A stretch of DNA of 64,000 nucleotides from Clostridiaceae bacterium (GTDB taxonomy: Bacteria > Bacillota > Clostridia > DSM-8532): assembly GCA_012728015.1 (NCBI GenBank), contig JAAYFY010000018.1, forward strand, positions 1 to 64,000, given 5' to 3'. Of the stretch, positions 1-64,000 are shown piece after piece (position 1 is the first letter of the stretch; each line of letters starts with the position of its first letter). A program made the position numbers and the translations under genes. Below the pieces are notes generated by a model. That model was not told the DNA's origin. It was given only the letters and a program-made list of their open reading frames with translations, and did not search any database.

Positions 1-252
1 ACCTTCTTGCCGTTTTTGAGGACTATCATGGATTTCAGCCTTCCAGTCACATGGAGAAGGCCCCGCCTGTCTATTCTTCCAAGATCCCCGGTATATCACC
101 TGGGACTGGGGTGTATGTCTGAACCTGAAAGCTGTCCTGTCTCCAAAGAGTTCTGCCGATTGCAACATCATGTCTTTGAGATCGGTGATGGGCCTTACCT
201 GGTAATAAGGTTCGATGGTTCTAATACTGTACAGTTTGATTTGATCAGTCAT
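1..252 (-). pseudogene. Acyl-CoA synthetase (AMP-binding) remnant, internally deleted
   Basis: The start is intact: ATG at 252 has a GGAG ribosome binding site five bases upstream. It opens an N-terminus (YYQVRPITDLKDM, SAELFGDRTAF) closely like that of the complete AMP-dependent ligase at 40884-42599 (LYEVRPVRDLRDM, SVELFGDKAAF). After about 45 residues the similarity stops. From about position 97 leftwards a different reading frame encodes the C-terminal signature of the same family (YTGDLGRIDRRG, LHVTGRLKSMIVLKNGKK). Roughly 400 codons of the adenylation core are therefore missing, the two ends are out of frame, and a TGA sits just before YTGDLG. The gene runs off the left edge of the window. 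A collapsed assembly is the main alternative to a true deletion. Confidence 0.8.
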
Positions 253-364
253 TTAATCTCCATTCGTGTATAAGGAAGTATCCCTATTATTTTATCACAA
301 TTTGGCCCATAATTGTTTACTTTATTATAATAAAAAATAAACAGTCGTATTCCGCAAGACAAAA

Positions 365-385
365 GCAGGGGCCAAAAGCCCCTGC
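365..385 (-). terminator. Terminator of the xylanase gene
   Basis: Perfect 8-bp stem (365-372 with 378-385) around a 5-base loop, about 25 bases beyond the xylanase stop codon. On the minus strand it is followed by a short T-rich tract. Confidence 0.65.
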
Positions 386-411
386 TGTCATCGTTCAGAA
401 ATCAATCAGCG

Positions 412-2214
412 TTATTTCACCAGTTCAAGATCGGCTATGCTTTCAAGGGTCTGCCACGTGTTGTCGGTAAGGTCGCAGAATTTGGTTATGCTTACGCGGG
501 TACCCGTATCATCGCTGTGGTTGATCTGGGCATCAAATCCCATTACCATGCCTTCGGAGGCGGGATTCACCAGGGGAATGGCCAGTTCCACGAGGTAGCC
601 ATTGGGCGTTACCTTCGCAGCAGACTTAAAACCCTCCTTTTCCGGTATATTGCCGAAGGTTTCATAACCTTCAAAGTTTACACGGTAATGTCCGTCATCA
701 TCCTCATAGAAAGAAGTTTTCCCGTTGTTCTGGTCGAGGAAGACCTCAATGGAATCATGCTCGTAAGGATTTGACGAATCCTTGTTCAAAACCGGATCTT
801 CCACCTCGAAGAAGCAATATATGTAGTTTTCATCCCAGAGGACCCGCACGACGCCCTTTGCGCCTTCCCATGCCATGATGGAGTTGTTCACTTGAATTTC
901 AGGGCATTTGTCCCAGAGTTCCTCCTTCTCTCCATCGATTGAGGGAGTACCGTACATCGCCTGGGTCTTTTTCACAATCTTTTCCTGGGACATCCTGTGA
1001 TCGGCAAGGTACTTTTCGGGATCCAAGACCGCATAGTAAGCTTCCTTTGGGGTATAGTCACCTTTAAACAGGCATGGATACTTGTCATTGCGCCAACTTT
1101 TAGTATCGATGGTTCCCCAGAAGGTTACCCTTACAATGTTATCCTTGTACTGTTTGAACAGCTTGAACAATTCAGCGTATACAATGGCCTGCCTGACTTC
1201 CTGTTCCCTGGTAAGGGATTTTGCTACAGAGGCATCGTTAACGGTGACATCCAATTCGGTGATGCTTACCTCAACTCCGAGTTCCGAAAACAACTTAATG
1301 CTGTTCTCAACCGAAGCGATGGAGACATCGGTGCTATAGTGCCCCTGCATGCCGATGCCGTGGATGGGTACGCCCTTTTCCAGGAGGTCCTTGACCATGG
1401 CGTGGACTACGGTGGCCTTGATATCATCGTTAAGGTTATAGTCGTTGTAGTACAGTATTGCGTCGGGGTCGGCCTCATGGGCAAAGCGGAATGCCATCTC
1501 AATATAGTCGGGACCGATGGATCTCAGCCATTGTGTGTTCCTCAGACATTTGGTCCAGTCACCGTCCGCGGGAAGGGGCGTGCCGTCATTAACGGCTTCG
1601 TTGACCACGTCCCAGGACATAATCCTGCCCTTATAGTTGCTGACGACGGTGGTAATATGGTTACGAAGCTGTTCTATGGCCTTTTCACGGTCCGAGGTCT
1701 GGCCCAGGAATCTTCCGGACTGCTGGTGCCATACCAGGGTATGGCCAACCACTTTAAGATTGTTTTCCTCGGCAAACTTCAACATGGCATCTGGCAGGGC
1801 GAAGCTGAAAAGGCCCTCACCAGGCTGCATATTGTCAGGCTTCATGATGTTTTCGGGTGTGATGCAGTTAAACTGGTCGAGTACCAGGCTTTTTTCCGGG
1901 TCGATCAGGGTGTTGGGCGTGTAAATGGTACCAAGAAGGAAATAATCGGAGTATGCCTCTGCCAGTGAATATCCTGTAGGTTCGTAAACAGGACCTTTCG
2001 GCTTCTTGCCTGCTGAACCGCCGGTTTCGGGGGACGGCTCCGGGGTTGAAACCGGAGTGGAGGACGGTTCCGGGGTTGAAACCGGAGTGGGGGACGGCTC
2101 CGGGGTTCCGGAGGTCTGACTGTTGGCGCCGCACCCGGATAACATGAACACCGCGAGGCTGATAATCAAGCATAAAAAGACGAACTTGCTTTTCGGGGAT
2201 TTGATTCTGCGCAT
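412..2214 (-). CDS. Endo-1,4-beta-xylanase, GH10 with C-terminal CBM9-like domain, lipoprotein
   Basis: Predicted secreted, lipid-anchored xylanase that cuts the beta-1,4 backbone of xylan outside the cell. A type II signal peptide (lipobox LSGC) is followed by a Thr-Pro-Glu-Ser linker at about residues 35-65. The GH10 barrel covers about residues 80-410, with the acid/base in WDVVNEAV (Glu206) and the nucleophile in ITELDV (Glu320). A C-terminal domain of about 180 residues has the CBM9-type pattern (PSIDG, ENYIYCFFEV, DSIEVFLDQ). The longest frame starts at a GTG (2223) lying inside the ribosome binding site, so ATG 2214 behind GAGGTGG is preferred (600 residues). It is transcribed divergently from the dehydrogenase gene, with no partner gene downstream. 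Family assignment is secure; substrate is by family. Confidence 0.95.
   Translation of the reverse strand: MRRIKSPKSKFVFLCLIISLAVFMLSGCGANSQTSGTPEPSPTPVSTPEPSSTPVSTPEPSPETGGSAGKKPKGPVYEPTGYSLAEAYSDYFLLGTIYTPNTLIDPEKSLVLDQFNCITPENIMKPDNMQPGEGLFSFALPDAMLKFAEENNLKVVGHTLVWHQQSGRFLGQTSDREKAIEQLRNHITTVVSNYKGRIMSWDVVNEAVNDGTPLPADGDWTKCLRNTQWLRSIGPDYIEMAFRFAHEADPDAILYYNDYNLNDDIKATVVHAMVKDLLEKGVPIHGIGMQGHYSTDVSIASVENSIKLFSELGVEVSITELDVTVNDASVAKSLTREQEVRQAIVYAELFKLFKQYKDNIVRVTFWGTIDTKSWRNDKYPCLFKGDYTPKEAYYAVLDPEKYLADHRMSQEKIVKKTQAMYGTPSIDGEKEELWDKCPEIQVNNSIMAWEGAKGVVRVLWDENYIYCFFEVEDPVLNKDSSNPYEHDSIEVFLDQNNGKTSFYEDDDGHYRVNFEGYETFGNIPEKEGFKSAAKVTPNGYLVELAIPLVNPASEGMVMGFDAQINHSDDTGTRVSITKFCDLTDNTWQTLESIADLELVK
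2031..2110. repeat. 30-bp tandem repeat in the xylanase linker
   Basis: About two and a half copies of a 30-bp unit (2031-2060, 2061-2090, partial 2091-2110), differing at only a few bases. Each full unit encodes ten residues of the Pro/Thr/Ser/Glu linker (TPEPSPTPVS type). Confidence 0.85.
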
Positions 2215-2434
2215 TTTAACCACCTCAATACATAATTGGCCGAATGGACCGATGAATGAGCCAACTTGTTAACAATCAACAGAACCGTTTTTTATTACCG
2301 GCTCCACTTTGAGTATACCATAAAATACCGCCATGGGGGACGACCAGGGACATGGTTCTTTTGGTTAAATTTCCCTGCTAAAAGAATCCTCCCTCTGACA
2401 GTTGAACAGGCACGAATTGTGGTAAATATTAAAA

Positions 2435-2456
2435 ATACGAGTATGCTAATTCGTAT
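2435..2456. promoter_or_regulatory. Possible operator upstream of the D-lactate-type dehydrogenase
   Basis: Perfect inverted repeat ATACGA (2435-2440) and TCGTAT (2451-2456) around a 10-base AT-rich centre, 39 bases before the chosen start of the dehydrogenase. Spacing and symmetry suit a dimeric regulator. A separate TTGTTAACAA palindrome at 2266-2275 resembles half of a Rex-type site. Neither has further support. Confidence 0.3.
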
Positions 2457-2494
2457 GGATATATGCAGATAACGATATGGAAGGAGCTGTAACT

Positions 2495-3532
2495 ATGATT
2501 AAGAATATCGGCTTTTTTGACACCAAGCCCTACGACAAGGTGTGGTTTGACAGATTAAAGGATAAATACCGATTTGAGTTCAAGTACTTTGAAAGCAAAC
2601 TAAACGGCGATACGGCGATGATGTGTTCCGGACTTGACGGAGTGGTGGCTTTTGTCAATGACGTTATTGATAAAAAGACCATCGACGTGCTAAACGGTTT
2701 TGGCATAAAAATCCTCGCCCTGCGCTGCGCCGGATACAATAACGTGGATTTCAAGGCCGCCTTTGACAAGATTCATGTTGTGAGGGTTCCGGCATATTCG
2801 CCCCATGCCGTTGCAGAGCACGCCATGGCCCTGATCCTGACCCTGAACCGGAAGATTCACCGCGCATATATCAGAACCCGTGACTTCAATTTCAGCATCA
2901 ATGGGTTTACAGGCTTTGACCTGTACGGGAAAACAATGGGAATCATCGGAACGGGTAAGATCGGGCGTGTGTTTGCGGACATATGTAAAGGGTTCGGCAT
3001 GAAGGTTATAGCCCACGATCCGTTCCCCGCCAAAGACAGCGGGATAGAGTATGTGGGGCTGGATGAGCTCTTTAAGCAATCCGACATCATATCTCTTCAC
3101 GCGCCCCTGACAAGGGATACTTATCACATTATCGACAGGGATGCCATCGGGATTATGAAGGATGGCGCATATATAGTAAACACCTCCAGGGGAGCCCTAG
3201 TGGACAGCGAGGCCCTGCTGGAAGCCATAAAGGACGGAAAAATCGGCGGAGCCTGCCTGGATGTATACGAAGAGGAATCTGACATCTTCTATGAGGACTA
3301 TTCCAATGTGGTCATCAAGGACGATATCCTTGCAAGACTTATTTCCATGCCCAACGTGATTGTCACGTCCCACCAGGCGTTTTTAACCGATGAAGCACTG
3401 AAAAATATAGCAGAAACCACACTGGAGAACCTCAAAGAATTCTTTGACGGCAAGGGCCTTACCAATGAGATCTGCTACAGGTGCGCCAAGTATGGAAACT
3501 GCACAAAGAAAGATAATGAAAGATGCTTCTGA
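2495..3532 (+). CDS. D-2-hydroxyacid (D-lactate-type) dehydrogenase with Cys-rich tail
   Basis: NAD-dependent D-2-hydroxyacid dehydrogenase, probably reducing pyruvate to D-lactate during fermentation. The Rossmann motif GIIGTGKIG is at about residue 146. The catalytic Arg lies in LRCAGYNN, the Glu in DVYEEESD and the His in VTSHQAF. The pattern VPAYSPHAVAEHA is typical of D-lactate dehydrogenases. ATG 2495 is chosen over ATG 2477 because AAGGAG (2481-2486) lies eight bases before it (345 residues). An unusual C-terminal extension carries four cysteines (CYRCAKYGNC...RCF), spaced C-x2-C-x5-C-x8-C, which could bind a metal. The exact substrate (lactate or another 2-ketoacid) cannot be fixed from sequence. 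Confidence 0.9.
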   Translation: MIKNIGFFDTKPYDKVWFDRLKDKYRFEFKYFESKLNGDTAMMCSGLDGVVAFVNDVIDKKTIDVLNGFGIKILALRCAGYNNVDFKAAFDKIHVVRVPAYSPHAVAEHAMALILTLNRKIHRAYIRTRDFNFSINGFTGFDLYGKTMGIIGTGKIGRVFADICKGFGMKVIAHDPFPAKDSGIEYVGLDELFKQSDIISLHAPLTRDTYHIIDRDAIGIMKDGAYIVNTSRGALVDSEALLEAIKDGKIGGACLDVYEEESDIFYEDYSNVVIKDDILARLISMPNVIVTSHQAFLTDEALKNIAETTLENLKEFFDGKGLTNEICYRCAKYGNCTKKDNERCF

Positions 3533-3567
3533 CTCTGACAAAGAAATGTCCATGGCCTATGGAAAAC

Positions 3568-3590
3568 GGGCGGCGCAAAACGCGCCGCCC
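3568..3590. terminator. Hairpin between two convergent genes
   Basis: GC-only 9-bp stem (3568-3576 with 3582-3590) and a 5-base loop, 35 bases after the dehydrogenase stop and before the converging GGDEF gene. There is no T tract, so intrinsic termination may be weak. Confidence 0.45.
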
Positions 3591-3647
3591 TGATATTGCC
3601 AGAATATAATATAATTCAGTTGTACGGGAAAGAGCCTATTTGGCCTT

Positions 3648-5215
3648 TCATGGCGCGGCGTATTCTGTTCTGTTCCGGCCTGAGACCTTGGCTTTATACA
3701 GCAATTTATCAGCCATGGCAACCACATCTTCCGGTGAAATTTCGGCTGAGTATCTCACCGTAGTAACACCAATGCTGGCGGTGACAAACTCCGAAACCGA
3801 AGATTTTTCATGCTCAATCTTCAGATTGTGAATCCTGTGCCTGATCTTTTCGGCTATTGAAACAGCCGCCTGGATATCAGTATCAGGCAGAATGCAGGCA
3901 AATTCCTCCCCGCCATAACGGGCAGCCAGGTCAACCGACCGGGTTACGCAACCGGTCAGTACCTTGCCGATTTGACGCAGGCATTCGTCCCCCATCACAT
4001 GGCAGTAGTAATCGTTGTATTCCTTGAAATGGTCTATATCAAGCATGATGACCGATAATTCAGAGTTCGAACGCCTGAGCCTGTAATACTCATGTTCCAG
4101 GACAGAATCAAAGAATCTTCTGTTGGCAATCCCCGTCAGGCTGTCAGTGTTACTTAATTCCATAAGCTGGCGGTTGGTTTTCTCCAATCACAACTCCATC
4201 TCTTTTCTTTCGTTTATGTCGGTTAACATGGCAAAAGACCCTTCAAACTTTCCTGAATCATCGATAAGGGCCTTTGCGGAAACCAGGAACCAGTGGATCT
4301 GTCCGTCCTTCCTTTTCAGATAGCATTCATAAACCGAATCTTTGCCTTGTTTCCTGAGGGACGCCTGATTATCGTAAACATCAGTTGGTTTTCAGGGAAG
4401 AAGGATGCATATGATCTCCCAAGCATTTCATCAACTGTATACCCAAGCATGGAAGCCATATTCTCATTGGCAAAGGTGATTTTGTAATCTCCGTCGAAAA
4501 TCACAATTCCTTCAATGGCGGTTTCCACGATTTTTTGGAACATGGATTCACTTTTTTCCAGTGATTTTTGAATCTCAAGCACCTGCATATCGCTTTTTTC
4601 CTTGGCAAGCATCAGCAAAATAAAGCCGCTTACAAGGAAAATGAAAAAGCTTGTCCCGGGAATCACAGTGTATACGAAGCTGAGGTGCATGCCTAAGGAG
4701 AATTCAGTAAAACCTAAGCAGATAATGGCGCAAAACAGGAATACCGAGCCGGCTATGCAATAGCATACAGCCAGCAGCGATTTCAGCGAGAATCTCATTT
4801 CAGATTTTCTGAACAAGAACAGACTTGTCAGAAAGTAGAAGCAGCTTTGGATAAGAAAAACCAGTCCTGTCTGACGGGGTATGGACAAAAATATGGTTAG
4901 TGAGCATGCCAGTATTACCCCTGCTGATGTCAGGATGTGAAGCCAGCGCCGTACAAGCTTTCCGGAGAGGTATCGAACAGCCCAGGCTTCATAGGCGCAG
5001 CCCAGCAATAATATAATGAAAGCAAGCGAGGTTAGGCCATCAAAGGTATGGGTCCGGAAGTAAAGTATCAAAGAACCGGTACCCTGAAGGATCTTGGCCG
5101 TGCCCCAGAAAGGGACTTTTTGTGGGTTGTTTTTATTCAGCTTAAAAACTGCCAACAGCAGACCATACAGGAAGGACCCCATTGCCAGCATCAGCATTAC
5201 TGTTCTCAGGTCCAC
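3648..5215 (-). pseudogene. Membrane PAS-GGDEF diguanylate cyclase, broken by a frameshift and a stop
   Basis: Read from the right, there is a membrane sensor region of about seven helices, then a PAS domain (GIVIFDGDYKITFAN, LGYTVDEMLG), then GGDEF. Reading frame is lost near 4385, after FFPENQ: PAS homology continues in another frame (DVYDNQASLRKQGKDSVYEC, DGQIHWFLVSAKAL). An in-frame TGA at 4188-4190 then separates NERKEMEL from LEKTNRQLMELS. The GGDEF part itself is intact: RYGGEEF catalytic loop, with an RxxD inhibitory site five residues before it. The likely original start is GTG 5215 (VDLRTVMLML); a longer frame opens at 5284. The detached GGDEF piece could still start at TTG 4187 but has no clear ribosome binding site. 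Two independent lesions favour real decay over a single sequencing error. Confidence 0.85.
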
Positions 5216-5258
5216 AGATAACCCCCCGGAATTCACCCATACTTTGATAAAACCCTTT

Positions 5259-5282
5259 GGCTCCGCAAGCCTTGGCGGAGCC
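5259..5282. other. Hairpin before the broken GGDEF gene
   Basis: Perfect 8-bp inverted repeat (5259-5266 and 5275-5282) around an 8-base loop, about 45 bases before the likely GTG start. I compared it by eye with the c-di-GMP-I and -II riboswitch cores and saw no match. Its role is unknown. Confidence 0.5.
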
Positions 5283-5382
5283 AACTACCGGAATATATAC
5301 TATTATAAAACAGCCCGACGGATTGTTAAATAGAAGTTTGCTTTTTTCCATTTTGTCGGCATCCCTTTTAGGGTTACCGCCG

Positions 5383-5642
5383 TCATCTTTCCTTAAGCCA
5401 TTGAAGCACAGGCTCAAGGTTTTCCTCCCTTACGCCATCGAAGCCATTTTCAATGATCGAAATGGACTCTTCGAGTTTCTCGTCTTTCTCTTTTTGACTT
5501 TTTATCATTTTCAGAAAAGGGACAGCATGAGCTTATCCATGCCCTTTTGCTCTCTTAATGGCAGACATCCGCCGTGAAGATAAAAGAAGGGTATGCCTTT
5601 TATCCTGTTCCTTGAAATAATTGCTTCGGCGCTGGGGTCGGG
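5383..5642 (-). pseudogene. Flavodoxin-domain remnant (C-terminal half)
   Basis: The nitroreductase stop codon is followed in the same frame, with no start codon, by DPSAEAIISRNRIKGIPFFY and LHGG, then MDKLMLSLF. This is the C-terminal pattern of flavodoxin-domain proteins (protoporphyrinogen-oxidase-like type). A TGA then interrupts it. The homology continues one frame over (KMIKSQKEKDEKLEES, ENGFDGVREENLEPVLQWLK) and ends at TGA 5385-5383. The N-terminal half with the FMN phosphate loop is absent. I infer a deletion that joined the nitroreductase end to the middle of a flavodoxin gene, followed by a frameshift. Family recognition is by eye. Confidence 0.6.
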
Positions 5643-6404
5643 TTATTTAACCATCAGATCAAAGCCTTGCTTGCGTATGATATTCAGTATCTCCTGTCGC
5701 TTGGGATTGCCATTATTGTATCTGCTGACCACCTGGTTGCTGAAACTGTCCAGCGGCCTTCCTGGGTCTCTCAGATCATAATAAGTACGCATTTCCTCGT
5801 CATATTCCCTAATCTCATCAAGATAGTTCTCAAGCATGGCATAGGCATTCTCGAAAACCCTGAGTTTCATTTCCATTCTGGGCTTTAACTGCGGACTCTG
5901 GTTCGGGTACCCGATACCAAGGCCTATCACCGGGAAGGTCAACTCAGGAAGCTTCAAGAGTTCGCAGATCTTTTCGGAATCATTAAGGATGCTGCCAAAA
6001 TATACAGTTCCCAAACCCATAGATTCCGCGGCTATCACAACATTCTGGGCCATCATGCACGCATCGGTGAATGCCGAGAAAAACCTGTCCATATCCCGTG
6101 CTGTTTCGGCTGTATGGCTTTTCTCTTTCGCAATCTGGTAGTTTCGGTACTGATCCACAATAAATATCAGCAATTCAGGCGACCTTGCCACATACTCCTG
6201 ATTGCAGACCCCTGCAATCTTATACTTCAACTCCTGGTCTGTCACACGGATGATTGAGCAGGCTTGCATACCAACAGCTGTAGCCGTGCGCCTTGCGACT
6301 TCCATCAGCAGCCCAAAGACTTCTTCCGGAATCTTCTGATCCTTGAATTCGCGGATTGTCCGGTGCTCAAGCTGTTTTTGGATTGTTTCGTTAATACCTT
6401 TCAT
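5643..6404 (-). CDS. Nitroreductase-family FMN-dependent NAD(P)H oxidoreductase
   Basis: Flavin-dependent NAD(P)H oxidoreductase of the nitroreductase superfamily, cytoplasmic and probably dimeric. The FMN-binding HRTIREFKDQKIPEE pattern lies near the N-terminus, and AESMGLGTVYFGSIL and PVIGLGIGYPN follow, as in NfrA-like enzymes. ATG 6404 has GAGGAGGG six bases upstream and gives the usual family length of 253 residues; the longer frame to 6500 adds an unconvincing 32-residue leader. It is intact although both genes behind it are decayed. The natural substrate cannot be told from sequence. Confidence 0.9.
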   Translation of the reverse strand: MKGINETIQKQLEHRTIREFKDQKIPEEVFGLLMEVARRTATAVGMQACSIIRVTDQELKYKIAGVCNQEYVARSPELLIFIVDQYRNYQIAKEKSHTAETARDMDRFFSAFTDACMMAQNVVIAAESMGLGTVYFGSILNDSEKICELLKLPELTFPVIGLGIGYPNQSPQLKPRMEMKLRVFENAYAMLENYLDEIREYDEEMRTYYDLRDPGRPLDSFSNQVVSRYNNGNPKRQEILNIIRKQGFDLMVK

Positions 6405-6505
6405 TGTGACCCTCCTCTTTTTTCCATAGTCTATTATTATTTTCCCTTCATTCCAGGCTCCTGGTCGCTGGCTCGCCGTTCGGCTGAAGATCTGGGGCAC
6501 ATCAA

Positions 6506-7366
6506 TTATAGATTGGGTTCAATATTTTCCCTGATCCAGTTAGTAATATGATAATCGGCGTCAGTTGGATATTCCAGATTCAGCTTCTTGGCTGTTTCAA
6601 CAGAAATTCTGCGAAACAGGTTGATTGATGCCAGCAATCCCCTTAAGCTATCGGCTTTATCATATTGAGAAAAAGTGCTTTTAAGTTCCTTTAATGTCTT
6701 TTGGTCAATCCACTCATGGAGGAAGCGCCCTCCATGCCAGACATCATAATCATTGCCATGCAAAGCCTTTGCATGCCATTCCATCATTTGAAGAAGCAGT
6801 ACTCTAAGATCGTTTTCCCTTGTCTTGGCTGTCCAAAGCTCGCCTCTCACAATCTGTTTGGCTATATACAGAGAGCTGAAGAAAAACATGTTTACTGTCT
6901 GAAGAAAAGTCTTCCCGTCAACTTGGGGAGCTGATACAGGTTTAAAAACCGTTGGCGTAATGCGGCCGGCTAAATTATCCTTATCCACTAAAACCCTTAC
7001 GCCCCTGCGGAAGTTTTCCGGGATAATTCTATCCTTTGCCAATTGGTGAAGACTCTCGCCGGGCAGAAAAACCATATCAACCTGGTACCCGCCTTCAAAT
7101 AATGTAAGGCGTTCGGGCTCACCTATCGAAGTCTGGTATACAAATGTTACCCAAATCTTACCGAGGCCTTTAAGCCAATCAATATTGTGCAAATAATAAT
7201 TACTATTATCCGCATATATAATAATGTCCAAATCAGCCCACTCATCAGCGGGATGATCAAAACGCGATCTTGATCCCACAACAAAAGCAGCTCTTATGTC
7301 CTCTGTTGACTTCGCCCATGATGTAAAATCACTTTCAAATGTTTTGTAAAAATCATGTGACTTCAT
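6506..7366 (-). CDS. Aminoglycoside 6-adenylyltransferase-like nucleotidyltransferase
   Basis: ANT(6)/AadE-like protein of about 286 residues. The nucleotidyltransferase signature FVVGSRSRFDHPADEWADLDI is split over the metal-binding region, with Gly-Ser and Asp-x-Asp (DLD) present, and VDMVFLPG supplies the third acidic position. Members adenylylate streptomycin-like aminoglycosides, but environmental homologues often have unknown substrates, so resistance should not be assumed. The start is uncertain: ATG 7366 or TTG 7375, neither with a strong ribosome binding site. It is separated from both neighbours by gaps and probably transcribed alone. No mobile element flanks it. Confidence 0.85.
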   Translation of the reverse strand: MKSHDFYKTFESDFTSWAKSTEDIRAAFVVGSRSRFDHPADEWADLDIIIYADNSNYYLHNIDWLKGLGKIWVTFVYQTSIGEPERLTLFEGGYQVDMVFLPGESLHQLAKDRIIPENFRRGVRVLVDKDNLAGRITPTVFKPVSAPQVDGKTFLQTVNMFFFSSLYIAKQIVRGELWTAKTRENDLRVLLLQMMEWHAKALHGNDYDVWHGGRFLHEWIDQKTLKELKSTFSQYDKADSLRGLLASINLFRRISVETAKKLNLEYPTDADYHITNWIRENIEPNL

Positions 7367-7424
7367 CGCCTGCAATCGACCCCCGTTTTACATCATAGCG
7401 CAGGGTGGTATGCTATAACCTTTC

Positions 7425-8516
7425 TCATATAAGGCTTTCCAGGTACTCCACGATATCCCTAGCTCTTGGCGGACAGCCTTTAACGCTCTTTTCAAATCCT
7501 GAAGTACATACGCCAATACCTATACCGCCGCATTCTTTATTCTTAAAACCCTGGCCTATGTATACCTTTTCTCTCAGCCTGTTTAAAAGGCCTTTTTCAT
7601 CAAGCCTTTCCAACGCATGGATCAGGCTTCCATAGCAGGCTGAGCAGGCGCTGTCCTCGACAACATGCTTTGCCAGCTGCTGAACCCTTCTTGATGGGGT
7701 AAGCTTTCTTGATCTGGTATCCCTATTCAATTCAACAATGTCGGCATTCGCCAGGTCTGCAGTGCCTGCGCCAATACTTGCCGCAATGGAAATATAGGGA
7801 ATTCCCTTTATACTGAAGCCCATCAGGTGTGCCGCGTATGAATCTACCAGAACAGGATCCTTTCCTGCGATTATCGTGTTCATCTGGACCGGGTTGCCGC
7901 CTTCTTCAAAGTTAAGGTCGCCATTCATGCCATCAACAATTATGAGGTTTTGCCTTATAAGCTTATTCAGATACGCTATGGGCTTATGCAGTCCCATGGA
8001 ATGAAACCGCCTTTTTTCGGAATTAGGTATACAGCCCTTCATATTCTTTAAAGCGCAGGTTATATTAGTCTGGCAGTGACCTTTAAGGACCGGCATGTTT
8101 ATCAGGTAATCAACCTTTGTCACATAATCGCAGATGTTTAAACTTAATCCATTTATTTCGTATGACTTATAGCTGTCTTTTTGAAGGTCAATAAGCGGAA
8201 CATTATACTTCTTTGACAATTCCTCATAGCCGCACACTTTAAAAGCCGCTGATGTCCTGTCGCCCACCCAGGAGCCTTCCATAATTACTATGTTGCCGCG
8301 GCCTTTTGATTTCAGATATTCGATAAGCCCGGCCACTATTTCGGGAGAGGTTGTAGCGCCCGAGGCCGAGGGTTTTGCCACAACAAGGTTGGGTTTGATA
8401 CCGATAAGGGCGTTTCTGTCTATTTCCTCTTCAGGTTTTATGGCTTCAAGCAGCTCTGTTACCATTTGCCGGGGGTTATCCCCGTAAATGATACGTATCC
8501 CGTTTTTGCCATGCAT
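7425..8516 (-). CDS. DUF362 domain-containing protein
   Basis: DUF362 family protein of 363 residues, function unknown. Seen in the sequence: an N-terminal alpha/beta region (GIKPNLVVAKP, ATTSPEIVAGLIEYL), the conserved PVLKGHCQTNITCALKNMKG block, and a C-terminal cysteine set (CSACYGSL, CGGIGIGVC, GCPPRA) that could bind an iron-sulfur cluster or another metal. The last part resembles the ferredoxin-like tail of some relatives but lacks a classical C-x2-C-x2-C-x3-C. AGGAG lies nine bases before the ATG. It is a single gene with no obvious operon partner. Confidence 0.88.
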   Translation of the reverse strand: MHGKNGIRIIYGDNPRQMVTELLEAIKPEEEIDRNALIGIKPNLVVAKPSASGATTSPEIVAGLIEYLKSKGRGNIVIMEGSWVGDRTSAAFKVCGYEELSKKYNVPLIDLQKDSYKSYEINGLSLNICDYVTKVDYLINMPVLKGHCQTNITCALKNMKGCIPNSEKRRFHSMGLHKPIAYLNKLIRQNLIIVDGMNGDLNFEEGGNPVQMNTIIAGKDPVLVDSYAAHLMGFSIKGIPYISIAASIGAGTADLANADIVELNRDTRSRKLTPSRRVQQLAKHVVEDSACSACYGSLIHALERLDEKGLLNRLREKVYIGQGFKNKECGGIGIGVCTSGFEKSVKGCPPRARDIVEYLESLI

Positions 8517-8825
8517 GTGTGTCAGCTCCTTAGTTTATTCCTTTATGCTCAATAATAATTATAATAGATAATTTGAATTAAAGCCTATACTAAAATTGAC
8601 CCGCTTCCGGTGAGGGGATTATTATTAAAATGCAGATACTTATAAAAACTATGGCATCAGGCTTGTCAGACAGTCGGCATAGTGGACGAAAGGAGGGAAG
8701 TTATTTAAGGCGTTCCCCTTGACCAAGGCGTTTTGCGGAATACCTATGTAAACATAACCCGGATACCGAAAAAACATGCTAAAAACGCAGAAAAACCTGA
8801 CAAAATCAGGCTTTTCTCTATGTAT
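8517..8825. other. Intergenic stretch, no gene seen
   Basis: About 310 bases between the DUF362 start and the tRNA 3' end. Apart from the tRNA terminator at 8791-8810, only AT-rich promoter-like sequence near 8560-8580 and no convincing coding sequence on either strand. Confidence 0.6.
8791..8810 (-). terminator. Terminator of tRNA-Ala
   Basis: Stem CCTGA/TCAGG (8796-8800 with 8806-8810) with a 5-base loop. On the minus strand it is followed by five T residues, about 16 bases beyond the tRNA CCA end. Confidence 0.7.
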
Positions 8826-8901
8826 TGGTGGAGCATAGGGGGCTCGAACCCCCGACCTTCGCGTTGCGAACGCGACGCTCTCCCAGCTGAGCTAATACCC
8901 C
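8826..8901 (-). tRNA. tRNA-Ala, anticodon CGC
   Basis: A 76-base cloverleaf. The acceptor stem GGGGTAT pairs with ATGCTCC and includes the G3-U70 pair that identifies alanine tRNAs. The D arm is GCTC...GAGC. The anticodon stem TCGCG/CGCGA encloses loop TTCGCAA, giving anticodon CGC for codon GCG. The T arm is GGGGG...CCCCC with TTCGAGC, and discriminator A plus CCA is encoded. It stands alone, not next to rRNA. Confidence 0.97.
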
Positions 8902-8911
8902 GCGCTACAAC

Positions 8912-8940
8912 ATTATAACACCGATTCGGCATGATTTGAA
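8912..8940 (-). promoter_or_regulatory. Promoter of tRNA-Ala
   Basis: A -35 box TTCAAA (8940-8935) and a perfect -10 box TATAAT (8917-8912), 17 bases apart and ending 10 bases before the tRNA 5' end. Confidence 0.75.
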
Positions 8941-9026
8941 CAGGGTAATATATAATTTGTTATGAAATAATCGGCAAAGACCTGCTGGTACTGTGCCGAC
9001 GCACGCGGAAGAACATTTTGAGGAGG

Positions 9027-9470
9027 ATGAGGGCTATTTATCTTGTAAGCGCATGCCTGGCGGGCGAGAATTGCAGGTATGATGGGAAAAACTGCAGGAA
9101 TGAGGCAGTGGTGGAGCTTGTACGGCAAGGCAAAGCCATTACCGTATGCCCCGAGTTGCTGGGGGGCCTTCCCATCCCCAGAAGCCCTTCTGAGATCGTA
9201 AGATCGGAGGATGGGAGCATAAAGGTAATGAGCAGGGACGGGCAGGACCGCACAAAAGAGTTTTATGCCGGGGCTGAAAAGACGCTGGCCCTGGCTAAGG
9301 CTCATGGTATTAAGAAGGCCATACTCAAAGCAAGGAGCCCTTCCTGCGGCTGCGGGCAGGTATACGACGGTACCTTCTCAGGTAAATTGACAGAAGGCCA
9401 TGGCATAACCGCCAGGCTCCTGCTGGATAATGGCATAGAGGTCTGCACAGAAAACGATCTGGAAGAGTAG
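9027..9470 (+). CDS. DUF523 domain-containing protein
   Basis: Small DUF523 protein of about 147 residues, function unknown. The N-terminal YLVSACLAGENCRYDGKNC, the central CPELLGGLPIPRSPSEI, and SPSCGCGQVYDGTF with its closely spaced cysteines are the family hallmarks. Conserved cysteines suggest metal or cluster binding, but that is inference. The start is ambiguous: ATG 9027 directly abuts GAGGAGG, and TTG 9018 lies upstream of it. The encoded segment MRAIYLVSACL matches the usual family N-terminus. It converges with the GH13 gene, 13 bases from its end. Confidence 0.88.
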   Translation: MRAIYLVSACLAGENCRYDGKNCRNEAVVELVRQGKAITVCPELLGGLPIPRSPSEIVRSEDGSIKVMSRDGQDRTKEFYAGAEKTLALAKAHGIKKAILKARSPSCGCGQVYDGTFSGKLTEGHGITARLLLDNGIEVCTENDLEE

Positions 9471-9483
9471 CGCTGTGGCTCGC

Positions 9484-11229
9484 TTACATCCTGGCAAGCA
9501 CTGCGCCGCTGACCGGCCCAAGGGTAAGCTTAATAATACCCCCTTCGGAGCTGAGGATGGTTCCGCTTAAGAGATCTGTCACCTGCTGGCTGTAAGTCAG
9601 GCAGGGAAGGGATACCCGCTGCATATAGTCGCTGTTGTTGAGAACAACTGCGATCTTCCTTTCACTGCTGTATCGTGAGAAAGCATAGATGCCCTTTCCA
9701 TTATCCTTCAGAATAGTTTTGACGCCTCCCGTAAATTCATCAATATATTCCTTTCTTATGGCAATTATTTTCTTATAAAATGCGGTAAGTTCAGCCGTTT
9801 GCGGGGTGTCGTCCCAAACCATGGCCTGCCGGTACTCCTCTTCTTTCGATCCGGATATCCCCTTTTCATCCCCGGCCAGGATCGACGGAATGCCCTCCCA
9901 GCATATCTGGAAAAGCGCGGCCAGCTTAAGACGCCTGGTGTCCCCATCGCAAAAATGGAGGAAGCGCGGCACATCATGTGAGTCCAAAAGATTCATCTGG
10001 ACCTTGGTGACAGGACTTTTGTAGCGCATGCGCATATACCCGAGGCGGTTGTCGAACTCGTCCACACTGATCTCGTTTTTCGCGAAGAAAGCCTTGCATA
10101 TATCGGCAAACCGGTAATTCATGGCCGAATCAAACTGGTCGCCGCCCAGCCATTGCTCCGCATCCTCCCATACTTCCGCGATGAGGAATGCTTCCGGGTT
10201 TTCCGCCCTTACCGCGCGCCTGAAGGATCTCCAAAAATCATGGTTTACCTCGTTGGCTACATCAAGTCGCCATCCGTCAATTCCGGCTTCACGGATCCAG
10301 AAGCGCCCCACATTGCACAGGTATTCCGCTACTTCCGGGTTTCCGGTATTCAGCTTTGGCATCTGCCTTACATATGCGAAAGCGGCGTAATTCAGGTTCC
10401 GGGTATCGACGGGAAACTCCAGGCGGTAAAACCAATCCTTATAGGCAGATGATTCGCCCTTCTCGCAGACATCCCTGAAGGCGAAAAAATTCCAGCCGCA
10501 ATGGTTGAAGACCCCGTCCAGGATGACGCGGATGCCCATTTTGTGGCAAGAGGCAACCAGCTTTCGGAAATCCTCCATGGTGCCAAAGCATGGATCAATG
10601 GAATAATAGTCAATGGTATCGTATTTATGATAGGAACCCGCGGTAAATATGGGATTAAGATAAATGCAGTTGATTCCAAGGTCCTTTATGTAATCCAGGT
10701 TCTCAACTATACCCCAAAGGGTGCCTCCCAGCCTGCTCTCGCACAGGGCTCCGCATGGAGCAGTCCTTACATAGCCCTTTCCTGATATGTACCTTTTCCC
10801 GCTGGCGAAGCTGTCGGGGAACACCTGGTAGATAATAGCTTTTTTTGCCCACTCTGGGACCGACACGATATCCTCGCGGCGGATATAGGGGAACTGGAAG
10901 TACCTGCTTCTGTCTGAGGCCGGTGAGAGGGTGAACTCCCCGGAGTAATAGAATACATCCTCATTTCCATCGCTCAGCCAGAAATAGTAGCAGATGCGCG
11001 AAATATCAACCGTGAAATTAGCCTCAAAATAGTCAAACAACCTGTCCGACGCGACAAGTTCCATTGCCACGACGGTCATCTTTTCCCTGTGATTAGCCCT
11101 GTCCCCATAGAACAACATGCATTGCCTGATATCATCCCTGGCGGTCCGAAGTCTCAAACAGAGCCGGGTTTCAGACAGTGCAAAGGCATATGCCGAATCG
11201 GGCATATGAAATATGGCATGCTTATTCAT
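9484..11229 (-). CDS. GH13 cyclomaltodextrinase / neopullulanase-like enzyme, intracellular
   Basis: An alpha-amylase family enzyme without a signal peptide, so probably cytoplasmic, acting on imported maltodextrins, cyclodextrins or pullulan fragments. An N-terminal beta-sandwich of about 120 residues (CBM34-like position) precedes the barrel. Catalytic residues are seen: nucleophile Asp323 in GWRLDVANE, acid/base Glu352 in IAEVWE, and Asp419 in LLDSHD. ATG 11229 is preferred over 11247 because GGAGG lies seven bases before it (581 residues), and the upstream ATG overlaps a LacI-type operator. It is divergent from the maltodextrin importer operon, which fits joint regulation. Substrate choice among cyclomaltodextrinase, maltogenic amylase and neopullulanase is open. 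Confidence 0.93.
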   Translation of the reverse strand: MNKHAIFHMPDSAYAFALSETRLCLRLRTARDDIRQCMLFYGDRANHREKMTVVAMELVASDRLFDYFEANFTVDISRICYYFWLSDGNEDVFYYSGEFTLSPASDRSRYFQFPYIRREDIVSVPEWAKKAIIYQVFPDSFASGKRYISGKGYVRTAPCGALCESRLGGTLWGIVENLDYIKDLGINCIYLNPIFTAGSYHKYDTIDYYSIDPCFGTMEDFRKLVASCHKMGIRVILDGVFNHCGWNFFAFRDVCEKGESSAYKDWFYRLEFPVDTRNLNYAAFAYVRQMPKLNTGNPEVAEYLCNVGRFWIREAGIDGWRLDVANEVNHDFWRSFRRAVRAENPEAFLIAEVWEDAEQWLGGDQFDSAMNYRFADICKAFFAKNEISVDEFDNRLGYMRMRYKSPVTKVQMNLLDSHDVPRFLHFCDGDTRRLKLAALFQICWEGIPSILAGDEKGISGSKEEEYRQAMVWDDTPQTAELTAFYKKIIAIRKEYIDEFTGGVKTILKDNGKGIYAFSRYSSERKIAVVLNNSDYMQRVSLPCLTYSQQVTDLLSGTILSSEGGIIKLTLGPVSGAVLARM

Positions 11230-11248
11230 GAAAAAACCTCCCGCCATG

Positions 11249-11258
11249 CAAGCGCTTG
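11249..11258. promoter_or_regulatory. LacI-family operator upstream of the GH13 gene
   Basis: Perfect palindrome CAAGCGCTTG with the central CG and flanking AA/TT typical of LacI/GalR-family sites, 20 bases before the GH13 start. The LacI repressor encoded at 16719-17744 is the natural candidate; CcpA is the alternative. Confidence 0.7.
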
Positions 11259-11445
11259 TCTAAATCTCTTGGTTTTCCTTATGCAGAGTTTATGCTAAAG
11301 CGCAATGAATTTATGAATAACGGGCAATAAGGCATTGCGGCAATGCTGCCGCTTGGCTCGCAAAGCAGCGCTGACAAGCTGAAATTGCGTGTTCTACCTG
11401 TCTTCCCATCATCTTTTTTCAGGGAAATGCATATTATGTATGGAA

Positions 11446-11459
11446 TGCAAACGATTGCT
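11446..11459. promoter_or_regulatory. LacI-family operator upstream of the maltodextrin ABC operon
   Basis: TGCAAACGATTGCT fits the A-A-N-C-G-N-T-T core of LacI-family sites and lies 43 bases before the binding-protein start. A possible -10 box TATTAT is at 11432-11437, so the site would lie over the transcription start, as a repressor site often does. Confidence 0.65.
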
Positions 11460-11501
11460 CTTACGAGGCAGGATCGTGAATGATATTTGGGAGGAATCGA
11501 A

Positions 11502-12713
11502 ATGAAAAAGCGAGGTATTTTGGCATTAGCGCTGGCAATCCTTATGGTTGCGGCCGCACTGGGAGGTTGCGGACAGGAAGCCGCTTCGGGGAAAAAGGAA
11601 CCTGTCACACTGAAGGTATGGGAATCGGATGGCGTTGAAAAGCAGTTCATCGAAGAAATGGCCAAATCCTACATGGATGAAAACCCACATGTAACCATCA
11701 TTGTTGAACCGGTCGCCCATACCGATGCAGCCCAGAGATTGCAGTTGGACGGACCCGCGGGTGTGGGGGCCGATGTGTTTGCGGCACCCCATGACAAACT
11801 GGGAGAAATGATCGTAGGCGGACTTATTTTGGAGAACACCCATGCAGACCAGTTAAAAGACACTTTTGTCCAGGCTTCTCTCGATGCCACATCTTATGGT
11901 GGCAAGCTTTACGGGTATCCAACAGCTATTGAAACCTACGCCCTGTTTTACAACAAAGCTCTGCTTTCCGATCCGCCCGACACATGGAAAGATGTGGAGG
12001 AGTTTGCCAAGACCTTTAACAAGCCCCAGGAAGGTAAGTATGCCATCGCCTGGGATGTGGGCAACGCCTACTATTCCTACATATTCCTAAGCGCGTTCGG
12101 CGCGGACCTTTTCGGCCCGGGCGGGACAGACAAAGACAAGCACATGGTAAACAGCCCGGAGGCTGTTAAGGGGCTTAGCTATTTCCAGAACTTCAGAAAA
12201 CAGTACCTGGATGTTGCCCAAGCGGACCTGGCCGGTGATTTCATGAATGCGGGTTTCCAGAACGGCACTATTGCCATGGTGATTACAGGACCCTGGAGCA
12301 TACAGGGATATCGTGACGCTGGCGTCAATTTTGGCGTTGCACCCCTGCCCAAGTTCGAAGGGATGTCTGAACCGCCCGCCTCATTCTCAGGTATTCGTGC
12401 AATGTATGTTTCCTCGTTCACCAAGTATCCCGAGGAAGCACACAAGTTTGCCATCTATCTCACCTCGAAGGAAGCTTTGCTGAAACGCTACGAGATAACC
12501 GCCCAGATTCCTCCGCGCAAAGATGTCAATATATCGGATGACGCCCATGCAGGCATCCTTGATCAATTCGCGTATTCAAAGCCCATGCCCAGCATACCCG
12601 CTATGAATTTCTACTGGCCCGCGATGGCATCCGCCTATTCCAACATATGGAATGGTAATGATATAAAGACTGAGCTGGATACGGCGGCATCAGCCATTGA
12701 AGCCGCAGAGTAA
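11502..12713 (+). CDS. Maltodextrin-type ABC transporter substrate-binding lipoprotein
   Basis: Extracellular solute-binding lipoprotein (403 residues) that captures malto-oligosaccharides for the two permeases downstream. The signal peptide ends at lipobox LGGC, and the mature domain has the MalE/MdxE pattern: LKVWESDG near the N-terminus, PAGVGADVFAAPHDKLGEM, YGYPTAIETYALFYNK and GPWSIQGYRDAG. ATG 11502 has GGGAGG nine bases upstream; an upstream in-frame ATG at 11487 is poorer. It is the first gene of a binding protein-permease-permease-amylase-repressor operon. Sugar specificity rests on the family pattern and the amylase neighbours. Confidence 0.93.
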   Translation: MKKRGILALALAILMVAAALGGCGQEAASGKKEPVTLKVWESDGVEKQFIEEMAKSYMDENPHVTIIVEPVAHTDAAQRLQLDGPAGVGADVFAAPHDKLGEMIVGGLILENTHADQLKDTFVQASLDATSYGGKLYGYPTAIETYALFYNKALLSDPPDTWKDVEEFAKTFNKPQEGKYAIAWDVGNAYYSYIFLSAFGADLFGPGGTDKDKHMVNSPEAVKGLSYFQNFRKQYLDVAQADLAGDFMNAGFQNGTIAMVITGPWSIQGYRDAGVNFGVAPLPKFEGMSEPPASFSGIRAMYVSSFTKYPEEAHKFAIYLTSKEALLKRYEITAQIPPRKDVNISDDAHAGILDQFAYSKPMPSIPAMNFYWPAMASAYSNIWNGNDIKTELDTAASAIEAAE

Positions 12714-12731
12714 CGTTTCCCGGCAAGGAGG

Positions 12732-12758
12732 GCGGTTCCTGCGGGAACCGCTCTTTAT
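12732..12758 (+). terminator. Partial terminator between the binding-protein and permease genes
   Basis: Perfect 8-bp GC-rich stem (12732-12739 with 12744-12751), a 4-base loop and then TCTTTAT. Its position suggests attenuation that keeps binding protein above permease level, as known for several sugar operons. Confidence 0.6.
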
Positions 12759-12816
12759 GTCGGTTAAGCTAATGCATGTTCAATAGGAATTGAAAAAGCG
12801 GGAAAGGAGGCCGGAC

Positions 12817-14151
12817 ATGAGAAGAAATGCAGCCGTTTACGCGCCAGCCGCGTCCGCGCTTTTTATGGGGCTTGGCCAGACAATCGTTTTAAAGCAGTAT
12901 CTCAAGGGGGCATTGCTGGCTGTTTTGGAGATAGCATTCCTATTGAATGCCAATACTTTGTTTAAGGCAGTCAGGGGATTGATTACCCTGGGAGACTCGA
13001 GGCCGGACCTGCCTGTAAGGCTCAGGGATAATTCCACCTTCATGATGCTTGACGGGCTTATAGCGGTCGTTATTGTGGTTTTTTTCATAATCTTCTATGC
13101 CATAAACATTGTTGATGCAAGAAAACAGGGAAAGCTCTTTGAAAGGACAGGGGAGGTCCAGACCACCAGGCAGTTTCTGAAAAACATAGGGGAAAAGGCC
13201 TTCGCCTATGTAGGCCTTTCGCCGGCTATCGCCTTGATATCCTTCTTTGTTATCATCCCACTTGTATATGCGGTACTTCTGGCTTTTACCAACTTCTCGG
13301 CTCCCGGCCATCTTCCGCCCAACAACACCGTAGACTGGGTGGGGCTGGAAACCTTCCGGGAGATGGCAAGCCTTGGGGGCCAGTTTTCAAGGGCATTTCT
13401 AAGGACCTCCATATGGACTTTTCAGTGGGCCTTGCTGTGTACTCTTACCACATATTTCGGAGGGCTCTTTATAGCCCTTGCCTTAAATGATAAAAAGATC
13501 AGGATCGCCAAGGTATTCAGAACCATATTCATACTTCCCTATGCCGTTCCGGGCGCGGTTATGCTCTTTGTCTGGGCAAATGTCCTTAATGGGCAGTTCG
13601 GCCCTTTGACCAAAATATTGAGGGAACTGGGCGCTGTGGAGTGGCTTAAAAACGTGGGAGTGCTCCAGAGTGACGCCATTCCGTGGCTTTCTGACCCGAC
13701 CATGGCCAGGATCATGCTGATCCTTGTCAACCTCTGGCTGGGTTTTCCCTATTTCATGATGATGATGACGGGAATTATGACCTCCATGCCGGCAGATATC
13801 TTTGAAGCGGCCACCATAGACGGCGCCGACAAGTTCCAGAAGTTCAGGTACATAACCCTGCCTTTGCTGCTGTATCAGACCATACCGCTGATGATCCTGA
13901 GTTTCTCATACAACATGAACAATTTCGGGGGAGTCTATTTCCTGACCCAGGGCAACCCGTCGGATAACCTGACAACGGGAACCTTCGCGGGTTCAACCGA
14001 CACGCTGATGACCTGGATGTACAAGCTGGCCTATGACACACGCATCTATAACAAGGCATCGGTTATAGCGATTTGCATGTTCCTGGTGATAGCTCCCTTT
14101 GCCATCTACAACTTCGCCCAGACAAAGTCCTTCAAGGAGGGTGAATTATGA
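12817..14151 (+). CDS. Maltodextrin ABC transporter permease, MalF type
   Basis: Membrane permease of about 444 residues, one half of the importer channel. The first 110 residues add two to three helices before the core, as in MalF. The core carries the EAA loop EAATIDGADKFQKFRYITLP that docks the ATPase. ATG 12817 has AAAGGAGG at good spacing; an upstream TTG (12790) overlaps the ribosome binding site region. The gene overlaps the next permease by four bases (ATGA), so the two are translationally coupled. No ATPase gene occurs in the operon, so a shared MsmK-like ATPase elsewhere is expected. Confidence 0.93.
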   Translation: MRRNAAVYAPAASALFMGLGQTIVLKQYLKGALLAVLEIAFLLNANTLFKAVRGLITLGDSRPDLPVRLRDNSTFMMLDGLIAVVIVVFFIIFYAINIVDARKQGKLFERTGEVQTTRQFLKNIGEKAFAYVGLSPAIALISFFVIIPLVYAVLLAFTNFSAPGHLPPNNTVDWVGLETFREMASLGGQFSRAFLRTSIWTFQWALLCTLTTYFGGLFIALALNDKKIRIAKVFRTIFILPYAVPGAVMLFVWANVLNGQFGPLTKILRELGAVEWLKNVGVLQSDAIPWLSDPTMARIMLILVNLWLGFPYFMMMMTGIMTSMPADIFEAATIDGADKFQKFRYITLPLLLYQTIPLMILSFSYNMNNFGGVYFLTQGNPSDNLTTGTFAGSTDTLMTWMYKLAYDTRIYNKASVIAICMFLVIAPFAIYNFAQTKSFKEGEL

Positions 14152-14990
14152 TACGGAAAGCCCTGAACATTCTAAATTATGCGCTGACATACACCATCAT
14201 GGTCGTATTGTCGGTCATGGTGCTTTATCCCATTGCCTTTGCCGTGGGGGGAGCTTTCAGCCCCGGAAAATCGCTGGCCAACCTGAATATCCTGCCTTTT
14301 CCCGCAAATCCCACGCTGGACCATTTTGACAACCTATTTAGCAGGACCAACTATATCCTCTGGTACAGGAACACCTTTACAATTGCCGTTGCCAATACCA
14401 TGGTAGTCCTTGCTGTAACGCTGATCTCGGCCTATATATTCTCCAGGTTCAGGTTTAAGCTTAAGAAGCCCATGCTCATGAGTTTCCTGGTACTGCAGAT
14501 GTTTCCAAGCGTCGTGGGTGTCATAGCCATCTATGTGATCCTAAACCGTCTTGCCCTTTCGGACAGCTACCTGGGACTCATACTGGTTTATTCAGCCGGC
14601 GCGCTTCCATATAACATCTGGCTGATCAAGGGGTATTTTGACACCTTTCCCAAATCGGTAGATGAAGCGGCAAGAGTGGACGGGGCGGGTAATCTGACAG
14701 TATTTTTCAGGATAGTGATCCCCAATACCCTCCCCATAATCGCGTTTCTCGGCATAACCAGCTTCATGGCTCCCTGGATGGATTTCATACTGCCAAGGTT
14801 CATACTGAGGAGCGATTCCAAGAAGACTTTGGCCGTGGGCCTGTTTGAAATGATCACTGGCAGGTCAAACGAAAACTTTACCATGTTTGCCGCAGGAGCG
14901 CTCCTGGTGGCCGTCCCTTTTGTCATCCTTTTTGTCATCAATCAAAAGTACCTGGTAAAGGTCATGGCGGCAGGCGCTGTAAAAGAATAG
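14148..14990 (+). CDS. Maltodextrin ABC transporter permease, MalG type
   Basis: Second membrane permease (280 residues, six predicted helices) pairing with the MalF-type protein. The EAA loop is EAARVDGAGNLTVFFRIVIP. The N-terminus (MIRKALNILNYALTYTIMVV) and the C-terminal QKYLVKVMAAGAVKE are typical of MalG/MdxG. The start codon overlaps the stop of the previous gene, and the ribosome binding site AAGGAGG lies inside that gene. An amylase gene follows within about 40 bases. Confidence 0.93.
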   Translation: MIRKALNILNYALTYTIMVVLSVMVLYPIAFAVGGAFSPGKSLANLNILPFPANPTLDHFDNLFSRTNYILWYRNTFTIAVANTMVVLAVTLISAYIFSRFRFKLKKPMLMSFLVLQMFPSVVGVIAIYVILNRLALSDSYLGLILVYSAGALPYNIWLIKGYFDTFPKSVDEAARVDGAGNLTVFFRIVIPNTLPIIAFLGITSFMAPWMDFILPRFILRSDSKKTLAVGLFEMITGRSNENFTMFAAGALLVAVPFVILFVINQKYLVKVMAAGAVKE

Positions 14991-15028
14991 CGCCAATGTC
15001 CAGCAGGGGGGTGGAACTATTGGAGACC

Positions 15029-16711
15029 ATGCTGTACGAGATGAAGGACAAGATTAGGAAGAGGCCCCAAGATACAGCGCCCTGTTCAGGCCTTGCCAAA
15101 GGAAATGGCGCTGCGCCCTGGATTTATATACTGCTTATAGCGCTCGCCCTTCTTCCATGCACGGGCTGCAGTCATCACACCGCTGATCCTGTGTATTCTC
15201 TGGCCGCTGTCCCGCAGAACGCCGCGGGAAACAGACAGGGAGTATACTATGAGATCTTTGTGCGTTCTTTTGCAGATTCCGACCGGGACGGCATCGGTGA
15301 TATAAACGGCCTGATCTCTAAGCTGGATTACCTCAACGATGGAGATCCTGAAACAACCACAGATCTGAGGATCACCGGAATCTGGCTTATGCCTGTGAAT
15401 AAGGCTGCCTCTTACCATGGGTACGATGTGACCGACTATTATGACATCAACCCGGAATACGGCACCCTGGATGACTTTGACAGGCTCTTACAGGAGGCGC
15501 ACAGCAGAGGAATCTCAGTGATAATGGATCTGGTTTTGAACCATACCAGCGACAAACATGACTGGTTTATCCAGTCTGTTGATCCTCAAAGCCCGTACAG
15601 GAACTGGTATCACTGGAGAACTGAGGGGTCGGAGGGATATGACTTTAATGCCCGTGTCTGGGGACATTCGGTATGGAACAAACTGAACGGTGGCTGGTAT
15701 TACGGACTGTTTTGGAGCGGCATGCCCGATCTGAATTATGACAACCCCGATGTCCGAAGGGAGGCTCTAAACATCGCGGGCTTCTGGCTTGACAGGGGTG
15801 TGGACGGTTTCAGGCTGGATGCGGTTCCCCATCTGTACCATTCATACGAACTGCCCTGGGGCGAGAGTGGAATCGAGAAAACAACAGGCTGGTGGAGGGA
15901 ATTTACTGATTTTTGTCATGCCAGAAAGCCCGGGTCACTGGTTATCGGGGAGGTGTTGGACACAAATACTGCCGCGAGGGCGGCGTATCTTTCCTCATTG
16001 GATTCAACCTTTCATATCGGCCTGGGGGAGCAGATAGCCGCAGCGGTGAAATCGGGAAGGAGCAAGAATAATTACCTGGCCAAGTTTATAGAAAACAATT
16101 ACAAGCAATACGCCGTCGCCAACCCGGACTATATCGACGCGCCGATGCTGTCCAACCACGACCAGAACAGGATCATAGGCCTGCTGAACGGGCGGCATGA
16201 TTATATGAAGGTGGCGGCAGGCATATACCTTACCCTTGAAGGCCTCCCGTTTATCTACTATGGCGAGGAAGTGGGGATGTTTGGATCCAAGCCCGACGAA
16301 GACATCAGGCTGCCCTTTCCCTGGGGCGGTGGTGACCGATTCCAGACCACTTGGAGGGAATCCAGGTTTGAAAAGGTGACTGTAACGGCAGCCCAACAGG
16401 AAAACGATCCGGATTCACTGCTGAACCACTATAAAAGGCTGATCAGGGCGCGAAATAAAAATGAAGCCCTGTATGCCGGAAGGTTTAAGGCCCTGTTTTC
16501 AGATAATGAGTGCATAGTGGCTTACGCCATGGAATCGGATCACCAGTCGGCTGTCATCCTCCACAACCTTTCTGAAGAATGGCAGGGTATAACCATTGAC
16601 CTGAAAGAATATACCCTGGAATTTTGCCAAAAGACCAAAGGTTTGAAAGAGTCAGATGGAAGGCTGGAATTATCACCATTAAGCACAGTAATATTTGTAA
16701 AGCAGAGGTAG
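15029..16711 (+). CDS. Alpha-amylase family GH13 lipoprotein
   Basis: Probably a surface-bound alpha-amylase that makes maltodextrins for the importer encoded upstream. A hydrophobic stretch WIYILLIALALLPCTGC with a lipobox is preceded by an unusually long basic leader, so the true start is uncertain: ATG 14996, GTG 15011, ATG 15029 (GGAG upstream, used here) or ATG 15041. Barrel landmarks are GVYYEIFVRSFADSDRDG, nucleophile Asp264 in GFRLDAVPH, acid/base Glu308 in VIGEVLD and Asp378 in LSNHDQ. A C-terminal beta domain ends the protein. It is co-transcribed with the transporter genes before it and the repressor gene eight bases after it. Confidence 0.9.
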   Translation: MLYEMKDKIRKRPQDTAPCSGLAKGNGAAPWIYILLIALALLPCTGCSHHTADPVYSLAAVPQNAAGNRQGVYYEIFVRSFADSDRDGIGDINGLISKLDYLNDGDPETTTDLRITGIWLMPVNKAASYHGYDVTDYYDINPEYGTLDDFDRLLQEAHSRGISVIMDLVLNHTSDKHDWFIQSVDPQSPYRNWYHWRTEGSEGYDFNARVWGHSVWNKLNGGWYYGLFWSGMPDLNYDNPDVRREALNIAGFWLDRGVDGFRLDAVPHLYHSYELPWGESGIEKTTGWWREFTDFCHARKPGSLVIGEVLDTNTAARAAYLSSLDSTFHIGLGEQIAAAVKSGRSKNNYLAKFIENNYKQYAVANPDYIDAPMLSNHDQNRIIGLLNGRHDYMKVAAGIYLTLEGLPFIYYGEEVGMFGSKPDEDIRLPFPWGGGDRFQTTWRESRFEKVTVTAAQQENDPDSLLNHYKRLIRARNKNEALYAGRFKALFSDNECIVAYAMESDHQSAVILHNLSEEWQGITIDLKEYTLEFCQKTKGLKESDGRLELSPLSTVIFVKQR

Positions 16712-16718
16712 TGAACAA

Positions 16719-17744
16719 GTGCGCGTGACCATCAACGACGTGGCCAGGGCCGCGGGGGTTTCACCATCGACGGTATCCCGTGTCCTGTCTGATCACCCCA
16801 AAATAAGTCCAAATACCAAACAGCGGGTCAGAAAGGCTATAAAGGAGCTGAATTACCATCCCAATACCATAGCCAGAAGCCTGGCACGGAACACGACGCA
16901 TACCATCGGGGTTATTCTGAATACCGAGGCCGATCTTCTCATGCGAAACACGTTCTTTATCCAGGCTCTGACAGGGGTAAGCGTTTATGCCCGGGAGAAA
17001 GGCTATCATGTGATGTTTGCCTTCAACAAGAATGAAGATGAAGACCTGGCCATCGCAAAAAGCTATTTATCGGGAAGAAGCGTGGATGGCATTATCCTGT
17101 TCACCTCCCGGATTCGTGACAGATGCATAGAATACCTGAAAAAAAACAGGTTCCCCTTCTCGGTAATCGGCCGGCCTGATGATGCGCAGGATGTGCTCTG
17201 GGTTGATAATGACAATTTCCATGCCACTTACCAGGTGACCAATTACCTGATTGGCAGGGGGCACTCGGTTATCGGCTTTATGGGGGGCCCACCTTCCCTG
17301 AGGGTTTCGGTCGACCGGTACGAGGGCTTTAAAAAGGCCATGTCGGTCCATGATTTATCTCTTAACAAGGAGATCATCCATGATAACGGGGATTTTTCAG
17401 AAGAATACGGCTACGACTGCATGGGGAAAATGCTTGAGGTTTCAGCCCGGAGTGGCCGTATGCCCGATGCCGTTGTCACATGCGATGATATGCAGGCCAT
17501 CGGCGCACTGAAGGCCATGGAGGTGCATGGCATAAGAAACATCTCTATAATCGGGTTCAATAATACACCCCTTGGTTATTTTCAAAATCCGAGGCTGACA
17601 TCGGTGGATGTCAACGCCGATAAACTGGGTTATTACTCTGCAAAACTCCTGGTTGACTGCCTGGAAAAAAACAGGGATGCCCCCAGGCATTACATTGTGC
17701 CCACCGTGTTGGTTGAGAGGGAATCGGTAGTTTACGGGAGCTGA
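16719..17744 (+). CDS. LacI-family transcriptional repressor, maltose-regulator type
   Basis: DNA-binding sugar sensor of 341 residues. The N-terminal helix-turn-helix TINDVARAAGVSPSTVSRVL and hinge helix NTIARSLARN are intact. The periplasmic-binding-like core carries HTIGVILNTEAD, VDGIILFTSR, VVTCDDMQAIGAL and ISIIGFNNTPL. The start is GTG 16719, with AGAGG about ten bases upstream. As the last gene of the maltodextrin operon it is likely autoregulated through the operators at 11249 and 11446. The inducer is presumably a malto-oligosaccharide, inferred from context. Confidence 0.92.
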   Translation: MRVTINDVARAAGVSPSTVSRVLSDHPKISPNTKQRVRKAIKELNYHPNTIARSLARNTTHTIGVILNTEADLLMRNTFFIQALTGVSVYAREKGYHVMFAFNKNEDEDLAIAKSYLSGRSVDGIILFTSRIRDRCIEYLKKNRFPFSVIGRPDDAQDVLWVDNDNFHATYQVTNYLIGRGHSVIGFMGGPPSLRVSVDRYEGFKKAMSVHDLSLNKEIIHDNGDFSEEYGYDCMGKMLEVSARSGRMPDAVVTCDDMQAIGALKAMEVHGIRNISIIGFNNTPLGYFQNPRLTSVDVNADKLGYYSAKLLVDCLEKNRDAPRHYIVPTVLVERESVVYGS

Positions 17745-17825
17745 GGAGAGCCTCCCCTTTTTCATCACAATATCCATTAAGTCCGTTAAATGGAATAATG
17801 CTATGACCGGTATCAAAACAAAAAG

Positions 17826-17860
17826 CCCCTTCAAGTCCTCCGGCTTGAGGGGGTTTTGTT
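17826..17860 (+). terminator. Terminator of the maltodextrin operon
   Basis: A stem CCCCTTCAAG with CTTGAGGGG (one bulged T) encloses an 8-base loop and is followed by TTTTGTTGTT, about 80 bases after the repressor stop codon. Confidence 0.8.
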
Positions 17861-18151
17861 GTTATGCGCCATCTATGAATGCCACCAATATTTTTCCCGC
17901 ATGGTCATACAGGGAAATATAAGGCAATACACTTCATGATATATAATTCAACTGCAATCTTTCATGGGCTTGAAAAATGGCTCAGAATCAGTCTGACGAG
18001 TAGTGGAGCAGTATGTAGAATAATGTTTTTTTTGCGGGAACAGGCATGAATACAGGTAATTTCATCCACCAGATGTTGCCAATAAAATGCAATGTTTGCA
18101 GCTGATACCATTGACCTAAACAAATAGTTTTATTGGAAAGGGAAGATTATT
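17861..18151. other. AT-rich leader of the surface phosphatase gene, no gene seen
   Basis: About 290 bases of AT-rich sequence ahead of the giant surface protein. I see no convincing coding sequence, known riboswitch or clear -35/-10 pair. An A/G-rich ribosome binding site (GGAAAGGGAAG) precedes the start at 18152. Confidence 0.5.
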
Positions 18152-21100
18152 ATGATTAAGATGAAAAAGAAATTGGCATTCTTATCCTGCATACTTATTC
18201 TTGCCATGCTATGCTCCATCATCACGGTCCAACCTGTGTTTGCTGATGGAGACGTTCCCTGCCACATCAGCATAGTAATGACCGAATCGCCTCAGGACAG
18301 CGTTCTCATCGCATGGGAGACCAATGACACATCTGTGAAACAAGCTATTGTCCAGGTAGTGGAAGCTGAAGACCCGGATGGTTTTAAATCCGATAAGGTC
18401 ATGGAAACCACCGACGGCAGCGTAACTGTTTCGGGAGGCATTGCGTACAGCAAGGCGCTTGTGACGGGGTTAAAAGCCGGCACCGAATATATTTTCATGT
18501 GCGGTGACGGCACATCCTGGAGCGAGGTTGGCACTTTCAAGACCTCTCCTGAAACACAGGAACCCTTCACTTTTCTATACCTGTCCGATCCGCAGATTAA
18601 TTTATCTTCCGGTTCACAAGAAGCTTCAAAAACCAGGCAAATGTTTGAGGATGCCTGGGCACAATTTGGCAATGATCTGTCATTCACTCTGATCACCGGG
18701 GACTTTACAGATTATAACGATCCTAAAGAATGGAATGAATTGTTTGACATGGCAGGCAATTTGTTCTCAAATGCCGCGATGGTCCCTGTCTTAGGCAACC
18801 ACGACAGGACGTTTGGAACGAACTACATCAGATTTAAGTTCCCCGATCCTCCCACAAAAAATGACGATCCCACAAATGGCATTGAATACACTTATGCCTT
18901 CGAATATGGCGCCGCCCTGTTCATGGTGATCAGGGTCGACAGCATAAGCAACCTTCAAACCATTGCCCGATGGGTGGAGGAACAGGTCAATAGTTCCGAC
19001 AAGCCCTGGCAGATCGTTGCTTTTCATGAGGCTATGTATAGCGCGGGAGATCACATAATGGAGCAGGCGGAAGCTAGAAAGGTGCTTTCACCGGTATTTG
19101 ACAGCCTGGGGATAGACCTGGTGCTCCAGGGCCATGACCATACTTACAGCAGAAGCATCGTTAATGGTGATGGTTCAAAAGAGACACCTGTTTCAGTGGA
19201 TGGCAGCCCAAATAAAGTATTTGATCCTGATGCTCCCATTTACTATCAAACCATATCGGGCGCAACAAGGTTTTACTCCGGAACAACCTATTTTCCGGGC
19301 TCAGATGATCCCCTGCTGCCCAATTATGAATTTATAGACTTCAAGCCCGAAAAAACCACAGAGGATAGAATGTACTATACCGGCATCACGGTGAGCAATG
19401 AATTCATCACTCTTACCACTTATTACACAACAACAACGACCTTTAACAAAGGTCTTCTTGAGACATACACCATCTACAACACCAACCCTGCCTATATTCC
19501 CAAGGGCAGCGAATGGAAATACTTTGATGCCGGTACTGAACCGGAATCCGGATGGAAGAGTTTGGACTTTATTGACAGCGACTGGGATACCGGACTGGCG
19601 CCCTTTGGGTACCCTGAAGGTTATGAATGGCCGTTGTTCGGAGCGATAAAGACCCGGACAGATAAAAACGACAAATATTTGACCACCTATTTCAGGAAAA
19701 CCTTTGACGTCAGCGATCCGTCCATCCTTGCGGATAAGGGGACAATCAGGCTTGGGATTGACGATGGTGTTGTCCTGTATCTCAATGGCCAGGAGATCGG
19801 CAGGTACAATGTGTCTGGTGACGGCACTGTGAAAAATGTGGACGTACCTGAATCGGTGGAGGGTCTTCCTGTGCTCACACTGGAGGGGGAGGATCTGTCC
19901 CATATTCGCCAGGGCACGAATGTACTGGCGGCCGAGGTGCATCAGTGGAATGAAAGCAGTTCTGACCTCTATTGGGACATGGAGTTGACGGTGGAGACTA
20001 AAGCAGCGCCAAAAACCCTGCAATCTGTCTTCCTGGAGGCCGATGGCAATACGGTGTTCATTGGCGGACCGGGCGGCGGAAGTACCGTTCAACTCAAGGT
20101 TTCGGGAAAGGATGATTCCGACCAGGATGTGGACCTGACAGATGCGACGATAACTTATGAAACCGATATGCCTGAAGTGATTGATATAAGTCCGGAAGGC
20201 GTTGTATCTGTTAAAAACAAAGCGTATGACGGTATCACGGCAAATGTACGAGCTACCGTATCCCTGGGGGGAATAACGAAGACCAGCGATGACGTTCCGC
20301 TTAAGGTTAGAATTGCTTCCGAAAGGGTTTTGCTGAAGAAAAACAGTGAGTGGAGCTATTTGGATGACGGCAGTGATCAGGGCACAGCATGGAGAGAAAG
20401 AGAATTTAACGATAACTCATGGGCAACCGGAAAAGCCCCCCTGGGGTATCCAGCTACTTTTGACAATCCAGATTTCGGGACTATATCAAAGGTAGTTGAC
20501 TATGGTTCAGACCCCGATGAAAAGCATATAACTACTTACTTCAGAAAGAAGATCAACATTGAGAACCCGGATGATTACAGCAGGACAGGTACCGTAAAAA
20601 TCGGGGTTGATGATGGTGTTGTGCTCTATCTGAACGGGGTTGAAATAGCGCGCTATGATATGCCGGAGAATACTAACTACAAAACCCTGGCCAATAACCC
20701 ATCACAAAACAGTAAGACTGCTACGCTCACACTGGATAATTTGTCCTTTGTGCAGGGAACAAACGTTTTTGCTGCCGAAGTGCATCAAGGAAGCAAAACC
20801 AGCTCGGATCTTTACTGGGATATGAAGCTTATGGTGGGGGCTCCTGCGGAGTCTGTGGTACTGGATACGGTAACGCTGAGCATAGACAAAAATGAGTTGG
20901 TGGCTGGCGCACAGGAAGATAGGAATAAGGCCCAATTGAGCCTGTCGGGTATAGATGATTCCGGTCAGAGCATCGATCTGTCCCAGGCGCTTGTGACCTA
21001 TTGTACCGACAGACCCGACCTGATCAGTATAGATTCTGACGGGGTGTTAACGGCCAATTACCTTCCAAGCCTGGGTCCGACAGCTAAAATATGGGCTGAA

Positions 21101-24100
21101 GTTACATTCTGGAATAAAACTGTCCGGAGCAATTCCATAGAGGTTAACATACAATTTGAAGAAGAAGTATTGCTGGTGGATCAGGGTGAGAAATGGCTTT
21201 ACTTTGATAAGGGTGATGTTAAGGATGACCAATGGATGACCACTGATTATATTGATAGTGCCTGGAAAGAGGGTTCGGCTCCGCTGGGATATGGTGACTT
21301 TAAAACTTCGGATTTTGGGACTGTCTTGACTGAAGTTGGGTATGGTTCAGATAAAAATAACAAATACACAACAACTTATTTTCGAAAAAAGATAACTATT
21401 GACAATCCGTCAGAATTTACCGGAGTAGGCACAATAAAAGTTGGATACGACGATGGCGTTGTAATTTACCTGAATGGCAACGAAATTGCACGATGTAACA
21501 TGCCTCAGGGGACTGTATCATATGGTACCGAGGCAAGTCAACGGTTAGAAAACTACAAAGTAGAGTCAATACCACTAGACAATTTAACCTTTGTAAGAGG
21601 GGAGAACGTGATTGCCGCAGAAGTGCATCAGAAAGGTAAAGACAGTTCAGACCTTTTCTGGGATATGACCTTACATGCAAGAAAGACTGTAAAACCGGAA
21701 GTCATTTATTCAGCCATTCTTACGGCTGAAAACAATAAATATACAATGACTTACGGAGGAACAGCCGGCTCGGAAACAACCCAGTTGAAAGTGGCTGGCA
21801 AGGATAACTCGGGTAAGGATCTTGATATGGCAGGCGCCACCGTGCAGTATTTCACCTGGTGGTCAGACCTGATAAACATCGACGCCAATGGATTGGTAAC
21901 GTTTAAAAAGGATCCCCTGGTGAACACCACCGTACAGATATGGGCATATGTGACGCTTTGGGGAAAGACGGTCGTGAGCAATGTGATCAACATTAATGTT
22001 ATTAAGCTTTCACAGCAGATGCTGATAGACAGGGGTATGGAATGGCAGTACTTCGATGGTGGCGCTGTACAGGGAGATGAGTGGAAGGAAAATAAGTTCG
22101 ATTCCTCCTGGAGTTCCGGGACAGCGCCCCTTGGGTTTGACGAGGGTGATCCTCCTCCCGATGAGTGGCCGGAATTTGGGCAAATAAAAACCACTGTCGG
22201 ATACGGGGGGAACAGCAGCAATAAGAATCCGACAACATATTTCAGAAAAACGTTTAATATTACCGACACAATGTTGATTGCGGGAGCGGGGATTGGAGCG
22301 GGGATTATAGAATGCGGACTTGATGACGGCGCTGTTATCTATCTGAATGGTCAGGAGATAGCGCGATATAATATGCCTGAAGGAACCGTGGGTTATGAGA
22401 CCCTTACTCCCATCAATGCCGATGAGGAACTTGAAGAACCTATTAGGATTCGATTGGACGCTGAAGACCTGGTCTGGCTTAAGGCCGGAGAGAATTTGAT
22501 AGCGGTGGAGGTCCATCAATGCAGGGCTGCCAGTACCGATTTGTATTGGGATATGCGGTTAATTGTGGACACTTATTGCTATGTCGATATCGTGCCGCCC
22601 GAAATCAAACTGAAAGGGGATAACCCACTGCAGCTTAAGTTGAATCAGAAGTATAATGAGCCTGGTGCTGAAGCGACAGATATCGTGGATGGGAACATCG
22701 AACCGGAGGCTATTATTATAGACAGCAGCAATGTGGATACCAGCAAACCCGGCACCTACACGGTAACCTATAGGGTAGCCGATAAAACAGGGAATATCGG
22801 AACAGCCACCCGGGTAGTTATCGTAGGCACGGAGCCGATAGAGGATACCACGGCGCCAGTCATTACATTGCTTGGAGAAAAGACTATATACCTGACTGTG
22901 GGTGACACATATGAAGAGCCTGGTGCAATTGCCAAAGATGATGTAGATGGTGAATTTGAGGTTACCGACATAGACAGCAGTGCGGTAGATGTCAATACAC
23001 CTGGTGAATATGAAGTAATCTACAGGGCAAAAGACTCGGCAGGGAATGAGGCAACAGCCACCCGAAAAGTTATAGTGAAGGAAAAGAGCCCACCTACCGG
23101 AGGCGGAAGCAGCGGAGGCGGAAGCAGTGGAGGCGGAAGCGGAAGCGGCAGCGGAGGAAGCAGCGGAGGCGGCGACACACTGATCATCCCGGATGAAACA
23201 ATCCCAAAATCTGCCGCACTTAAAGGTGAGATCACCCCGACCCAATCACTGAACAATCAGGGGGTATCTGTAGCTTTAATATCGCTGGATGATGTTAATC
23301 GTGCGCTCAATGAGCTTGGTATTCAAGCTGGCGGGATAGCAACAATCGGTATCAACCTGGAAGAAGTCAGAAACGCAAAAGGCTATTTGCTTATCATGCC
23401 GGCAAAAGCACAAAAAGGAGATGGGAGAACACAGTTCAATGTCAACACGCCCTATGGCAGTATCATCATACCCAACAATGTGCTGGACAATTCTATCAGT
23501 GATACCGCACAGGTGGGAATCATGGTCTCCCATATTGCCCGGTTCGAGCTTAACCCGGATTTGCGGAGCATGGTGGGAAACAGGCCGGTTATCGAACTTT
23601 CCATGTGGATTGATGATAAACCTTATGCCTGGAACAACCCCGTGGCACCGATTACCATTATCCTTGATTATGAGCCGATCGGAGAGGAATTAAGGAATCC
23701 GGAGTATCTGGTGGTTGTCTATATAGATGGTGAAGGGAAAACGCATGCCATACCCAACGGCAACTATGATCCCGGCACGGGAAAGATAACATTTTCGGTC
23801 ACGCATCTGAGCCGGTTTGCCGTAAGATATGTCTATAAAACATTCGCTGATATAACTGATTCCCGGGTACGCAAGAAGATTGAAGTCATGGCGTCCAAAG
23901 GGATTATTGGCGGCACCTCGGCAACGACTTACAGCCCATATGCAAATATAACCAGGGCGGATTTCCTGTACCTGCTGTTCCGTGCCATGGGAATTGAACT
24001 GAAGGTGGAATCCAATTTTGATGATATAAAGCCGGGGATTTACTACTATCATGCCGTTGGAGTTGCCAGGGCGCTTAACATTACCAGCGGTACCGGAAAT

Positions 24101-24400
24101 AACAGGTTTAGCCCGGACGCATTCATAACCCGACAGGATATGATGGTCATGGTGGCAAAGGCGCTCAGGGTGTTTGAAGTTCTTGATAAGCCCGCGAATC
24201 TGAATGAACTGGATAAGTTGCAGGACAAAGCCGACATAGTCGGCTACGCGAGAGATCCTGTGGCACTCCTGACAGGTGAAGGCCTGGTCCCGGCGGATCC
24301 GATATTCAGGCCAAAGGACAATGCCAGCCGGGAGGAAGTCGCTGAAATGATATACAACATATACTTCTATATGAGGAAAGATAACGGCGCAAAGGAATGA
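18152..24400 (+). CDS. Giant SLH-anchored metallophosphoesterase (purple acid phosphatase type) with four large repeats
   Basis: A 2082-residue secreted protein held on the cell wall. Domain order: signal peptide ending near VFA-DGD (about residue 34); a fibronectin-like domain to about 130; a calcineurin-type phosphoesterase at about 135-400 with YLSDPQ, TGDFTD, LGNHDR, FHEAMYS and GHDHTYSR; then four copies of a galactose-binding-like beta-sandwich starting near residues 450, 727, 1008 and 1288, each with DDGVVLYLNGxEIAR and AAEVHQ...SSDLYWDM. The first three copies are each followed by a bacterial Ig-like domain. Two DUF5011-type domains (about 1478-1648) come next, then a Gly/Ser linker, a beta-rich domain, and three SLH motifs (about 1897-2078). 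All metal-ligand motifs are present, so it is probably active; its substrate (phosphate ester or nucleotide) is unknown. It is a single gene with its own terminator. Confidence 0.92.
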   Translation: MIKMKKKLAFLSCILILAMLCSIITVQPVFADGDVPCHISIVMTESPQDSVLIAWETNDTSVKQAIVQVVEAEDPDGFKSDKVMETTDGSVTVSGGIAYSKALVTGLKAGTEYIFMCGDGTSWSEVGTFKTSPETQEPFTFLYLSDPQINLSSGSQEASKTRQMFEDAWAQFGNDLSFTLITGDFTDYNDPKEWNELFDMAGNLFSNAAMVPVLGNHDRTFGTNYIRFKFPDPPTKNDDPTNGIEYTYAFEYGAALFMVIRVDSISNLQTIARWVEEQVNSSDKPWQIVAFHEAMYSAGDHIMEQAEARKVLSPVFDSLGIDLVLQGHDHTYSRSIVNGDGSKETPVSVDGSPNKVFDPDAPIYYQTISGATRFYSGTTYFPGSDDPLLPNYEFIDFKPEKTTEDRMYYTGITVSNEFITLTTYYTTTTTFNKGLLETYTIYNTNPAYIPKGSEWKYFDAGTEPESGWKSLDFIDSDWDTGLAPFGYPEGYEWPLFGAIKTRTDKNDKYLTTYFRKTFDVSDPSILADKGTIRLGIDDGVVLYLNGQEIGRYNVSGDGTVKNVDVPESVEGLPVLTLEGEDLSHIRQGTNVLAAEVHQWNESSSDLYWDMELTVETKAAPKTLQSVFLEADGNTVFIGGPGGGSTVQLKVSGKDDSDQDVDLTDATITYETDMPEVIDISPEGVVSVKNKAYDGITANVRATVSLGGITKTSDDVPLKVRIASERVLLKKNSEWSYLDDGSDQGTAWREREFNDNSWATGKAPLGYPATFDNPDFGTISKVVDYGSDPDEKHITTYFRKKINIENPDDYSRTGTVKIGVDDGVVLYLNGVEIARYDMPENTNYKTLANNPSQNSKTATLTLDNLSFVQGTNVFAAEVHQGSKTSSDLYWDMKLMVGAPAESVVLDTVTLSIDKNELVAGAQEDRNKAQLSLSGIDDSGQSIDLSQALVTYCTDRPDLISIDSDGVLTANYLPSLGPTAKIWAEVTFWNKTVRSNSIEVNIQFEEEVLLVDQGEKWLYFDKGDVKDDQWMTTDYIDSAWKEGSAPLGYGDFKTSDFGTVLTEVGYGSDKNNKYTTTYFRKKITIDNPSEFTGVGTIKVGYDDGVVIYLNGNEIARCNMPQGTVSYGTEASQRLENYKVESIPLDNLTFVRGENVIAAEVHQKGKDSSDLFWDMTLHARKTVKPEVIYSAILTAENNKYTMTYGGTAGSETTQLKVAGKDNSGKDLDMAGATVQYFTWWSDLINIDANGLVTFKKDPLVNTTVQIWAYVTLWGKTVVSNVININVIKLSQQMLIDRGMEWQYFDGGAVQGDEWKENKFDSSWSSGTAPLGFDEGDPPPDEWPEFGQIKTTVGYGGNSSNKNPTTYFRKTFNITDTMLIAGAGIGAGIIECGLDDGAVIYLNGQEIARYNMPEGTVGYETLTPINADEELEEPIRIRLDAEDLVWLKAGENLIAVEVHQCRAASTDLYWDMRLIVDTYCYVDIVPPEIKLKGDNPLQLKLNQKYNEPGAEATDIVDGNIEPEAIIIDSSNVDTSKPGTYTVTYRVADKTGNIGTATRVVIVGTEPIEDTTAPVITLLGEKTIYLTVGDTYEEPGAIAKDDVDGEFEVTDIDSSAVDVNTPGEYEVIYRAKDSAGNEATATRKVIVKEKSPPTGGGSSGGGSSGGGSGSGSGGSSGGGDTLIIPDETIPKSAALKGEITPTQSLNNQGVSVALISLDDVNRALNELGIQAGGIATIGINLEEVRNAKGYLLIMPAKAQKGDGRTQFNVNTPYGSIIIPNNVLDNSISDTAQVGIMVSHIARFELNPDLRSMVGNRPVIELSMWIDDKPYAWNNPVAPITIILDYEPIGEELRNPEYLVVVYIDGEGKTHAIPNGNYDPGTGKITFSVTHLSRFAVRYVYKTFADITDSRVRKKIEVMASKGIIGGTSATTYSPYANITRADFLYLLFRAMGIELKVESNFDDIKPGIYYYHAVGVARALNITSGTGNNRFSPDAFITRQDMMVMVAKALRVFEVLDKPANLNELDKLQDKADIVGYARDPVALLTGEGLVPADPIFRPKDNASREEVAEMIYNIYFYMRKDNGAKE
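19490..22580 (+). repeat. Four large intragenic repeats in the surface phosphatase gene
   Basis: A unit of about 840 bp (beta-sandwich plus Ig-like domain) recurs from about 19490, 20330, 21170 and 22010; the last copy lacks the Ig-like part. Copies are diverged in DNA but match clearly in protein (WDTGLAPFGYP, WATGKAPLGYP, WKEGSAPLGYG, WSSGTAPLGFD). Confidence 0.88.
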
Positions 24401-24417
24401 CAATGGCGCAACAAAAG

Positions 24418-24450
24418 GGACGGCTCTTAAGCGGAAGGGCCGTCCTTTTT
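24418..24450 (+). terminator. Terminator of the surface phosphatase gene
   Basis: Stem GGACGGC (24418-24424) with GCCGTCC (24439-24445), followed by five T residues, 17 bases after the stop codon. Confidence 0.9.
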
Positions 24451-24542
24451 ATTATACTGGCTTGCAGTGCCAGGAATGATATGAAGAACATGGAGATTAA
24501 CCGTCCCTAATGTTACGATCCCTGAATCAAACAGCCTCCGGC

Positions 24543-25187
24543 TCACAGGATAAGGGGAACCTGGCCCCTGAAGGCGAGAAGGAGCCGCCTTTCCACATCA
24601 TCCCAGTTGACCAGGCTCCACCACTTTTCGATAAATTCCCTCCGCCTGTTCTGATAATCAAGGTAGTACGCATGCTCCCATACGTCACAGACGAGGATGG
24701 GAATGCCGCTCCACTGGGTTAGGTTCTGGTGCTTTTCACACTGTAAAAGCTCGAGCCTGCGCCATGAGGGATGCCAGATCAGTATTCCCCAGCCTGAGCC
24801 CTCAACTGTTTCTGTGGCGCTGTTAAACTGCTCTTTAAAATTATTGAAGTCGCCGAAATAGAGGCTGATCTGCGTTGAGGTTGCCAGGCCGGGCTGGCCG
24901 CCGGTACCGGCAGGAGCCATATTGGTCCAGAATATGCTGTGCAGGATATGCCCCGATCCATTGAACGCCAGTTGGTTTTCCCAGTACTTTATATACTCAT
25001 AGTTGTTTCTTCTTCGCGCTTCGACCAAGGCCAGCTCTGCCCTGTTAAGGCGTTCCACATAACCCCGGTGGAGTATGTCATGATGGATTCTCAGCGATTC
25101 AGCGCTGATGACGGGCTCCAAAGCGTCGTAGGGGTACGGAAGGGGCGGCAGCCTGTGCTGCCCGGGCATTATAACGGTTTCTACCAT
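24543..25187 (-). CDS. Fe/Mn superoxide dismutase family protein
   Basis: Superoxide dismutase-like protein of 214 residues. The four expected metal ligands are present: His35 in LRIHHDILH, His in LHSIFW, and Asp and His in DVWEHAYYLDYQNRR. The second-shell Tyr in HRGYVERLN is also conserved. It departs from housekeeping enzymes at several places (YDALEPVISAESL instead of a His after the Pro) and has a short N-terminal extension, more like the divergent SodF/YojM-type proteins of spore formers. It probably detoxifies superoxide, but activity and metal are unproven. AGGGAGG lies nine bases before the ATG. It converges with the surface phosphatase gene. Confidence 0.88.
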   Translation of the reverse strand: MVETVIMPGQHRLPPLPYPYDALEPVISAESLRIHHDILHRGYVERLNRAELALVEARRRNNYEYIKYWENQLAFNGSGHILHSIFWTNMAPAGTGGQPGLATSTQISLYFGDFNNFKEQFNSATETVEGSGWGILIWHPSWRRLELLQCEKHQNLTQWSGIPILVCDVWEHAYYLDYQNRRREFIEKWWSLVNWDDVERRLLLAFRGQVPLIL

Positions 25188-25398
25188 CGATAAAATCCTC
25201 CCTACATAGGGTTGTACACAGTAATAGTGTATTCCTCACGCCGGACAGGAGTGAGAAATGCGTAACCTTTATGTTTGAAAGATTTGTGATGGAAATGGAG
25301 CCACAGGCTATGATAAATTGTATATATAAAAACAGGCCTGAGACATTATCAGTCACGGGGAATGTTATACGGCCTTTTTAGGCGAAGGGAGAATCTGA

Positions 25399-26391
25399 AT
25401 GAGAGAAAAGATTGGCTGGGGCATTATGGCAACGGGGACGATCGCAAACAAATTCTGCGAAGGATTGAAGAATCTCAGGGATACCGAGATTGTTGCCGTG
25501 GCATCGAGGTCACTGGACAGGGCGTTGGATTTTGGCAGGAAGCATGGGATAAAGCGCGCCTATGGCTGCTATGAGGAACTTGTTATGGATTCAGAGGTGG
25601 ATATAGTTTATATCGCAACTCCTCATCCTTTCCATTATGAAGGAGCCATGCTCTGTCTTGAGGCCGGAAAGGCTGTACTGTGTGAAAAGCCGTTTACACT
25701 GAATGCTCGTGAGGCTGAAAAACTGATAGGATACGCAAGAAAGAAAGGGCTGTTCCTTATGGAGGCCATGTGGACGCGTTATCTGCCGGCCATTGTAAAG
25801 GTCAGGGAGTGGCTGGAACGGGGTATGATCGGCGAGATCCGCTTCCTTAAGGCGGATTTTGGGTACCGGTGCTCATGGGATCCTGAAGGAAGGCTGTTAA
25901 ACCCCGACCTTGCGGGAGGAGCCCTGATGGATGTAGGTATTTATCCGGTGTCATTTGCCTCAATGGTCTATAAAGGCCTGCCTCAAACCATAAAGAGCCT
26001 GGCCCATATCGGAGAAACCCATGTGGATGAGCAATTCGCGGTCCTCTTTGGATATGAGGGTGGTAAAATCGCCTCCCTTGCCGGCGCCCTGCGGACAAAA
26101 CTTGTGAATGACGCACTGATTATGGGTACCGACGGAATGATTCATATCCCGGATTTTTTCTATGCGAAGACGGCAACGCTTTATATGGCCTCGGGAGCCG
26201 AAGATGTGTTTGGACCCGAGTTTGAAGGAAACGGATATAATTATGAGGCCGCCGAAGCCATGCGCTGCCTGAGGGAAGGCAGGCTGGAGAGCAGCGTTAT
26301 GCCCCTTGATGAAACCCTGGCTATCATGCGCACCATGGATGCCATCCGTTCTCAATGGGGACTGAAATACCCCGGGGAAGGCGAGGGCTGA
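25399..26391 (+). CDS. Gfo/Idh/MocA family oxidoreductase
   Basis: NAD(P)-dependent sugar or cyclitol oxidoreductase of 330 residues. The N-terminal Rossmann domain opens with GIMATGTIANKF and holds the family CEKPF motif (Lys97 region). The C-terminal domain has GGALMDVGIYPV, as in the trans-dihydrodiol dehydrogenase/glucose-fructose oxidoreductase branch. AAGGGAGA precedes the ATG. It stands alone between the dismutase (divergent) and the sensor-GGDEF gene (convergent, 24 bases away). The substrate cannot be inferred. Confidence 0.9.
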   Translation: MREKIGWGIMATGTIANKFCEGLKNLRDTEIVAVASRSLDRALDFGRKHGIKRAYGCYEELVMDSEVDIVYIATPHPFHYEGAMLCLEAGKAVLCEKPFTLNAREAEKLIGYARKKGLFLMEAMWTRYLPAIVKVREWLERGMIGEIRFLKADFGYRCSWDPEGRLLNPDLAGGALMDVGIYPVSFASMVYKGLPQTIKSLAHIGETHVDEQFAVLFGYEGGKIASLAGALRTKLVNDALIMGTDGMIHIPDFFYAKTATLYMASGAEDVFGPEFEGNGYNYEAAEAMRCLREGRLESSVMPLDETLAIMRTMDAIRSQWGLKYPGEGEG

Positions 26392-26415
26392 TAAACCTGG
26401 CCTATGCGGGGCAAT

Positions 26416-28803
26416 TTATTCACCTGATTTTTTCAGTTTGGCCTGTTTGTCTTCATACAGGGCTTTATCCGCTTCCTTCATCAGGTCTTCAAAAGAATCG
26501 GAGCTCTCGGGGTTATAATAGGCAAACCCGAGGCTGATAGACAGTTGGTAGGGCTTCTTTGACAGCTCGTTATGGAGGTCGCAATACCTCTGTATCCTGT
26601 TTCTTATATCATCTTCGTCCTTCCTGGACGCGCCCGAGATGATCACCGTGAATTCGTCCCCGCCAAGACGGCCGATGATATCGGTGTTGCGGAAGGCCTT
26701 GTTAAGTATTTGGGCGGTGCTTGCAATGGCATAGTCGCCCTCACTGTGGCCGAACTGGTCGTTGATCCTCTTTAGGCCGTCCATATCGGCAAAGAGGAGG
26801 AGAAAAGTCGTACTATTCTTTCTGGCGGTTTCAAAGTACTCGTTTCCAAGTTTCATAAATCCCCGGCGGTTATATAACTGGGTCAGTTCATCGCGGATGG
26901 ATTGCAGGTGAAGCTGCTCATTGTAATAGCTCAGATCCCTCAAAGCCTGTTTCAGCTGTCTTTCCACTTCTTTTCTCTTGGCTATCTCTTCCTTGAGATT
27001 CTTATTACTTTCAGAAAGTTCCTTTGTCCTTTCCCTGACCTGTATTTCCAGATCCGCTGCCTGTTTGGTGATCCTCTCTATGAGCATGGTACCCTTTAAA
27101 GACACACTAAGCCCGTACCGGATGATCTCATAGTTCTTGTTAATGGTGGCATCATAATCCAGTATGACGTAACCCATCTTGTTGTTTCCCTGATGGAGCA
27201 CCTGTACAACGAGGCTGAATCTGTCCTTATACAATTCTTCAAGGAAAGGCTCGGGAAGAAGATCCAGGGTGTTGAACACCATACCCCGGCCGCCTTTCTG
27301 GTAGCAGGTCTTGTCTGTCATGGCCAGGATCAGGCGCGATTTGTCCAGCGGGTTGTCCTCGTCTTCAAACAGGGCTATGTAGCAGGCATGTATGTCAAGC
27401 AGGGGCAGCAGTTGGCAGGCTGTCTTAAGCTGGCTCTCATAATCAAGGCTGGCCAGGAGCGCCTCTCCTAAACGCTCTGTGTTTTCGCCCAGGAGGGGAT
27501 TGGATATGGAGCGGTTGGATGCCGCGTTTTGGAAGGTATCAAAAATGAATATCGTGGCGGCATGCAGGAGGTTTTCGGCCCGTATTACTTCTTCCCTGGT
27601 TGCGAGGCTGTTCATGACTGTTTTCCGAATAGCGGGAAGTATGTCCTGTATAAACAGCCAATCAATCTTGTTTTCGGAACACCAGAGGATGAACCTGTGG
27701 ATGGACATTACGAACTTGTCCTTGCTTCCATTCAGATATTCCTCGAAGAATGACTCCAGGATCTTCCTTTCCTGGCCCAGCAGGCTTTTCTGCACGATAA
27801 GACTATCGCTTATATCCAATGTATCGTTTATTTGCTCCAGCACAGCCATGATCTGGTCTATCTGCTCCTGGACATTAATGGAGTCTTTTTTGAGATCGGG
27901 AACGACATAAGCCTTTTTAACAACAGACGGGACACATCCACAGGATGATCTTAGAATCATCCTGGACGGTATCTCCACATGAAGGGGTATATCCCGCCCT
28001 TCCAGTATGTTCAGGAGCATTTCTCCGGCTTTCCGGGTCTGGTCGTAAAAATTCTGACGAACAGTCGTCAAGCCGTATACCCTGCCATTCTCGGTGTCGT
28101 CAAAACCGGTTATGGGAAGGGTAAAAACAAGGTTTTTATTATTCTTGTTAAACTCGAGAAGGGCTCCCATCGCCATGTTGTCGTTGGAACTGACCAGCGC
28201 GTCAAACCGGATGTTTTCCCTTCTGAATGTCCGCACTGCTTCAGAGCCGGAGTCGAAGCGGAAATCCCCGTTATATATCAGGCTGGGATCAAACTCAATC
28301 TGATGGGCTGCCAGGGAGTCGCAATACGCCTGGAAACGAATAAAGGCTTCTTTACAGGGCGGACCTTTAATAATGGCTATTCTCCTGTATCCATGCTCTT
28401 CGATGAGATGGTCAACAACCTGGCGCATACCTGTATAATTGTCTATGGTTACAGACGGGAAATTTTCAAACCTCTCGCCCACAGTGATAATGGGCAGATC
28501 GTAGCCCTCAAGCAGCTTCACTATGGAGTTGGAATCGCTGTAAACACCAATGGCAGTAGTAGGGACAACCAGTCCGTCAACCTTGTTCTTGTCTATGAAT
28601 TTCAACAGTATGTTGCGGCACCTGTCCCATTCATAGGGGGAATCAACCCTGCCTGTGACAAAACAGATGACATTGATGTTGTTTTCCTTTGCAAAGTCTG
28701 AAAGACCCGAGAGAAGCAGTGACTGATAGTAATGGCTTTCTCCCCAGCTTGTTATCCAGTCGATAAGAATTCCGAAGGTATAGCTTTTTTTCTTTCCTGG
28801 CAT
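26416..28803 (-). CDS. LacI-type sugar-binding sensor fused to a diguanylate cyclase
   Basis: A 795-residue protein with no signal peptide, membrane helix or DNA-binding helix-turn-helix, so it should be cytoplasmic. Residues 1-290 form a LacI/GalR-type ligand-binding domain (YTFGILIDWITSW, KVDGLVVPTTA, ALVSSNDNMAMGALLE, ITGFDDTE, MILRSSCGCVP). A helical region and a GAF-like domain (about 455-590) follow, then a coiled coil (about 595-640) and GGDEF (about 645-790). The catalytic loop RLGGDEF (Gly714 on) is intact, and an RxxD inhibitory site (RNTD) lies five residues before it. It probably makes c-di-GMP in response to an intracellular sugar or similar ligand; the ligand is unknown. GGGAG lies upstream of the ATG. 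Confidence 0.9.
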   Translation of the reverse strand: MPGKKKSYTFGILIDWITSWGESHYYQSLLLSGLSDFAKENNINVICFVTGRVDSPYEWDRCRNILLKFIDKNKVDGLVVPTTAIGVYSDSNSIVKLLEGYDLPIITVGERFENFPSVTIDNYTGMRQVVDHLIEEHGYRRIAIIKGPPCKEAFIRFQAYCDSLAAHQIEFDPSLIYNGDFRFDSGSEAVRTFRRENIRFDALVSSNDNMAMGALLEFNKNNKNLVFTLPITGFDDTENGRVYGLTTVRQNFYDQTRKAGEMLLNILEGRDIPLHVEIPSRMILRSSCGCVPSVVKKAYVVPDLKKDSINVQEQIDQIMAVLEQINDTLDISDSLIVQKSLLGQERKILESFFEEYLNGSKDKFVMSIHRFILWCSENKIDWLFIQDILPAIRKTVMNSLATREEVIRAENLLHAATIFIFDTFQNAASNRSISNPLLGENTERLGEALLASLDYESQLKTACQLLPLLDIHACYIALFEDEDNPLDKSRLILAMTDKTCYQKGGRGMVFNTLDLLPEPFLEELYKDRFSLVVQVLHQGNNKMGYVILDYDATINKNYEIIRYGLSVSLKGTMLIERITKQAADLEIQVRERTKELSESNKNLKEEIAKRKEVERQLKQALRDLSYYNEQLHLQSIRDELTQLYNRRGFMKLGNEYFETARKNSTTFLLLFADMDGLKRINDQFGHSEGDYAIASTAQILNKAFRNTDIIGRLGGDEFTVIISGASRKDEDDIRNRIQRYCDLHNELSKKPYQLSISLGFAYYNPESSDSFEDLMKEADKALYEDKQAKLKKSGE

Positions 28804-29009
28804 GAAACCATCTCCCGGACTGTATATGGGCTTACCGGATCAATGCCGGTATCGCTGATTTTGGACTGCAGTAATCCAAAAGATGTTATAAAAATGATGC
28901 AGAATCGCAACTCTTTCTTATTACTTCTTACCACTTTTGGTTGTCAGGAAATCTATTTTTGTATCATTAATTACTAATTTATTATAGCATATAGTTGGCT
29001 GATACGCCC

Positions 29010-29038
29010 TTTTCTGTCATGGGCAGAAAGGATATAAT
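29010..29038 (+). promoter_or_regulatory. Possible promoter of the SLH subtilase gene
   Basis: Perfect -10 box TATAAT at 29033-29038, 51 bases before the start codon. The -35 position (29010-29015, TTTTCT) matches poorly. Confidence 0.35.
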
Positions 29039-29089
29039 GGTATAGACTGGCCGCGCTTTTTTGGAATGGCCAGTTCCGGAGGTTAAAAG

Positions 29090-32000
29090 ATGCCTGGAAA
29101 ACTTGCTGCGTTTTTGATCACGCTTGCTCTGCTGGGTACAGGGCTGTCATCCGCATCAGAATCCCAATGTATGGCCCTTCATGACCGGATGGATATCCGT
29201 GTGCTGCAGGGGGTCAAGATTGAGCTTGAGGAAGCCGGCACCACCCGCGCGCTGGTTGAAATGCCTTCAGACGGGATTGCGGCTGTGAACACCCCTGATA
29301 TTGCCGGAGCCTGGTTTGAGGGAGGGCAGGTATGGCTTTCCTTTTACAAGGACGGCGCACTGCTTAAAGGACGCTATAAGGAACCGGATCTGATAAGGCA
29401 TTTTGAAACCAACCGAAGCAACCTTTCATCCGATGGAACCGACGCTGCCGCGGCCGGTGGCTCAATTGGCCTGGACCGTCTGCGGGAGTTGATTGAAGGC
29501 AGTGCCGGCACAGTAACCGTAGCTGTCATTGATACCGGGGTCGATATTGCGCACCCCTGGTTTCAGGACAGGATCGTTTCCCCGTATGACGCCGTGGAGG
29601 ATGATAACGAGCCACATGACCTCTTCGGCCACGGGACCCATATAGCGGGGATTGTCGCGCAAAATACCCCGGAGAATGTCAGGATCATGCCTGTCAGGGT
29701 GTTCAATGAGGACGGCGACGCCCCTGATTCCATAATTGTCAAAGGGATTTTCCATGCGGTTAAAAACGGCGCCAATATCATAAACATGTCCCTTGGGGGA
29801 TATGGCGCCACCGCTTATCTGGATAAAGCTATAGACTATGCCGTCTCCAGCGGCGTTATGGTCATCGCGTCAGCCGGCAATGAAGCGAAAGACAATTCAC
29901 ATTACTATCCTGCGGCGTTTCCCGAAGTGCTGACAGTGGGTGCCATCGGCAGAAACGGTGATCTGCTTTATTTTTCCAACACCGGGGATTCTGTTGATGT
30001 ATGCGTCCCGGGCGAAAAGATTGTCAGCTCGCTGCCCGGGGATTCCACCGGGAGCAGGTCCGGGACTTCCATGGCTGCTCCACTGGTTTCATCGGCAGCG
30101 GCTATGCTGATCCTGGAGGATCCGGCACGGGGCATCTACGACCTGGAGGAAATCATAATCAGCCATACATGTGATATTGGTGTGCCCGGAAAGGACAAGC
30201 TGTTCGGCCATGGTGAGCTTACATTCAGAAACTATAAAGCCAACCCGAATTTTTACATGATCGATTCCCTCAGGGATGAAAGCAGCGAAGAAAAATATAA
30301 TTTAAACCTGAGTTTCTATGCGGGGCAGTCGGTAGATGCCGTTGAAATAATAATAGATGGAACTGTCTTCCGGAATGTTCCTGTAGCATCACCGGGCGAG
30401 ATTAAGGTAAGCCTGGATATCAGAGGGCTTGAAACAGGGTCCCATCTGTTGGAGGTAAGACCTGTTTTCAGCGACGGAGCTTTGGGAGAATCCTACCGCC
30501 GGGTTTTTACCGTTCCCGAGTATAATGTGAGAGTAAAGGTATATGACGCAAGAAACAACTTTGTCATGAATCCCCGTATTAATGTCATTGGGTTTTCCCA
30601 AAAGGACATGAGTATAACGAAGCTGCATATCAATCCCACTATATCCGGTGGGGTATGGATGGCAAATCTTGACTTTGAACTATTGGCCCGCAAGTACGAT
30701 AAGATCCGCTTAAGCGTTGAAACACGCCTCGATGATGGTCCGCGGGATGTTCCGTTCTATTTCAGGACCATAGGCACAACAGGGGAAAAGGTTTTTGAGC
30801 CGTCGGAGTGCAGCGTGCTGGGATTAACGTCCAGGGAATGGATCCCGGGATGCACGGTGGCCACCCGGATACTCGGAAGCTCCCTGACCGGTTTCAATGA
30901 CTTCCGGCAGTGGGACGGCGGCGCTTTTGAGGCCCTGGTCAGCGCCAAGGATATTTCCTTTGTTGAAATAGAGGGCAATGACGGCAGCCCCGTTTATGCC
31001 GGCCTTCTGTATTATGATGTGGCAGACCTCTGGATCGACATCTATTCCTGGTCAGGAGGGCAAAGGACCGAACCCGCCAGGGACACCGAGATATGGTACC
31101 ATTCAGGAAAACTGGAGAACATTGACAGCATCATGCAGCTTGACTCCTCAGACCTTAAAACCATAAGTGTTGAGGCCGATCTGACCAGCGTAGAAAAAGC
31201 CGAATACATGCTGCTCAATATCCCCACAGGCAATGCTATCACAAACAAATTATCCCGTTCCACCGGCTTGGTAAATGTCATGACAGGTTTCTACGACATA
31301 TTCCTTCTCACAGGTAGGGTTTTAAAGGGAGGGGATTATGCGGCGGACGCCTATTTCAAAACCTTCCATACCGAGTTCAGCGGAAAGACAAGGAACTTCA
31401 GGTTCGGAGGAGGCCTGGTGGATGATTTTATTTACGACACGGCATCAAAACGGATATTGCACAGATGGACTGATATCCACGGCAACGGTTATTCTGTCAT
31501 GGTCCTGGAGAATGGCGCGACCGATTTATGCATACCTGCCCTGTTCCTTGCGGATGTAAGGGGCAGCTCCTACAAACTGCCGGGCACCGAATCCAATGAT
31601 ACAGGGGATTATATCCATGCCTATTCATTGGAGAAAATTCCTAACGGCGTATACCGTCTCAGCTTTGTCAATGACAATGATAAACTGGCTTTTCCTGTGA
31701 AGCCTGCCACTACTCTGATTACAATCCTGAACGGCACCGCTTATGTTCCGGACAATACGCCCCCTGTTGCCTACTCCGACTATATATCCCATATCACACC
31801 AGGGGATTTGTTTGTTTTTGACCTCGGTGAGGAGTTTTCGGATAAGGAGCAGGAGAAACTGAAATTCTCGGCCACAGCGGGCTGGATTGTTGACGGGCTT
31901 TTCTTCTACAGGGATCTGGTCGGCCAGGACGCCGAGATAGTTATCACAGCCTATGACGGTGCAGGAGGAGTCACCAGCTTCAGGCACACCATCAGGGTTA

Positions 32001-32656
32001 CCGACAGAAACGCTCCTGAAAGCGACTATATCCCTATTCCCGAAATAGACAGCATTGGCGCTTCCAGCTGGGCAGTTCAATATGTGAAGCAGGCCATTTT
32101 GTCCAATATCGTGCCTGTCGGGCTGCTGGATGCGTATCAAACCGGGATAACGCGCCGGGAATTCAGCTCCATGATTGTAAAAATGACCGAAACATTTTTA
32201 GGCGAGATAGTACCTTCCCCAGGCGTAAGTTTTTTGGACACGAATGATCCGGATGTGCTGAAAGCCGCTTCGATGAAGTTCCTGACCGGGTATAACGGAA
32301 TATTTAATCCCAATGAGTATATAAGCAGGCAGCAGCTCTGCGTAATCATCTATCAGGCTGTGAAAGTCCTGCGCCCCGACCTTACCGAATTTGTACCCGA
32401 TGCGCCCCGGTTCAATGATGCGGACCAGATAGCCCCATGGGCCAGGGAAGCCGTGAATTTTTGCAGCGCGTACAATATCATCGTGGGAAGCAGTGGGATC
32501 ATGAATCCCACAGGCACCCTGACCAGAGAACAGGCGATCATAACTTTATATAAGACCTTCACCCTCTGCCTCCAGGAGAAGGGTCAGGATATCCTGACCG
32601 GCCTGGATAACGGCGCAGCATTATCGGTGTTGCCATCCCTGACCCGGATTTGGTAA
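29090..32656 (+). CDS. Subtilisin-like serine protease (S8) with C-terminal SLH motifs
   Basis: Secreted 1188-residue subtilase predicted to stay on the cell surface. The N-terminal signal peptide (FLITLALLGTGLSSASES) is followed by a prodomain-like region, then the S8 domain (about residues 125-365) with the full catalytic set: Asp148 in AVIDTGVD, His181 in GHGTHIAG, oxyanion Asn264 in SAGNEA and Ser327 in SGTSMAAP. A long beta-rich middle (about 400-980) has no recognised family except a cadherin-like segment near 890-985. Two to three degenerate SLH motifs follow (SWAVQYVKQAILSNIVP, APWAREAVNFCSAYNIIVG, TLTREQAIITLYK). It may process surface proteins or feed on protein; substrate unknown. 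It is divergent from the sensor-GGDEF gene. Confidence 0.92.
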   Translation: MPGKLAAFLITLALLGTGLSSASESQCMALHDRMDIRVLQGVKIELEEAGTTRALVEMPSDGIAAVNTPDIAGAWFEGGQVWLSFYKDGALLKGRYKEPDLIRHFETNRSNLSSDGTDAAAAGGSIGLDRLRELIEGSAGTVTVAVIDTGVDIAHPWFQDRIVSPYDAVEDDNEPHDLFGHGTHIAGIVAQNTPENVRIMPVRVFNEDGDAPDSIIVKGIFHAVKNGANIINMSLGGYGATAYLDKAIDYAVSSGVMVIASAGNEAKDNSHYYPAAFPEVLTVGAIGRNGDLLYFSNTGDSVDVCVPGEKIVSSLPGDSTGSRSGTSMAAPLVSSAAAMLILEDPARGIYDLEEIIISHTCDIGVPGKDKLFGHGELTFRNYKANPNFYMIDSLRDESSEEKYNLNLSFYAGQSVDAVEIIIDGTVFRNVPVASPGEIKVSLDIRGLETGSHLLEVRPVFSDGALGESYRRVFTVPEYNVRVKVYDARNNFVMNPRINVIGFSQKDMSITKLHINPTISGGVWMANLDFELLARKYDKIRLSVETRLDDGPRDVPFYFRTIGTTGEKVFEPSECSVLGLTSREWIPGCTVATRILGSSLTGFNDFRQWDGGAFEALVSAKDISFVEIEGNDGSPVYAGLLYYDVADLWIDIYSWSGGQRTEPARDTEIWYHSGKLENIDSIMQLDSSDLKTISVEADLTSVEKAEYMLLNIPTGNAITNKLSRSTGLVNVMTGFYDIFLLTGRVLKGGDYAADAYFKTFHTEFSGKTRNFRFGGGLVDDFIYDTASKRILHRWTDIHGNGYSVMVLENGATDLCIPALFLADVRGSSYKLPGTESNDTGDYIHAYSLEKIPNGVYRLSFVNDNDKLAFPVKPATTLITILNGTAYVPDNTPPVAYSDYISHITPGDLFVFDLGEEFSDKEQEKLKFSATAGWIVDGLFFYRDLVGQDAEIVITAYDGAGGVTSFRHTIRVTDRNAPESDYIPIPEIDSIGASSWAVQYVKQAILSNIVPVGLLDAYQTGITRREFSSMIVKMTETFLGEIVPSPGVSFLDTNDPDVLKAASMKFLTGYNGIFNPNEYISRQQLCVIIYQAVKVLRPDLTEFVPDAPRFNDADQIAPWAREAVNFCSAYNIIVGSSGIMNPTGTLTREQAIITLYKTFTLCLQEKGQDILTGLDNGAALSVLPSLTRIW

Positions 32657-32827
32657 GGTCAGCCTGCTCCTGACAGATACATACCATTCTCATGTATAAA
32701 ATTACCCTCTGAACAGACAATAAGTGTGGCTTTATTCCGGCACAGCGCCATCCGGGATCCCGGCACGCTTTAGCGGCGCAGGGAACTGGAAGCTTACGGC
32801 CGCCTGGGAAAGTGAAGGAGAATGTAC

Positions 32828-34339
32828 ATGAATGAAGCGTATTGGATTAAAAGCTCGGAGAGTAAGCGTTACGGAAAGCTGAACAGAGATATTAAAGCGG
32901 ATTACCTTGTTGTCGGGGGTGGAATCGCGGGTGTTACCTGCTTTTATCTTCTGGCTGCGGCCGGGATTGAAACGGTACTGGTTGACGCCGACAGGATCGG
33001 ATATGGCTGCAGCGGTCGAAACACCGGCAAGATCACTGCCCAGCATGGCCTGGTCTATTACGACATTGAAAGCCAGTTCGACCTGGAAAGGGCCCGCCAA
33101 TACCACAGGATCAACGATAAAGCCCTGGAACTTATGGAAACCCTTATTGACAGGTATAGCATCCAATGTGATTTCCAGAGGGTTCAGGCATGCATATTCA
33201 CCCAGGATGAGGGGTACGTTGGGAAAATCAGGCAGGAATATGAGACATATATGAAGCTTGGGCTGGACTGCAGACTGGAAAAAGAGATTCCCATACCAGT
33301 AAGAGTGAAGAATGCCCTGGTACTGAACCACCAGGCGCAGTTCAATCCCAAGAAATACATCGACGCGCTGGCTGAAGAGGCCGTAAGGCAGGGCGGCGTC
33401 ATATACGAGGATACCCGCATAGTTGATTTCCGTCCAGGAAAGCGCTGCGTCCTCAAAACGGGGGACAAATTCACCATTGACGCAGAGCATGTGGTAATTG
33501 CCACGCATTTTCCCTGCTATGACGGGATGGGCTTCTATTTTGCGAAGCTTAAGCCCATGAGGACCTATGCCGTCATGGCAGAATACCATAAGGACTTTCC
33601 AAAATGCCATTTCATCAATGCCGAGGAGCCGTCAAGGTCATTAAGGTATGTGCATGAAGCCGGCTCCCTGCTGATTGTGGGAGAAAGCCACAAAGTAGGC
33701 CATCAGAAAAAAGACCATTATCTGGAGCTTAAAAAATTCGGCAATGAGATATTCGGGATAGGGGATTACCAGTACCAGTGGTCGGCCCAGGACTATGAAC
33801 CGCCCCGGAAGATCCCGTTCGTGGGATACCTGACGAAAGACACCCCGAACATCTACGTAGCCGCGGGATTTAATAAATGGGGCATATCAGGCGGTACCGC
33901 AGCGGGCATGGTTATAAGCAGCATGATCCTGAATGGCAGCTCACCCTATGAAGATCTTTATGCTCACACAACCCTTATGGATGTGGCATCATCAACCTTT
34001 GTCACCGAAAACGTCGATGTTGCTGTTCAGCTGGTAAGTGGAAAACTGAAATCCGGCGACAGGGAACTGCCGAAATCCGCGGGAATAGGCCGGGTTGTAA
34101 ACATTGGCGGCAAGCGCTGCGGTTATTATATGGATGAGGAAGGTAACGAGCATATTCTGGATATCACCTGCACCCATATGGGATGCGAGCTTAAATGGAA
34201 CGAGCTGGAAGCATCATGGGATTGTCCCTGTCACGGATCCAGGTTCGATTATAAAGGAAATGTGCTGGAAGGGCCGGCCTGCCTTCCCCTTAATCCTTAT
34301 AACGAGGAAAAGAACAGGATCAACCCGCAAATAAGATGA
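32828..34339 (+). CDS. FAD-dependent oxidoreductase with C-terminal Rieske [2Fe-2S] domain
   Basis: A DadA-like flavoprotein of 503 residues. The dinucleotide-binding motif is VVGGGIAGVTCFYLL at about residue 28, followed by GYGCSGRNTGKIT. The amine-oxidase-like C-terminal FAD contact is NIYVAAGFNKWGISGGTAAGM. The last 90 residues form a Rieske domain with both cluster boxes, CTHMGC and CPCHGSRFDYKGNVLEGPA. ATG 32828 is chosen because AAGGAG is seven bases upstream; ATG 32822 is too close. The family is widespread in Firmicutes, but the substrate and electron partner are unknown. The sugar kinase gene follows after 87 bases. Confidence 0.92.
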   Translation: MNEAYWIKSSESKRYGKLNRDIKADYLVVGGGIAGVTCFYLLAAAGIETVLVDADRIGYGCSGRNTGKITAQHGLVYYDIESQFDLERARQYHRINDKALELMETLIDRYSIQCDFQRVQACIFTQDEGYVGKIRQEYETYMKLGLDCRLEKEIPIPVRVKNALVLNHQAQFNPKKYIDALAEEAVRQGGVIYEDTRIVDFRPGKRCVLKTGDKFTIDAEHVVIATHFPCYDGMGFYFAKLKPMRTYAVMAEYHKDFPKCHFINAEEPSRSLRYVHEAGSLLIVGESHKVGHQKKDHYLELKKFGNEIFGIGDYQYQWSAQDYEPPRKIPFVGYLTKDTPNIYVAAGFNKWGISGGTAAGMVISSMILNGSSPYEDLYAHTTLMDVASSTFVTENVDVAVQLVSGKLKSGDRELPKSAGIGRVVNIGGKRCGYYMDEEGNEHILDITCTHMGCELKWNELEASWDCPCHGSRFDYKGNVLEGPACLPLNPYNEEKNRINPQIR

Positions 34340-34426
34340 ATTGGGCATGAAAACAGAAAATCCACCACTTGCTAACAATTTGGATATCTGTGACAATGGA
34401 TCTGACAGAACATCTATTCTTGCGGG

Positions 34427-35392
34427 ATGGTGATACATGTGCTGGACTTGGCGGCAATAGGGGAGCTTTTGATCGATTTTACGCCCTCAGGCGTATCAAA
34501 CCAGGGGAATCCCCTGTTCGAGTGCAATCCCGGCGGCGCGCCGGCCAATGTTCTTGTTGCCCTGACCCGGCTGGGCGGAACAGGAGCCTTTATTGGCAAG
34601 GTGGGGTCGGATACATTCGGCAGGTTTCTCGCCGACACCCTGAAAAGCAATGGCATAAACAACAAAGGCCTGAGGTTTGACCAAGAAGTGAATACCACCC
34701 TGGCCTTTGTGCACCTGAGCAGTACCGGTGACAGGAGCTTCAGCTTTTACAGGGATCCCGGAGCGGATATGATGCTCTCCTTTGAGGAAGTGGACCGGGA
34801 TATCATAAAGGAAGCCGAAGCATTCCACTTCGGCTCGGTTTCCATGACCCACGAACCTTCAAGGACTGCAACCCTTGAATCGGCCAGGCTTGCCAGGCAG
34901 TTGGGCAAGACCATCTCCTACGACCCGAATTTAAGGCCTGCCCTGTGGAGCAGTTTGGAAGAGGCCAGGGATGTAATTGTCAAGGGTCTGGAATACGCCG
35001 ATATCCTGAAGATATCGGAGGAGGAACTGGTATTCCTGACCGGGGAAACCGATCTGAAGAAGGGGGCAGAGCGCCTGGCGGACATATACAGGGGAAGGAT
35101 ACTCCTTGTCACGCTGGGCCCCGATGGCTGCTTCTACGGCATGGATGGAAGATTTGACAGGCTTCCCACATATGATGTGAAAACCATAGACACCACCGGC
35201 GCCGGCGATGCCTTCCTCGGAGGGTTCCTGTACAGGATAAGGCCTTATTTCGGCCGTCTGCAGGATCTTACCTTTGAAGAACTGCGCGGCGCTGTGGACT
35301 TTGCCAACGCGGTAGGCTCCCTGGCCACTACCAGAAAGGGGGCCATTCCGGCCATGCCCGGGCTGAACGAGGTTATGGAGCTTGTAGAATAA
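34427..35392 (+). CDS. PfkB-family carbohydrate kinase, fructokinase-like
   Basis: ATP-dependent sugar kinase of 321 residues, most like fructokinases. The N-terminal PGGAPANVLVALTRLGG and the C-terminal signature DTTGAGDAFLGGF with the catalytic Asp are both present; DPNLRPALW and EELVFLTGE are also typical. It would phosphorylate fructose or a related sugar released by nearby hydrolases. The start is uncertain: ATG 34427 has only a weak GCGGG upstream, while GTG 34439 has GGGATGGTG before it. It has its own strong terminator. Confidence 0.9.
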   Translation: MVIHVLDLAAIGELLIDFTPSGVSNQGNPLFECNPGGAPANVLVALTRLGGTGAFIGKVGSDTFGRFLADTLKSNGINNKGLRFDQEVNTTLAFVHLSSTGDRSFSFYRDPGADMMLSFEEVDRDIIKEAEAFHFGSVSMTHEPSRTATLESARLARQLGKTISYDPNLRPALWSSLEEARDVIVKGLEYADILKISEEELVFLTGETDLKKGAERLADIYRGRILLVTLGPDGCFYGMDGRFDRLPTYDVKTIDTTGAGDAFLGGFLYRIRPYFGRLQDLTFEELRGAVDFANAVGSLATTRKGAIPAMPGLNEVMELVE

Positions 35393-35460
35393 CTGTCGGT
35401 CTGTGCGGCAGATCCTTCGTCCTTCAGGACTTACAAAATATGATGACACAGGATTTAATT

Positions 35461-35487
35461 CGGCAGGGGAATTCCCCTGCCGTTTTT
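35461..35487 (+). terminator. Terminator of the sugar kinase gene
   Basis: Perfect 9-bp stem (35461-35469 with 35474-35482), loop AATT, then TTTTT, about 70 bases after the stop codon. Confidence 0.92.
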
Positions 35488-35531
35488 GTGTCGGCATTTA
35501 CCGGGAAACAATGGGTGGCACCCGGATAAAA

Positions 35532-35610
35532 ATTGGTTGGGTGAAAAATAATCCAATTGGTTGTTTATCTTGTGAAATAGTCGATATATTATAATATTGG
35601 ATTAATCCAA
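35532..35610 (+). promoter_or_regulatory. Promoter and likely MocR operator
   Basis: Upstream of the MocR gene lie two direct repeats ATTGGTTG (35532 and 35556, 24 bases apart), a palindrome CCAATTGG (35553-35560) and a perfect 14-bp palindrome TTGGATTAATCCAA (35597-35610). A possible promoter is TTGTTT (35561-35566), an 18-base gap, then TATATT (35585-35590). The shared ATTGG/CCAAT core suggests one protein binding several sites, most likely the MocR regulator itself. Confidence 0.6.
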
Positions 35611-35626
35611 AATGGGGGAGAAAATC

Positions 35627-37141
35627 ATGCAGATAAAGATAGACCGTAACAGCCGGACGCCCATGTATATCCAGATCCGGAACCAGATCCGCGCCATGAT
35701 CTTCGACGGCAGGCTTCGGCCGGGGAGTCTCCTTCCTCCCGAGAGAAAGCTGGCCGAAAGCCTTGGCGTTAACCGCAGCACTGTTCTAACAGCTTACAGG
35801 GAACTGAAGGCCGACGGCCTGGTGGACTCCCATGTGGGCAGAGGAACCATGGTCCTTTCTGCCATGTCGGAGGTATCGGAGTCCTATGGAGAGTTTGATC
35901 CTCCCCTTTATAACCAGTTCTTCAGCCAGCTATCCGAAAGGGCCAATGATCCTTTATTGAGGGACCTGCTGGTGGTGGCCAACCGCAAAGATATCATCTC
36001 ATTCTCGGCGGGAATATCGGCCATAGAAACAGATCCTGTGGAAGCCCTCAAGGGGATCGAGGAAGAGATTGTAAGCCAGCCCAATCATGAGGCGCTAAAG
36101 CATACGCCTACCGAAGGTTTCTGGTCGCTCAGGGAAGCCATAGCGGACCTCATGCATAAAAGGGGTATCGGTGTCACTCCCGATGAGATCCTTGTTCTGT
36201 CCGGATCACAGCAGGGGATTGACATTGCGGCCCGGGTATTCATAGATCCGGGGGATGTGGTAATCGTCGAAGAGCCGTCCTTTTTCAGCGCCCTGCAGAT
36301 ATTCAGCGCTGTCGGGGCAAGGATCATCGGCGTACCCGTGGATGACCAGGGGATGCGGGTTGATGTGCTGGAACAGCTCCTGCAAAGGTACAGGCCAAAG
36401 CTGATCTATACCATGCCAACTTATCAGAATCCGTCAGGGGTTTCCATGAGCCTTGAGCGCCGCAGAAGGCTGCTGGAACTGGCTTACCGGAGAAAGGCCC
36501 TGGTCATCGAAGACGACCCCTACAGTGAAATCAGTTTTGAGGGGGCAAGGAAGCCTTACTTGAAGGAACTTGACACCTATGGCTACGTCATTTACCTGAG
36601 CACCTTTTCCAAGATACTCTTCCCGGGGATCAGAATTGGCTGGATGGCGGCTCCCAAGCCTATAATCCACCAGTTTACCATGATCAGGCAGCTTCAGGAC
36701 CTGCATGCCAACAGCATCTCCCAGTGGATTGTTGAAAGGTTCCTGCGCAGCGGGAGGTACGATGCGCATGTGCAAAGGATCCGCGAAGAATACCGGATCA
36801 GACGGGATATCATGCTTGATGCGCTGCTGGAGGACCCGGTACCCGGGCTGGAGTGGATTAAGCCTACAGGAGGCTATTACCTTTGGTGCAAGCTGCCTGA
36901 GGGAACGCCCAATATGTCGCTTATGGTAAATGCCGCTGATCGCGGGGTCAGCTATGTTCCTGGAACAGCCTTTTACCTGGGCGGAAAAGGCGGCCAGTAT
37001 ATGCGCCTGAATTATACCTATCCTTCAAGGGAGGATATCCCGAAAGGGATAGAACGTCTGAAGGAAGCCATAACCGCGACACTGAAGAGACCCCCCCATA
37101 AATACCCGGGAGAGGAAAAATCCATCAAGCCAATTGTATGA
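35627..37141 (+). CDS. MocR-type regulator: GntR winged helix fused to aminotransferase-like domain
   Basis: A 504-residue PLP-binding transcription factor. The N-terminal GntR winged helix (IQIRNQIRAMIFDGRLRPG, LPPERKLAESLGVNRSTV) is joined to a class I aminotransferase fold with the PLP lysine, Lys329, in STFSKILFPG. ATG 35627 is chosen over 35612 because GGGGGAG lies six bases upstream. The next gene encodes a free aminotransferase of related sequence, so this regulator may control that gene in response to PLP or an amino acid. Inverted and direct repeats upstream point to autoregulation. The effector is unknown. Confidence 0.93.
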   Translation: MQIKIDRNSRTPMYIQIRNQIRAMIFDGRLRPGSLLPPERKLAESLGVNRSTVLTAYRELKADGLVDSHVGRGTMVLSAMSEVSESYGEFDPPLYNQFFSQLSERANDPLLRDLLVVANRKDIISFSAGISAIETDPVEALKGIEEEIVSQPNHEALKHTPTEGFWSLREAIADLMHKRGIGVTPDEILVLSGSQQGIDIAARVFIDPGDVVIVEEPSFFSALQIFSAVGARIIGVPVDDQGMRVDVLEQLLQRYRPKLIYTMPTYQNPSGVSMSLERRRRLLELAYRRKALVIEDDPYSEISFEGARKPYLKELDTYGYVIYLSTFSKILFPGIRIGWMAAPKPIIHQFTMIRQLQDLHANSISQWIVERFLRSGRYDAHVQRIREEYRIRRDIMLDALLEDPVPGLEWIKPTGGYYLWCKLPEGTPNMSLMVNAADRGVSYVPGTAFYLGGKGGQYMRLNYTYPSREDIPKGIERLKEAITATLKRPPHKYPGEEKSIKPIV

Positions 37142-37228
37142 ATAAGAATATTATCCTGCAGGAACCGGCCGCTGCTGCAAGGCCTGCGCAAAGCCGCAGA
37201 AAATATATGAAAGAAAGGCGGGTTAATA

Positions 37229-38416
37229 ATGGTCACAGCATTATTCGCAGAAAGAATAGAGTATATAAAGGCGTCAGAAATCAGGGAACTTCTGAAGATA
37301 ACCGAAAGGCCGGAGGTTATTTCTTTCGCAGGGGGGCTTCCCGCTCCCGAGTTGTTTCCGGTCCAGGCAATGGCTGAACTTTCGGGCCGCCTGATACGGG
37401 ACGAGGGGTGGAAAGCTCTCCAGTATTCCACCACAGAAGGTTTCACACCACTCAGGGAGAAGATCTCATGCCGCATGAAAAAAGTCTTCCAGGCCCATGC
37501 AGAAGTGGACGAGATCATGATTACATCGGGATCACAGCAGGCGCTCGATTTTGTCGGGAAAGTGCTTATCAACCCGGGAGATGAGGTGTTCATGGAGAGC
37601 CCGTCCTATCTGGGGGCCATAAATGCTTTCCGGCCATATGGGCCGAAGTTTGTGGAGGTGGAAACCGATGCCGAAGGGATGATCCCTGAAGCCCTTAATG
37701 ATGCATTGAAGAGGGCAGGGCATCCCAAGTTCATATATATAATTCCGGACTTTCAGAACCCGACAGGCCGCACCTGGTCCATCAGGCGCCGGAAAGCCCT
37801 GATGGAGCTGGCATCCAAATATGGTGTCCTTGTGGTGGAAGACAATCCTTACGGCGAACTCAGGTATGAAGGAGACATGCTGCCCGCCGTCAAATCCATG
37901 GATACCGAGGGGTGGGTTGTTTACCTCGGTACCTTCTCCAAAACGCTGTGCCCGGGCATGCGCATCGGATGGATTGCGGCGCACCGCCAGCTCATTGAGA
38001 AATTCGTGCTGGTAAAACAGGGAGCTGATCTTCACACCTCAACCATAAGCCAGATGCAGATAAACCTGTATATTGGAAAAGAGGACTTTGATGGCCATAT
38101 CCAAACCCTCCGGCAGGTTTACAGGAAAAGAAGGGACGCTATCACCCGCGCCATGGAAAGGTATTTCCCGGAAGATGCGTGCTACAATAATCCCGAGGGC
38201 GGCCTTTTCACCTGGGTGGAGCTTCCCGGGAGGATTGACGCGGCAGAGCTTCTTAAGGAGGCCTTAAACAGGAATGTGGCTTTTGTGCCCGGAGCGCCCT
38301 TCTTCCCGTGCACTCCCAAAAAGAACACACTTAGGCTCAATTTCTCCAATATGCCCGAAAACCGCATAGAGCAGGGGATCGTGCGCCTTGCCGACGCTAT
38401 GGTCAGCCTTCAATGA
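37229..38416 (+). CDS. PLP-dependent aminotransferase, 2-aminoadipate/LysN-like
   Basis: Class I/II aminotransferase of 395 residues, without the DNA-binding domain of the preceding MocR protein. Family features: EVISFAGGLPAPELFP, SGSQQALDFVGK, PDFQNPTGRTW, the PLP lysine Lys238 in GTFSKTLCPGMRIGW, and LRLNFSN near the end. It belongs to the group of LysN-like enzymes acting on 2-aminoadipate, branched-chain or aromatic amino acids; the actual substrate is unclear. It lies 87 bases after the MocR gene, probably in the same operon. Its 3' end overlaps the convergent YjbQ-family gene by 14 bases. Confidence 0.92.
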   Translation: MVTALFAERIEYIKASEIRELLKITERPEVISFAGGLPAPELFPVQAMAELSGRLIRDEGWKALQYSTTEGFTPLREKISCRMKKVFQAHAEVDEIMITSGSQQALDFVGKVLINPGDEVFMESPSYLGAINAFRPYGPKFVEVETDAEGMIPEALNDALKRAGHPKFIYIIPDFQNPTGRTWSIRRRKALMELASKYGVLVVEDNPYGELRYEGDMLPAVKSMDTEGWVVYLGTFSKTLCPGMRIGWIAAHRQLIEKFVLVKQGADLHTSTISQMQINLYIGKEDFDGHIQTLRQVYRKRRDAITRAMERYFPEDACYNNPEGGLFTWVELPGRIDAAELLKEALNRNVAFVPGAPFFPCTPKKNTLRLNFSNMPENRIEQGIVRLADAMVSLQ

Positions 38417-38801
38417 TCTTGATCTTTACCTGCCTGTTCCTGGGGCCGTCGAATTCGCAGAAATAGATGCCCTGCCATGTTCCCAGGAACAGGCGGCCTG
38501 AATCTATGATGATATGTTCTGAGAAACCGAACAGGCTTGCCTTGATATGGGCTGCCGAATTTCCTTCCATATGCCTGTAATCATCGCTGAAGGGAATAAC
38601 CTTGTTTATCTCTTTAAGGATGTCGGATGTAACATCGGGATCGGCGTTTTCATTGATGGTTACTCCGGCTGTGGTATGGGGCACAAAGACTATGCAAAGT
38701 CCGTCCTTCACGCCCGATTCCTCAACAACCCGCCGCACCTGGGACGTAATATCCAAAAGCTGTGTTCTTGCGCTGGTCTTTATGGAAAGCGTCTTTACCA
38801 T
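38403..38801 (-). CDS. YjbQ family protein (UPF0047)
   Basis: Small cytoplasmic protein of 132 residues in the YjbQ/UPF0047 family. The conserved core VPHTTAGVTINENADPDV, HMEGNSAAHIKASLFG and LGTWQGIYFCEFDGPR are all present. Members are annotated as secondary thiamine-phosphate synthases because of weak activity in some homologues; the physiological role is not settled. Its last codons overlap the convergent aminotransferase gene. Probably a single-gene unit. Confidence 0.92.
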   Translation of the reverse strand: MVKTLSIKTSARTQLLDITSQVRRVVEESGVKDGLCIVFVPHTTAGVTINENADPDVTSDILKEINKVIPFSDDYRHMEGNSAAHIKASLFGFSEHIIIDSGRLFLGTWQGIYFCEFDGPRNRQVKIKIIEG

Positions 38802-38920
38802 GGTTCATCACCTTCTTCGTTCTTAGCCTTATTCTTTCTTACCACTTTGGGACCTTCGTGTAAACAGGTTGTCGGATTCGGGAAGGCTTTCTATGGTATG
38901 AAACCCTAACCGCTAAAGCC

Positions 38921-40609
38921 TTAGTATGACTTGCCGTGCTTGCCTGACTTGTGCAGCACCTTCTGGTTTTCCTTGCATATATACATGGACTTGTCTGCCC
39001 GCTCAAAGACATCATTCAAATCCTTGTCATGTTCTTTGTTGAAGCTTGCGAGGCCGTAAGCGATGCTCATATGGAAGGTTGCGCCGCTTTCATTAAAAGC
39101 GGCTATCTTTTTGTTAAGGGTATCCAACTCCACCTGGATAAAATAAGGCTCAATATTGGTGACGAGTACAACAAACTCGTCACCGCCTATCCGGAATATT
39201 TCCCCCAGCTGTCCAAGGGTTTCCTTGATGAGGCGGGAACCATCAATGATCAGCTGGTCACCTTCTCTGTGGCCAAAAGTGTCATTAACTTTTTTCAGAC
39301 CGTTGATGTCCAGTATGACCAGGTGAATGGATGAGTAGGAATCAAGCTTTTCATTGATTGCCGCGATCCTTTCATCGAATGACCTGCGGTTCTTGAAGCC
39401 CGTCAGTGTGTCGGTAAAGGCAAGGGACATGAGGATATCATGGCTGATCTTCTCTTCATGGGTCAGGAATATGTGGTGGGCCAGGGATGCGGTGGTTGTA
39501 ATAATGAAGATAAAAAGCCCGTACTGGTATATCACCGGCTTCACAACCCATGGCAGGGACAGGAAATAATACCTCAGGACATCGGCTGCGATGGATATGC
39601 TGAGCAGGATGCAGCCCAAGAAAAAGAGTTTGGCGCTTTTCCTGCCGCGCCGCATTTCGGTAATGGCTGAATATACAAAGACGACGAGGCAGCTGGCAAG
39701 AAGGGAATGGAAGATTATGGCGGTATCATAAAACTCTATCCTGCCCGCCAGGTAAAGCATTGTTGCCACAAGAAAGTGGGCGGCGAAGATATGCAGAAAT
39801 CCAGTCAGCCAGTTGGCATGCTTCGGCTTGAAGGTGCTGATGACGAACGCAAGAAGCGGAATCGGCGCAAGGTACTGGGACATAAAGGAAACGCAGGTAA
39901 TGAGCAGGGGGTTTCTGATGAATACTTCCACAGTCCGGCTTTCAGCTGACATCCAGCATCCGGATAATATCACGAAGAAAGCCAGGTACAAAATATTGGG
40001 ATGCCACGAACCCGAAGCGCGCATGGACAGGAAAAAGGCAAACATGATAAATCCCAGCATGATGGCCACCACGGCAAGGAAGAGGCCGATACTGCCCAGT
40101 TTTATAATATAAAGGATATGGGAAGTAATGCTGCCTATCCGCACCTCGTTTACCATACCTGAATACTGGTTAAGGGGGGAAGAAAGGAAGATATCAAGCC
40201 GGCCTCCTCCATACCCGGATGGCAGGCTTATAAAATGGTACATGCTGCCCGGCGCCCTTTGGGGATTCCCGGGCATGTACTCATAAATAGGAATACCATT
40301 CAAATGAACGGCCGTACTCTGCTCCAACGTCCGGATCATCAGGCTGGGACTGTTATAAAACCTTACAGGCAGTGTGTTGGTAATACGAAGGGTTCTTCCC
40401 GCATAACCGCCGGGGACTTTCCCGGGGAGGCTCAGGGTGATTGTTTCATCGGAATCTATCCATGAGCAGGTCCAGCCATCGGATATGGTTATGGCTTCAT
40501 CTTGCGAAATAGGATTTACACTTCCTACTGAAGAAATGAGAATAATCAGCGCGCACATAAAAATTGCAGCCAATGCAAATAATAGAGGAGCTATACGTAT
40601 TTTGCCCAA
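38921..40609 (-). CDS. Membrane-bound diguanylate cyclase with extracellular sensor domain
   Basis: Predicted c-di-GMP synthase anchored in the membrane. Order: one N-terminal helix (APLLFALAAIFMCALIILIS); an extracellular beta-rich sensor of about 130 residues (VHLNGIPIYEY), like 7TMR-DISM outer domains; about seven membrane helices (about 185-385); and GGDEF (about 400-555). The catalytic loop RIGGDEF (Gly475) is intact. The product-inhibition RxxD is absent, unlike the other two GGDEF proteins here. TTG 40609 with AGGTG upstream is the likely start (562 residues); an ATG at 40708 would add an AT-rich leader of doubtful meaning. Confidence 0.87.
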   Translation of the reverse strand: MGKIRIAPLLFALAAIFMCALIILISSVGSVNPISQDEAITISDGWTCSWIDSDETITLSLPGKVPGGYAGRTLRITNTLPVRFYNSPSLMIRTLEQSTAVHLNGIPIYEYMPGNPQRAPGSMYHFISLPSGYGGGRLDIFLSSPLNQYSGMVNEVRIGSITSHILYIIKLGSIGLFLAVVAIMLGFIMFAFFLSMRASGSWHPNILYLAFFVILSGCWMSAESRTVEVFIRNPLLITCVSFMSQYLAPIPLLAFVISTFKPKHANWLTGFLHIFAAHFLVATMLYLAGRIEFYDTAIIFHSLLASCLVVFVYSAITEMRRGRKSAKLFFLGCILLSISIAADVLRYYFLSLPWVVKPVIYQYGLFIFIITTTASLAHHIFLTHEEKISHDILMSLAFTDTLTGFKNRRSFDERIAAINEKLDSYSSIHLVILDINGLKKVNDTFGHREGDQLIIDGSRLIKETLGQLGEIFRIGGDEFVVLVTNIEPYFIQVELDTLNKKIAAFNESGATFHMSIAYGLASFNKEHDKDLNDVFERADKSMYICKENQKVLHKSGKHGKSY

Positions 40610-40883
40610 TCTGATCACCTGTAAGCCATCTTCGCCAAAAAATACAAAATCTACAAATAAGCATAACAAAAAGCGCGGGAATAAACAATAGACAAAAGGG
40701 ATTATCACCGGGCAGACTACAGGCGTCCCATAGACACGGTAATGTGATGTTTAGTTTTCTTCTTCCATTTTTAAGGTGTGTTTGATAGAATCATGTTATG
40801 CAAAAAGGCAAATCCGGCCAATACAGGTACAAAACCGGCGATGCGCTGCCGGCAGGCTATGGATTCGGAAGGAATGGTATGTT

Positions 40884-42599
40884 ATGGCAAAGTATGAGAA
40901 TTTGTATGAAGTAAGACCAGTAAGGGATCTTAGGGACATGATCACCTCAAGCGTTGAACTGTTTGGTGATAAGGCGGCCTTTCTGGTAAAAAGGGAGGGC
41001 AGCACAGATTATATGCCCGTCTCTTACAGGCAATTCAAACAGGACATCGATGCCCTGGGCACGGCGCTGGTCAGCCTGGGGCTCAAGGATAAAAGAATCG
41101 CAGTTATCAGTGAGAATCGTTATGAATGGAACGTATCCTATCTTGCTGTACTTTGCGGCACCGGGATTGCCGTCCCCCTTGATAAGGAGCTGCCGGCCAA
41201 CGAGATCGACAATCTCATCAGACGCTCTGCTGCCGATGCCGTTATCTTTTCCCAGAACCTGGCCGAATCCGTGGATGCCATCCGGGCCGGCCATGAAGGG
41301 ATATGCTTAATCAATATGGATGCAGAGCAGGACATGGGCGGCGTTCTGTCGTTTTCCAGACTCATGGAGAAGGGCAGGGGACTCCTGGAAAAGGGAGACA
41401 GGTCCTTTCTTGATGCAACTATCGATCCCGAGGAAATGAGCATTCTTCTGTTTACTTCGGGAACCACCGATACTGCCAAGGCTGTCATGCTTTCACAGAA
41501 AAACATATGCGAGAACCTTATGAACATGTGCTCCATGCTCTACATCGATGAGAAGGACACATTCCTCTCAATACTGCCCATCCACCATACCTATGAGTGT
41601 ACCTGCGGTTTTTTGTGCCAGATGTACAGGGGATGTACTGTTGCCTTTTGCGAAGGGCTCCGGCACATTGTAAAAAACCTGAAGGAGTCGGGCTGCACCA
41701 TCATGAATGGTGTTCCCCTGATCTTTGAATCCATGTACAAACAGATCATGAACCAGGCAGCCAAAAAGCCGGGCGGGCTGGCTAAGCTCAAGGTAGCCAC
41801 CAGGATCAGCAACGGCCTTCGCAGGGTCGGGATCGATATCAGAAGGAAACTGTTTAGGCAGATCCATGATGCCTTCGGAGGAAAAATCCGGCTCTTCATC
41901 AGCGGGGCGGCCGGTATTGATCCCGTGGTTGCCAAAGGCTTCAGGGATCTTGGAATCACCCTGGTTCAAGGGTATGGCCTTACCGAGTGTTCGCCCATCG
42001 TTACACTAAACCGTGACATTAACTATAAGGATGATGCGGCCGGGCTTCCCCTGCCCAACCTGGAAGTGGAGATCGACAATCCGGACAGGGATGGGGTCGG
42101 CGAGATCAAGGTAAAAGGACCTTCGGTCATGCTGGGGTATTACCAGGACGAAGAAGCTACCAGGGAGTGCATACGGGATGGCTGGTTTTACACAGGTGAC
42201 CTGGGATACTTTGATGAAGACGGGTTTCTCCATATAACAGGAAGGAAGAAGAATGTCATCGTTACCAAGAATGGAAAGAACATATATCCGGAAGAGATAG
42301 AGACCTTGCTGGGAAGAAGCCCTTATATAAAAGAATCCCTGGTATACGGGAACATCGGCGAGGATGATGATATTGTTGTAAATGCCAAAATTGTACCCGA
42401 TTACGAAAAAATTGGCGAGGACATTAAAAACGGAACGGCACCGGGAACCACTCCCCATGAAGTGATCGGCAGCGAGATCAGGAATGTGAACAGGCAGCTG
42501 GTGCTTTATAAGTATATCAGGAACTTTGAGCTCAGAGACGAGGAGTTTGCCAAAACAACCACCCGGAAGATCCAGCGTTACAAGGAATTGAAGAAATGA
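40884..42599 (+). CDS. AMP-dependent acyl-CoA synthetase (long-chain fatty acid-CoA ligase type)
   Basis: Acyl-adenylating enzyme of 571 residues that activates a carboxylic acid with ATP and CoA. Core motifs are complete: LLFTSGTTDTAKAVMLS (ATP loop), YGLTECSPIV, YTGDLGYFDEDGFLHITG and KKNVIVTKNGKNIYPEEIE. ATG 40884 has GGAAGG upstream; the longer frame from 40776 has an implausible leader. The same N-terminus is seen in the decayed copy at the left edge of the window. Chain length and acid are unknown. The ECF transporter gene starts 35 bases later, so the two may be co-transcribed. Confidence 0.92.
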   Translation: MAKYENLYEVRPVRDLRDMITSSVELFGDKAAFLVKREGSTDYMPVSYRQFKQDIDALGTALVSLGLKDKRIAVISENRYEWNVSYLAVLCGTGIAVPLDKELPANEIDNLIRRSAADAVIFSQNLAESVDAIRAGHEGICLINMDAEQDMGGVLSFSRLMEKGRGLLEKGDRSFLDATIDPEEMSILLFTSGTTDTAKAVMLSQKNICENLMNMCSMLYIDEKDTFLSILPIHHTYECTCGFLCQMYRGCTVAFCEGLRHIVKNLKESGCTIMNGVPLIFESMYKQIMNQAAKKPGGLAKLKVATRISNGLRRVGIDIRRKLFRQIHDAFGGKIRLFISGAAGIDPVVAKGFRDLGITLVQGYGLTECSPIVTLNRDINYKDDAAGLPLPNLEVEIDNPDRDGVGEIKVKGPSVMLGYYQDEEATRECIRDGWFYTGDLGYFDEDGFLHITGRKKNVIVTKNGKNIYPEEIETLLGRSPYIKESLVYGNIGEDDDIVVNAKIVPDYEKIGEDIKNGTAPGTTPHEVIGSEIRNVNRQLVLYKYIRNFELRDEEFAKTTTRKIQRYKELKK

Positions 42600-42633
42600 G
42601 ACCTGGGCCTGGGAAATTGGAGGTTATAAAGGA

Positions 42634-43152
42634 ATGACAGCGAAGATAAAAACAGTTCATTTCATTACCAGAACAGCTATTCTCCTGGCGCTGACCATAG
42701 TATTCCAGTCCATCGGTCGGGCTATACCCCTGGGCCAGTTCAACCAGTTCATCACAGGATCGCTGGTCAATGCCTGCCTTGTTATAGCCGCTGCGGCCAC
42801 AGGGATATGGGGGGGAGCGGCTGTTGCCCTGCTGGCACCCTTCGGGGCTATTCTGACCGGCGCCGCCGTGCCGCTGCCCTTTGCCCCGGTTATAGCCATT
42901 GGCAATTTTATACTTGTCTTGATGTTTGTATTGATTAAGAAGAATCACATACTGGGTATCGGAGCGGGAGCCGTATTAAAGTTCGGGTTTCTCTTTATTG
43001 GTGTGAACATCTTTGTGAAACTGATGGGAATTCCCGCCCAGAAAGCTGCGGCCATGATCGCGGCCTTCAGCTGGCCGCAGCTCGTGACAGCCGCCGTAGG
43101 CGGAGCTGTCGCCCTGTTGGTTATCAGGGCTCTGCGTATAGCAGTCAGATAA
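42634..43152 (+). CDS. ECF transporter S component
   Basis: Small membrane protein of 172 residues with five to six hydrophobic segments, typical of the substrate-binding S subunit of energy-coupling-factor vitamin transporters (ITRTAILLALTIVFQSIG, GQFNQFITGSLVNACLVIAA). It would need a shared EcfA/EcfT module encoded elsewhere. The substrate is not evident; no riboswitch was recognised upstream. It follows the acyl-CoA synthetase by 35 bases and probably shares its transcript. Confidence 0.85.
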   Translation: MTAKIKTVHFITRTAILLALTIVFQSIGRAIPLGQFNQFITGSLVNACLVIAAAATGIWGGAAVALLAPFGAILTGAAVPLPFAPVIAIGNFILVLMFVLIKKNHILGIGAGAVLKFGFLFIGVNIFVKLMGIPAQKAAAMIAAFSWPQLVTAAVGGAVALLVIRALRIAVR

Positions 43153-43302
43153 GAGAATAACGCTTGTCTATATCTGCCGGCCGCATTACTGCGTGAGAGA
43201 AGCGGCTGGTTCATATGAATCAATTCATCCGCCTGGGCAAGTATAATATTATATACGGTATTGAGATACAGGCTTAATGCAAACACCGGAGGGGGATAAG
43301 AT

Positions 43303-43926
43303 TTGGAAGGATTTTTTTCCAGTGACCTGTTCGCCTGGGTTGTTTTACCCATAATCATAATCCTGGCGCGCATGATAGATGTGACCCTGGGAACTTTACG
43401 GATCATTTTTGTATCCAGGGGCAGCCGTCTTGCTGCCCCCATCCTGGGCTTTTTCGAGGTACTCATATGGATTCTGGTTATAAGCCAGATTATGCAAAAC
43501 ATAAGCAATCCGCTCTACTATTTTGCCTATGCGCTGGGTTTCGCGTTGGGCAACTATTTGGGTATCATGGTGGAAGAAAAGCTGGCTATTGGTTTTCTGG
43601 TGCTTAGGATATTCGTCCTGAAGGAGAACCCCGGCAAGGAAAGTCTTATGGAAAAGCTTATTGGGGCGGGTTTCGGTGTAACTACCGTTGAAGGCAGGGG
43701 ATCTACCGGCGAGGTCACTCTGCTGTATTCATTAATACGCAGGAAGGATCTGGATGAGGCCGTGGCAATTATAGAGAAAGCGGATTCCAGAGTCTTCTAT
43801 TCCATCGAACCGGTAAAGGCTGCACACGCAGGTATTTTCCCCGCGAAAAAGTCCCATAAGATTAAAGTACCCTTTATCGATGCTGACGATACCCGGCGCA
43901 GGATGACCGGCAACTTCAGGAAATAG
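43303..43926 (+). CDS. DUF2179/UPF0316 membrane protein
   Basis: Membrane protein of 207 residues: three N-terminal helices (LFAWVVLPIIIILARMIDV, PILGFFEVLIWILVISQIM, PLYYFAYALGFALGNYLG) and a soluble C-terminal DUF2179 domain (GVTTVEGRGSTGEVTLLYSL). Related to B. subtilis YebE-type proteins of unknown function. The start is TTG 43303 behind GGAGGGGG. A TATAAT at 43242-43247 may be its -10 box. It ends two bases from the convergent GH4 gene. Confidence 0.87.
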   Translation: MEGFFSSDLFAWVVLPIIIILARMIDVTLGTLRIIFVSRGSRLAAPILGFFEVLIWILVISQIMQNISNPLYYFAYALGFALGNYLGIMVEEKLAIGFLVLRIFVLKENPGKESLMEKLIGAGFGVTTVEGRGSTGEVTLLYSLIRRKDLDEAVAIIEKADSRVFYSIEPVKAAHAGIFPAKKSHKIKVPFIDADDTRRRMTGNFRK

Positions 43927-43928
43927 GT

Positions 43929-45311
43929 TTATATTTTCCATCCCGGAAGCCAGGCCGCCGTGTTTCGGATCATCCTGTCAAGCAGGTTTCTTGCGTCTTC
44001 CAGGCTCAGATTTACCAGCGGATCGTTTACAAACGCTCTCAGGGCAATATCCCTGTCTCTTTTCTGGGCCGCCTTCAGGATGGTCTCCTGGTTGTAGACA
44101 TGCCTTACCACAAGGTTTTGAACCGGGTCAGGAAGCCTGCCTGCCATCACCGGCCTTATGCCGCCGCCTGAGAAATGGGCGTTGGTTTCGACGACGCTGC
44201 CCAGGGGAATACCCTCCATCTGGCCCCTGTTGGGCAGGTTCACATTGGTTACGAACTCATCCAGCCCAATCAGAGCCTTTATCTGGCGGACCCCTTCTTC
44301 GCCGGATGGCTTGAATTCAAAGCTCTCTTCGCCCGACAGAAGGCGATTTCCCTTTTCAATCCTGTCCCTTTGGTCCTCTTTGCGCCAGCTGACCGGGGTA
44401 AGGTTGAACTTCCATTTTTCGTGGCTGGCTATGTACCAGTCGCCGGGTACGAATTCGGCCAGATGCCTGTCCCCGGCGGCGGCGATGACCCCATACCTCC
44501 TGAACAGGTCGAATTTGACCCTGTTGGCCGAGCCAAACACGCTGTTTATCCAGTGTCCCTTCTCATTTCCCTCATAGCCTTCTTCGTAGTGTTTGTCTAC
44601 GAAAGCCCTGTAAACGGGCATAAGGTTAATATTCCTGTAATAGGCCCGGTCTATCCAGGTAAAGTGGTTGATTCCAAGTACATTGGTCTTGATCTCTTCC
44701 CGGGTCACACCCTCAATCCCCATGATCTCCCTGAGGGCTTCGCACAAAAGCTTCTGGGTGAAGAACACCTCGTGGCAGCAGCCAAAAGCGCGAATATCGG
44801 GAAAGACCTCATACATGGCGCGGATGCACAGGCTCATTGGATTGGTGTAATTCATCACCCATGCCCCAGGGCAATATTTCCTGATGGCTTCAGCAAATCC
44901 CGTGAATATGGGGATAGTCCTCAACGATCGGACAAGGCCGCCGGGTCCCACCGTGTCGCCTACCGGCTGTTTTATGCCATATCTTTCGGGCTCGTGGACA
45001 TCTGAAGCCATTGCATCCAGGGTTCCCGGCAGGATGGAGATTACCACGAAATCGGCGCCGGTCAGTGCCTCCTTAAGGCTTTTAACGGCTTTGTACACCC
45101 ATTTGCCCCTTACCCCGGGATTGTCGGAAAGCCGGTTGCCAATGATCTCATTGTCTTTTGCCGCGGGGAAATTGGTATCGTAGAGCATCACCGTTCCCGA
45201 CATGCTCTCTTCAAGGGCCAGATCACCCATAAAAGCCCAGGCCCAGCCCCTTGACCCTCCGCCTATATAGGCTATATTGATATCTTCTGCGCGGTTGTTG
45301 ATGCATCGCAT
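43929..45311 (-). CDS. GH4 glycosidase with CHEV motif, probable alpha-galacturonidase
   Basis: NAD- and divalent-metal-dependent GH4 hydrolase of 460 residues, cytoplasmic. The N-terminal nucleotide-binding loop is IAYIGGGSRGWAW. The metal/active-site motif is C179-H-E-V in GCCHEVFFTQ. In GH4, CHEV is the signature of alpha-galacturonidases (LplD type), distinct from the CHS/CHG motifs of alpha-galactosidases and alpha-glucosidases/glucuronidases. ATG 45311 with GGAG eight bases upstream is preferred over 45431. It lies 31 bases after a tagaturonate-epimerase gene in the same direction, which strongly supports a galacturonate route: this enzyme would free galacturonate from pectin fragments. 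That upstream gene is frameshifted, so the pathway may no longer work. Confidence 0.85.
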   Translation of the reverse strand: MRCINNRAEDINIAYIGGGSRGWAWAFMGDLALEESMSGTVMLYDTNFPAAKDNEIIGNRLSDNPGVRGKWVYKAVKSLKEALTGADFVVISILPGTLDAMASDVHEPERYGIKQPVGDTVGPGGLVRSLRTIPIFTGFAEAIRKYCPGAWVMNYTNPMSLCIRAMYEVFPDIRAFGCCHEVFFTQKLLCEALREIMGIEGVTREEIKTNVLGINHFTWIDRAYYRNINLMPVYRAFVDKHYEEGYEGNEKGHWINSVFGSANRVKFDLFRRYGVIAAAGDRHLAEFVPGDWYIASHEKWKFNLTPVSWRKEDQRDRIEKGNRLLSGEESFEFKPSGEEGVRQIKALIGLDEFVTNVNLPNRGQMEGIPLGSVVETNAHFSGGGIRPVMAGRLPDPVQNLVVRHVYNQETILKAAQKRDRDIALRAFVNDPLVNLSLEDARNLLDRMIRNTAAWLPGWKI

Positions 45312-45342
45312 GGTTTTTGCTCCTTTGCTTATGAATTCACTG

Positions 45343-46878
45343 TCACTTAATCCCCAGTTGGGATAAGTGCCTGCCAATATGGTTTTCAAGGGCTCTGTAA
45401 TAGTCGTCCTCATACCTGTTAAGTGTTTCATAGATCCGGTCCATGAACATGCAGGAACTGTCGGGGTATTTGGCCTGTAATATCAGCCCGTAAGTAATGT
45501 GGAGAACCTGCCTCGCATCATTCTGGTCCATGAGACCGGGTAGCTCCGAATCGCGCATCCCTCTTATGTCGGGCACCTTCGATAGGTCCGCGCTTATATG
45601 GTAATACTTTTTGGCCTCGTCCAGATGTTCCACTGCATATGCGTGGATTTCCCTGTAGAGGGCAGGATTTTTCCGGGCGATAGCCCTTACGGCTTCCAAC
45701 CAGTTGGTACCCGCGGTTTTCAGGTGATACCGCCCTCCGGATTTCTCACCGATGATGGGAAATACGCTGAATTTATCGCTTCCGGAATGGACGCTGATCT
45801 TATAACCGAAATGGCTGGCTATGGCTATGTGTCGGGAAAACTCCTGTTCAAACTGTTTTTTATCGCCTATGTAATCGATGCCCTTCTGGAACTCCCCGCA
45901 GAACCTGGGTGCAAGGCTTGTTATCTCCACTCCCTTTCCGGCGAGCTGATCGGCCACGAAGAAATGGGCTTCAGGGGTGGTAGGGGTAAGGGTTTCGTCG
46001 ATAGATAATTCAAAATCGACAGGTCTTCCCCGCTTTTTACAGTATTGTGCCATATATTCTCCGCATGATTGATGGCCTTTTGATAAACCAGGACAATTCT
46101 CCTGAACTCGGTGCATTCAAAAGTAATTCGCAAACCGTCCGGCAGCGTGAATTCGGAATTCAGGTACCTGTCTTCCAGAACCTCACGCACCGGCAGGGGT
46201 ATTCCGGCATACTTCTCTTCCACCATCCGGTCATCATAGGTCGCTGCCTGGTTGTTTATATGTTCGGAGCAATCCAGGGTGATCATTGTGAAGCCGCAGT
46301 CCAGGGCCATCTCCATCTTCCGGGGTTTTAAGGTGGTCCCCGTCGGCTCCGAAGCCCTTGGTATAGCCTTCCTGGAACACTGCCCAGGAAGCTGCGTTCA
46401 ACACATCCTGATAGGTGCGTCCGGTCAGGTTCAGCTCACGGATGGACTGCTGTGCCAACACCGGAAAGGTGTCTTTGTTCCGGATAAGGCGCAGATGGGC
46501 GGGAGACGCCAGACCCAGCCTGTCTCCAAGACCGATGGTAATCCCTCTTCCTTTATGGGATACGGGAGCAGTGAATGGGAATTCCTTACGCAGGATTTCA
46601 CAGTTTTCAGCAGTCAGCGGACAAACCTTTGCCGAGATGCCGTCAATCATGGTTTCACTGCCGGAAAAACGATTTGCTATATCTCCGCTGCCATACAACA
46701 CAAGAACCTTCCTGCCCGAATCCCACGTCATGAAAAGGCAGCAGCCATCCTTCCTCTGAATGGATCCAGGGTAGATACGGCAGCGGCTAAACCTTTCCTT
46801 CGCCTGTTTCCGAAGGTCCATTACATCGGTTGTCAGCAGATGTTCTGCGCAAAAGGCTTTCCATCCCTCCATGCCCAT
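45343..46878 (-). pseudogene. uxaE: Tagaturonate epimerase (UxaE family), broken by two frameshifts
   Basis: Three consecutive frames together rebuild one UxaE-like protein of about 500 residues. Segment 1 (46878 to about 46318) ends in GFGADGDHLKTPED. Segment 2 (about 46317 to 46060) has MEMALDCGFTMITLDCSEHI. Segment 3 (about 46058 to 45343) has YMAQYCKKRGRPVDFELSID, EAHFFVADQLAGKGVEITSL and FGYKISVHSGSDKFSVFPII. Breaks are at about 46314-46319, apparently the loss of two bases of GATATG, and at about 46051-46062. Intact UxaE interconverts tagaturonate and fructuronate in galacturonate breakdown. The GH4 gene downstream is intact. Conservation of the sequence suggests either recent inactivation or indel errors in the assembly. 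Confidence 0.82.
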
Positions 46879-47090
46879 CCTCCCAAACCGTGAAATATTA
46901 GTATGTCATAATCATATCCATAAACCCTTGCTGTTTCAAGATTTCACATACAACTTCAACTGCTCCTGCGGAGTTACCCGAGACTGAAACTGCACGTCTC
47001 AATCATGCAATTGCCGGTCTTGAACTCTTATAGGCTGCCGATATGAAGAGATTGCCATGACCAGCCTGTAATGAATAATACAAAATGAGG

Positions 47091-47119
47091 TTGACACGGG
47101 CTGAAAAGTCATATAAAAT
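47091..47119 (+). promoter_or_regulatory. Promoter of guaB
   Basis: Perfect -35 box TTGACA (47091-47096), a 17-base gap and -10 box TAAAAT (47114-47119), 50 bases before the start codon. The 200 bases further upstream (46879-47090) hold no recognised gene or riboswitch. Confidence 0.8.
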
Positions 47120-47168
47120 GTTTAAAATTTTAATGGCGATTAATAAATAAGAGGGGGAGGAGATTATC

Positions 47169-48662
47169 ATGGCTACCATTTATTCAGATGTTTCAAGGAC
47201 TTTCAGCGAGTATTTGCTGCTGCCGAATCTAACCACCAAAGACTGTTTGCCGGAAAAAGTCGACCTGGCTGCACCCATCACGAAATTCTCAAAGGGCGAG
47301 GAACCATCCATCAGGTTAAACATCCCGATTGTATCCGCGATCATGCAGTCGGTCTCAAACGATACGCTGGCAATTGCGTTGGCCAAATGCGGCGGCCTAT
47401 CCTTTATATACGGTTCTCAATCCATCGAGGACCAGGTCGAAATGGTAAGGAAGGTTAAAAAGCATAAATCAGGGTTCGTGGTCAGCGACTCCAATGTTTC
47501 GGTGAACCATACGCTGAGGGATGTATTGGCCATCAAGGAAAAGACGGGACATTCAACAATCGCGGTAACCAACGACGGAACAGCCAACGGCAAACTCCTG
47601 GGGATCGTTACCGGACGTGATTACCGCCTGAGCCGGGATTCTCTGGACAAAAAAGTGGCAGATTTCATGACTCCCTTCGAAGATCTCATCGTTGGGTACG
47701 TGGGAATCACCCTGAGCGAAGCCAACGATATCATCTGGGAGCACAAGCTCAACTCCCTTCCCATCATAGATAAAGACCAAAGGCTCCATTACCTGGTTTT
47801 CAGAAAGGACTATGAAGAACATAAACAAAACCCCTTGCAGCTTATGGACTCAAAAAAGAGGCTGATGGTGGGAGCTGGTATCAACACCAGGGATTATAAC
47901 GAAAGGGTGCCTGCCCTGCTGGAGGCAGAGGTGGACATCCTCTGCGTGGATTCATCAGACGGGTATACCGAGTTCCAGAGGAAAACCATCGAGACCATCA
48001 AGGAGAAATATCCGGAAGTCAGGATCGGCGGCGGAAACGTGGTTGATCGGGAAGCCTTCATGTACCTGGTGGAAGCAGGGGCCGATTTCGTTAAGGTTGG
48101 TATCGGCGGGGGTTCCATTTGCATTACCCGTGAGCAGAAGGGTATCGGACGCGGGCAGGCAAGCGCCGTCATTGAAGTGGCCGAAGCCCGAAACGAGTAT
48201 TATGAAAAAACCGGCATCTATATCCCCATCTGTTCAGATGGCGGCATTGTGCACGATTACCATATAACCCTTGCCCTGGCCATGGGCGCTGATTTTGTAA
48301 TGATGGGCCGGTACTTTGCCCGGTTTGATGAGAGCCCTACCAAGAAAGTCAAGCGGGGTGGCAGCTTTGTCAAGGAATATTGGGGCGAAGGCTCCAACCG
48401 CGCGAGAAACTGGCAGCGCTATGACCTGGGCGGAAACGCCTACCTGAGGTTTGAAGAGGGAGTGGACAGTTACGTGCCCTATGCGGGTAAGCTGAAGGAC
48501 AACCTGGATGTTACGCTGAGCAAGATGAAGGCAACCATGTCCAGTTGTGGCGCCAGGAGCATCAGTGAGCTGCATGAAAACGCCAGACTTGTCCTCGTAT
48601 CTTCCACCAGCCTGATTGAAGGCGGCGCTCATGATGTAATCCTGAAAGAGAGTGAATACTAA
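47169..48662 (+). CDS. guaB: IMP dehydrogenase
   Basis: Converts IMP to XMP with NAD, the first committed step of GMP synthesis. 497 residues. The catalytic cysteine is Cys318 in [18 protein letters not shown]. The IMP-phosphate loop is [20 protein letters not shown]. Two CBS domains are inserted at about residues 100-220 ([38 protein letters not shown]). The flap carries NWQRYDLGG. The N-terminus ([15 protein letters not shown]) belongs to a divergent GuaB branch. GGGGGAGGAG precedes the ATG and a strong promoter lies upstream. A glycosidase gene follows after 14 bases, an odd partner for a nucleotide enzyme. Confidence 0.95.
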
Positions 48663-48676
48663 AGGCAGGGGCAACC

Positions 48677-50731
48677 ATGGCAATCGACAGGAAGAAGCTT
48701 GTCAGAAGGCATAACCCGGTCCTGAGGAAGCCTGATCCGCGGACGCCCCTGTCCATCGGGAACGGTGAATTTGCTTTTACTGCTGATATCACAGGGCTTC
48801 AAACATTCATGGAGGAATACAGGGTTGTGCCCCTGTGCACCATGTCGCAATGGGGATGGCATTCCTTCCCCGTAAACCTTGATGAGGGCCGTCTGAGGTT
48901 GACATACTTTGAAACCTTTGGCCGTAAGGCAGGCTATGCCTATGATCCCCAGGGACAGCAGAAGCTGTATAACGACCTGCGCCAGAATCCGCACAGGCTG
49001 AACCTGGCATCCATCGGACTTAGCATTGAAAAGGACGGACGGAAGGCGGAACTTGCGGATATCCAACACCCCGAGCAAGCCCTGGATATGTGGAGCGGGT
49101 TGCTGGAATCGCGGTTTACGCTTTTTGGCAGAGAGGTAACGGTGAAAACCTGCGCAAGCGCTGACCAGGATGCTGTAAGCGCGTTGATCACTTCGCCATT
49201 GGTAGAAACCGGAGTGGTTTCGGTAAGGATATCCTTTCCCTATGGGAGCCCTGAAAAAGACGCCTCTGACTGGGAACGCCCGGAAAGCCATTCGAGCGAA
49301 ATCGTTCGCATGCAGGCAGGACGGGTGACCATCAGGCGTGTTCTTGACGATACAGTCTATTATGCCGATCTTTTGTTCCATGAAAACTGTACGCTGCGAC
49401 AGGCCGGCCCGCATACATATATGATTACAGCCGGGGGCCATGGAAAGCAGATTGTATTCACATGCCGCTTCTCAGATGAAGACCGGGCTGAAAAACCGCC
49501 GTGCCATGAAATCAATAAAAAGCGCGCCGCAGAGTACTGGGAGAGGTTCTGGAACGGCGGCGGAGCCATAGAACTGGCCAATTCACGGGATCACAGGGCA
49601 CTTGAGCTGGAGAGAAGGATGGTTATTTCCCAATACCTGACCGCCATACAGTGCAGCGGAAGCATACCTCCAGCCGAAACCGGCCTCACATGCAACAGCT
49701 GGTACGGCAAGTTTCATCTTGAGATGCATTTCTGGCACGCTGCCCATTTCCCTTTATGGGGAAGGGCGCATATGCTGAAAAAAAGCCTTGACTGGTACCG
49801 TGAAATCCTGCCCGCAGCGCGGCGCAAGGCTGAGAGCCAGGGCTATAGAGGTGTACGCTGGCCTAAAATGTGCGACAGAAGCGGCCGCGATTCACCCTCC
49901 CCCATAGGGGTTCTGCTTATATGGCAGCAGCCTCACCCCATTATGATGGCCGAGCTGTGCTACCGGGCTGATCGGTCTGAAGCTACCCTTAAAAGGTACC
50001 GGGAACTGGTAATTGAGAGCGCGCGTTTCATGGCGGATTTTGCCCATTATGACAGCCGAACCGACAGGTATGTGCTGGGGCCTCCGCTTATCCCAGCCCA
50101 GGAAACCCATGACCCCGAGAGTACCCTGAATCCGACCTTTGAGCTTGAATACTTCAGGTGGGGACTTGAAACCGCGAACCAATGGCTGAAGCGTCTCGGG
50201 GAGCAGCCTGTGGAAATCTTTGACTGGGTGGCGGGAAAGCTCTCGCGGCTTCCCGTCGGGGAAGGTGTTTACCTTGCCCATGAGAACTGTTCCGATACTT
50301 TCAGGAAACCACCATTCAGCCAGGATCACCCGTCCATGGCAGGGGCTTTGGGTGTGCTGCCGGGATGGGGAGTTGATCCCCGGATCATGAAACCGACCGT
50401 GGAAAGGATCCTGGAATGCTGGGACCTGGATTCCATGTGGGGCTGGGACTTCCCCATGCTGGCCATGTGCTGCGCAAGGCTGGGGATGGCCGAAAAAGCC
50501 ATAGATATTCTTATGATGGACACGGGGAAGAATACATATCTTTTAAACGGGCACAACGCGCAAGCCGACCGGGAGGACCTTCCCATCTATCTTCCCGGCA
50601 ACGGAGCGCTTCTTTTGGCAACGGGCATGATGGCCGCCGGCTGGGATGGCAGCAAAGGAACCCCTGCGCCGGGATTTCCCGCCGATGGAAGTTGGACGGT
50701 TGATGCCGAAGGGATACTGCCTTATATATAG
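48677..50731 (+). CDS. Six-hairpin (alpha/alpha)6-barrel glycoside hydrolase, GH65/GH95-like
   Basis: Large cytoplasmic protein of 684 residues. The N-terminal beta-sandwich opens with TPLSIGNGEFAFTADITG, as in GH65/GH95-type enzymes. The C-terminal helical barrel contains TCNSWYGKFHLEMHFWHAAH and HPSMAGALGVLPGWGVD, with the conserved Glu in the FHLEMHFW segment as the likely catalytic acid. No signal peptide is seen. Such enzymes hydrolyse or phosphorolyse alpha-linked disaccharides; which bond this one cleaves is not clear. It starts 14 bases after guaB and is likely read from the same promoter. Confidence 0.8.
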   Translation: MAIDRKKLVRRHNPVLRKPDPRTPLSIGNGEFAFTADITGLQTFMEEYRVVPLCTMSQWGWHSFPVNLDEGRLRLTYFETFGRKAGYAYDPQGQQKLYNDLRQNPHRLNLASIGLSIEKDGRKAELADIQHPEQALDMWSGLLESRFTLFGREVTVKTCASADQDAVSALITSPLVETGVVSVRISFPYGSPEKDASDWERPESHSSEIVRMQAGRVTIRRVLDDTVYYADLLFHENCTLRQAGPHTYMITAGGHGKQIVFTCRFSDEDRAEKPPCHEINKKRAAEYWERFWNGGGAIELANSRDHRALELERRMVISQYLTAIQCSGSIPPAETGLTCNSWYGKFHLEMHFWHAAHFPLWGRAHMLKKSLDWYREILPAARRKAESQGYRGVRWPKMCDRSGRDSPSPIGVLLIWQQPHPIMMAELCYRADRSEATLKRYRELVIESARFMADFAHYDSRTDRYVLGPPLIPAQETHDPESTLNPTFELEYFRWGLETANQWLKRLGEQPVEIFDWVAGKLSRLPVGEGVYLAHENCSDTFRKPPFSQDHPSMAGALGVLPGWGVDPRIMKPTVERILECWDLDSMWGWDFPMLAMCCARLGMAEKAIDILMMDTGKNTYLLNGHNAQADREDLPIYLPGNGALLLATGMMAAGWDGSKGTPAPGFPADGSWTVDAEGILPYI

Positions 50732-50859
50732 AACAATACCGATTTGCGGGCATAACCGGAATATGTGTTATAATAATAATCTGATTTTCAAGGCGTAATA
50801 CTCTTTTGTGGGTCTATGCACACGAACAAAAAGAGACTATGCTTACAGGAGTGAACAGA

Positions 50860-51522
50860 TTGCAGGAGACTAAAGGTTATCAAACCATTCTCTTTGATCT
50901 TGACGGAACACTCATCGATTCGGTGGATGGAATAGTACATTCGGTAAACCATGCGCTTAAGGCTTTCGGCATGGGGGTGGAGGACCCGGGCAGCCTTAGA
51001 AAATTCGTTGGCCCGCCCCTTAAACAGTCCTTCATGAGCCATTGCGGGTTTGATGAACAGAAGGCCGATGAAATCATAAAAGTCTACCGCAAGTATTATA
51101 CAGAAAAAGGCATCTATGAGCATACGGTGTACCCGGGAATACCCGGATTTCTTCAAAGCTTGAAATCCATGGGTAAAACACTGGCTGTGGCAACATCCAA
51201 GGCAGAGCCCATAGCGAAGAGAATACTGGAATACCTGGAACTGGCGGATTACTTCACGGTGATTTCTGGCAGTAATATGGACGGTTCCGGCGGCGCCAAG
51301 GACCAGGTTTTGCGTAAATGCCTTGATGCGCTTAACACCAGTCGATATGAAGATATTGTGCTGGTGGGGGACACGGTATTTGATATTGTGGGCGCAAGAA
51401 AGATCGGTATCGATTCGGTTGCCGTCCTGTACGGATATGGCACGCTTGAAGCGCTAAATAAAGAGAATCCCACACATATTGTCAAGACCGTGGAGGATCT
51501 GGGCAGGCTGCTCACGGTGTAA
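50860..51522 (+). CDS. HAD-family phosphatase, phosphoglycolate phosphatase-like
   Basis: HAD subfamily IA hydrolase of about 220 residues. Motif I is FDLDGTLIDS with the nucleophile Asp. The helical cap begins after VDGIVHSVNHAL. Motif II is VATSKAEP, the Lys is in GGAKDQVLRK, and motif IV is LVGDTVFDIVGAR. It resembles phosphoglycolate phosphatase/PpaX; the natural substrate is unproven. TTG 50860 with AGGAG eight bases upstream is the best-spaced start. ATG 50839 is an alternative that would make a 227-residue protein. It follows the glycosidase gene by about 130 bases. Confidence 0.88.
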   Translation: MQETKGYQTILFDLDGTLIDSVDGIVHSVNHALKAFGMGVEDPGSLRKFVGPPLKQSFMSHCGFDEQKADEIIKVYRKYYTEKGIYEHTVYPGIPGFLQSLKSMGKTLAVATSKAEPIAKRILEYLELADYFTVISGSNMDGSGGAKDQVLRKCLDALNTSRYEDIVLVGDTVFDIVGARKIGIDSVAVLYGYGTLEALNKENPTHIVKTVEDLGRLLTV

Positions 51523-51798
51523 GCTGCGGCAGCCTGAAGCCTTTGGGGAAAAAGCGGCAAGAGGTGTTGAAACAGGTTGAAAAGCCAGGAGAATTAGCTA
51601 TTTACAGGGGTGTTATGCTTTAAGTGCACGGCACCCTTGTATTATCAATGTCTGTTAGCCTGGTCATGTCCGGAAAGGTCAGCAGTATAGCCAATCATAA
51701 CCATATTACATTAAAACCGAGCTTATTCCCTCATGTCTTTGACTGGCCGGGGCGGCTGTGCTATCCTTGGAATTGGATAATAGTGGTTTGTATAATGA
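51523..51798. other. Gap after the HAD gene, no gene seen
   Basis: About 275 bases with only short, unconvincing open frames. It may be further debris of the gene whose end survives at 51799-52005. Confidence 0.5.
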
Positions 51799-52005
51799 AG
51801 ATACGGGTACTTGGCCCGCGGCGCGGCTTTTGACTACTACGAGTTCGTGAGCGATACAAGGCTTACCGATGAGGAGTGGCAAAAGATGCTGAAGGATAAC
51901 AGCCAGCCTCCGCAGCCTGAATGGACAAAGTCCTTCAAATCGGGCGTCAAGTCATACCGCTTCCCGAGAATCCGAACCACGAATATAGTGGCACGGGCTT
52001 TTTAA
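51799..52005 (+). pseudogene. DUF3160 protein remnant (C-terminal end only)
   Basis: An open stretch without its own start encodes LARGAAFDYYEFVSDTRLTD and EEWQKMLKDNSQPPQPEWTK, which I recognise as the extreme C-terminus of DUF3160 proteins (large secreted proteins of several hundred residues). A TGA lies directly upstream at 51796, and no more of the family can be found to the left. The whole gap 51523-52227 otherwise holds only the glycosyltransferase promoter. I infer an old deletion. The match is from memory of the family, not a search. Confidence 0.5.
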
Positions 52006-52096
52006 CCCAGGTTTACAGGGAGAGTGACTGAGCCCGGACAGGGATGCAAACGGGGTAAGAATTGGATTAAAACATTATTAAAAATAGCGTGCAAGC

Positions 52097-52126
52097 TTGA
52101 AAATATTCCGGACAGGAGTATATAAT
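52097..52126 (+). promoter_or_regulatory. Promoter of the glycosyltransferase gene
   Basis: TTGAAA (52097-52102), an 18-base gap, and perfect -10 TATAAT (52121-52126), leaving a leader of about 95 bases before the start at 52228. Confidence 0.75.
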
Positions 52127-52227
52127 AGTCTTTGCGGGTATTAGCAGAAATTGGTCGGGTTGCTGGTCATGACTTGACCGAACAAACAAAGGTATCGGGT
52201 TATGAAGATTATCATGGAGGTATAAAC

Positions 52228-53397
52228 ATGGGTCTTATTACCGGCCAGTTTAACGAGGCGTTCACCCCCATCATGGACGGTGTGACCAATGTGGTCAGGA
52301 ACTATGCCTACTGGCTGAATAAAAAATACGGCGTCAGTTACGTCATAACTCCCCATTTTCCCAAGTATACCGACAGGGAGGAGTATGAGGTAATAAGGTA
52401 CCACTCCTTCAGCGTGCCCAGAAGACCGCCGTACCGTACCGGGGTGCCGGCATTTGATATCCAGTTCATGCGCCGGATCAGGAACATACCTTTCGATATA
52501 GTTCATGCCCATTCTCCCTTCAGTGCCGGAAGAATAGCCATGAGCATTGCCCACAAGCGCGGGATACCGGTTATCGCTTCCTTCCATTCCAAGTATTACG
52601 ATGATCTTTTGGAATCCCTGAAGTTCGAGGGAGCAGCGAGGATCGGGGTATCTGTTATCGTGGACTTTTATAACCAGGCGGACTTTGTCTGGACGGTCAA
52701 TAACGCCACCGCCGGGACTTTGAGGGAGTATGGCTATAAAGGCCATATTGAGGTTGTCAATAACGGGACGGAATTTGAGACCGCCAGGGACAGGAACCAA
52801 GAGGGCCGGCAGGTCAACGAGAGGCTCAACCTGAAGCCGGACGAACTGGTATTCCTGTATGTCGGACAGCTTGTCTGGCAGAAAAACCTTAAAACGCTGA
52901 TCAATGCCCTTGCCCTTTTAAGAGACATGGGAATGGAATACAGGATGCTTATGGCAGGTATGGGTTACGCCGCGAATGATCTGAAGAAAATGGCAGAGGA
53001 TTTGGACCTTACTGACCGTGTCATATTCCTGGGGGCGGTTTTAGACAGAAAGTACCTTAAATCCCTGTTTTGCAGGGCAGATCTTTTGCTGTTCCCGTCG
53101 GTTTACGATAACGCTTCCATTGTCGTGCAGGAGGCGGCTTCCCAGAAATGCCCGCCGCTGCTCATCAGGGGTTCCAATACGGCAGAGGGCGTAATAGACG
53201 GGGTAAACGGCCTGCTGTGCGAGAACAGCCCGGAAGCCATAGCACAGAAAATCCATGACGGCGTCCACCGATACGACCTTTCAAGGATCGGGGAAAAGGC
53301 TCATGAAACCTTGTACAGGAACTGGGAGAGCATTGTGGATGAGGTTTGTGGAAGGTACAAGGAAATAGTGAACGCATACAAAAGGATCCGGGCCTGA
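52228..53397 (+). CDS. GT4-family glycosyltransferase
   Basis: Retaining GT-B fold glycosyltransferase of 389 residues, cytoplasmic or membrane-associated. N-terminal landmarks are DGVTNVVRNYAYWLNKKYG and DIVHAHSPFSAGR. The C-terminal nucleotide-sugar domain has VVNNGTEFE, FLYVGQLVWQKNLKTLINAL and PSVYDNASIVVQEAA, where the usual first Glu of the E-x7-E motif is Asp. It resembles transferases making glycolipids such as diglucosyl-diacylglycerol or wall glycans. ATG 52228 has GGAGG eight bases upstream; the longer frame to 52132 only translates the leader. The donor and acceptor are unknown. Confidence 0.9.
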   Translation: MGLITGQFNEAFTPIMDGVTNVVRNYAYWLNKKYGVSYVITPHFPKYTDREEYEVIRYHSFSVPRRPPYRTGVPAFDIQFMRRIRNIPFDIVHAHSPFSAGRIAMSIAHKRGIPVIASFHSKYYDDLLESLKFEGAARIGVSVIVDFYNQADFVWTVNNATAGTLREYGYKGHIEVVNNGTEFETARDRNQEGRQVNERLNLKPDELVFLYVGQLVWQKNLKTLINALALLRDMGMEYRMLMAGMGYAANDLKKMAEDLDLTDRVIFLGAVLDRKYLKSLFCRADLLLFPSVYDNASIVVQEAASQKCPPLLIRGSNTAEGVIDGVNGLLCENSPEAIAQKIHDGVHRYDLSRIGEKAHETLYRNWESIVDEVCGRYKEIVNAYKRIRA

Positions 53398-53611
53398 TTG
53401 GACGTTTACAGCCTGAAGGGTCAGCCTTGATGGCCGGGTCCTTTATTTCGCCTTTTATATACAGCAATGCCGCAAGCCGCCCATAAAAGTTCGGCCTTTT
53501 TTCTGTTTTACTTCCCTTGGGTATTTGTTATATTAGTATTGAATAAACTGGGAGCAGTTGGCTTATTATGCCGTTTTGCGGACATATTTCCCGTTTTCGA
53601 AAGGAGCGGAC

Positions 53612-54397
53612 ATGAACCTTTTTGTAAGGCGGACAGGTGAATTTATGGGCCCGCCGATTGTGTTCCTGCATGGCGGGGGCGTCGCCGGCTGGATATGGGA
53701 AAGACAGGCTGAATTCTTCAGGGATTATCATGTCATCATTCCTGACCTTCCCGGTCATGGAAGAAGCGCGGAAATCCCGTTCATATCCATGGATGACGCG
53801 GCTTCTAAGGTCATGGCAGCAGTTGGGAGCGCGGCGGGAAATGAAAGGGTCATCCTGGTGGGGTTCTCTTTAGGTGCCCAGATTGCGGTGGAGATAATGT
53901 GCAGATGGCCCGAAAAGGTGGAGTCTGCCGTTATCCTCAGCGCCATGGTACGTCCCATGAACGCAGGGAAATATTTCCTGCTTTCCCTGCTGAAATGGAC
54001 TCTTGGGCTTTCCAGGGCCAGGTGGTTCTCAGAATGGCAGGCTAAGAGCCTGCATATCCCGGCGGAATACCGGGAGCAGTATTACCAGGACTCCCTGAAA
54101 CTGACCCGGGACAATTTCATGCGCATGATGGAGGCCAATATGAGCTATATCCTGCCGGATTCATTTTCGGCCTCAAACATTCCGACGCTTATACTGGCAG
54201 GCACGAAGGAATTAAAGAGGATGCGGGCTTCGGCGCAGGATATGGTGCAGGCCAACCGGAACTGCACTGGATATCTGGTTTCGGGAGCCGGCCACGGCTT
54301 GCCGCTGGCTGAGCCCGATCTGTTTAATGAAATAGTTTATTACTTTTTGAATAATATACATCTGCATAAGAACAAGAGGTTGGTAAGAATCTTATAG
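53612..54397 (+). CDS. Alpha/beta hydrolase
   Basis: Alpha/beta-fold hydrolase of 261 residues without a signal peptide. The oxyanion loop is VFLHGGGVAGW, the nucleophile elbow is VGFSLGAQ (Ser), and the catalytic His is in GAGHGLPL. The acidic member is probably the Glu in LAGTKELKRM, since the usual Asp at that position is missing. It belongs to the broad MhpC/BioH-like group, substrate unknown. ATG 53612 has AAAGGAG five to six bases upstream. The GH31 gene follows after about 95 bases. Confidence 0.88.
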   Translation: MNLFVRRTGEFMGPPIVFLHGGGVAGWIWERQAEFFRDYHVIIPDLPGHGRSAEIPFISMDDAASKVMAAVGSAAGNERVILVGFSLGAQIAVEIMCRWPEKVESAVILSAMVRPMNAGKYFLLSLLKWTLGLSRARWFSEWQAKSLHIPAEYREQYYQDSLKLTRDNFMRMMEANMSYILPDSFSASNIPTLILAGTKELKRMRASAQDMVQANRNCTGYLVSGAGHGLPLAEPDLFNEIVYYFLNNIHLHKNKRLVRIL

Positions 54398-54493
54398 GCT
54401 GTCCTGCATTATTGTTATTGCGAGAAGAGCGATAGCGAAGCGTGGCCTCTATGTTATATGTAAGTACTTCAATAACAGATAAGGAGCATGGTG

Positions 54494-56851
54494 ATGATCA
54501 GCAGTTGGGAAACGGTGGATGAACCAAGAATAATAACGGCAGGCAAGGTTACTGGCTATCGTGCGGATAATGGCAAAGCCTTTGTTACCTTCGAAAGAGG
54601 AAGGGCAAGGCTGGAATCCTTCGGGGAAGGGATCCTGCGCATGACCATGGCAGCGGGAGAATTCGCAGATGCCGAATCTCTTGCTGTAATCTCCAGGCCC
54701 GACAACCGGGTGAAGCTGTCGGACCATCAGGGAGTTGTTTCGGTAAGGAACGGCTTATTAACAGTCAGTTTCCGTAAGGATAAGCCCTTCATTTCTGTAA
54801 TCGGACATGACAGCTATCCCATATTGGACATGGACCAGGCCTTTTGCAGGGCAGGAAAGGCCTTGTCGGTTTCAGGCAGGATTGGCGAGACCGAGATGTT
54901 CTTTGGGCTTGGTGAGAAAACAGGCTTTCTTGATAAAAGGGGACGCCGCTACATCATGTGGAACACCGATGATCCCCTGCACACGCCGGACAAGGATCCG
55001 CTTTACAAGAGTATCCCCTTTATGATCGGCCTTGACGGGAAAAGGGCATATGGCCTTTTTGTCGATTCCACCGCCCGATCGGAGTTTGATCTTGGATATG
55101 GGGACAGGGAAAGGCTGTCCATTACGGTTTTCGATTCTCAATTAGACCTCTACATCATTGATGGTAATTCCATCTCCGAGGTTGTCCGGCAGTACACCAT
55201 GCTGACAGGGCGCATGGAGATGCCGCCCATATGGAGCCTTGGTTTCCATCAATCACGCTGGGGCTATTATCCCCAGGAGAAGGTCATGGAACTTGCCGAA
55301 ACCTTCAGGACCAGGCAGATACCCTGTGATGCGATCTACCTGGATATAGACTATATGGACGGATTCCGCATATTTACCTGGGATTCCAGCCGGTTCCCGG
55401 ATCCCGGGGAGATGACATCACAACTTAGGGAGCAGGGTTTCAGGGTGGTCACCATTGTTGATCCCGCCATCAGGAAGGATTCGGATTACCACGTATATAT
55501 GGAAGGTGCCCGGGAGGGGCATTTCTGCAAACTCCCCACGGGAGAGGTCTACCATGGAAAGGTATGGCCGGGAACGGCAGCGTTTCCTGATTTCTCCAGG
55601 GACAGGACACGGAAATGGTGGGGGTTGAAACACTCAAGCCTGTTTGACGCCGGTGTTGCCGGGATATGGAACGACATGAACGAGCCCAGCGATTTTACGT
55701 CCGGGACAGGGTTGGAAGACCGTATAAAGATGACCGTGCCCGATGATCTTATGATGGATTTTGACGGGAAGCCCCAGCCTTTCTCCAGGTGCCACAATGC
55801 CTACGGACTGCTCATGTGCAGAGCCACATATGAAGGCTTTAGGGCACTTAGGCCCAGGGAACGCCCATTCATGGTCACGAGGTCCGCCTATTCGGGCATA
55901 CAGCGCTACGCCGCGGTATGGACAGGAGATAACTACAGCTGGTGGGAGCACCTGGCGGCTTCCATACCCATGCATCTGAATATCGGGTTATCCGGCATTC
56001 CCTTTGTGGGAGCGGATGTGGGGGGATTCCAGGGTAACAGCAGCCCGGAACTGTATGCGCGCTGGATCCAGCTGGGAGCCTTTACGCCTTTCTTCAGAGC
56101 CCACTCCGAAAAGAGTACCCAGGATCATGAACCATGGTCCTTCGGCCCGGAAGTGGAGGAAATAGCCCGAAAGGCCATAAGGTTGAGGTATGAACTCCTG
56201 CCCTACCTGTACAGCGAATTCAGGCAGGCCTGTGAAACCGGGCTGCCTGTCATGAGGCCCCTGATCCTTGATTTCCAGGATGACAGGAATGTTTACGGCA
56301 TAAACGATCAGTTCATGTTTGGAAAAGACATCATGGCAGCGCCCGTCACACGCCCCGGCGACAGGAAGCGCCTGGTTTACCTGCCCCAGGGAGTGTGGTA
56401 CGATTTTTACACTAAAGCCGGGATTGAAGGGGGCAGATTCATCATTGCCGATGCCCCTTTGGACAGAATACCGCTCTTTGTCCGCGAAGGAGCGATTATC
56501 CCCATGGCACGGAGCGCCTGCAGCACCCAGTCCATGGACTTCAGCACGCTGTGGATAGAGATCTATGCCGGGCCCGAAGGCAGCTTCACCCTTTATGAGG
56601 ATGATGGCCTTTCCATGGATTATCATTACGGGGCTTTTAATCTCCGTCGTTTTACACAGTACTCACCCTCGCCCAGGGCTTTCAGGCTCACGCTGAAAAA
56701 CCTGAAGAAGGGTTATGCAAATGGCTTTAAGAAAGCGTTTGCTACCGTTTATGGGCTGGGTAGCGATCTTCGGTCAGAGGACTGCGTATACGAGGATCAG
56801 GCCTGGCGTTTTGAACTGGATGGATCCGATACCGAGGTCAGGATCGGTTAG
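54494..56851 (+). CDS. GH31 alpha-glucosidase
   Basis: Intracellular retaining glycosidase of 785 residues in GH31, most like alpha-glucosidases. It has an N-terminal beta-sandwich to about residue 230; the barrel opens with MPPIWSLGFHQSRWGYYPQE. The nucleophile is Asp394 in GIWNDMNEPS and the acid/base Asp479 in WTGDNYSWW; FVGADVGGF also fits. C-terminal beta domains follow (VREGAIIPMA, LYEDDG). AAGGAG at 54481-54486 selects ATG 54494 over 54488. It probably removes terminal alpha-glucose from imported maltodextrins or xylo-/isomalto-oligosaccharides. Its end overlaps the convergent PanE-like gene by four bases. Confidence 0.93.
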   Translation: MISSWETVDEPRIITAGKVTGYRADNGKAFVTFERGRARLESFGEGILRMTMAAGEFADAESLAVISRPDNRVKLSDHQGVVSVRNGLLTVSFRKDKPFISVIGHDSYPILDMDQAFCRAGKALSVSGRIGETEMFFGLGEKTGFLDKRGRRYIMWNTDDPLHTPDKDPLYKSIPFMIGLDGKRAYGLFVDSTARSEFDLGYGDRERLSITVFDSQLDLYIIDGNSISEVVRQYTMLTGRMEMPPIWSLGFHQSRWGYYPQEKVMELAETFRTRQIPCDAIYLDIDYMDGFRIFTWDSSRFPDPGEMTSQLREQGFRVVTIVDPAIRKDSDYHVYMEGAREGHFCKLPTGEVYHGKVWPGTAAFPDFSRDRTRKWWGLKHSSLFDAGVAGIWNDMNEPSDFTSGTGLEDRIKMTVPDDLMMDFDGKPQPFSRCHNAYGLLMCRATYEGFRALRPRERPFMVTRSAYSGIQRYAAVWTGDNYSWWEHLAASIPMHLNIGLSGIPFVGADVGGFQGNSSPELYARWIQLGAFTPFFRAHSEKSTQDHEPWSFGPEVEEIARKAIRLRYELLPYLYSEFRQACETGLPVMRPLILDFQDDRNVYGINDQFMFGKDIMAAPVTRPGDRKRLVYLPQGVWYDFYTKAGIEGGRFIIADAPLDRIPLFVREGAIIPMARSACSTQSMDFSTLWIEIYAGPEGSFTLYEDDGLSMDYHYGAFNLRRFTQYSPSPRAFRLTLKNLKKGYANGFKKAFATVYGLGSDLRSEDCVYEDQAWRFELDGSDTEVRIG

Positions 56852-57762
56852 GATTGTTCGATAATGCGGATCATCCTGTATAGTACTTCATTGACAGGGG
56901 TGGGGACGCCATGCTTCCTGCCAAGCTCAATCACTGTCTTTGCAAATAATTCTACCTCTGTTTTCCTTCCGGCTTCGACATCCTGGAGCATTGATGTTTT
57001 ACCGTCGGGGGTCAGGCTATCTATAATGTCCAGGAAATTCGCGATGTCTTCCTCCTTGAGGTTGACCCCCTCCTTTTGGGCGATGGGTATGACTTCCCTG
57101 GCGGTGCTCATCATGAGGTCCCTGGCTTCCTGTATATTCTGGTAGACCCTGTAGGGCGCCCTCAGGATGGCCGAGGTCTGGTTGATGCTTACATTCATAA
57201 GGAACTTCCACCACTGTTCCTTAAGGATATCAGAGGGGATGGAATAAGGGACACCGGTGCGCTCGAAGAAGTCTTTGACCGCATTTACATCGGGTGAATC
57301 AGGCCGGCTCCTGTGGCCGAAAACGATTCTTCCCCTGTTACCGAACCTCGTGTCAAGCCCGTCCCGGGTGGCATCTGTGCCCACCACGAAGGCGTGCAGA
57401 ATGTGAGTATCCCCGAATTCATCCGCAAGGATATCCTCACTGCTGATGCCGTTTAAGAGCGACATGATGATGGTATTCTCACCCACAAAAGGATTGATGG
57501 CTTCAATGGATTCACCGAGCTGATGGCCTTTGACCGCGATCAGGATAAGATCGGCGGGTTCCACCGATGGCTGCGATATAATGTAATCAAAATCATACCT
57601 TCTGCCGTTTACGGTAACGCCCTGCTCCTTGTACCGATGGGCTCTTTCGGCGTCCACAATCACTTTTACCGATTCCCTGTTATGCTCGTAGAGAATGGAC
57701 GCAAAAACACTCCCTACAGCTCCCAAACCTGATATATGCGCTTTTCTGATGGTGCCTGCCAT
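56848..57762 (-). CDS. 2-dehydropantoate 2-reductase family protein (PanE/ApbA-like)
   Basis: NADPH-dependent ketoacid reductase family protein of 304 residues. The nucleotide loop is ISGLGAVGSVFASIL, ILIAVKGHQ places the conserved Lys, and EQWWKFLMNVSINQTSAILR carries the second catalytic Lys and Asn. Ketopantoate reduction in CoA synthesis is the canonical role, but many paralogues use other substrates and no pantothenate gene is near. GGAGG precedes the ATG. Its 3' end overlaps the convergent GH31 gene by four bases. Confidence 0.88.
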   Translation of the reverse strand: MAGTIRKAHISGLGAVGSVFASILYEHNRESVKVIVDAERAHRYKEQGVTVNGRRYDFDYIISQPSVEPADLILIAVKGHQLGESIEAINPFVGENTIIMSLLNGISSEDILADEFGDTHILHAFVVGTDATRDGLDTRFGNRGRIVFGHRSRPDSPDVNAVKDFFERTGVPYSIPSDILKEQWWKFLMNVSINQTSAILRAPYRVYQNIQEARDLMMSTAREVIPIAQKEGVNLKEEDIANFLDIIDSLTPDGKTSMLQDVEAGRKTEVELFAKTVIELGRKHGVPTPVNEVLYRMIRIIEQS

Positions 57763-57820
57763 GATTTAAACCTCCTGTTATTAAATAATAAAGCCAGCGA
57801 TTGTCGCATGTGCCGCCTCT

Positions 57821-59368
57821 TTACTTCTTATCAGCAGCCAACCATACCTCGTCCACCAGAACCCTGGTTCCTTCATCAGTTACCGCTGCCGTGATCCTGA
57901 CTGAGAAATCCCGTACTCCTGAGGCGCTGTCGGGAAGCTCCACATCGAGTTCAGTCCAGCCGTCAGCAAAGGGCAGTTCGGTGACAGGTATGTATTCGGT
58001 ACCATTGAACCAGTCGATTTTAACAATGTCACCGGGTTTTCCGCCGTCAAAGGCATAGGCGAGATGCAGTTTCAGATTTTCATAGGGTACTGTGCTAACC
58101 GCTCTTTCAAGGAAACCATCCCTGCCGATGGATGCGGCATAGTCTCCCTTGTATGGGTTCTCAGTTTCATATGTGGTGCTCTCGTTGCTCCTTTTCCATT
58201 TGCCATGGTAAAAGGTTTTTGTTTCAAAACCGTCGGCAAACAGTACCGTGTCCTTTTTGCCCTTGATGGCATACTTTGCGAAAAGACCGCCTTCGGTAAG
58301 GTCTATATCCCTCAATGGGGCTTTTGTATTAACTTTCGCCCGCAATATGGATGCGCCTTCCGGCTTTACGCTGAATGACCAGTTCACATGGCTTATCATC
58401 CGTTCATCCAGATATTTGATCCATTCCATGGATTCCTCATGGAATGTAGGCCCGTCCCCCGTGTTGAGGCAGCTTCCCCATTCACTGACGAATATGGGAA
58501 GGCCCTTTGAAAGCGCATACTCCATCTTATCCCTGAGAGATTGGCCATGGGATCCCGCATAGAAGTGAAAGGCATACATGACGTTGTCATAGGGCAGCGG
58601 GTCATCCGCGGCAATGTCTACATCCTGGCTCCATGTGGGAGTACCCACAATAATGATGTTGTCGGGGTCGTTCTTACGGATCGCGGGTATGACCTCATCG
58701 GCATAAGGCTTTATATGGCCTTCCCAGGTGGTATCACGGCCATTGGGTTCGTTGCAGATTTCATAGATGATATTGGGGTGCTCCCCATAAAGCGCTGATA
58801 TCTCAGAGAAGAACTCAACGGCATGGTCCTTGTACTTTAAAGGAGTATTGTCGTAGAGTATATGCCAGTCCATAATTACATATATACCAAGATCTATGCA
58901 ATGGTCGATGATGCCGGTTACAATTTCCATCACCCGGGGATTCCTGACATAACCCGTGGCATCCTCGGTGTACATGGCTATCCTGAATACATTCAGGTTC
59001 CAGTCGTCCCGCATGCTTTTAAGCATTTCATATGTAACCAGGTAGCCGAAGGAAGCGACCTCGGAGGAACTTACGCCCCTAAGCTGGATAGGCTGGCCTG
59101 CCTCATTCACCAGCTGGCTTCCCTCCACCCTGAGCTGTCCGTTGAGTTCCACGACGGTGGGGACGGGTTCAGGGGTGGGGCTGTCAGGTTCAGGTGTTGC
59201 ATCCGGAGTTGCTTCCGGAGTTCCCGAGGGCGTAGGACTTACTTCGGACGGTGGTGTCGCAATAATTTGCTCCGGCGGAGTCTTACCGCATCCGGGCAGG
59301 ATGATCAGGACCATCGAAAGAATCAGTACCCATGGAAGAGTCTTGGTCATTAAATCGTATCGTTTCAT
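57821..59368 (-). CDS. Endoglucanase (cellulase), GH5, lipoprotein
   Basis: Secreted lipoprotein of 515 residues. Lipobox LPGC is followed by a Pro/Thr/Glu/Ser linker (about residues 35-75). The GH5 domain (GH5_2-like, about 80-375) has the acid/base Glu207 in YEICNEPNG and nucleophile Glu296 in FVSEWGS; DWHILYDNTP and MYAFHFYAGSHG also fit. A C-terminal beta-sandwich of about 130 residues (VLFADGFETKTFYHGKWKR) looks like a carbohydrate-binding domain. It would cut beta-1,4-glucan at the cell surface, alongside the GH10 xylanase. ATG 59368 has GGAGGG six bases upstream. A good promoter lies ahead. Confidence 0.94.
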   Translation of the reverse strand: MKRYDLMTKTLPWVLILSMVLIILPGCGKTPPEQIIATPPSEVSPTPSGTPEATPDATPEPDSPTPEPVPTVVELNGQLRVEGSQLVNEAGQPIQLRGVSSSEVASFGYLVTYEMLKSMRDDWNLNVFRIAMYTEDATGYVRNPRVMEIVTGIIDHCIDLGIYVIMDWHILYDNTPLKYKDHAVEFFSEISALYGEHPNIIYEICNEPNGRDTTWEGHIKPYADEVIPAIRKNDPDNIIIVGTPTWSQDVDIAADDPLPYDNVMYAFHFYAGSHGQSLRDKMEYALSKGLPIFVSEWGSCLNTGDGPTFHEESMEWIKYLDERMISHVNWSFSVKPEGASILRAKVNTKAPLRDIDLTEGGLFAKYAIKGKKDTVLFADGFETKTFYHGKWKRSNESTTYETENPYKGDYAASIGRDGFLERAVSTVPYENLKLHLAYAFDGGKPGDIVKIDWFNGTEYIPVTELPFADGWTELDVELPDSASGVRDFSVRITAAVTDEGTRVLVDEVWLAADKK

Positions 59369-59401
59369 GGCATACCCTCCATATGTGAACATCTGATTCA
59401 T

Positions 59402-59429
59402 ATTATAGCATCAATCCTGAATTTGCCAA
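59402..59429 (-). promoter_or_regulatory. Promoter of the GH5 gene
   Basis: TTGGCA (59429-59424), a 16-base gap and a perfect -10 TATAAT (59407-59402), 33 bases before the GH5 start. Confidence 0.75.
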
Positions 59430-59578
59430 TGGCTTGTTGTTCAGTCCCAAAGATAGCGCGCATGCCGGATCTCATGCGGTTTTTCACACCGTAACAAAAT
59501 TGGACGGGCCTGAATAGTATGTAGTGGGCTTGTTCGGCTGACCAGCCATGAAAGAATAAAAAGAAAGGAGCTGAAAGA

Positions 59579-60226
59579 ATGGGTAAGAAAGAGCTTCAGG
59601 TGCCTGTTGTCGTAGGCGTCGGCAGTGAGCAGTTTTTTATCGAGAAAGAGATAAAGGTTTCTCCTCCGAGCCCGCCGATTTTTGAGATCAAGGAGATCAA
59701 AAAGTGGATTGAGGTGTACGATGTTAAGGTCATCCCCGGAAAGGTCATTTTCAACGCCTACTTGTGGAAGGACATTAACTACAAGACCGTTGAGCACGTC
59801 CATGATGATTCGGTCAACGGGCCTCTTTTCCACCTTACCACCAAGATCCCGTTCGGTGGCTTTGTACCGATCTGTCCCGCTGATGGCGAAAAGGTTTGTC
59901 CGGGAGACATTCCCGAACTTATTGAGGCCTTCGTGGAAGGCGAGATCGACGACCTGCAGTGCAAGACTATCGTCTGCGGGGTCCCTGTCTATGAAAGAAT
60001 CCTTGAGAAATCGGTAGTCCGTGTCACCTTTAAGGTCGTAAGGGTGCAGCATGTCATGATAGACGACTTTAAGGATGACAAGTGCAAAGACTTCGGCAAA
60101 TGCAAGGACAAGGACTTCGACAAATGCAAGGACAAGGACTCTGACAAATGTAAGGACAAGGGCGTCGACAAGGGCAAGTTCTGTGTGAAGGACAGCGCTT
60201 TTCCCTTTAAAGGCTGCTATTACTGA
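59579..60226 (+). CDS. SPOCS/DUF3794 domain protein with Lys-Cys-Asp repeat tail
   Basis: A 215-residue protein with one SPOCS (DUF3794) domain over about residues 10-160 (VPVVVGVGSEQFFIEKEIKV, KVIFNAYLWKDINYKTVEHV, FGGFVPICPADGEKV). SPOCS domains occur in spore-coat assembly proteins such as SipL and SafA partners in Clostridia, so a spore or surface role is likely. The tail is highly charged, with Cys spaced by Lys/Asp repeats (DKCKDKD). AAAGGAG lies before ATG 59579. It has a strong terminator and converges with the next gene. The function is inferred from the domain only. Confidence 0.82.
   Translation: MGKKELQVPVVVGVGSEQFFIEKEIKVSPPSPPIFEIKEIKKWIEVYDVKVIPGKVIFNAYLWKDINYKTVEHVHDDSVNGPLFHLTTKIPFGGFVPICPADGEKVCPGDIPELIEAFVEGEIDDLQCKTIVCGVPVYERILEKSVVRVTFKVVRVQHVMIDDFKDDKCKDFGKCKDKDFDKCKDKDSDKCKDKGVDKGKFCVKDSAFPFKGCYY
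60083..60172 (+). repeat. 24-bp tandem repeat in the SPOCS gene tail
   Basis: Three 24-bp units (60101-60124, 60125-60148, 60149-60172), preceded by a shortened 18-bp unit at 60083, encode the Cys-Lys-Asp octapeptide repeats. Confidence 0.88.
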
Positions 60227-60239
60227 GCATGGGAGATGG

Positions 60240-60264
60240 GGGCTGCGGAGCAGCCCTCTTTTTT
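60240..60264 (+). terminator. Terminator of the SPOCS gene
   Basis: Stem GGGCTGC (60240-60246) with GCAGCCC (60250-60256), a 3-base loop and then TCTTTTTT. It reaches into the last codons of the convergent gene. Confidence 0.9.
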
Positions 60265-60856
60265 AGTCTTGTTCCTGGTTATTGTGTTCGCCCAGTTGTG
60301 CCAAAGCTTTCCTGTCCATGCCTAAAAGCTGTTCAATAGTATGATTTTTCGAACTGTCCACCCTCCATACCCTTACAGGACTGCTGCCTGATGAATCCTG
60401 ACCGGTGGTTTCCCTGGCCTCTGATCCCGTTAAAACAGCATCATTCGGTTCCTCCCCGGATTCCCTGAACTCAACGCGGAAGGATACTTCGATGTGGCAA
60501 AAAGCGGTCTTGTTGGCTGGTTGCACATCCATATCCTCAATGGAGCAGTCGGGGGGCCCGGCAAGGGAAACCTGGAGCCTTGCGCTGTTTATAAAAACCG
60601 ACAGCTTCCCGCTTATGGGAACATTTTTGATGAAGGGACAGCGGATTGCCTTAATGCTGTAATCACGCCTTTTATCCATGCTCCTCAGTATCAGAAAAAA
60701 GATGTATTCGCCGAATACCAGGAAGGATCTGTCTTCGGCCTTTTCGCATCCAATACTGCTGACCGCTGCCCTGACCCTGAAGATCTCATATCCCTCTGAC
60801 CGATACCGGAGGTTAACCAAATCTGCGATATCATATTCGACGGCTGTGTTGCTCAT
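60263..60856 (-). CDS. Uncharacterised protein, possibly SPOCS-related
   Basis: I do not recognise this 197-residue protein with confidence. It has no signal peptide or membrane helix. A beta-rich core (YEIFRVRAAVSSIGCEKAED, YSIKAIRCPFIKNVPISGKL, CHIEVSFRVEFRES) recalls the DUF3794/SPOCS fold of the convergent neighbour. An acidic Ser/Gly-rich linker and a helical tail follow (NHTIEQLLGMDRKALAQL). The likely start is ATG 60856 with GGGGA upstream, though an upstream GTG at 60883 is possible. A spore-related role is a guess from the neighbour. Confidence 0.65.
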   Translation of the reverse strand: MSNTAVEYDIADLVNLRYRSEGYEIFRVRAAVSSIGCEKAEDRSFLVFGEYIFFLILRSMDKRRDYSIKAIRCPFIKNVPISGKLSVFINSARLQVSLAGPPDCSIEDMDVQPANKTAFCHIEVSFRVEFRESGEEPNDAVLTGSEARETTGQDSSGSSPVRVWRVDSSKNHTIEQLLGMDRKALAQLGEHNNQEQD

Positions 60857-60972
60857 TTGAACGAAAATCCCCTGCCTTGCCACGGCCTGGTTTATCTATA
60901 CGCAAAAAGCAGGGGGAATAGTATTAGTTGGTATGGCTAAAACACAGTCGTGCTATCAAGACACCGGGGTCA

Positions 60973-62145
60973 TCAGATCCTGGCGACACCTGTTTCCCTT
61001 GCGGCATCTGCCACGGCAGCGGCAACTGCCGTACCGACACGTTTGTCGAAGGGAGCGGGCAGTATATATCCCGGTTCAAGCTCCTCATCGCTGATCAGAG
61101 CTGCGATGGCTTTTGCCGCAGCGATTTTCATCTCGTCGTTGATGTCGCTTGCCCGCACGTCCAATGCTCCCCTGAAGATGCCCGGGAAGGCCAGCACATT
61201 GTTTATCTGGTTGGGGTAATCCGAGCGGCCGGTTCCCACAACCTTTGCTCCCGCGGACAAAGCCTGCGCTGGCATGATTTCGGGTATGGGATTGGCCATG
61301 GCAAAGATGATGGGATCTTTGGCCATGCTTTTTACCATTTCTTCATCCACTATTCCTGGACCCGACAGGCCTATGAACACATCGGCGCCTTTTATGACAT
61401 CCCCCAGGGAACCCTTCCTCATCTCGGGGTTGGAGATTTCGGCCATCAGTTCTTTTTCCCGGTTCAGTCCCTCGCGCCCCTTATATATGGCGCCCCTGGT
61501 ATCGCAGAGAATAACTTTTTTAAGGCCCATGCTCATAAGAAGCCGGGTCACGGCGATGCCCGCCGCGCCGGAGCCGTTGACCATCACATTGATATCGTGG
61601 ATATCTTTTTTACAGATCTTCAGCGCGTTAATCAGTGCCGCCAGTGTGACCACGGCCGTTCCATGCTGATCATCGTGGAAGATGGGTATATCACACTCTT
61701 TCTTCAGCCTGCGCTCAATCTCAAAGCACCGGGGGGCAGATATATCTTCCAGGTTAATCCCGCCAAAGCTGCCGGCGACCATCTTGACAGTATTCACGAT
61801 GGTATCGGTATCCTTGGAGCGGATACAGAGCGGGAAGGCGTCCACATTCCCAAAGGACTTGAACAGGACGCATTTGCCCTCCATCACAGGCATGGCCGCC
61901 TCGGGACCGATGTCGCCCAGACCCAGCACGGCGCTGCCGTCGGTGACCACCGCAACAAGGTTCCAGCGCCGGGTATAGATATAGGACTTGCCGGGGTCTT
62001 TTTGTATCTCCAGACAGGGCTCAGCCACGCCCGGGGTATAAGCGAGGGACAGGTCCTCCTTGTTGTTTACCGGGGCACGGCAAACCACCTCAATCTTGCC
62101 GTTCCATTCAAGGTGCTTTTTAAGGGATTGTTCTCCGATTGTCAT
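60973..62145 (-). CDS. NAD(P)-dependent malic enzyme
   Basis: Oxidative decarboxylation of malate to pyruvate, linking C4 acids to fermentation and NAD(P)H. 390 residues, the short bacterial form without a phosphotransacetylase domain. Motifs: LAYTPGVAEPC, VTDGSAVLGLGDIGPEA, the metal-site IFHDDQHGTAVV, the nucleotide loop VNGSGAAGIAV, and ANPIPEIMP. ATG 62145 has AGGAGG eight bases upstream; the longer frame to 62196 translates the leader. It lies downstream of the CoA-disulfide reductase gene in the same direction but with its own promoter. Confidence 0.94.
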   Translation of the reverse strand: MTIGEQSLKKHLEWNGKIEVVCRAPVNNKEDLSLAYTPGVAEPCLEIQKDPGKSYIYTRRWNLVAVVTDGSAVLGLGDIGPEAAMPVMEGKCVLFKSFGNVDAFPLCIRSKDTDTIVNTVKMVAGSFGGINLEDISAPRCFEIERRLKKECDIPIFHDDQHGTAVVTLAALINALKICKKDIHDINVMVNGSGAAGIAVTRLLMSMGLKKVILCDTRGAIYKGREGLNREKELMAEISNPEMRKGSLGDVIKGADVFIGLSGPGIVDEEMVKSMAKDPIIFAMANPIPEIMPAQALSAGAKVVGTGRSDYPNQINNVLAFPGIFRGALDVRASDINDEMKIAAAKAIAALISDEELEPGYILPAPFDKRVGTAVAAAVADAARETGVARI

Positions 62146-62201
62146 GATGTTTCCTCCTGTATTTTGGGCTTTTTCCGCTGCTGTCGGACAAATCATTTTT
62201 T

Positions 62202-62231
62202 ATAATAGCATGGCGATATTGCGACTTTCAA
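62202..62231 (-). promoter_or_regulatory. Promoter of the malic enzyme gene
   Basis: TTGAAA (62231-62226), an 18-base gap and TATTAT (62207-62202), 57 bases before the malic enzyme start. Confidence 0.6.
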
Positions 62232-62307
62232 CAATAAGCCGGCCGGATGAAAGGTTTTTCGGCCCGGCGCTCTGGATTGGCCCGGTCTGTACCCGTGGCG
62301 GGTGGTT

Positions 62308-63963
62308 TTAATTTGAAGTCACCATCTTGTATAAACGGTAACCTCCCGACAGGTTGAAAACCTGATTAAACCCTTTCTGCATAAGGATTCGGGAAGCTAT
62401 ATAGCCCCTCAACCCAACCTGGCAGAATACGAAAACCGGCTTGTTCCTGTCCAGTTCATCCAGGCGATCCCTGAGAGAGTCGAGAGGTATATTGATGGCT
62501 CCGGTAAGGCTTCCTTTTTTAAATTCGGCTTCTGTTCTCACATCGAGAAGGATGGACCTGGAAAGGTCAATCCGGTCAGCATCGTGCCAGTGAAATATAC
62601 GCATACTGCCGTTCTGGATGTTTGATGCAACATATCCGGCTATGTTGACCGGATCCTTGGCCGAACCAAAAGGAGGGGCATAGGCAAGTTCAAGCTCCGC
62701 CAGGTCCTGGACCTTCATCCTTGCCCGGATAGCTGCGGCCAGAACATCGATGCGTTTGTCCACACCCTGGCGGCCGATTATCTGGGCGCCGAGAATGACG
62801 CTGGTTTTTCGATCAAACAGAAGTTTTATGGTCATGTAGGCCGCGCCAGGGTAATAATCGGCATGGGATGGGCTGAATGTATAGGATTTCTCAAAATCAA
62901 CCCCCGCAGCCGTCAGGGTCCGTTCATTGCCTCCGGTAACAGCCACTGTCATATCAAAGACTTTGAGGATGGCAGTACCCTGGGTGCCGCCATAGACGCT
63001 GTCAAGACCGCATATGTTGTCCGCGGCGATGCGACCCTGCTTGTTGGCTGGTGAGGCGAGGGGCACAAAAACCTTTTCTCCGGTTACAAAATCCACAACC
63101 TCCACGGCGTCGCCCACGGCATATATGTACGGGTCCGAAGTCTGCATACGGTTATTGGTAACAATGCAGCCCCGGGTTCCGGTTTCAAGTCCGGCTTCCC
63201 TGGCCAGCGCGCTCTCTGGGCGGACTCCCACAGCCAGGATTACCATATCGGCAGGGATGCTCTCCCCGCTGCTTAAGGCCAGTAAATAGCCTGCCTCGGA
63301 TGGTTTGATGGCTGTCACAGCCTTGCCAAGATGTAGGGAAATACCCTTGCCCAGGATATGGTGATGAACCTCCGCAGCCATATCCGGGTCCAGCGGCTGG
63401 ATCACGTGGTCGGCCAGTTCGATTATGGAAACATCAAGCCCGAGATTATGGAGGTTTTCGGCCATTTCCATACCGATGTATCCGGCTCCGATCACAGCGG
63501 CGCGGCGGGGTTTATTTCTTTGTATGTACTCCTTGATCTTTAATGTGTCCGGAATGGTCCGCAGAGTAAACACAGCGTCAAGCCTTGCCCCCTCAATGGG
63601 AGGTACCACCGGCTCGGCCCCTGGCGAAAGGATCAGAACGTCATAGGCTTCCTGATAGATTTCACCCGATAAATGGTTCTTAACCGTCACCGTCCTGTCC
63701 TGGCGGTTGATTCCAATAACCTCGCTTTTGATCCTTACATCCACATTGTAGCGCTGTGAAAATGATTCGGGAGTCTGGAGGGTCAGTTTCTCCTTATCCC
63801 TTATTACATCGCCTATATGATAGGGAAGGCCGCAATTGGCAAAAGAAATGTAGTCGCCTTTTTCATACATGATTATACGGGCTTCTTCATCCAACCTTCT
63901 CAGCCTTGCCGCGGCTGTTGCGCCCCCCGCGACGCCTCCTACAATTAAAACCTTTCTGCTCAA
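62308..63963 (-). CDS. CoA-disulfide reductase-type flavoprotein fused to rhodanese
   Basis: FAD-dependent disulfide reductase (551 residues) of the CoA-disulfide/persulfide reductase-rhodanese type. It has an N-terminal FAD loop VLIVGGVAGGATAAARLRRL, the single active-site cysteine Cys44 in SFANCGLPYHIG, an NADH loop AAVIGAGYIGMEMAENL, and the FAD contact DPYIYAVGDAVEV. The C-terminal rhodanese domain has LDVRTEAEFKKGS and the active Cys in FVFCQVGLRGY. These enzymes keep CoA reduced or handle polysulfide and oxygen stress. The start is TTG 63963 with AAAGGAG nine bases upstream. Nothing can be said about what lies to the right, beyond the window edge. Confidence 0.93.
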   Translation of the reverse strand: MSRKVLIVGGVAGGATAAARLRRLDEEARIIMYEKGDYISFANCGLPYHIGDVIRDKEKLTLQTPESFSQRYNVDVRIKSEVIGINRQDRTVTVKNHLSGEIYQEAYDVLILSPGAEPVVPPIEGARLDAVFTLRTIPDTLKIKEYIQRNKPRRAAVIGAGYIGMEMAENLHNLGLDVSIIELADHVIQPLDPDMAAEVHHHILGKGISLHLGKAVTAIKPSEAGYLLALSSGESIPADMVILAVGVRPESALAREAGLETGTRGCIVTNNRMQTSDPYIYAVGDAVEVVDFVTGEKVFVPLASPANKQGRIAADNICGLDSVYGGTQGTAILKVFDMTVAVTGGNERTLTAAGVDFEKSYTFSPSHADYYPGAAYMTIKLLFDRKTSVILGAQIIGRQGVDKRIDVLAAAIRARMKVQDLAELELAYAPPFGSAKDPVNIAGYVASNIQNGSMRIFHWHDADRIDLSRSILLDVRTEAEFKKGSLTGAINIPLDSLRDRLDELDRNKPVFVFCQVGLRGYIASRILMQKGFNQVFNLSGGYRLYKMVTSN

Positions 63964-64000
63964 CAGAAACAGCTCCTTTCAACGGATCAATGAGAAATGC

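Follow-up and report, generated by a model that had tools for sequence, protein, structure and literature searches.

To our knowledge, the chemical input has been identified for few c-di-GMP enzymes. A Pfam-based census published in J Bacteriol in 2022 noted architectures in which a LacI-type Periplas_BP domain is combined with GGDEF, EAL or HD_5 domains (PMC8846402), and in this review the LacI-type Periplas_BP domains of c-di-GMP enzymes appear without validated roles (PMC8846402). A characterised LacI-type diguanylate cyclase was not found in the literature searched, nor were papers that treat Peripla_BP_3 and GGDEF together. A related design on the receiving side is PelD, a c-di-GMP receptor with a GAF domain and a degenerate GGDEF domain, which combines a dead catalytic loop with an intact I-site (PMC7112168).

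The gene described here lies in a stretch of 64,000 nucleotides of a Clostridiaceae genome, which we refer to as the window. The encoded sensor cyclase belongs to a recognised, widespread and experimentally unstudied group, and represents a real, conserved design rather than a one-off. From its domains we consider it probable that the protein is a cytoplasmic one-component diguanylate cyclase, where LacI-type ligand sensing would drive c-di-GMP output through the middle parts of the polypeptide.

Gene and domain order

The open reading frame of 795 codons (26416-28803, minus strand) begins with ATG and has exactly the boundaries first reported; its features are collected in Table 1. Pfam recognises Peripla_BP_1 (7e-13, residues 68-223) and Peripla_BP_3 (1.3e-11, residues 130-288), followed by GGDEF (1.1e-39, residues 636-789), and the NCBIfam GGDEF-domain model TIGR00254 matches the same C-terminus (1.8e-39, about 632-789). 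When residues 7-288 were searched against PDB sequences, an ancestral LacI transcription factor was the best match (3e-26) and PurR structures were also among the matches, while the C-terminal domain retrieved diguanylate cyclases (2e-23), with the thermophilic cyclase 4urs as the best GGDEF match. The sequence-only reading, which had placed a LacI/GalR-type ligand domain and a GGDEF domain in one protein and relied on a sugar-fold match for residues 1-290, is borne out on both points, the fold being matched by Pfam Peripla_BP_1/3 and the PDB LacI family over residues 7-288.

That reading had also described the protein as devoid of a helix-turn-helix (HTH) and of membrane segments, with neither hidden upstream of position 28803, and this description stands. 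No HTH family matches the protein in Pfam (PF00356 included), and a LacI-HTH search of the whole genome found none near the gene. A hidden upstream HTH can be excluded, as the open frame around the gene comprises 807 residues and so provides just 12 codons 5' of the ATG, compared to the 46 positions of the Pfam LacI HTH model. A membrane anchor was ruled out by hydropathy, the peak 19-residue value being 1.44 vs 2.59 and 2.92 in two membrane signalling proteins from the same window; by this measure the protein has neither the signal peptide nor the transmembrane helices of membrane cyclases of the CdgH/RmcA type. These results support a predicted cytoplasmic, soluble protein that combines a LacI-type sensor with a diguanylate cyclase whose motifs are intact. 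Scans for promoter and terminator consensus sequences gave no more matches than in shuffled sequence.

Table 1. Features of the sensor cyclase gene (window coordinates)
Feature	Position	Strand	Basis
LacI-type sensor diguanylate cyclase gene, 795 aa	26416..28803	(-)	ORF, domain matches
GGGAG, ribosome-binding-like, 8 nt 5' of ATG	28812..28816	(-)	direct sequence reading
LacI/GalR-type ligand-binding domain, residues 7-288	27940..28785	(-)	Pfam Peripla_BP_1/3; PDB LacI family; omega about 0.05
R156, equivalent of E. coli LacI R197, effector contact	28336..28338	(-)	K-12 LacI alignment; near-invariant in family
N207, equivalent of LacI N246	28183..28185	(-)	K-12 LacI alignment
D235, equivalent of LacI D274	28099..28101	(-)	K-12 LacI alignment
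Q250, equivalent of LacI Q291	28054..28056	(-)	K-12 LacI alignment
SCGC motif closing the sensor domain, residues 287-290, common to nearly all family members	27934..27945	(-)	family alignment
Helical region, residues 300-438, lowest conservation	27490..27906	(-)	omega 0.15-0.20 (291-438); helical in low-confidence model
Conserved middle domain, residues 439-581, distantly GAF-like, without Pfam model	27061..27489	(-)	homologue alignment, profile comparison
Coiled-coil-like signalling helix, residues 582-632	26908..27060	(-)	charged heptad-like sequence; continuous helix in low-confidence model
GGDEF diguanylate cyclase domain, residues 633-789	26437..26907	(-)	Pfam 1.1e-39, TIGR00254 1.8e-39; D673, N681, D690 present
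Inhibitory site RNTD, residues 705-708	26680..26691	(-)	sequence motif
GGDEF catalytic loop, residues 714-718	26650..26664	(-)	sequence motif
R736, third I-site arginine	26596-26598	(-)	31 residues after R705

Conservation within the genus

The gene occurs in all five genomes of the genus, although DTU059 has it as a pair of incomplete copies located at the ends of contigs. Orthologues of nearly full length share 81-85% overall identity, and the middle region has 75-82% identity in the other four genomes. Two orthologous loci preserve the gene order, with a divergent S8 peptidase gene and a convergent Gfo/Idh/MocA oxidoreductase gene flanking the sensor cyclase. Between orthologues, Nei-Gojobori omega is lowest in the sensor (0.04-0.06) and reaches 0.15-0.20 in the helical residues 291-438, with values of 0.07-0.11 in the middle domain and 0.07-0.16 in GGDEF; the synonymous sites are in part saturated. 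Every part of the sensor cyclase is thus under purifying selection, the sensor being the most constrained, and none is decaying.

The sensor domain and its candidate ligand

The N-terminal domain has the type I periplasmic-binding-like fold of LacI/GalR effector domains, together with their R/N/D contacts. Judged by this alignment, the pocket is probably functional, while the anchor residues R156, N207, D235 and Q250 are silent on the identity of the ligand. LacI-family domains bind non-sugars too, for example purines.

It is quite improbable that the LacI-type domain binds no ligand and serves as a scaffold for dimerisation, with the true input provided by the GAF-like middle domain or by redox or metal chemistry at the SCGC cysteines. 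The SCGC motif and the middle domain are indeed common to nearly all members, whatever their output, as such a reading would predict. However, the effector-contact residues are retained, the sensor shows the strongest constraint of all parts, and SCGC is also the ending of at least one ordinary HTH repressor (L079, genome G023), so that the motif is not specific to fusion proteins. A ligand-binding sensor remains our preferred interpretation.

The sensor cyclase gene is outside any sugar operon; around it are genes for a peptidase, a superoxide dismutase and an oxidoreductase. About 9 kb away, the window contains a sugar-type ABC locus that includes an alpha-amylase and its own HTH-type LacI regulator. 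In genome G095, the gene of a relative with 39% sensor identity is followed immediately, in the same orientation, by genes for a LacI repressor, SBP_bac_1 and two BPD_transp_1 ABC permeases, and because of this arrangement a sugar is our best guess and would be a plausible ligand. Sensing of a non-sugar (a nucleoside, purine, amino-sugar or cell-wall fragment), in which case the enzyme would report the general metabolic state and not the supply of plant sugars, is possible if rather unlikely: the anchors R156, N207 and D235 are shared across the LacI/GalR family as a whole, PurR is represented in the PDB results and the adjoining genes do not serve sugar uptake, but the G095 relative has the same architecture and sugar-type neighbours, and the top PDB match is the ancestral LacI factor and not PurR.

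The middle domain

Residues 439-581 form a domain common to all output-fused relatives, with 16-29% identity outside the genus. A Pfam GAF match was obtained for none of 18 members (the 795-aa protein and 17 homologues) at E-values up to 10, and the sequence profile of the domain had no credible PDB match. In a profile-profile comparison (hhalign) with a GAF_2 profile built from domains of related genomes, about 100 columns aligned in order with a probability of 65% (P 6e-5). The score of 32.1 was not reached in any of 200 column shuffles (best 19.4), and reversed and unrelated controls gave probabilities of 0.1-0.4%. On the basis of this comparison, “distantly GAF-like” seems a fair description. 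The earlier designation of the middle as “GAF-like, coiled-coil” is therefore retained in a weakened form: there are coiled-coil-like charged heptads and a weak profile similarity to GAF_2, but no GAF match in Pfam or PDB. AlphaFold, supplied with few near-identical sequences, gave a pLDDT of about 40 for the full protein and 39 for the middle domain; viral contigs contained no further relatives usable for alignment. In a survey of 398 genomes drawn from the Bacillota phylum, strong matches to the middle-domain profile were LacI-type fusion proteins, the exception being a fragment with kinase output (L140) where the contig ends before the sensor position.

The GGDEF domain and a paralogue with a degenerate loop

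The catalytic loop and the inhibitory RxxD had been reported as intact, and both are: the GGDEF loop is present, R705 and D708 constitute an RxxD I-site five residues ahead of it, and R736 completes this site with a spacing that we take to be that of PleD (31 residues from R705). Judged by the motifs, D673 occupies the position of the metal ligand, and N681 and D690 those of the guanine contacts; they presumably correspond to PleD D327, N335 and D344. The sensor cyclase is predicted to be catalytically active and to dimerise.

A paralogue encoded in the same genome, P0003 (G000:C45:20189-22114, plus strand; positions 10190-12118 of locus L020), consists of a LacI-type sensor, a GAF-like domain and a degenerate GGDEF domain in which the loop reads SCERY. 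In P0003 and its orthologues (12 sequences from two genera), R557, D560 and R588 are kept throughout and the loop consists of SCERY variants; as about 30% of the GGDEF-domain columns are invariant in this set, conservation of the I-site is by itself moderate evidence. P0003 resembles PelD in its dead catalytic loop and in its intact RxxD with a downstream arginine (PMC7112168), and by this analogy we predict P0003 to be a candidate LacI-sensing c-di-GMP receptor. PelD differs in that it has a transmembrane region and lacks a LacI-type domain (PMC7112168), and it is P0003, not the 795-aa cyclase, to which it is similar.

That the GGDEF domain of the sensor cyclase is itself a receptor for c-di-GMP, or a partner, and not a working cyclase, appears highly improbable. 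P0003 has the same domain order and has clearly lost its loop, and the C-terminal arginine of the KxxxR triphosphate contact is missing from the sensor cyclase (leucine 790). This arginine is, however, likewise absent from the solved cyclase 4urs, while D673, N681 and D690 accompany a GGDEF loop that is intact in the full-length orthologues as well. We thus favour a working cyclase.

A family of output-fused sensors

The same input, a LacI-type domain followed by the middle domain, was found in other Bacillota families of the 398-genome survey, coupled to HD-GYP, a hybrid histidine kinase with receiver and Hpt, a plain histidine kinase, GGDEF, or PAS-GGDEF-EAL. No HTH family was reported in these output-fused relatives, and the sensor cyclase, with its LacI-type domain, middle domain, cytoplasmic output and lack of an HTH, is a member of this group. 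The arrangement extends to the “EAL domain-containing protein” WP_015231178.1, encoded on a plasmid of Deinococcus peraridilitoris, which is collinear over residues 2-794 (25% identity, E 8e-52) and shares the LacI-type domain, the middle domain and GGDEF; it differs by an additional EAL domain, by ending its sensor in SCGT instead of SCGC, and by belonging to another phylum. A survey of architectures, as proposed at the outset, has thus revealed the same input on several outputs in Bacillota and Deinococcus. A module that works as an autonomous sensor would be expected to be shared in this way among GGDEF, GGDEF-EAL, HD-GYP and kinase outputs.

In an unrooted sensor-domain tree, for which the fusions were gathered by similarity to the sensor cyclase and its paralogue, all 29 output-fused sensors, from two phyla, fall on one side of a branch and 23 HTH repressors (E. 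coli LacI and 22 others, taken from related genomes) on the other. This branch has a support of 97/93 and is present in 97% of bootstrap trees. A single origin of the output-fused sensors is suggested. The sequence-only reading had viewed the protein as a repressor that dropped its DNA-binding head; the HTH is indeed absent, but such a loss could at most be an ancient event, as the fused sensors are separate from the repressors. Because fused sensors of two phyla group together and the input module includes the middle domain, the tree argues that the sensor cyclase would be one of the combinations in an old family of modular proteins and not a recent headless repressor.

In one genome (G343:C44, locus L087), three LacI-type GGDEF fusion genes are neighbours, one of them cut by the contig end, which suggests local duplication with divergence of the sensors. 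LacI-type GGDEF genes also occur amid transporter and other cellular-looking genes in three UNVERIFIED “Bacteriophage sp.” entries (MT835472.1, MT836355.1 and MT837255.1; loci L172-L174). As these look like unannotated pieces of bacterial chromosomes, a link of the architecture to phages was dropped.

Proposed mechanism and c-di-GMP context

We infer the ligand, the sign of the response and the target of the sensor cyclase along the following lines. The N-terminal clamshell would bind a small molecule inside the cell, and the most likely candidates are sugars or their derivatives that the cell produces or takes up while it uses polysaccharides. When the clamshell opens or closes, this movement would be relayed by the helical region, then by the GAF-like middle domain and finally by the coiled coil, which may set the relative orientation of the two GGDEF domains in a dimer, so that c-di-GMP synthesis would go up or down, with product inhibition at the RNTD/R736 I-site capping the output. 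The c-di-GMP would then act on receptors, for example the PilZ protein or the c-di-GMP-I riboswitch described below.

The PilZ gene (G000:C40:65111-65446, plus strand; locus L085) is part of a motility cluster, flhF-flhG-PilZ-cheB-cheA (names other than PilZ were read from the sequences), and its product is likely a c-di-GMP brake on flagella. The riboswitch (83 bits; G000:C62:71449-71533, plus strand; locus L084) is located upstream of an 81-aa ORF. Since the genome has both of these, a motility output is possible, and motility or sessility would be a plausible outcome of sensor cyclase action. Other GGDEF genes are present in the window. One, at 38921-40708 (minus strand), specifies a membrane-anchored GGDEF protein. 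Another, at 3645-5284 (minus strand), is an apparently broken membrane-PAS-GGDEF cyclase gene with its membrane/PAS and GGDEF parts in different frames and a TGA directly ahead of the GGDEF reading frame, attributable to a pseudogene or an assembly error.

A more far-reaching idea, which we raise tentatively and regard as unlikely in its full form, is that the LacI-type domain and the unmodelled middle domain constitute a general plug-in sensor of intracellular metabolites for c-di-GMP synthases, hydrolases and kinases, and that a two-protein circuit exists in the genus, in which the sensor cyclase would make c-di-GMP while the paralogue with dead loop and intact I-site would read both c-di-GMP and its own ligand. 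As soluble sensors with ligands that might be found by routine screening, members of the LacI-type family could provide a direct link between intracellular nutrient levels and c-di-GMP. A description of the shared middle domain, which is without a Pfam model, would improve the annotation of a modular signalling family.

Comparison with known systems

The architectures of the 2022 census share with the sensor cyclase the joining of a LacI-type binding domain to c-di-GMP enzymes, and that review was published without analysis of mechanism, middle domain, solubility or lineage (PMC8846402). Repressors of the LacI/GalR type, among them E. coli LacI and the product of 16719-17744 in the window, have the effector-binding fold and the anchor residues in common with the sensor cyclase, but they carry the LacI helix-turn-helix, have no GGDEF domain and are separate in the tree. 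CdgH, a diguanylate cyclase of Vibrio cholerae, is similar in placing clamshell binding domains ahead of a GGDEF output (PMC5431781). Those of CdgH are periplasmic, amino-acid binding PBPb domains (PMC5431781), whereas the sensor cyclase is a predicted soluble protein with a clamshell of the LacI type.
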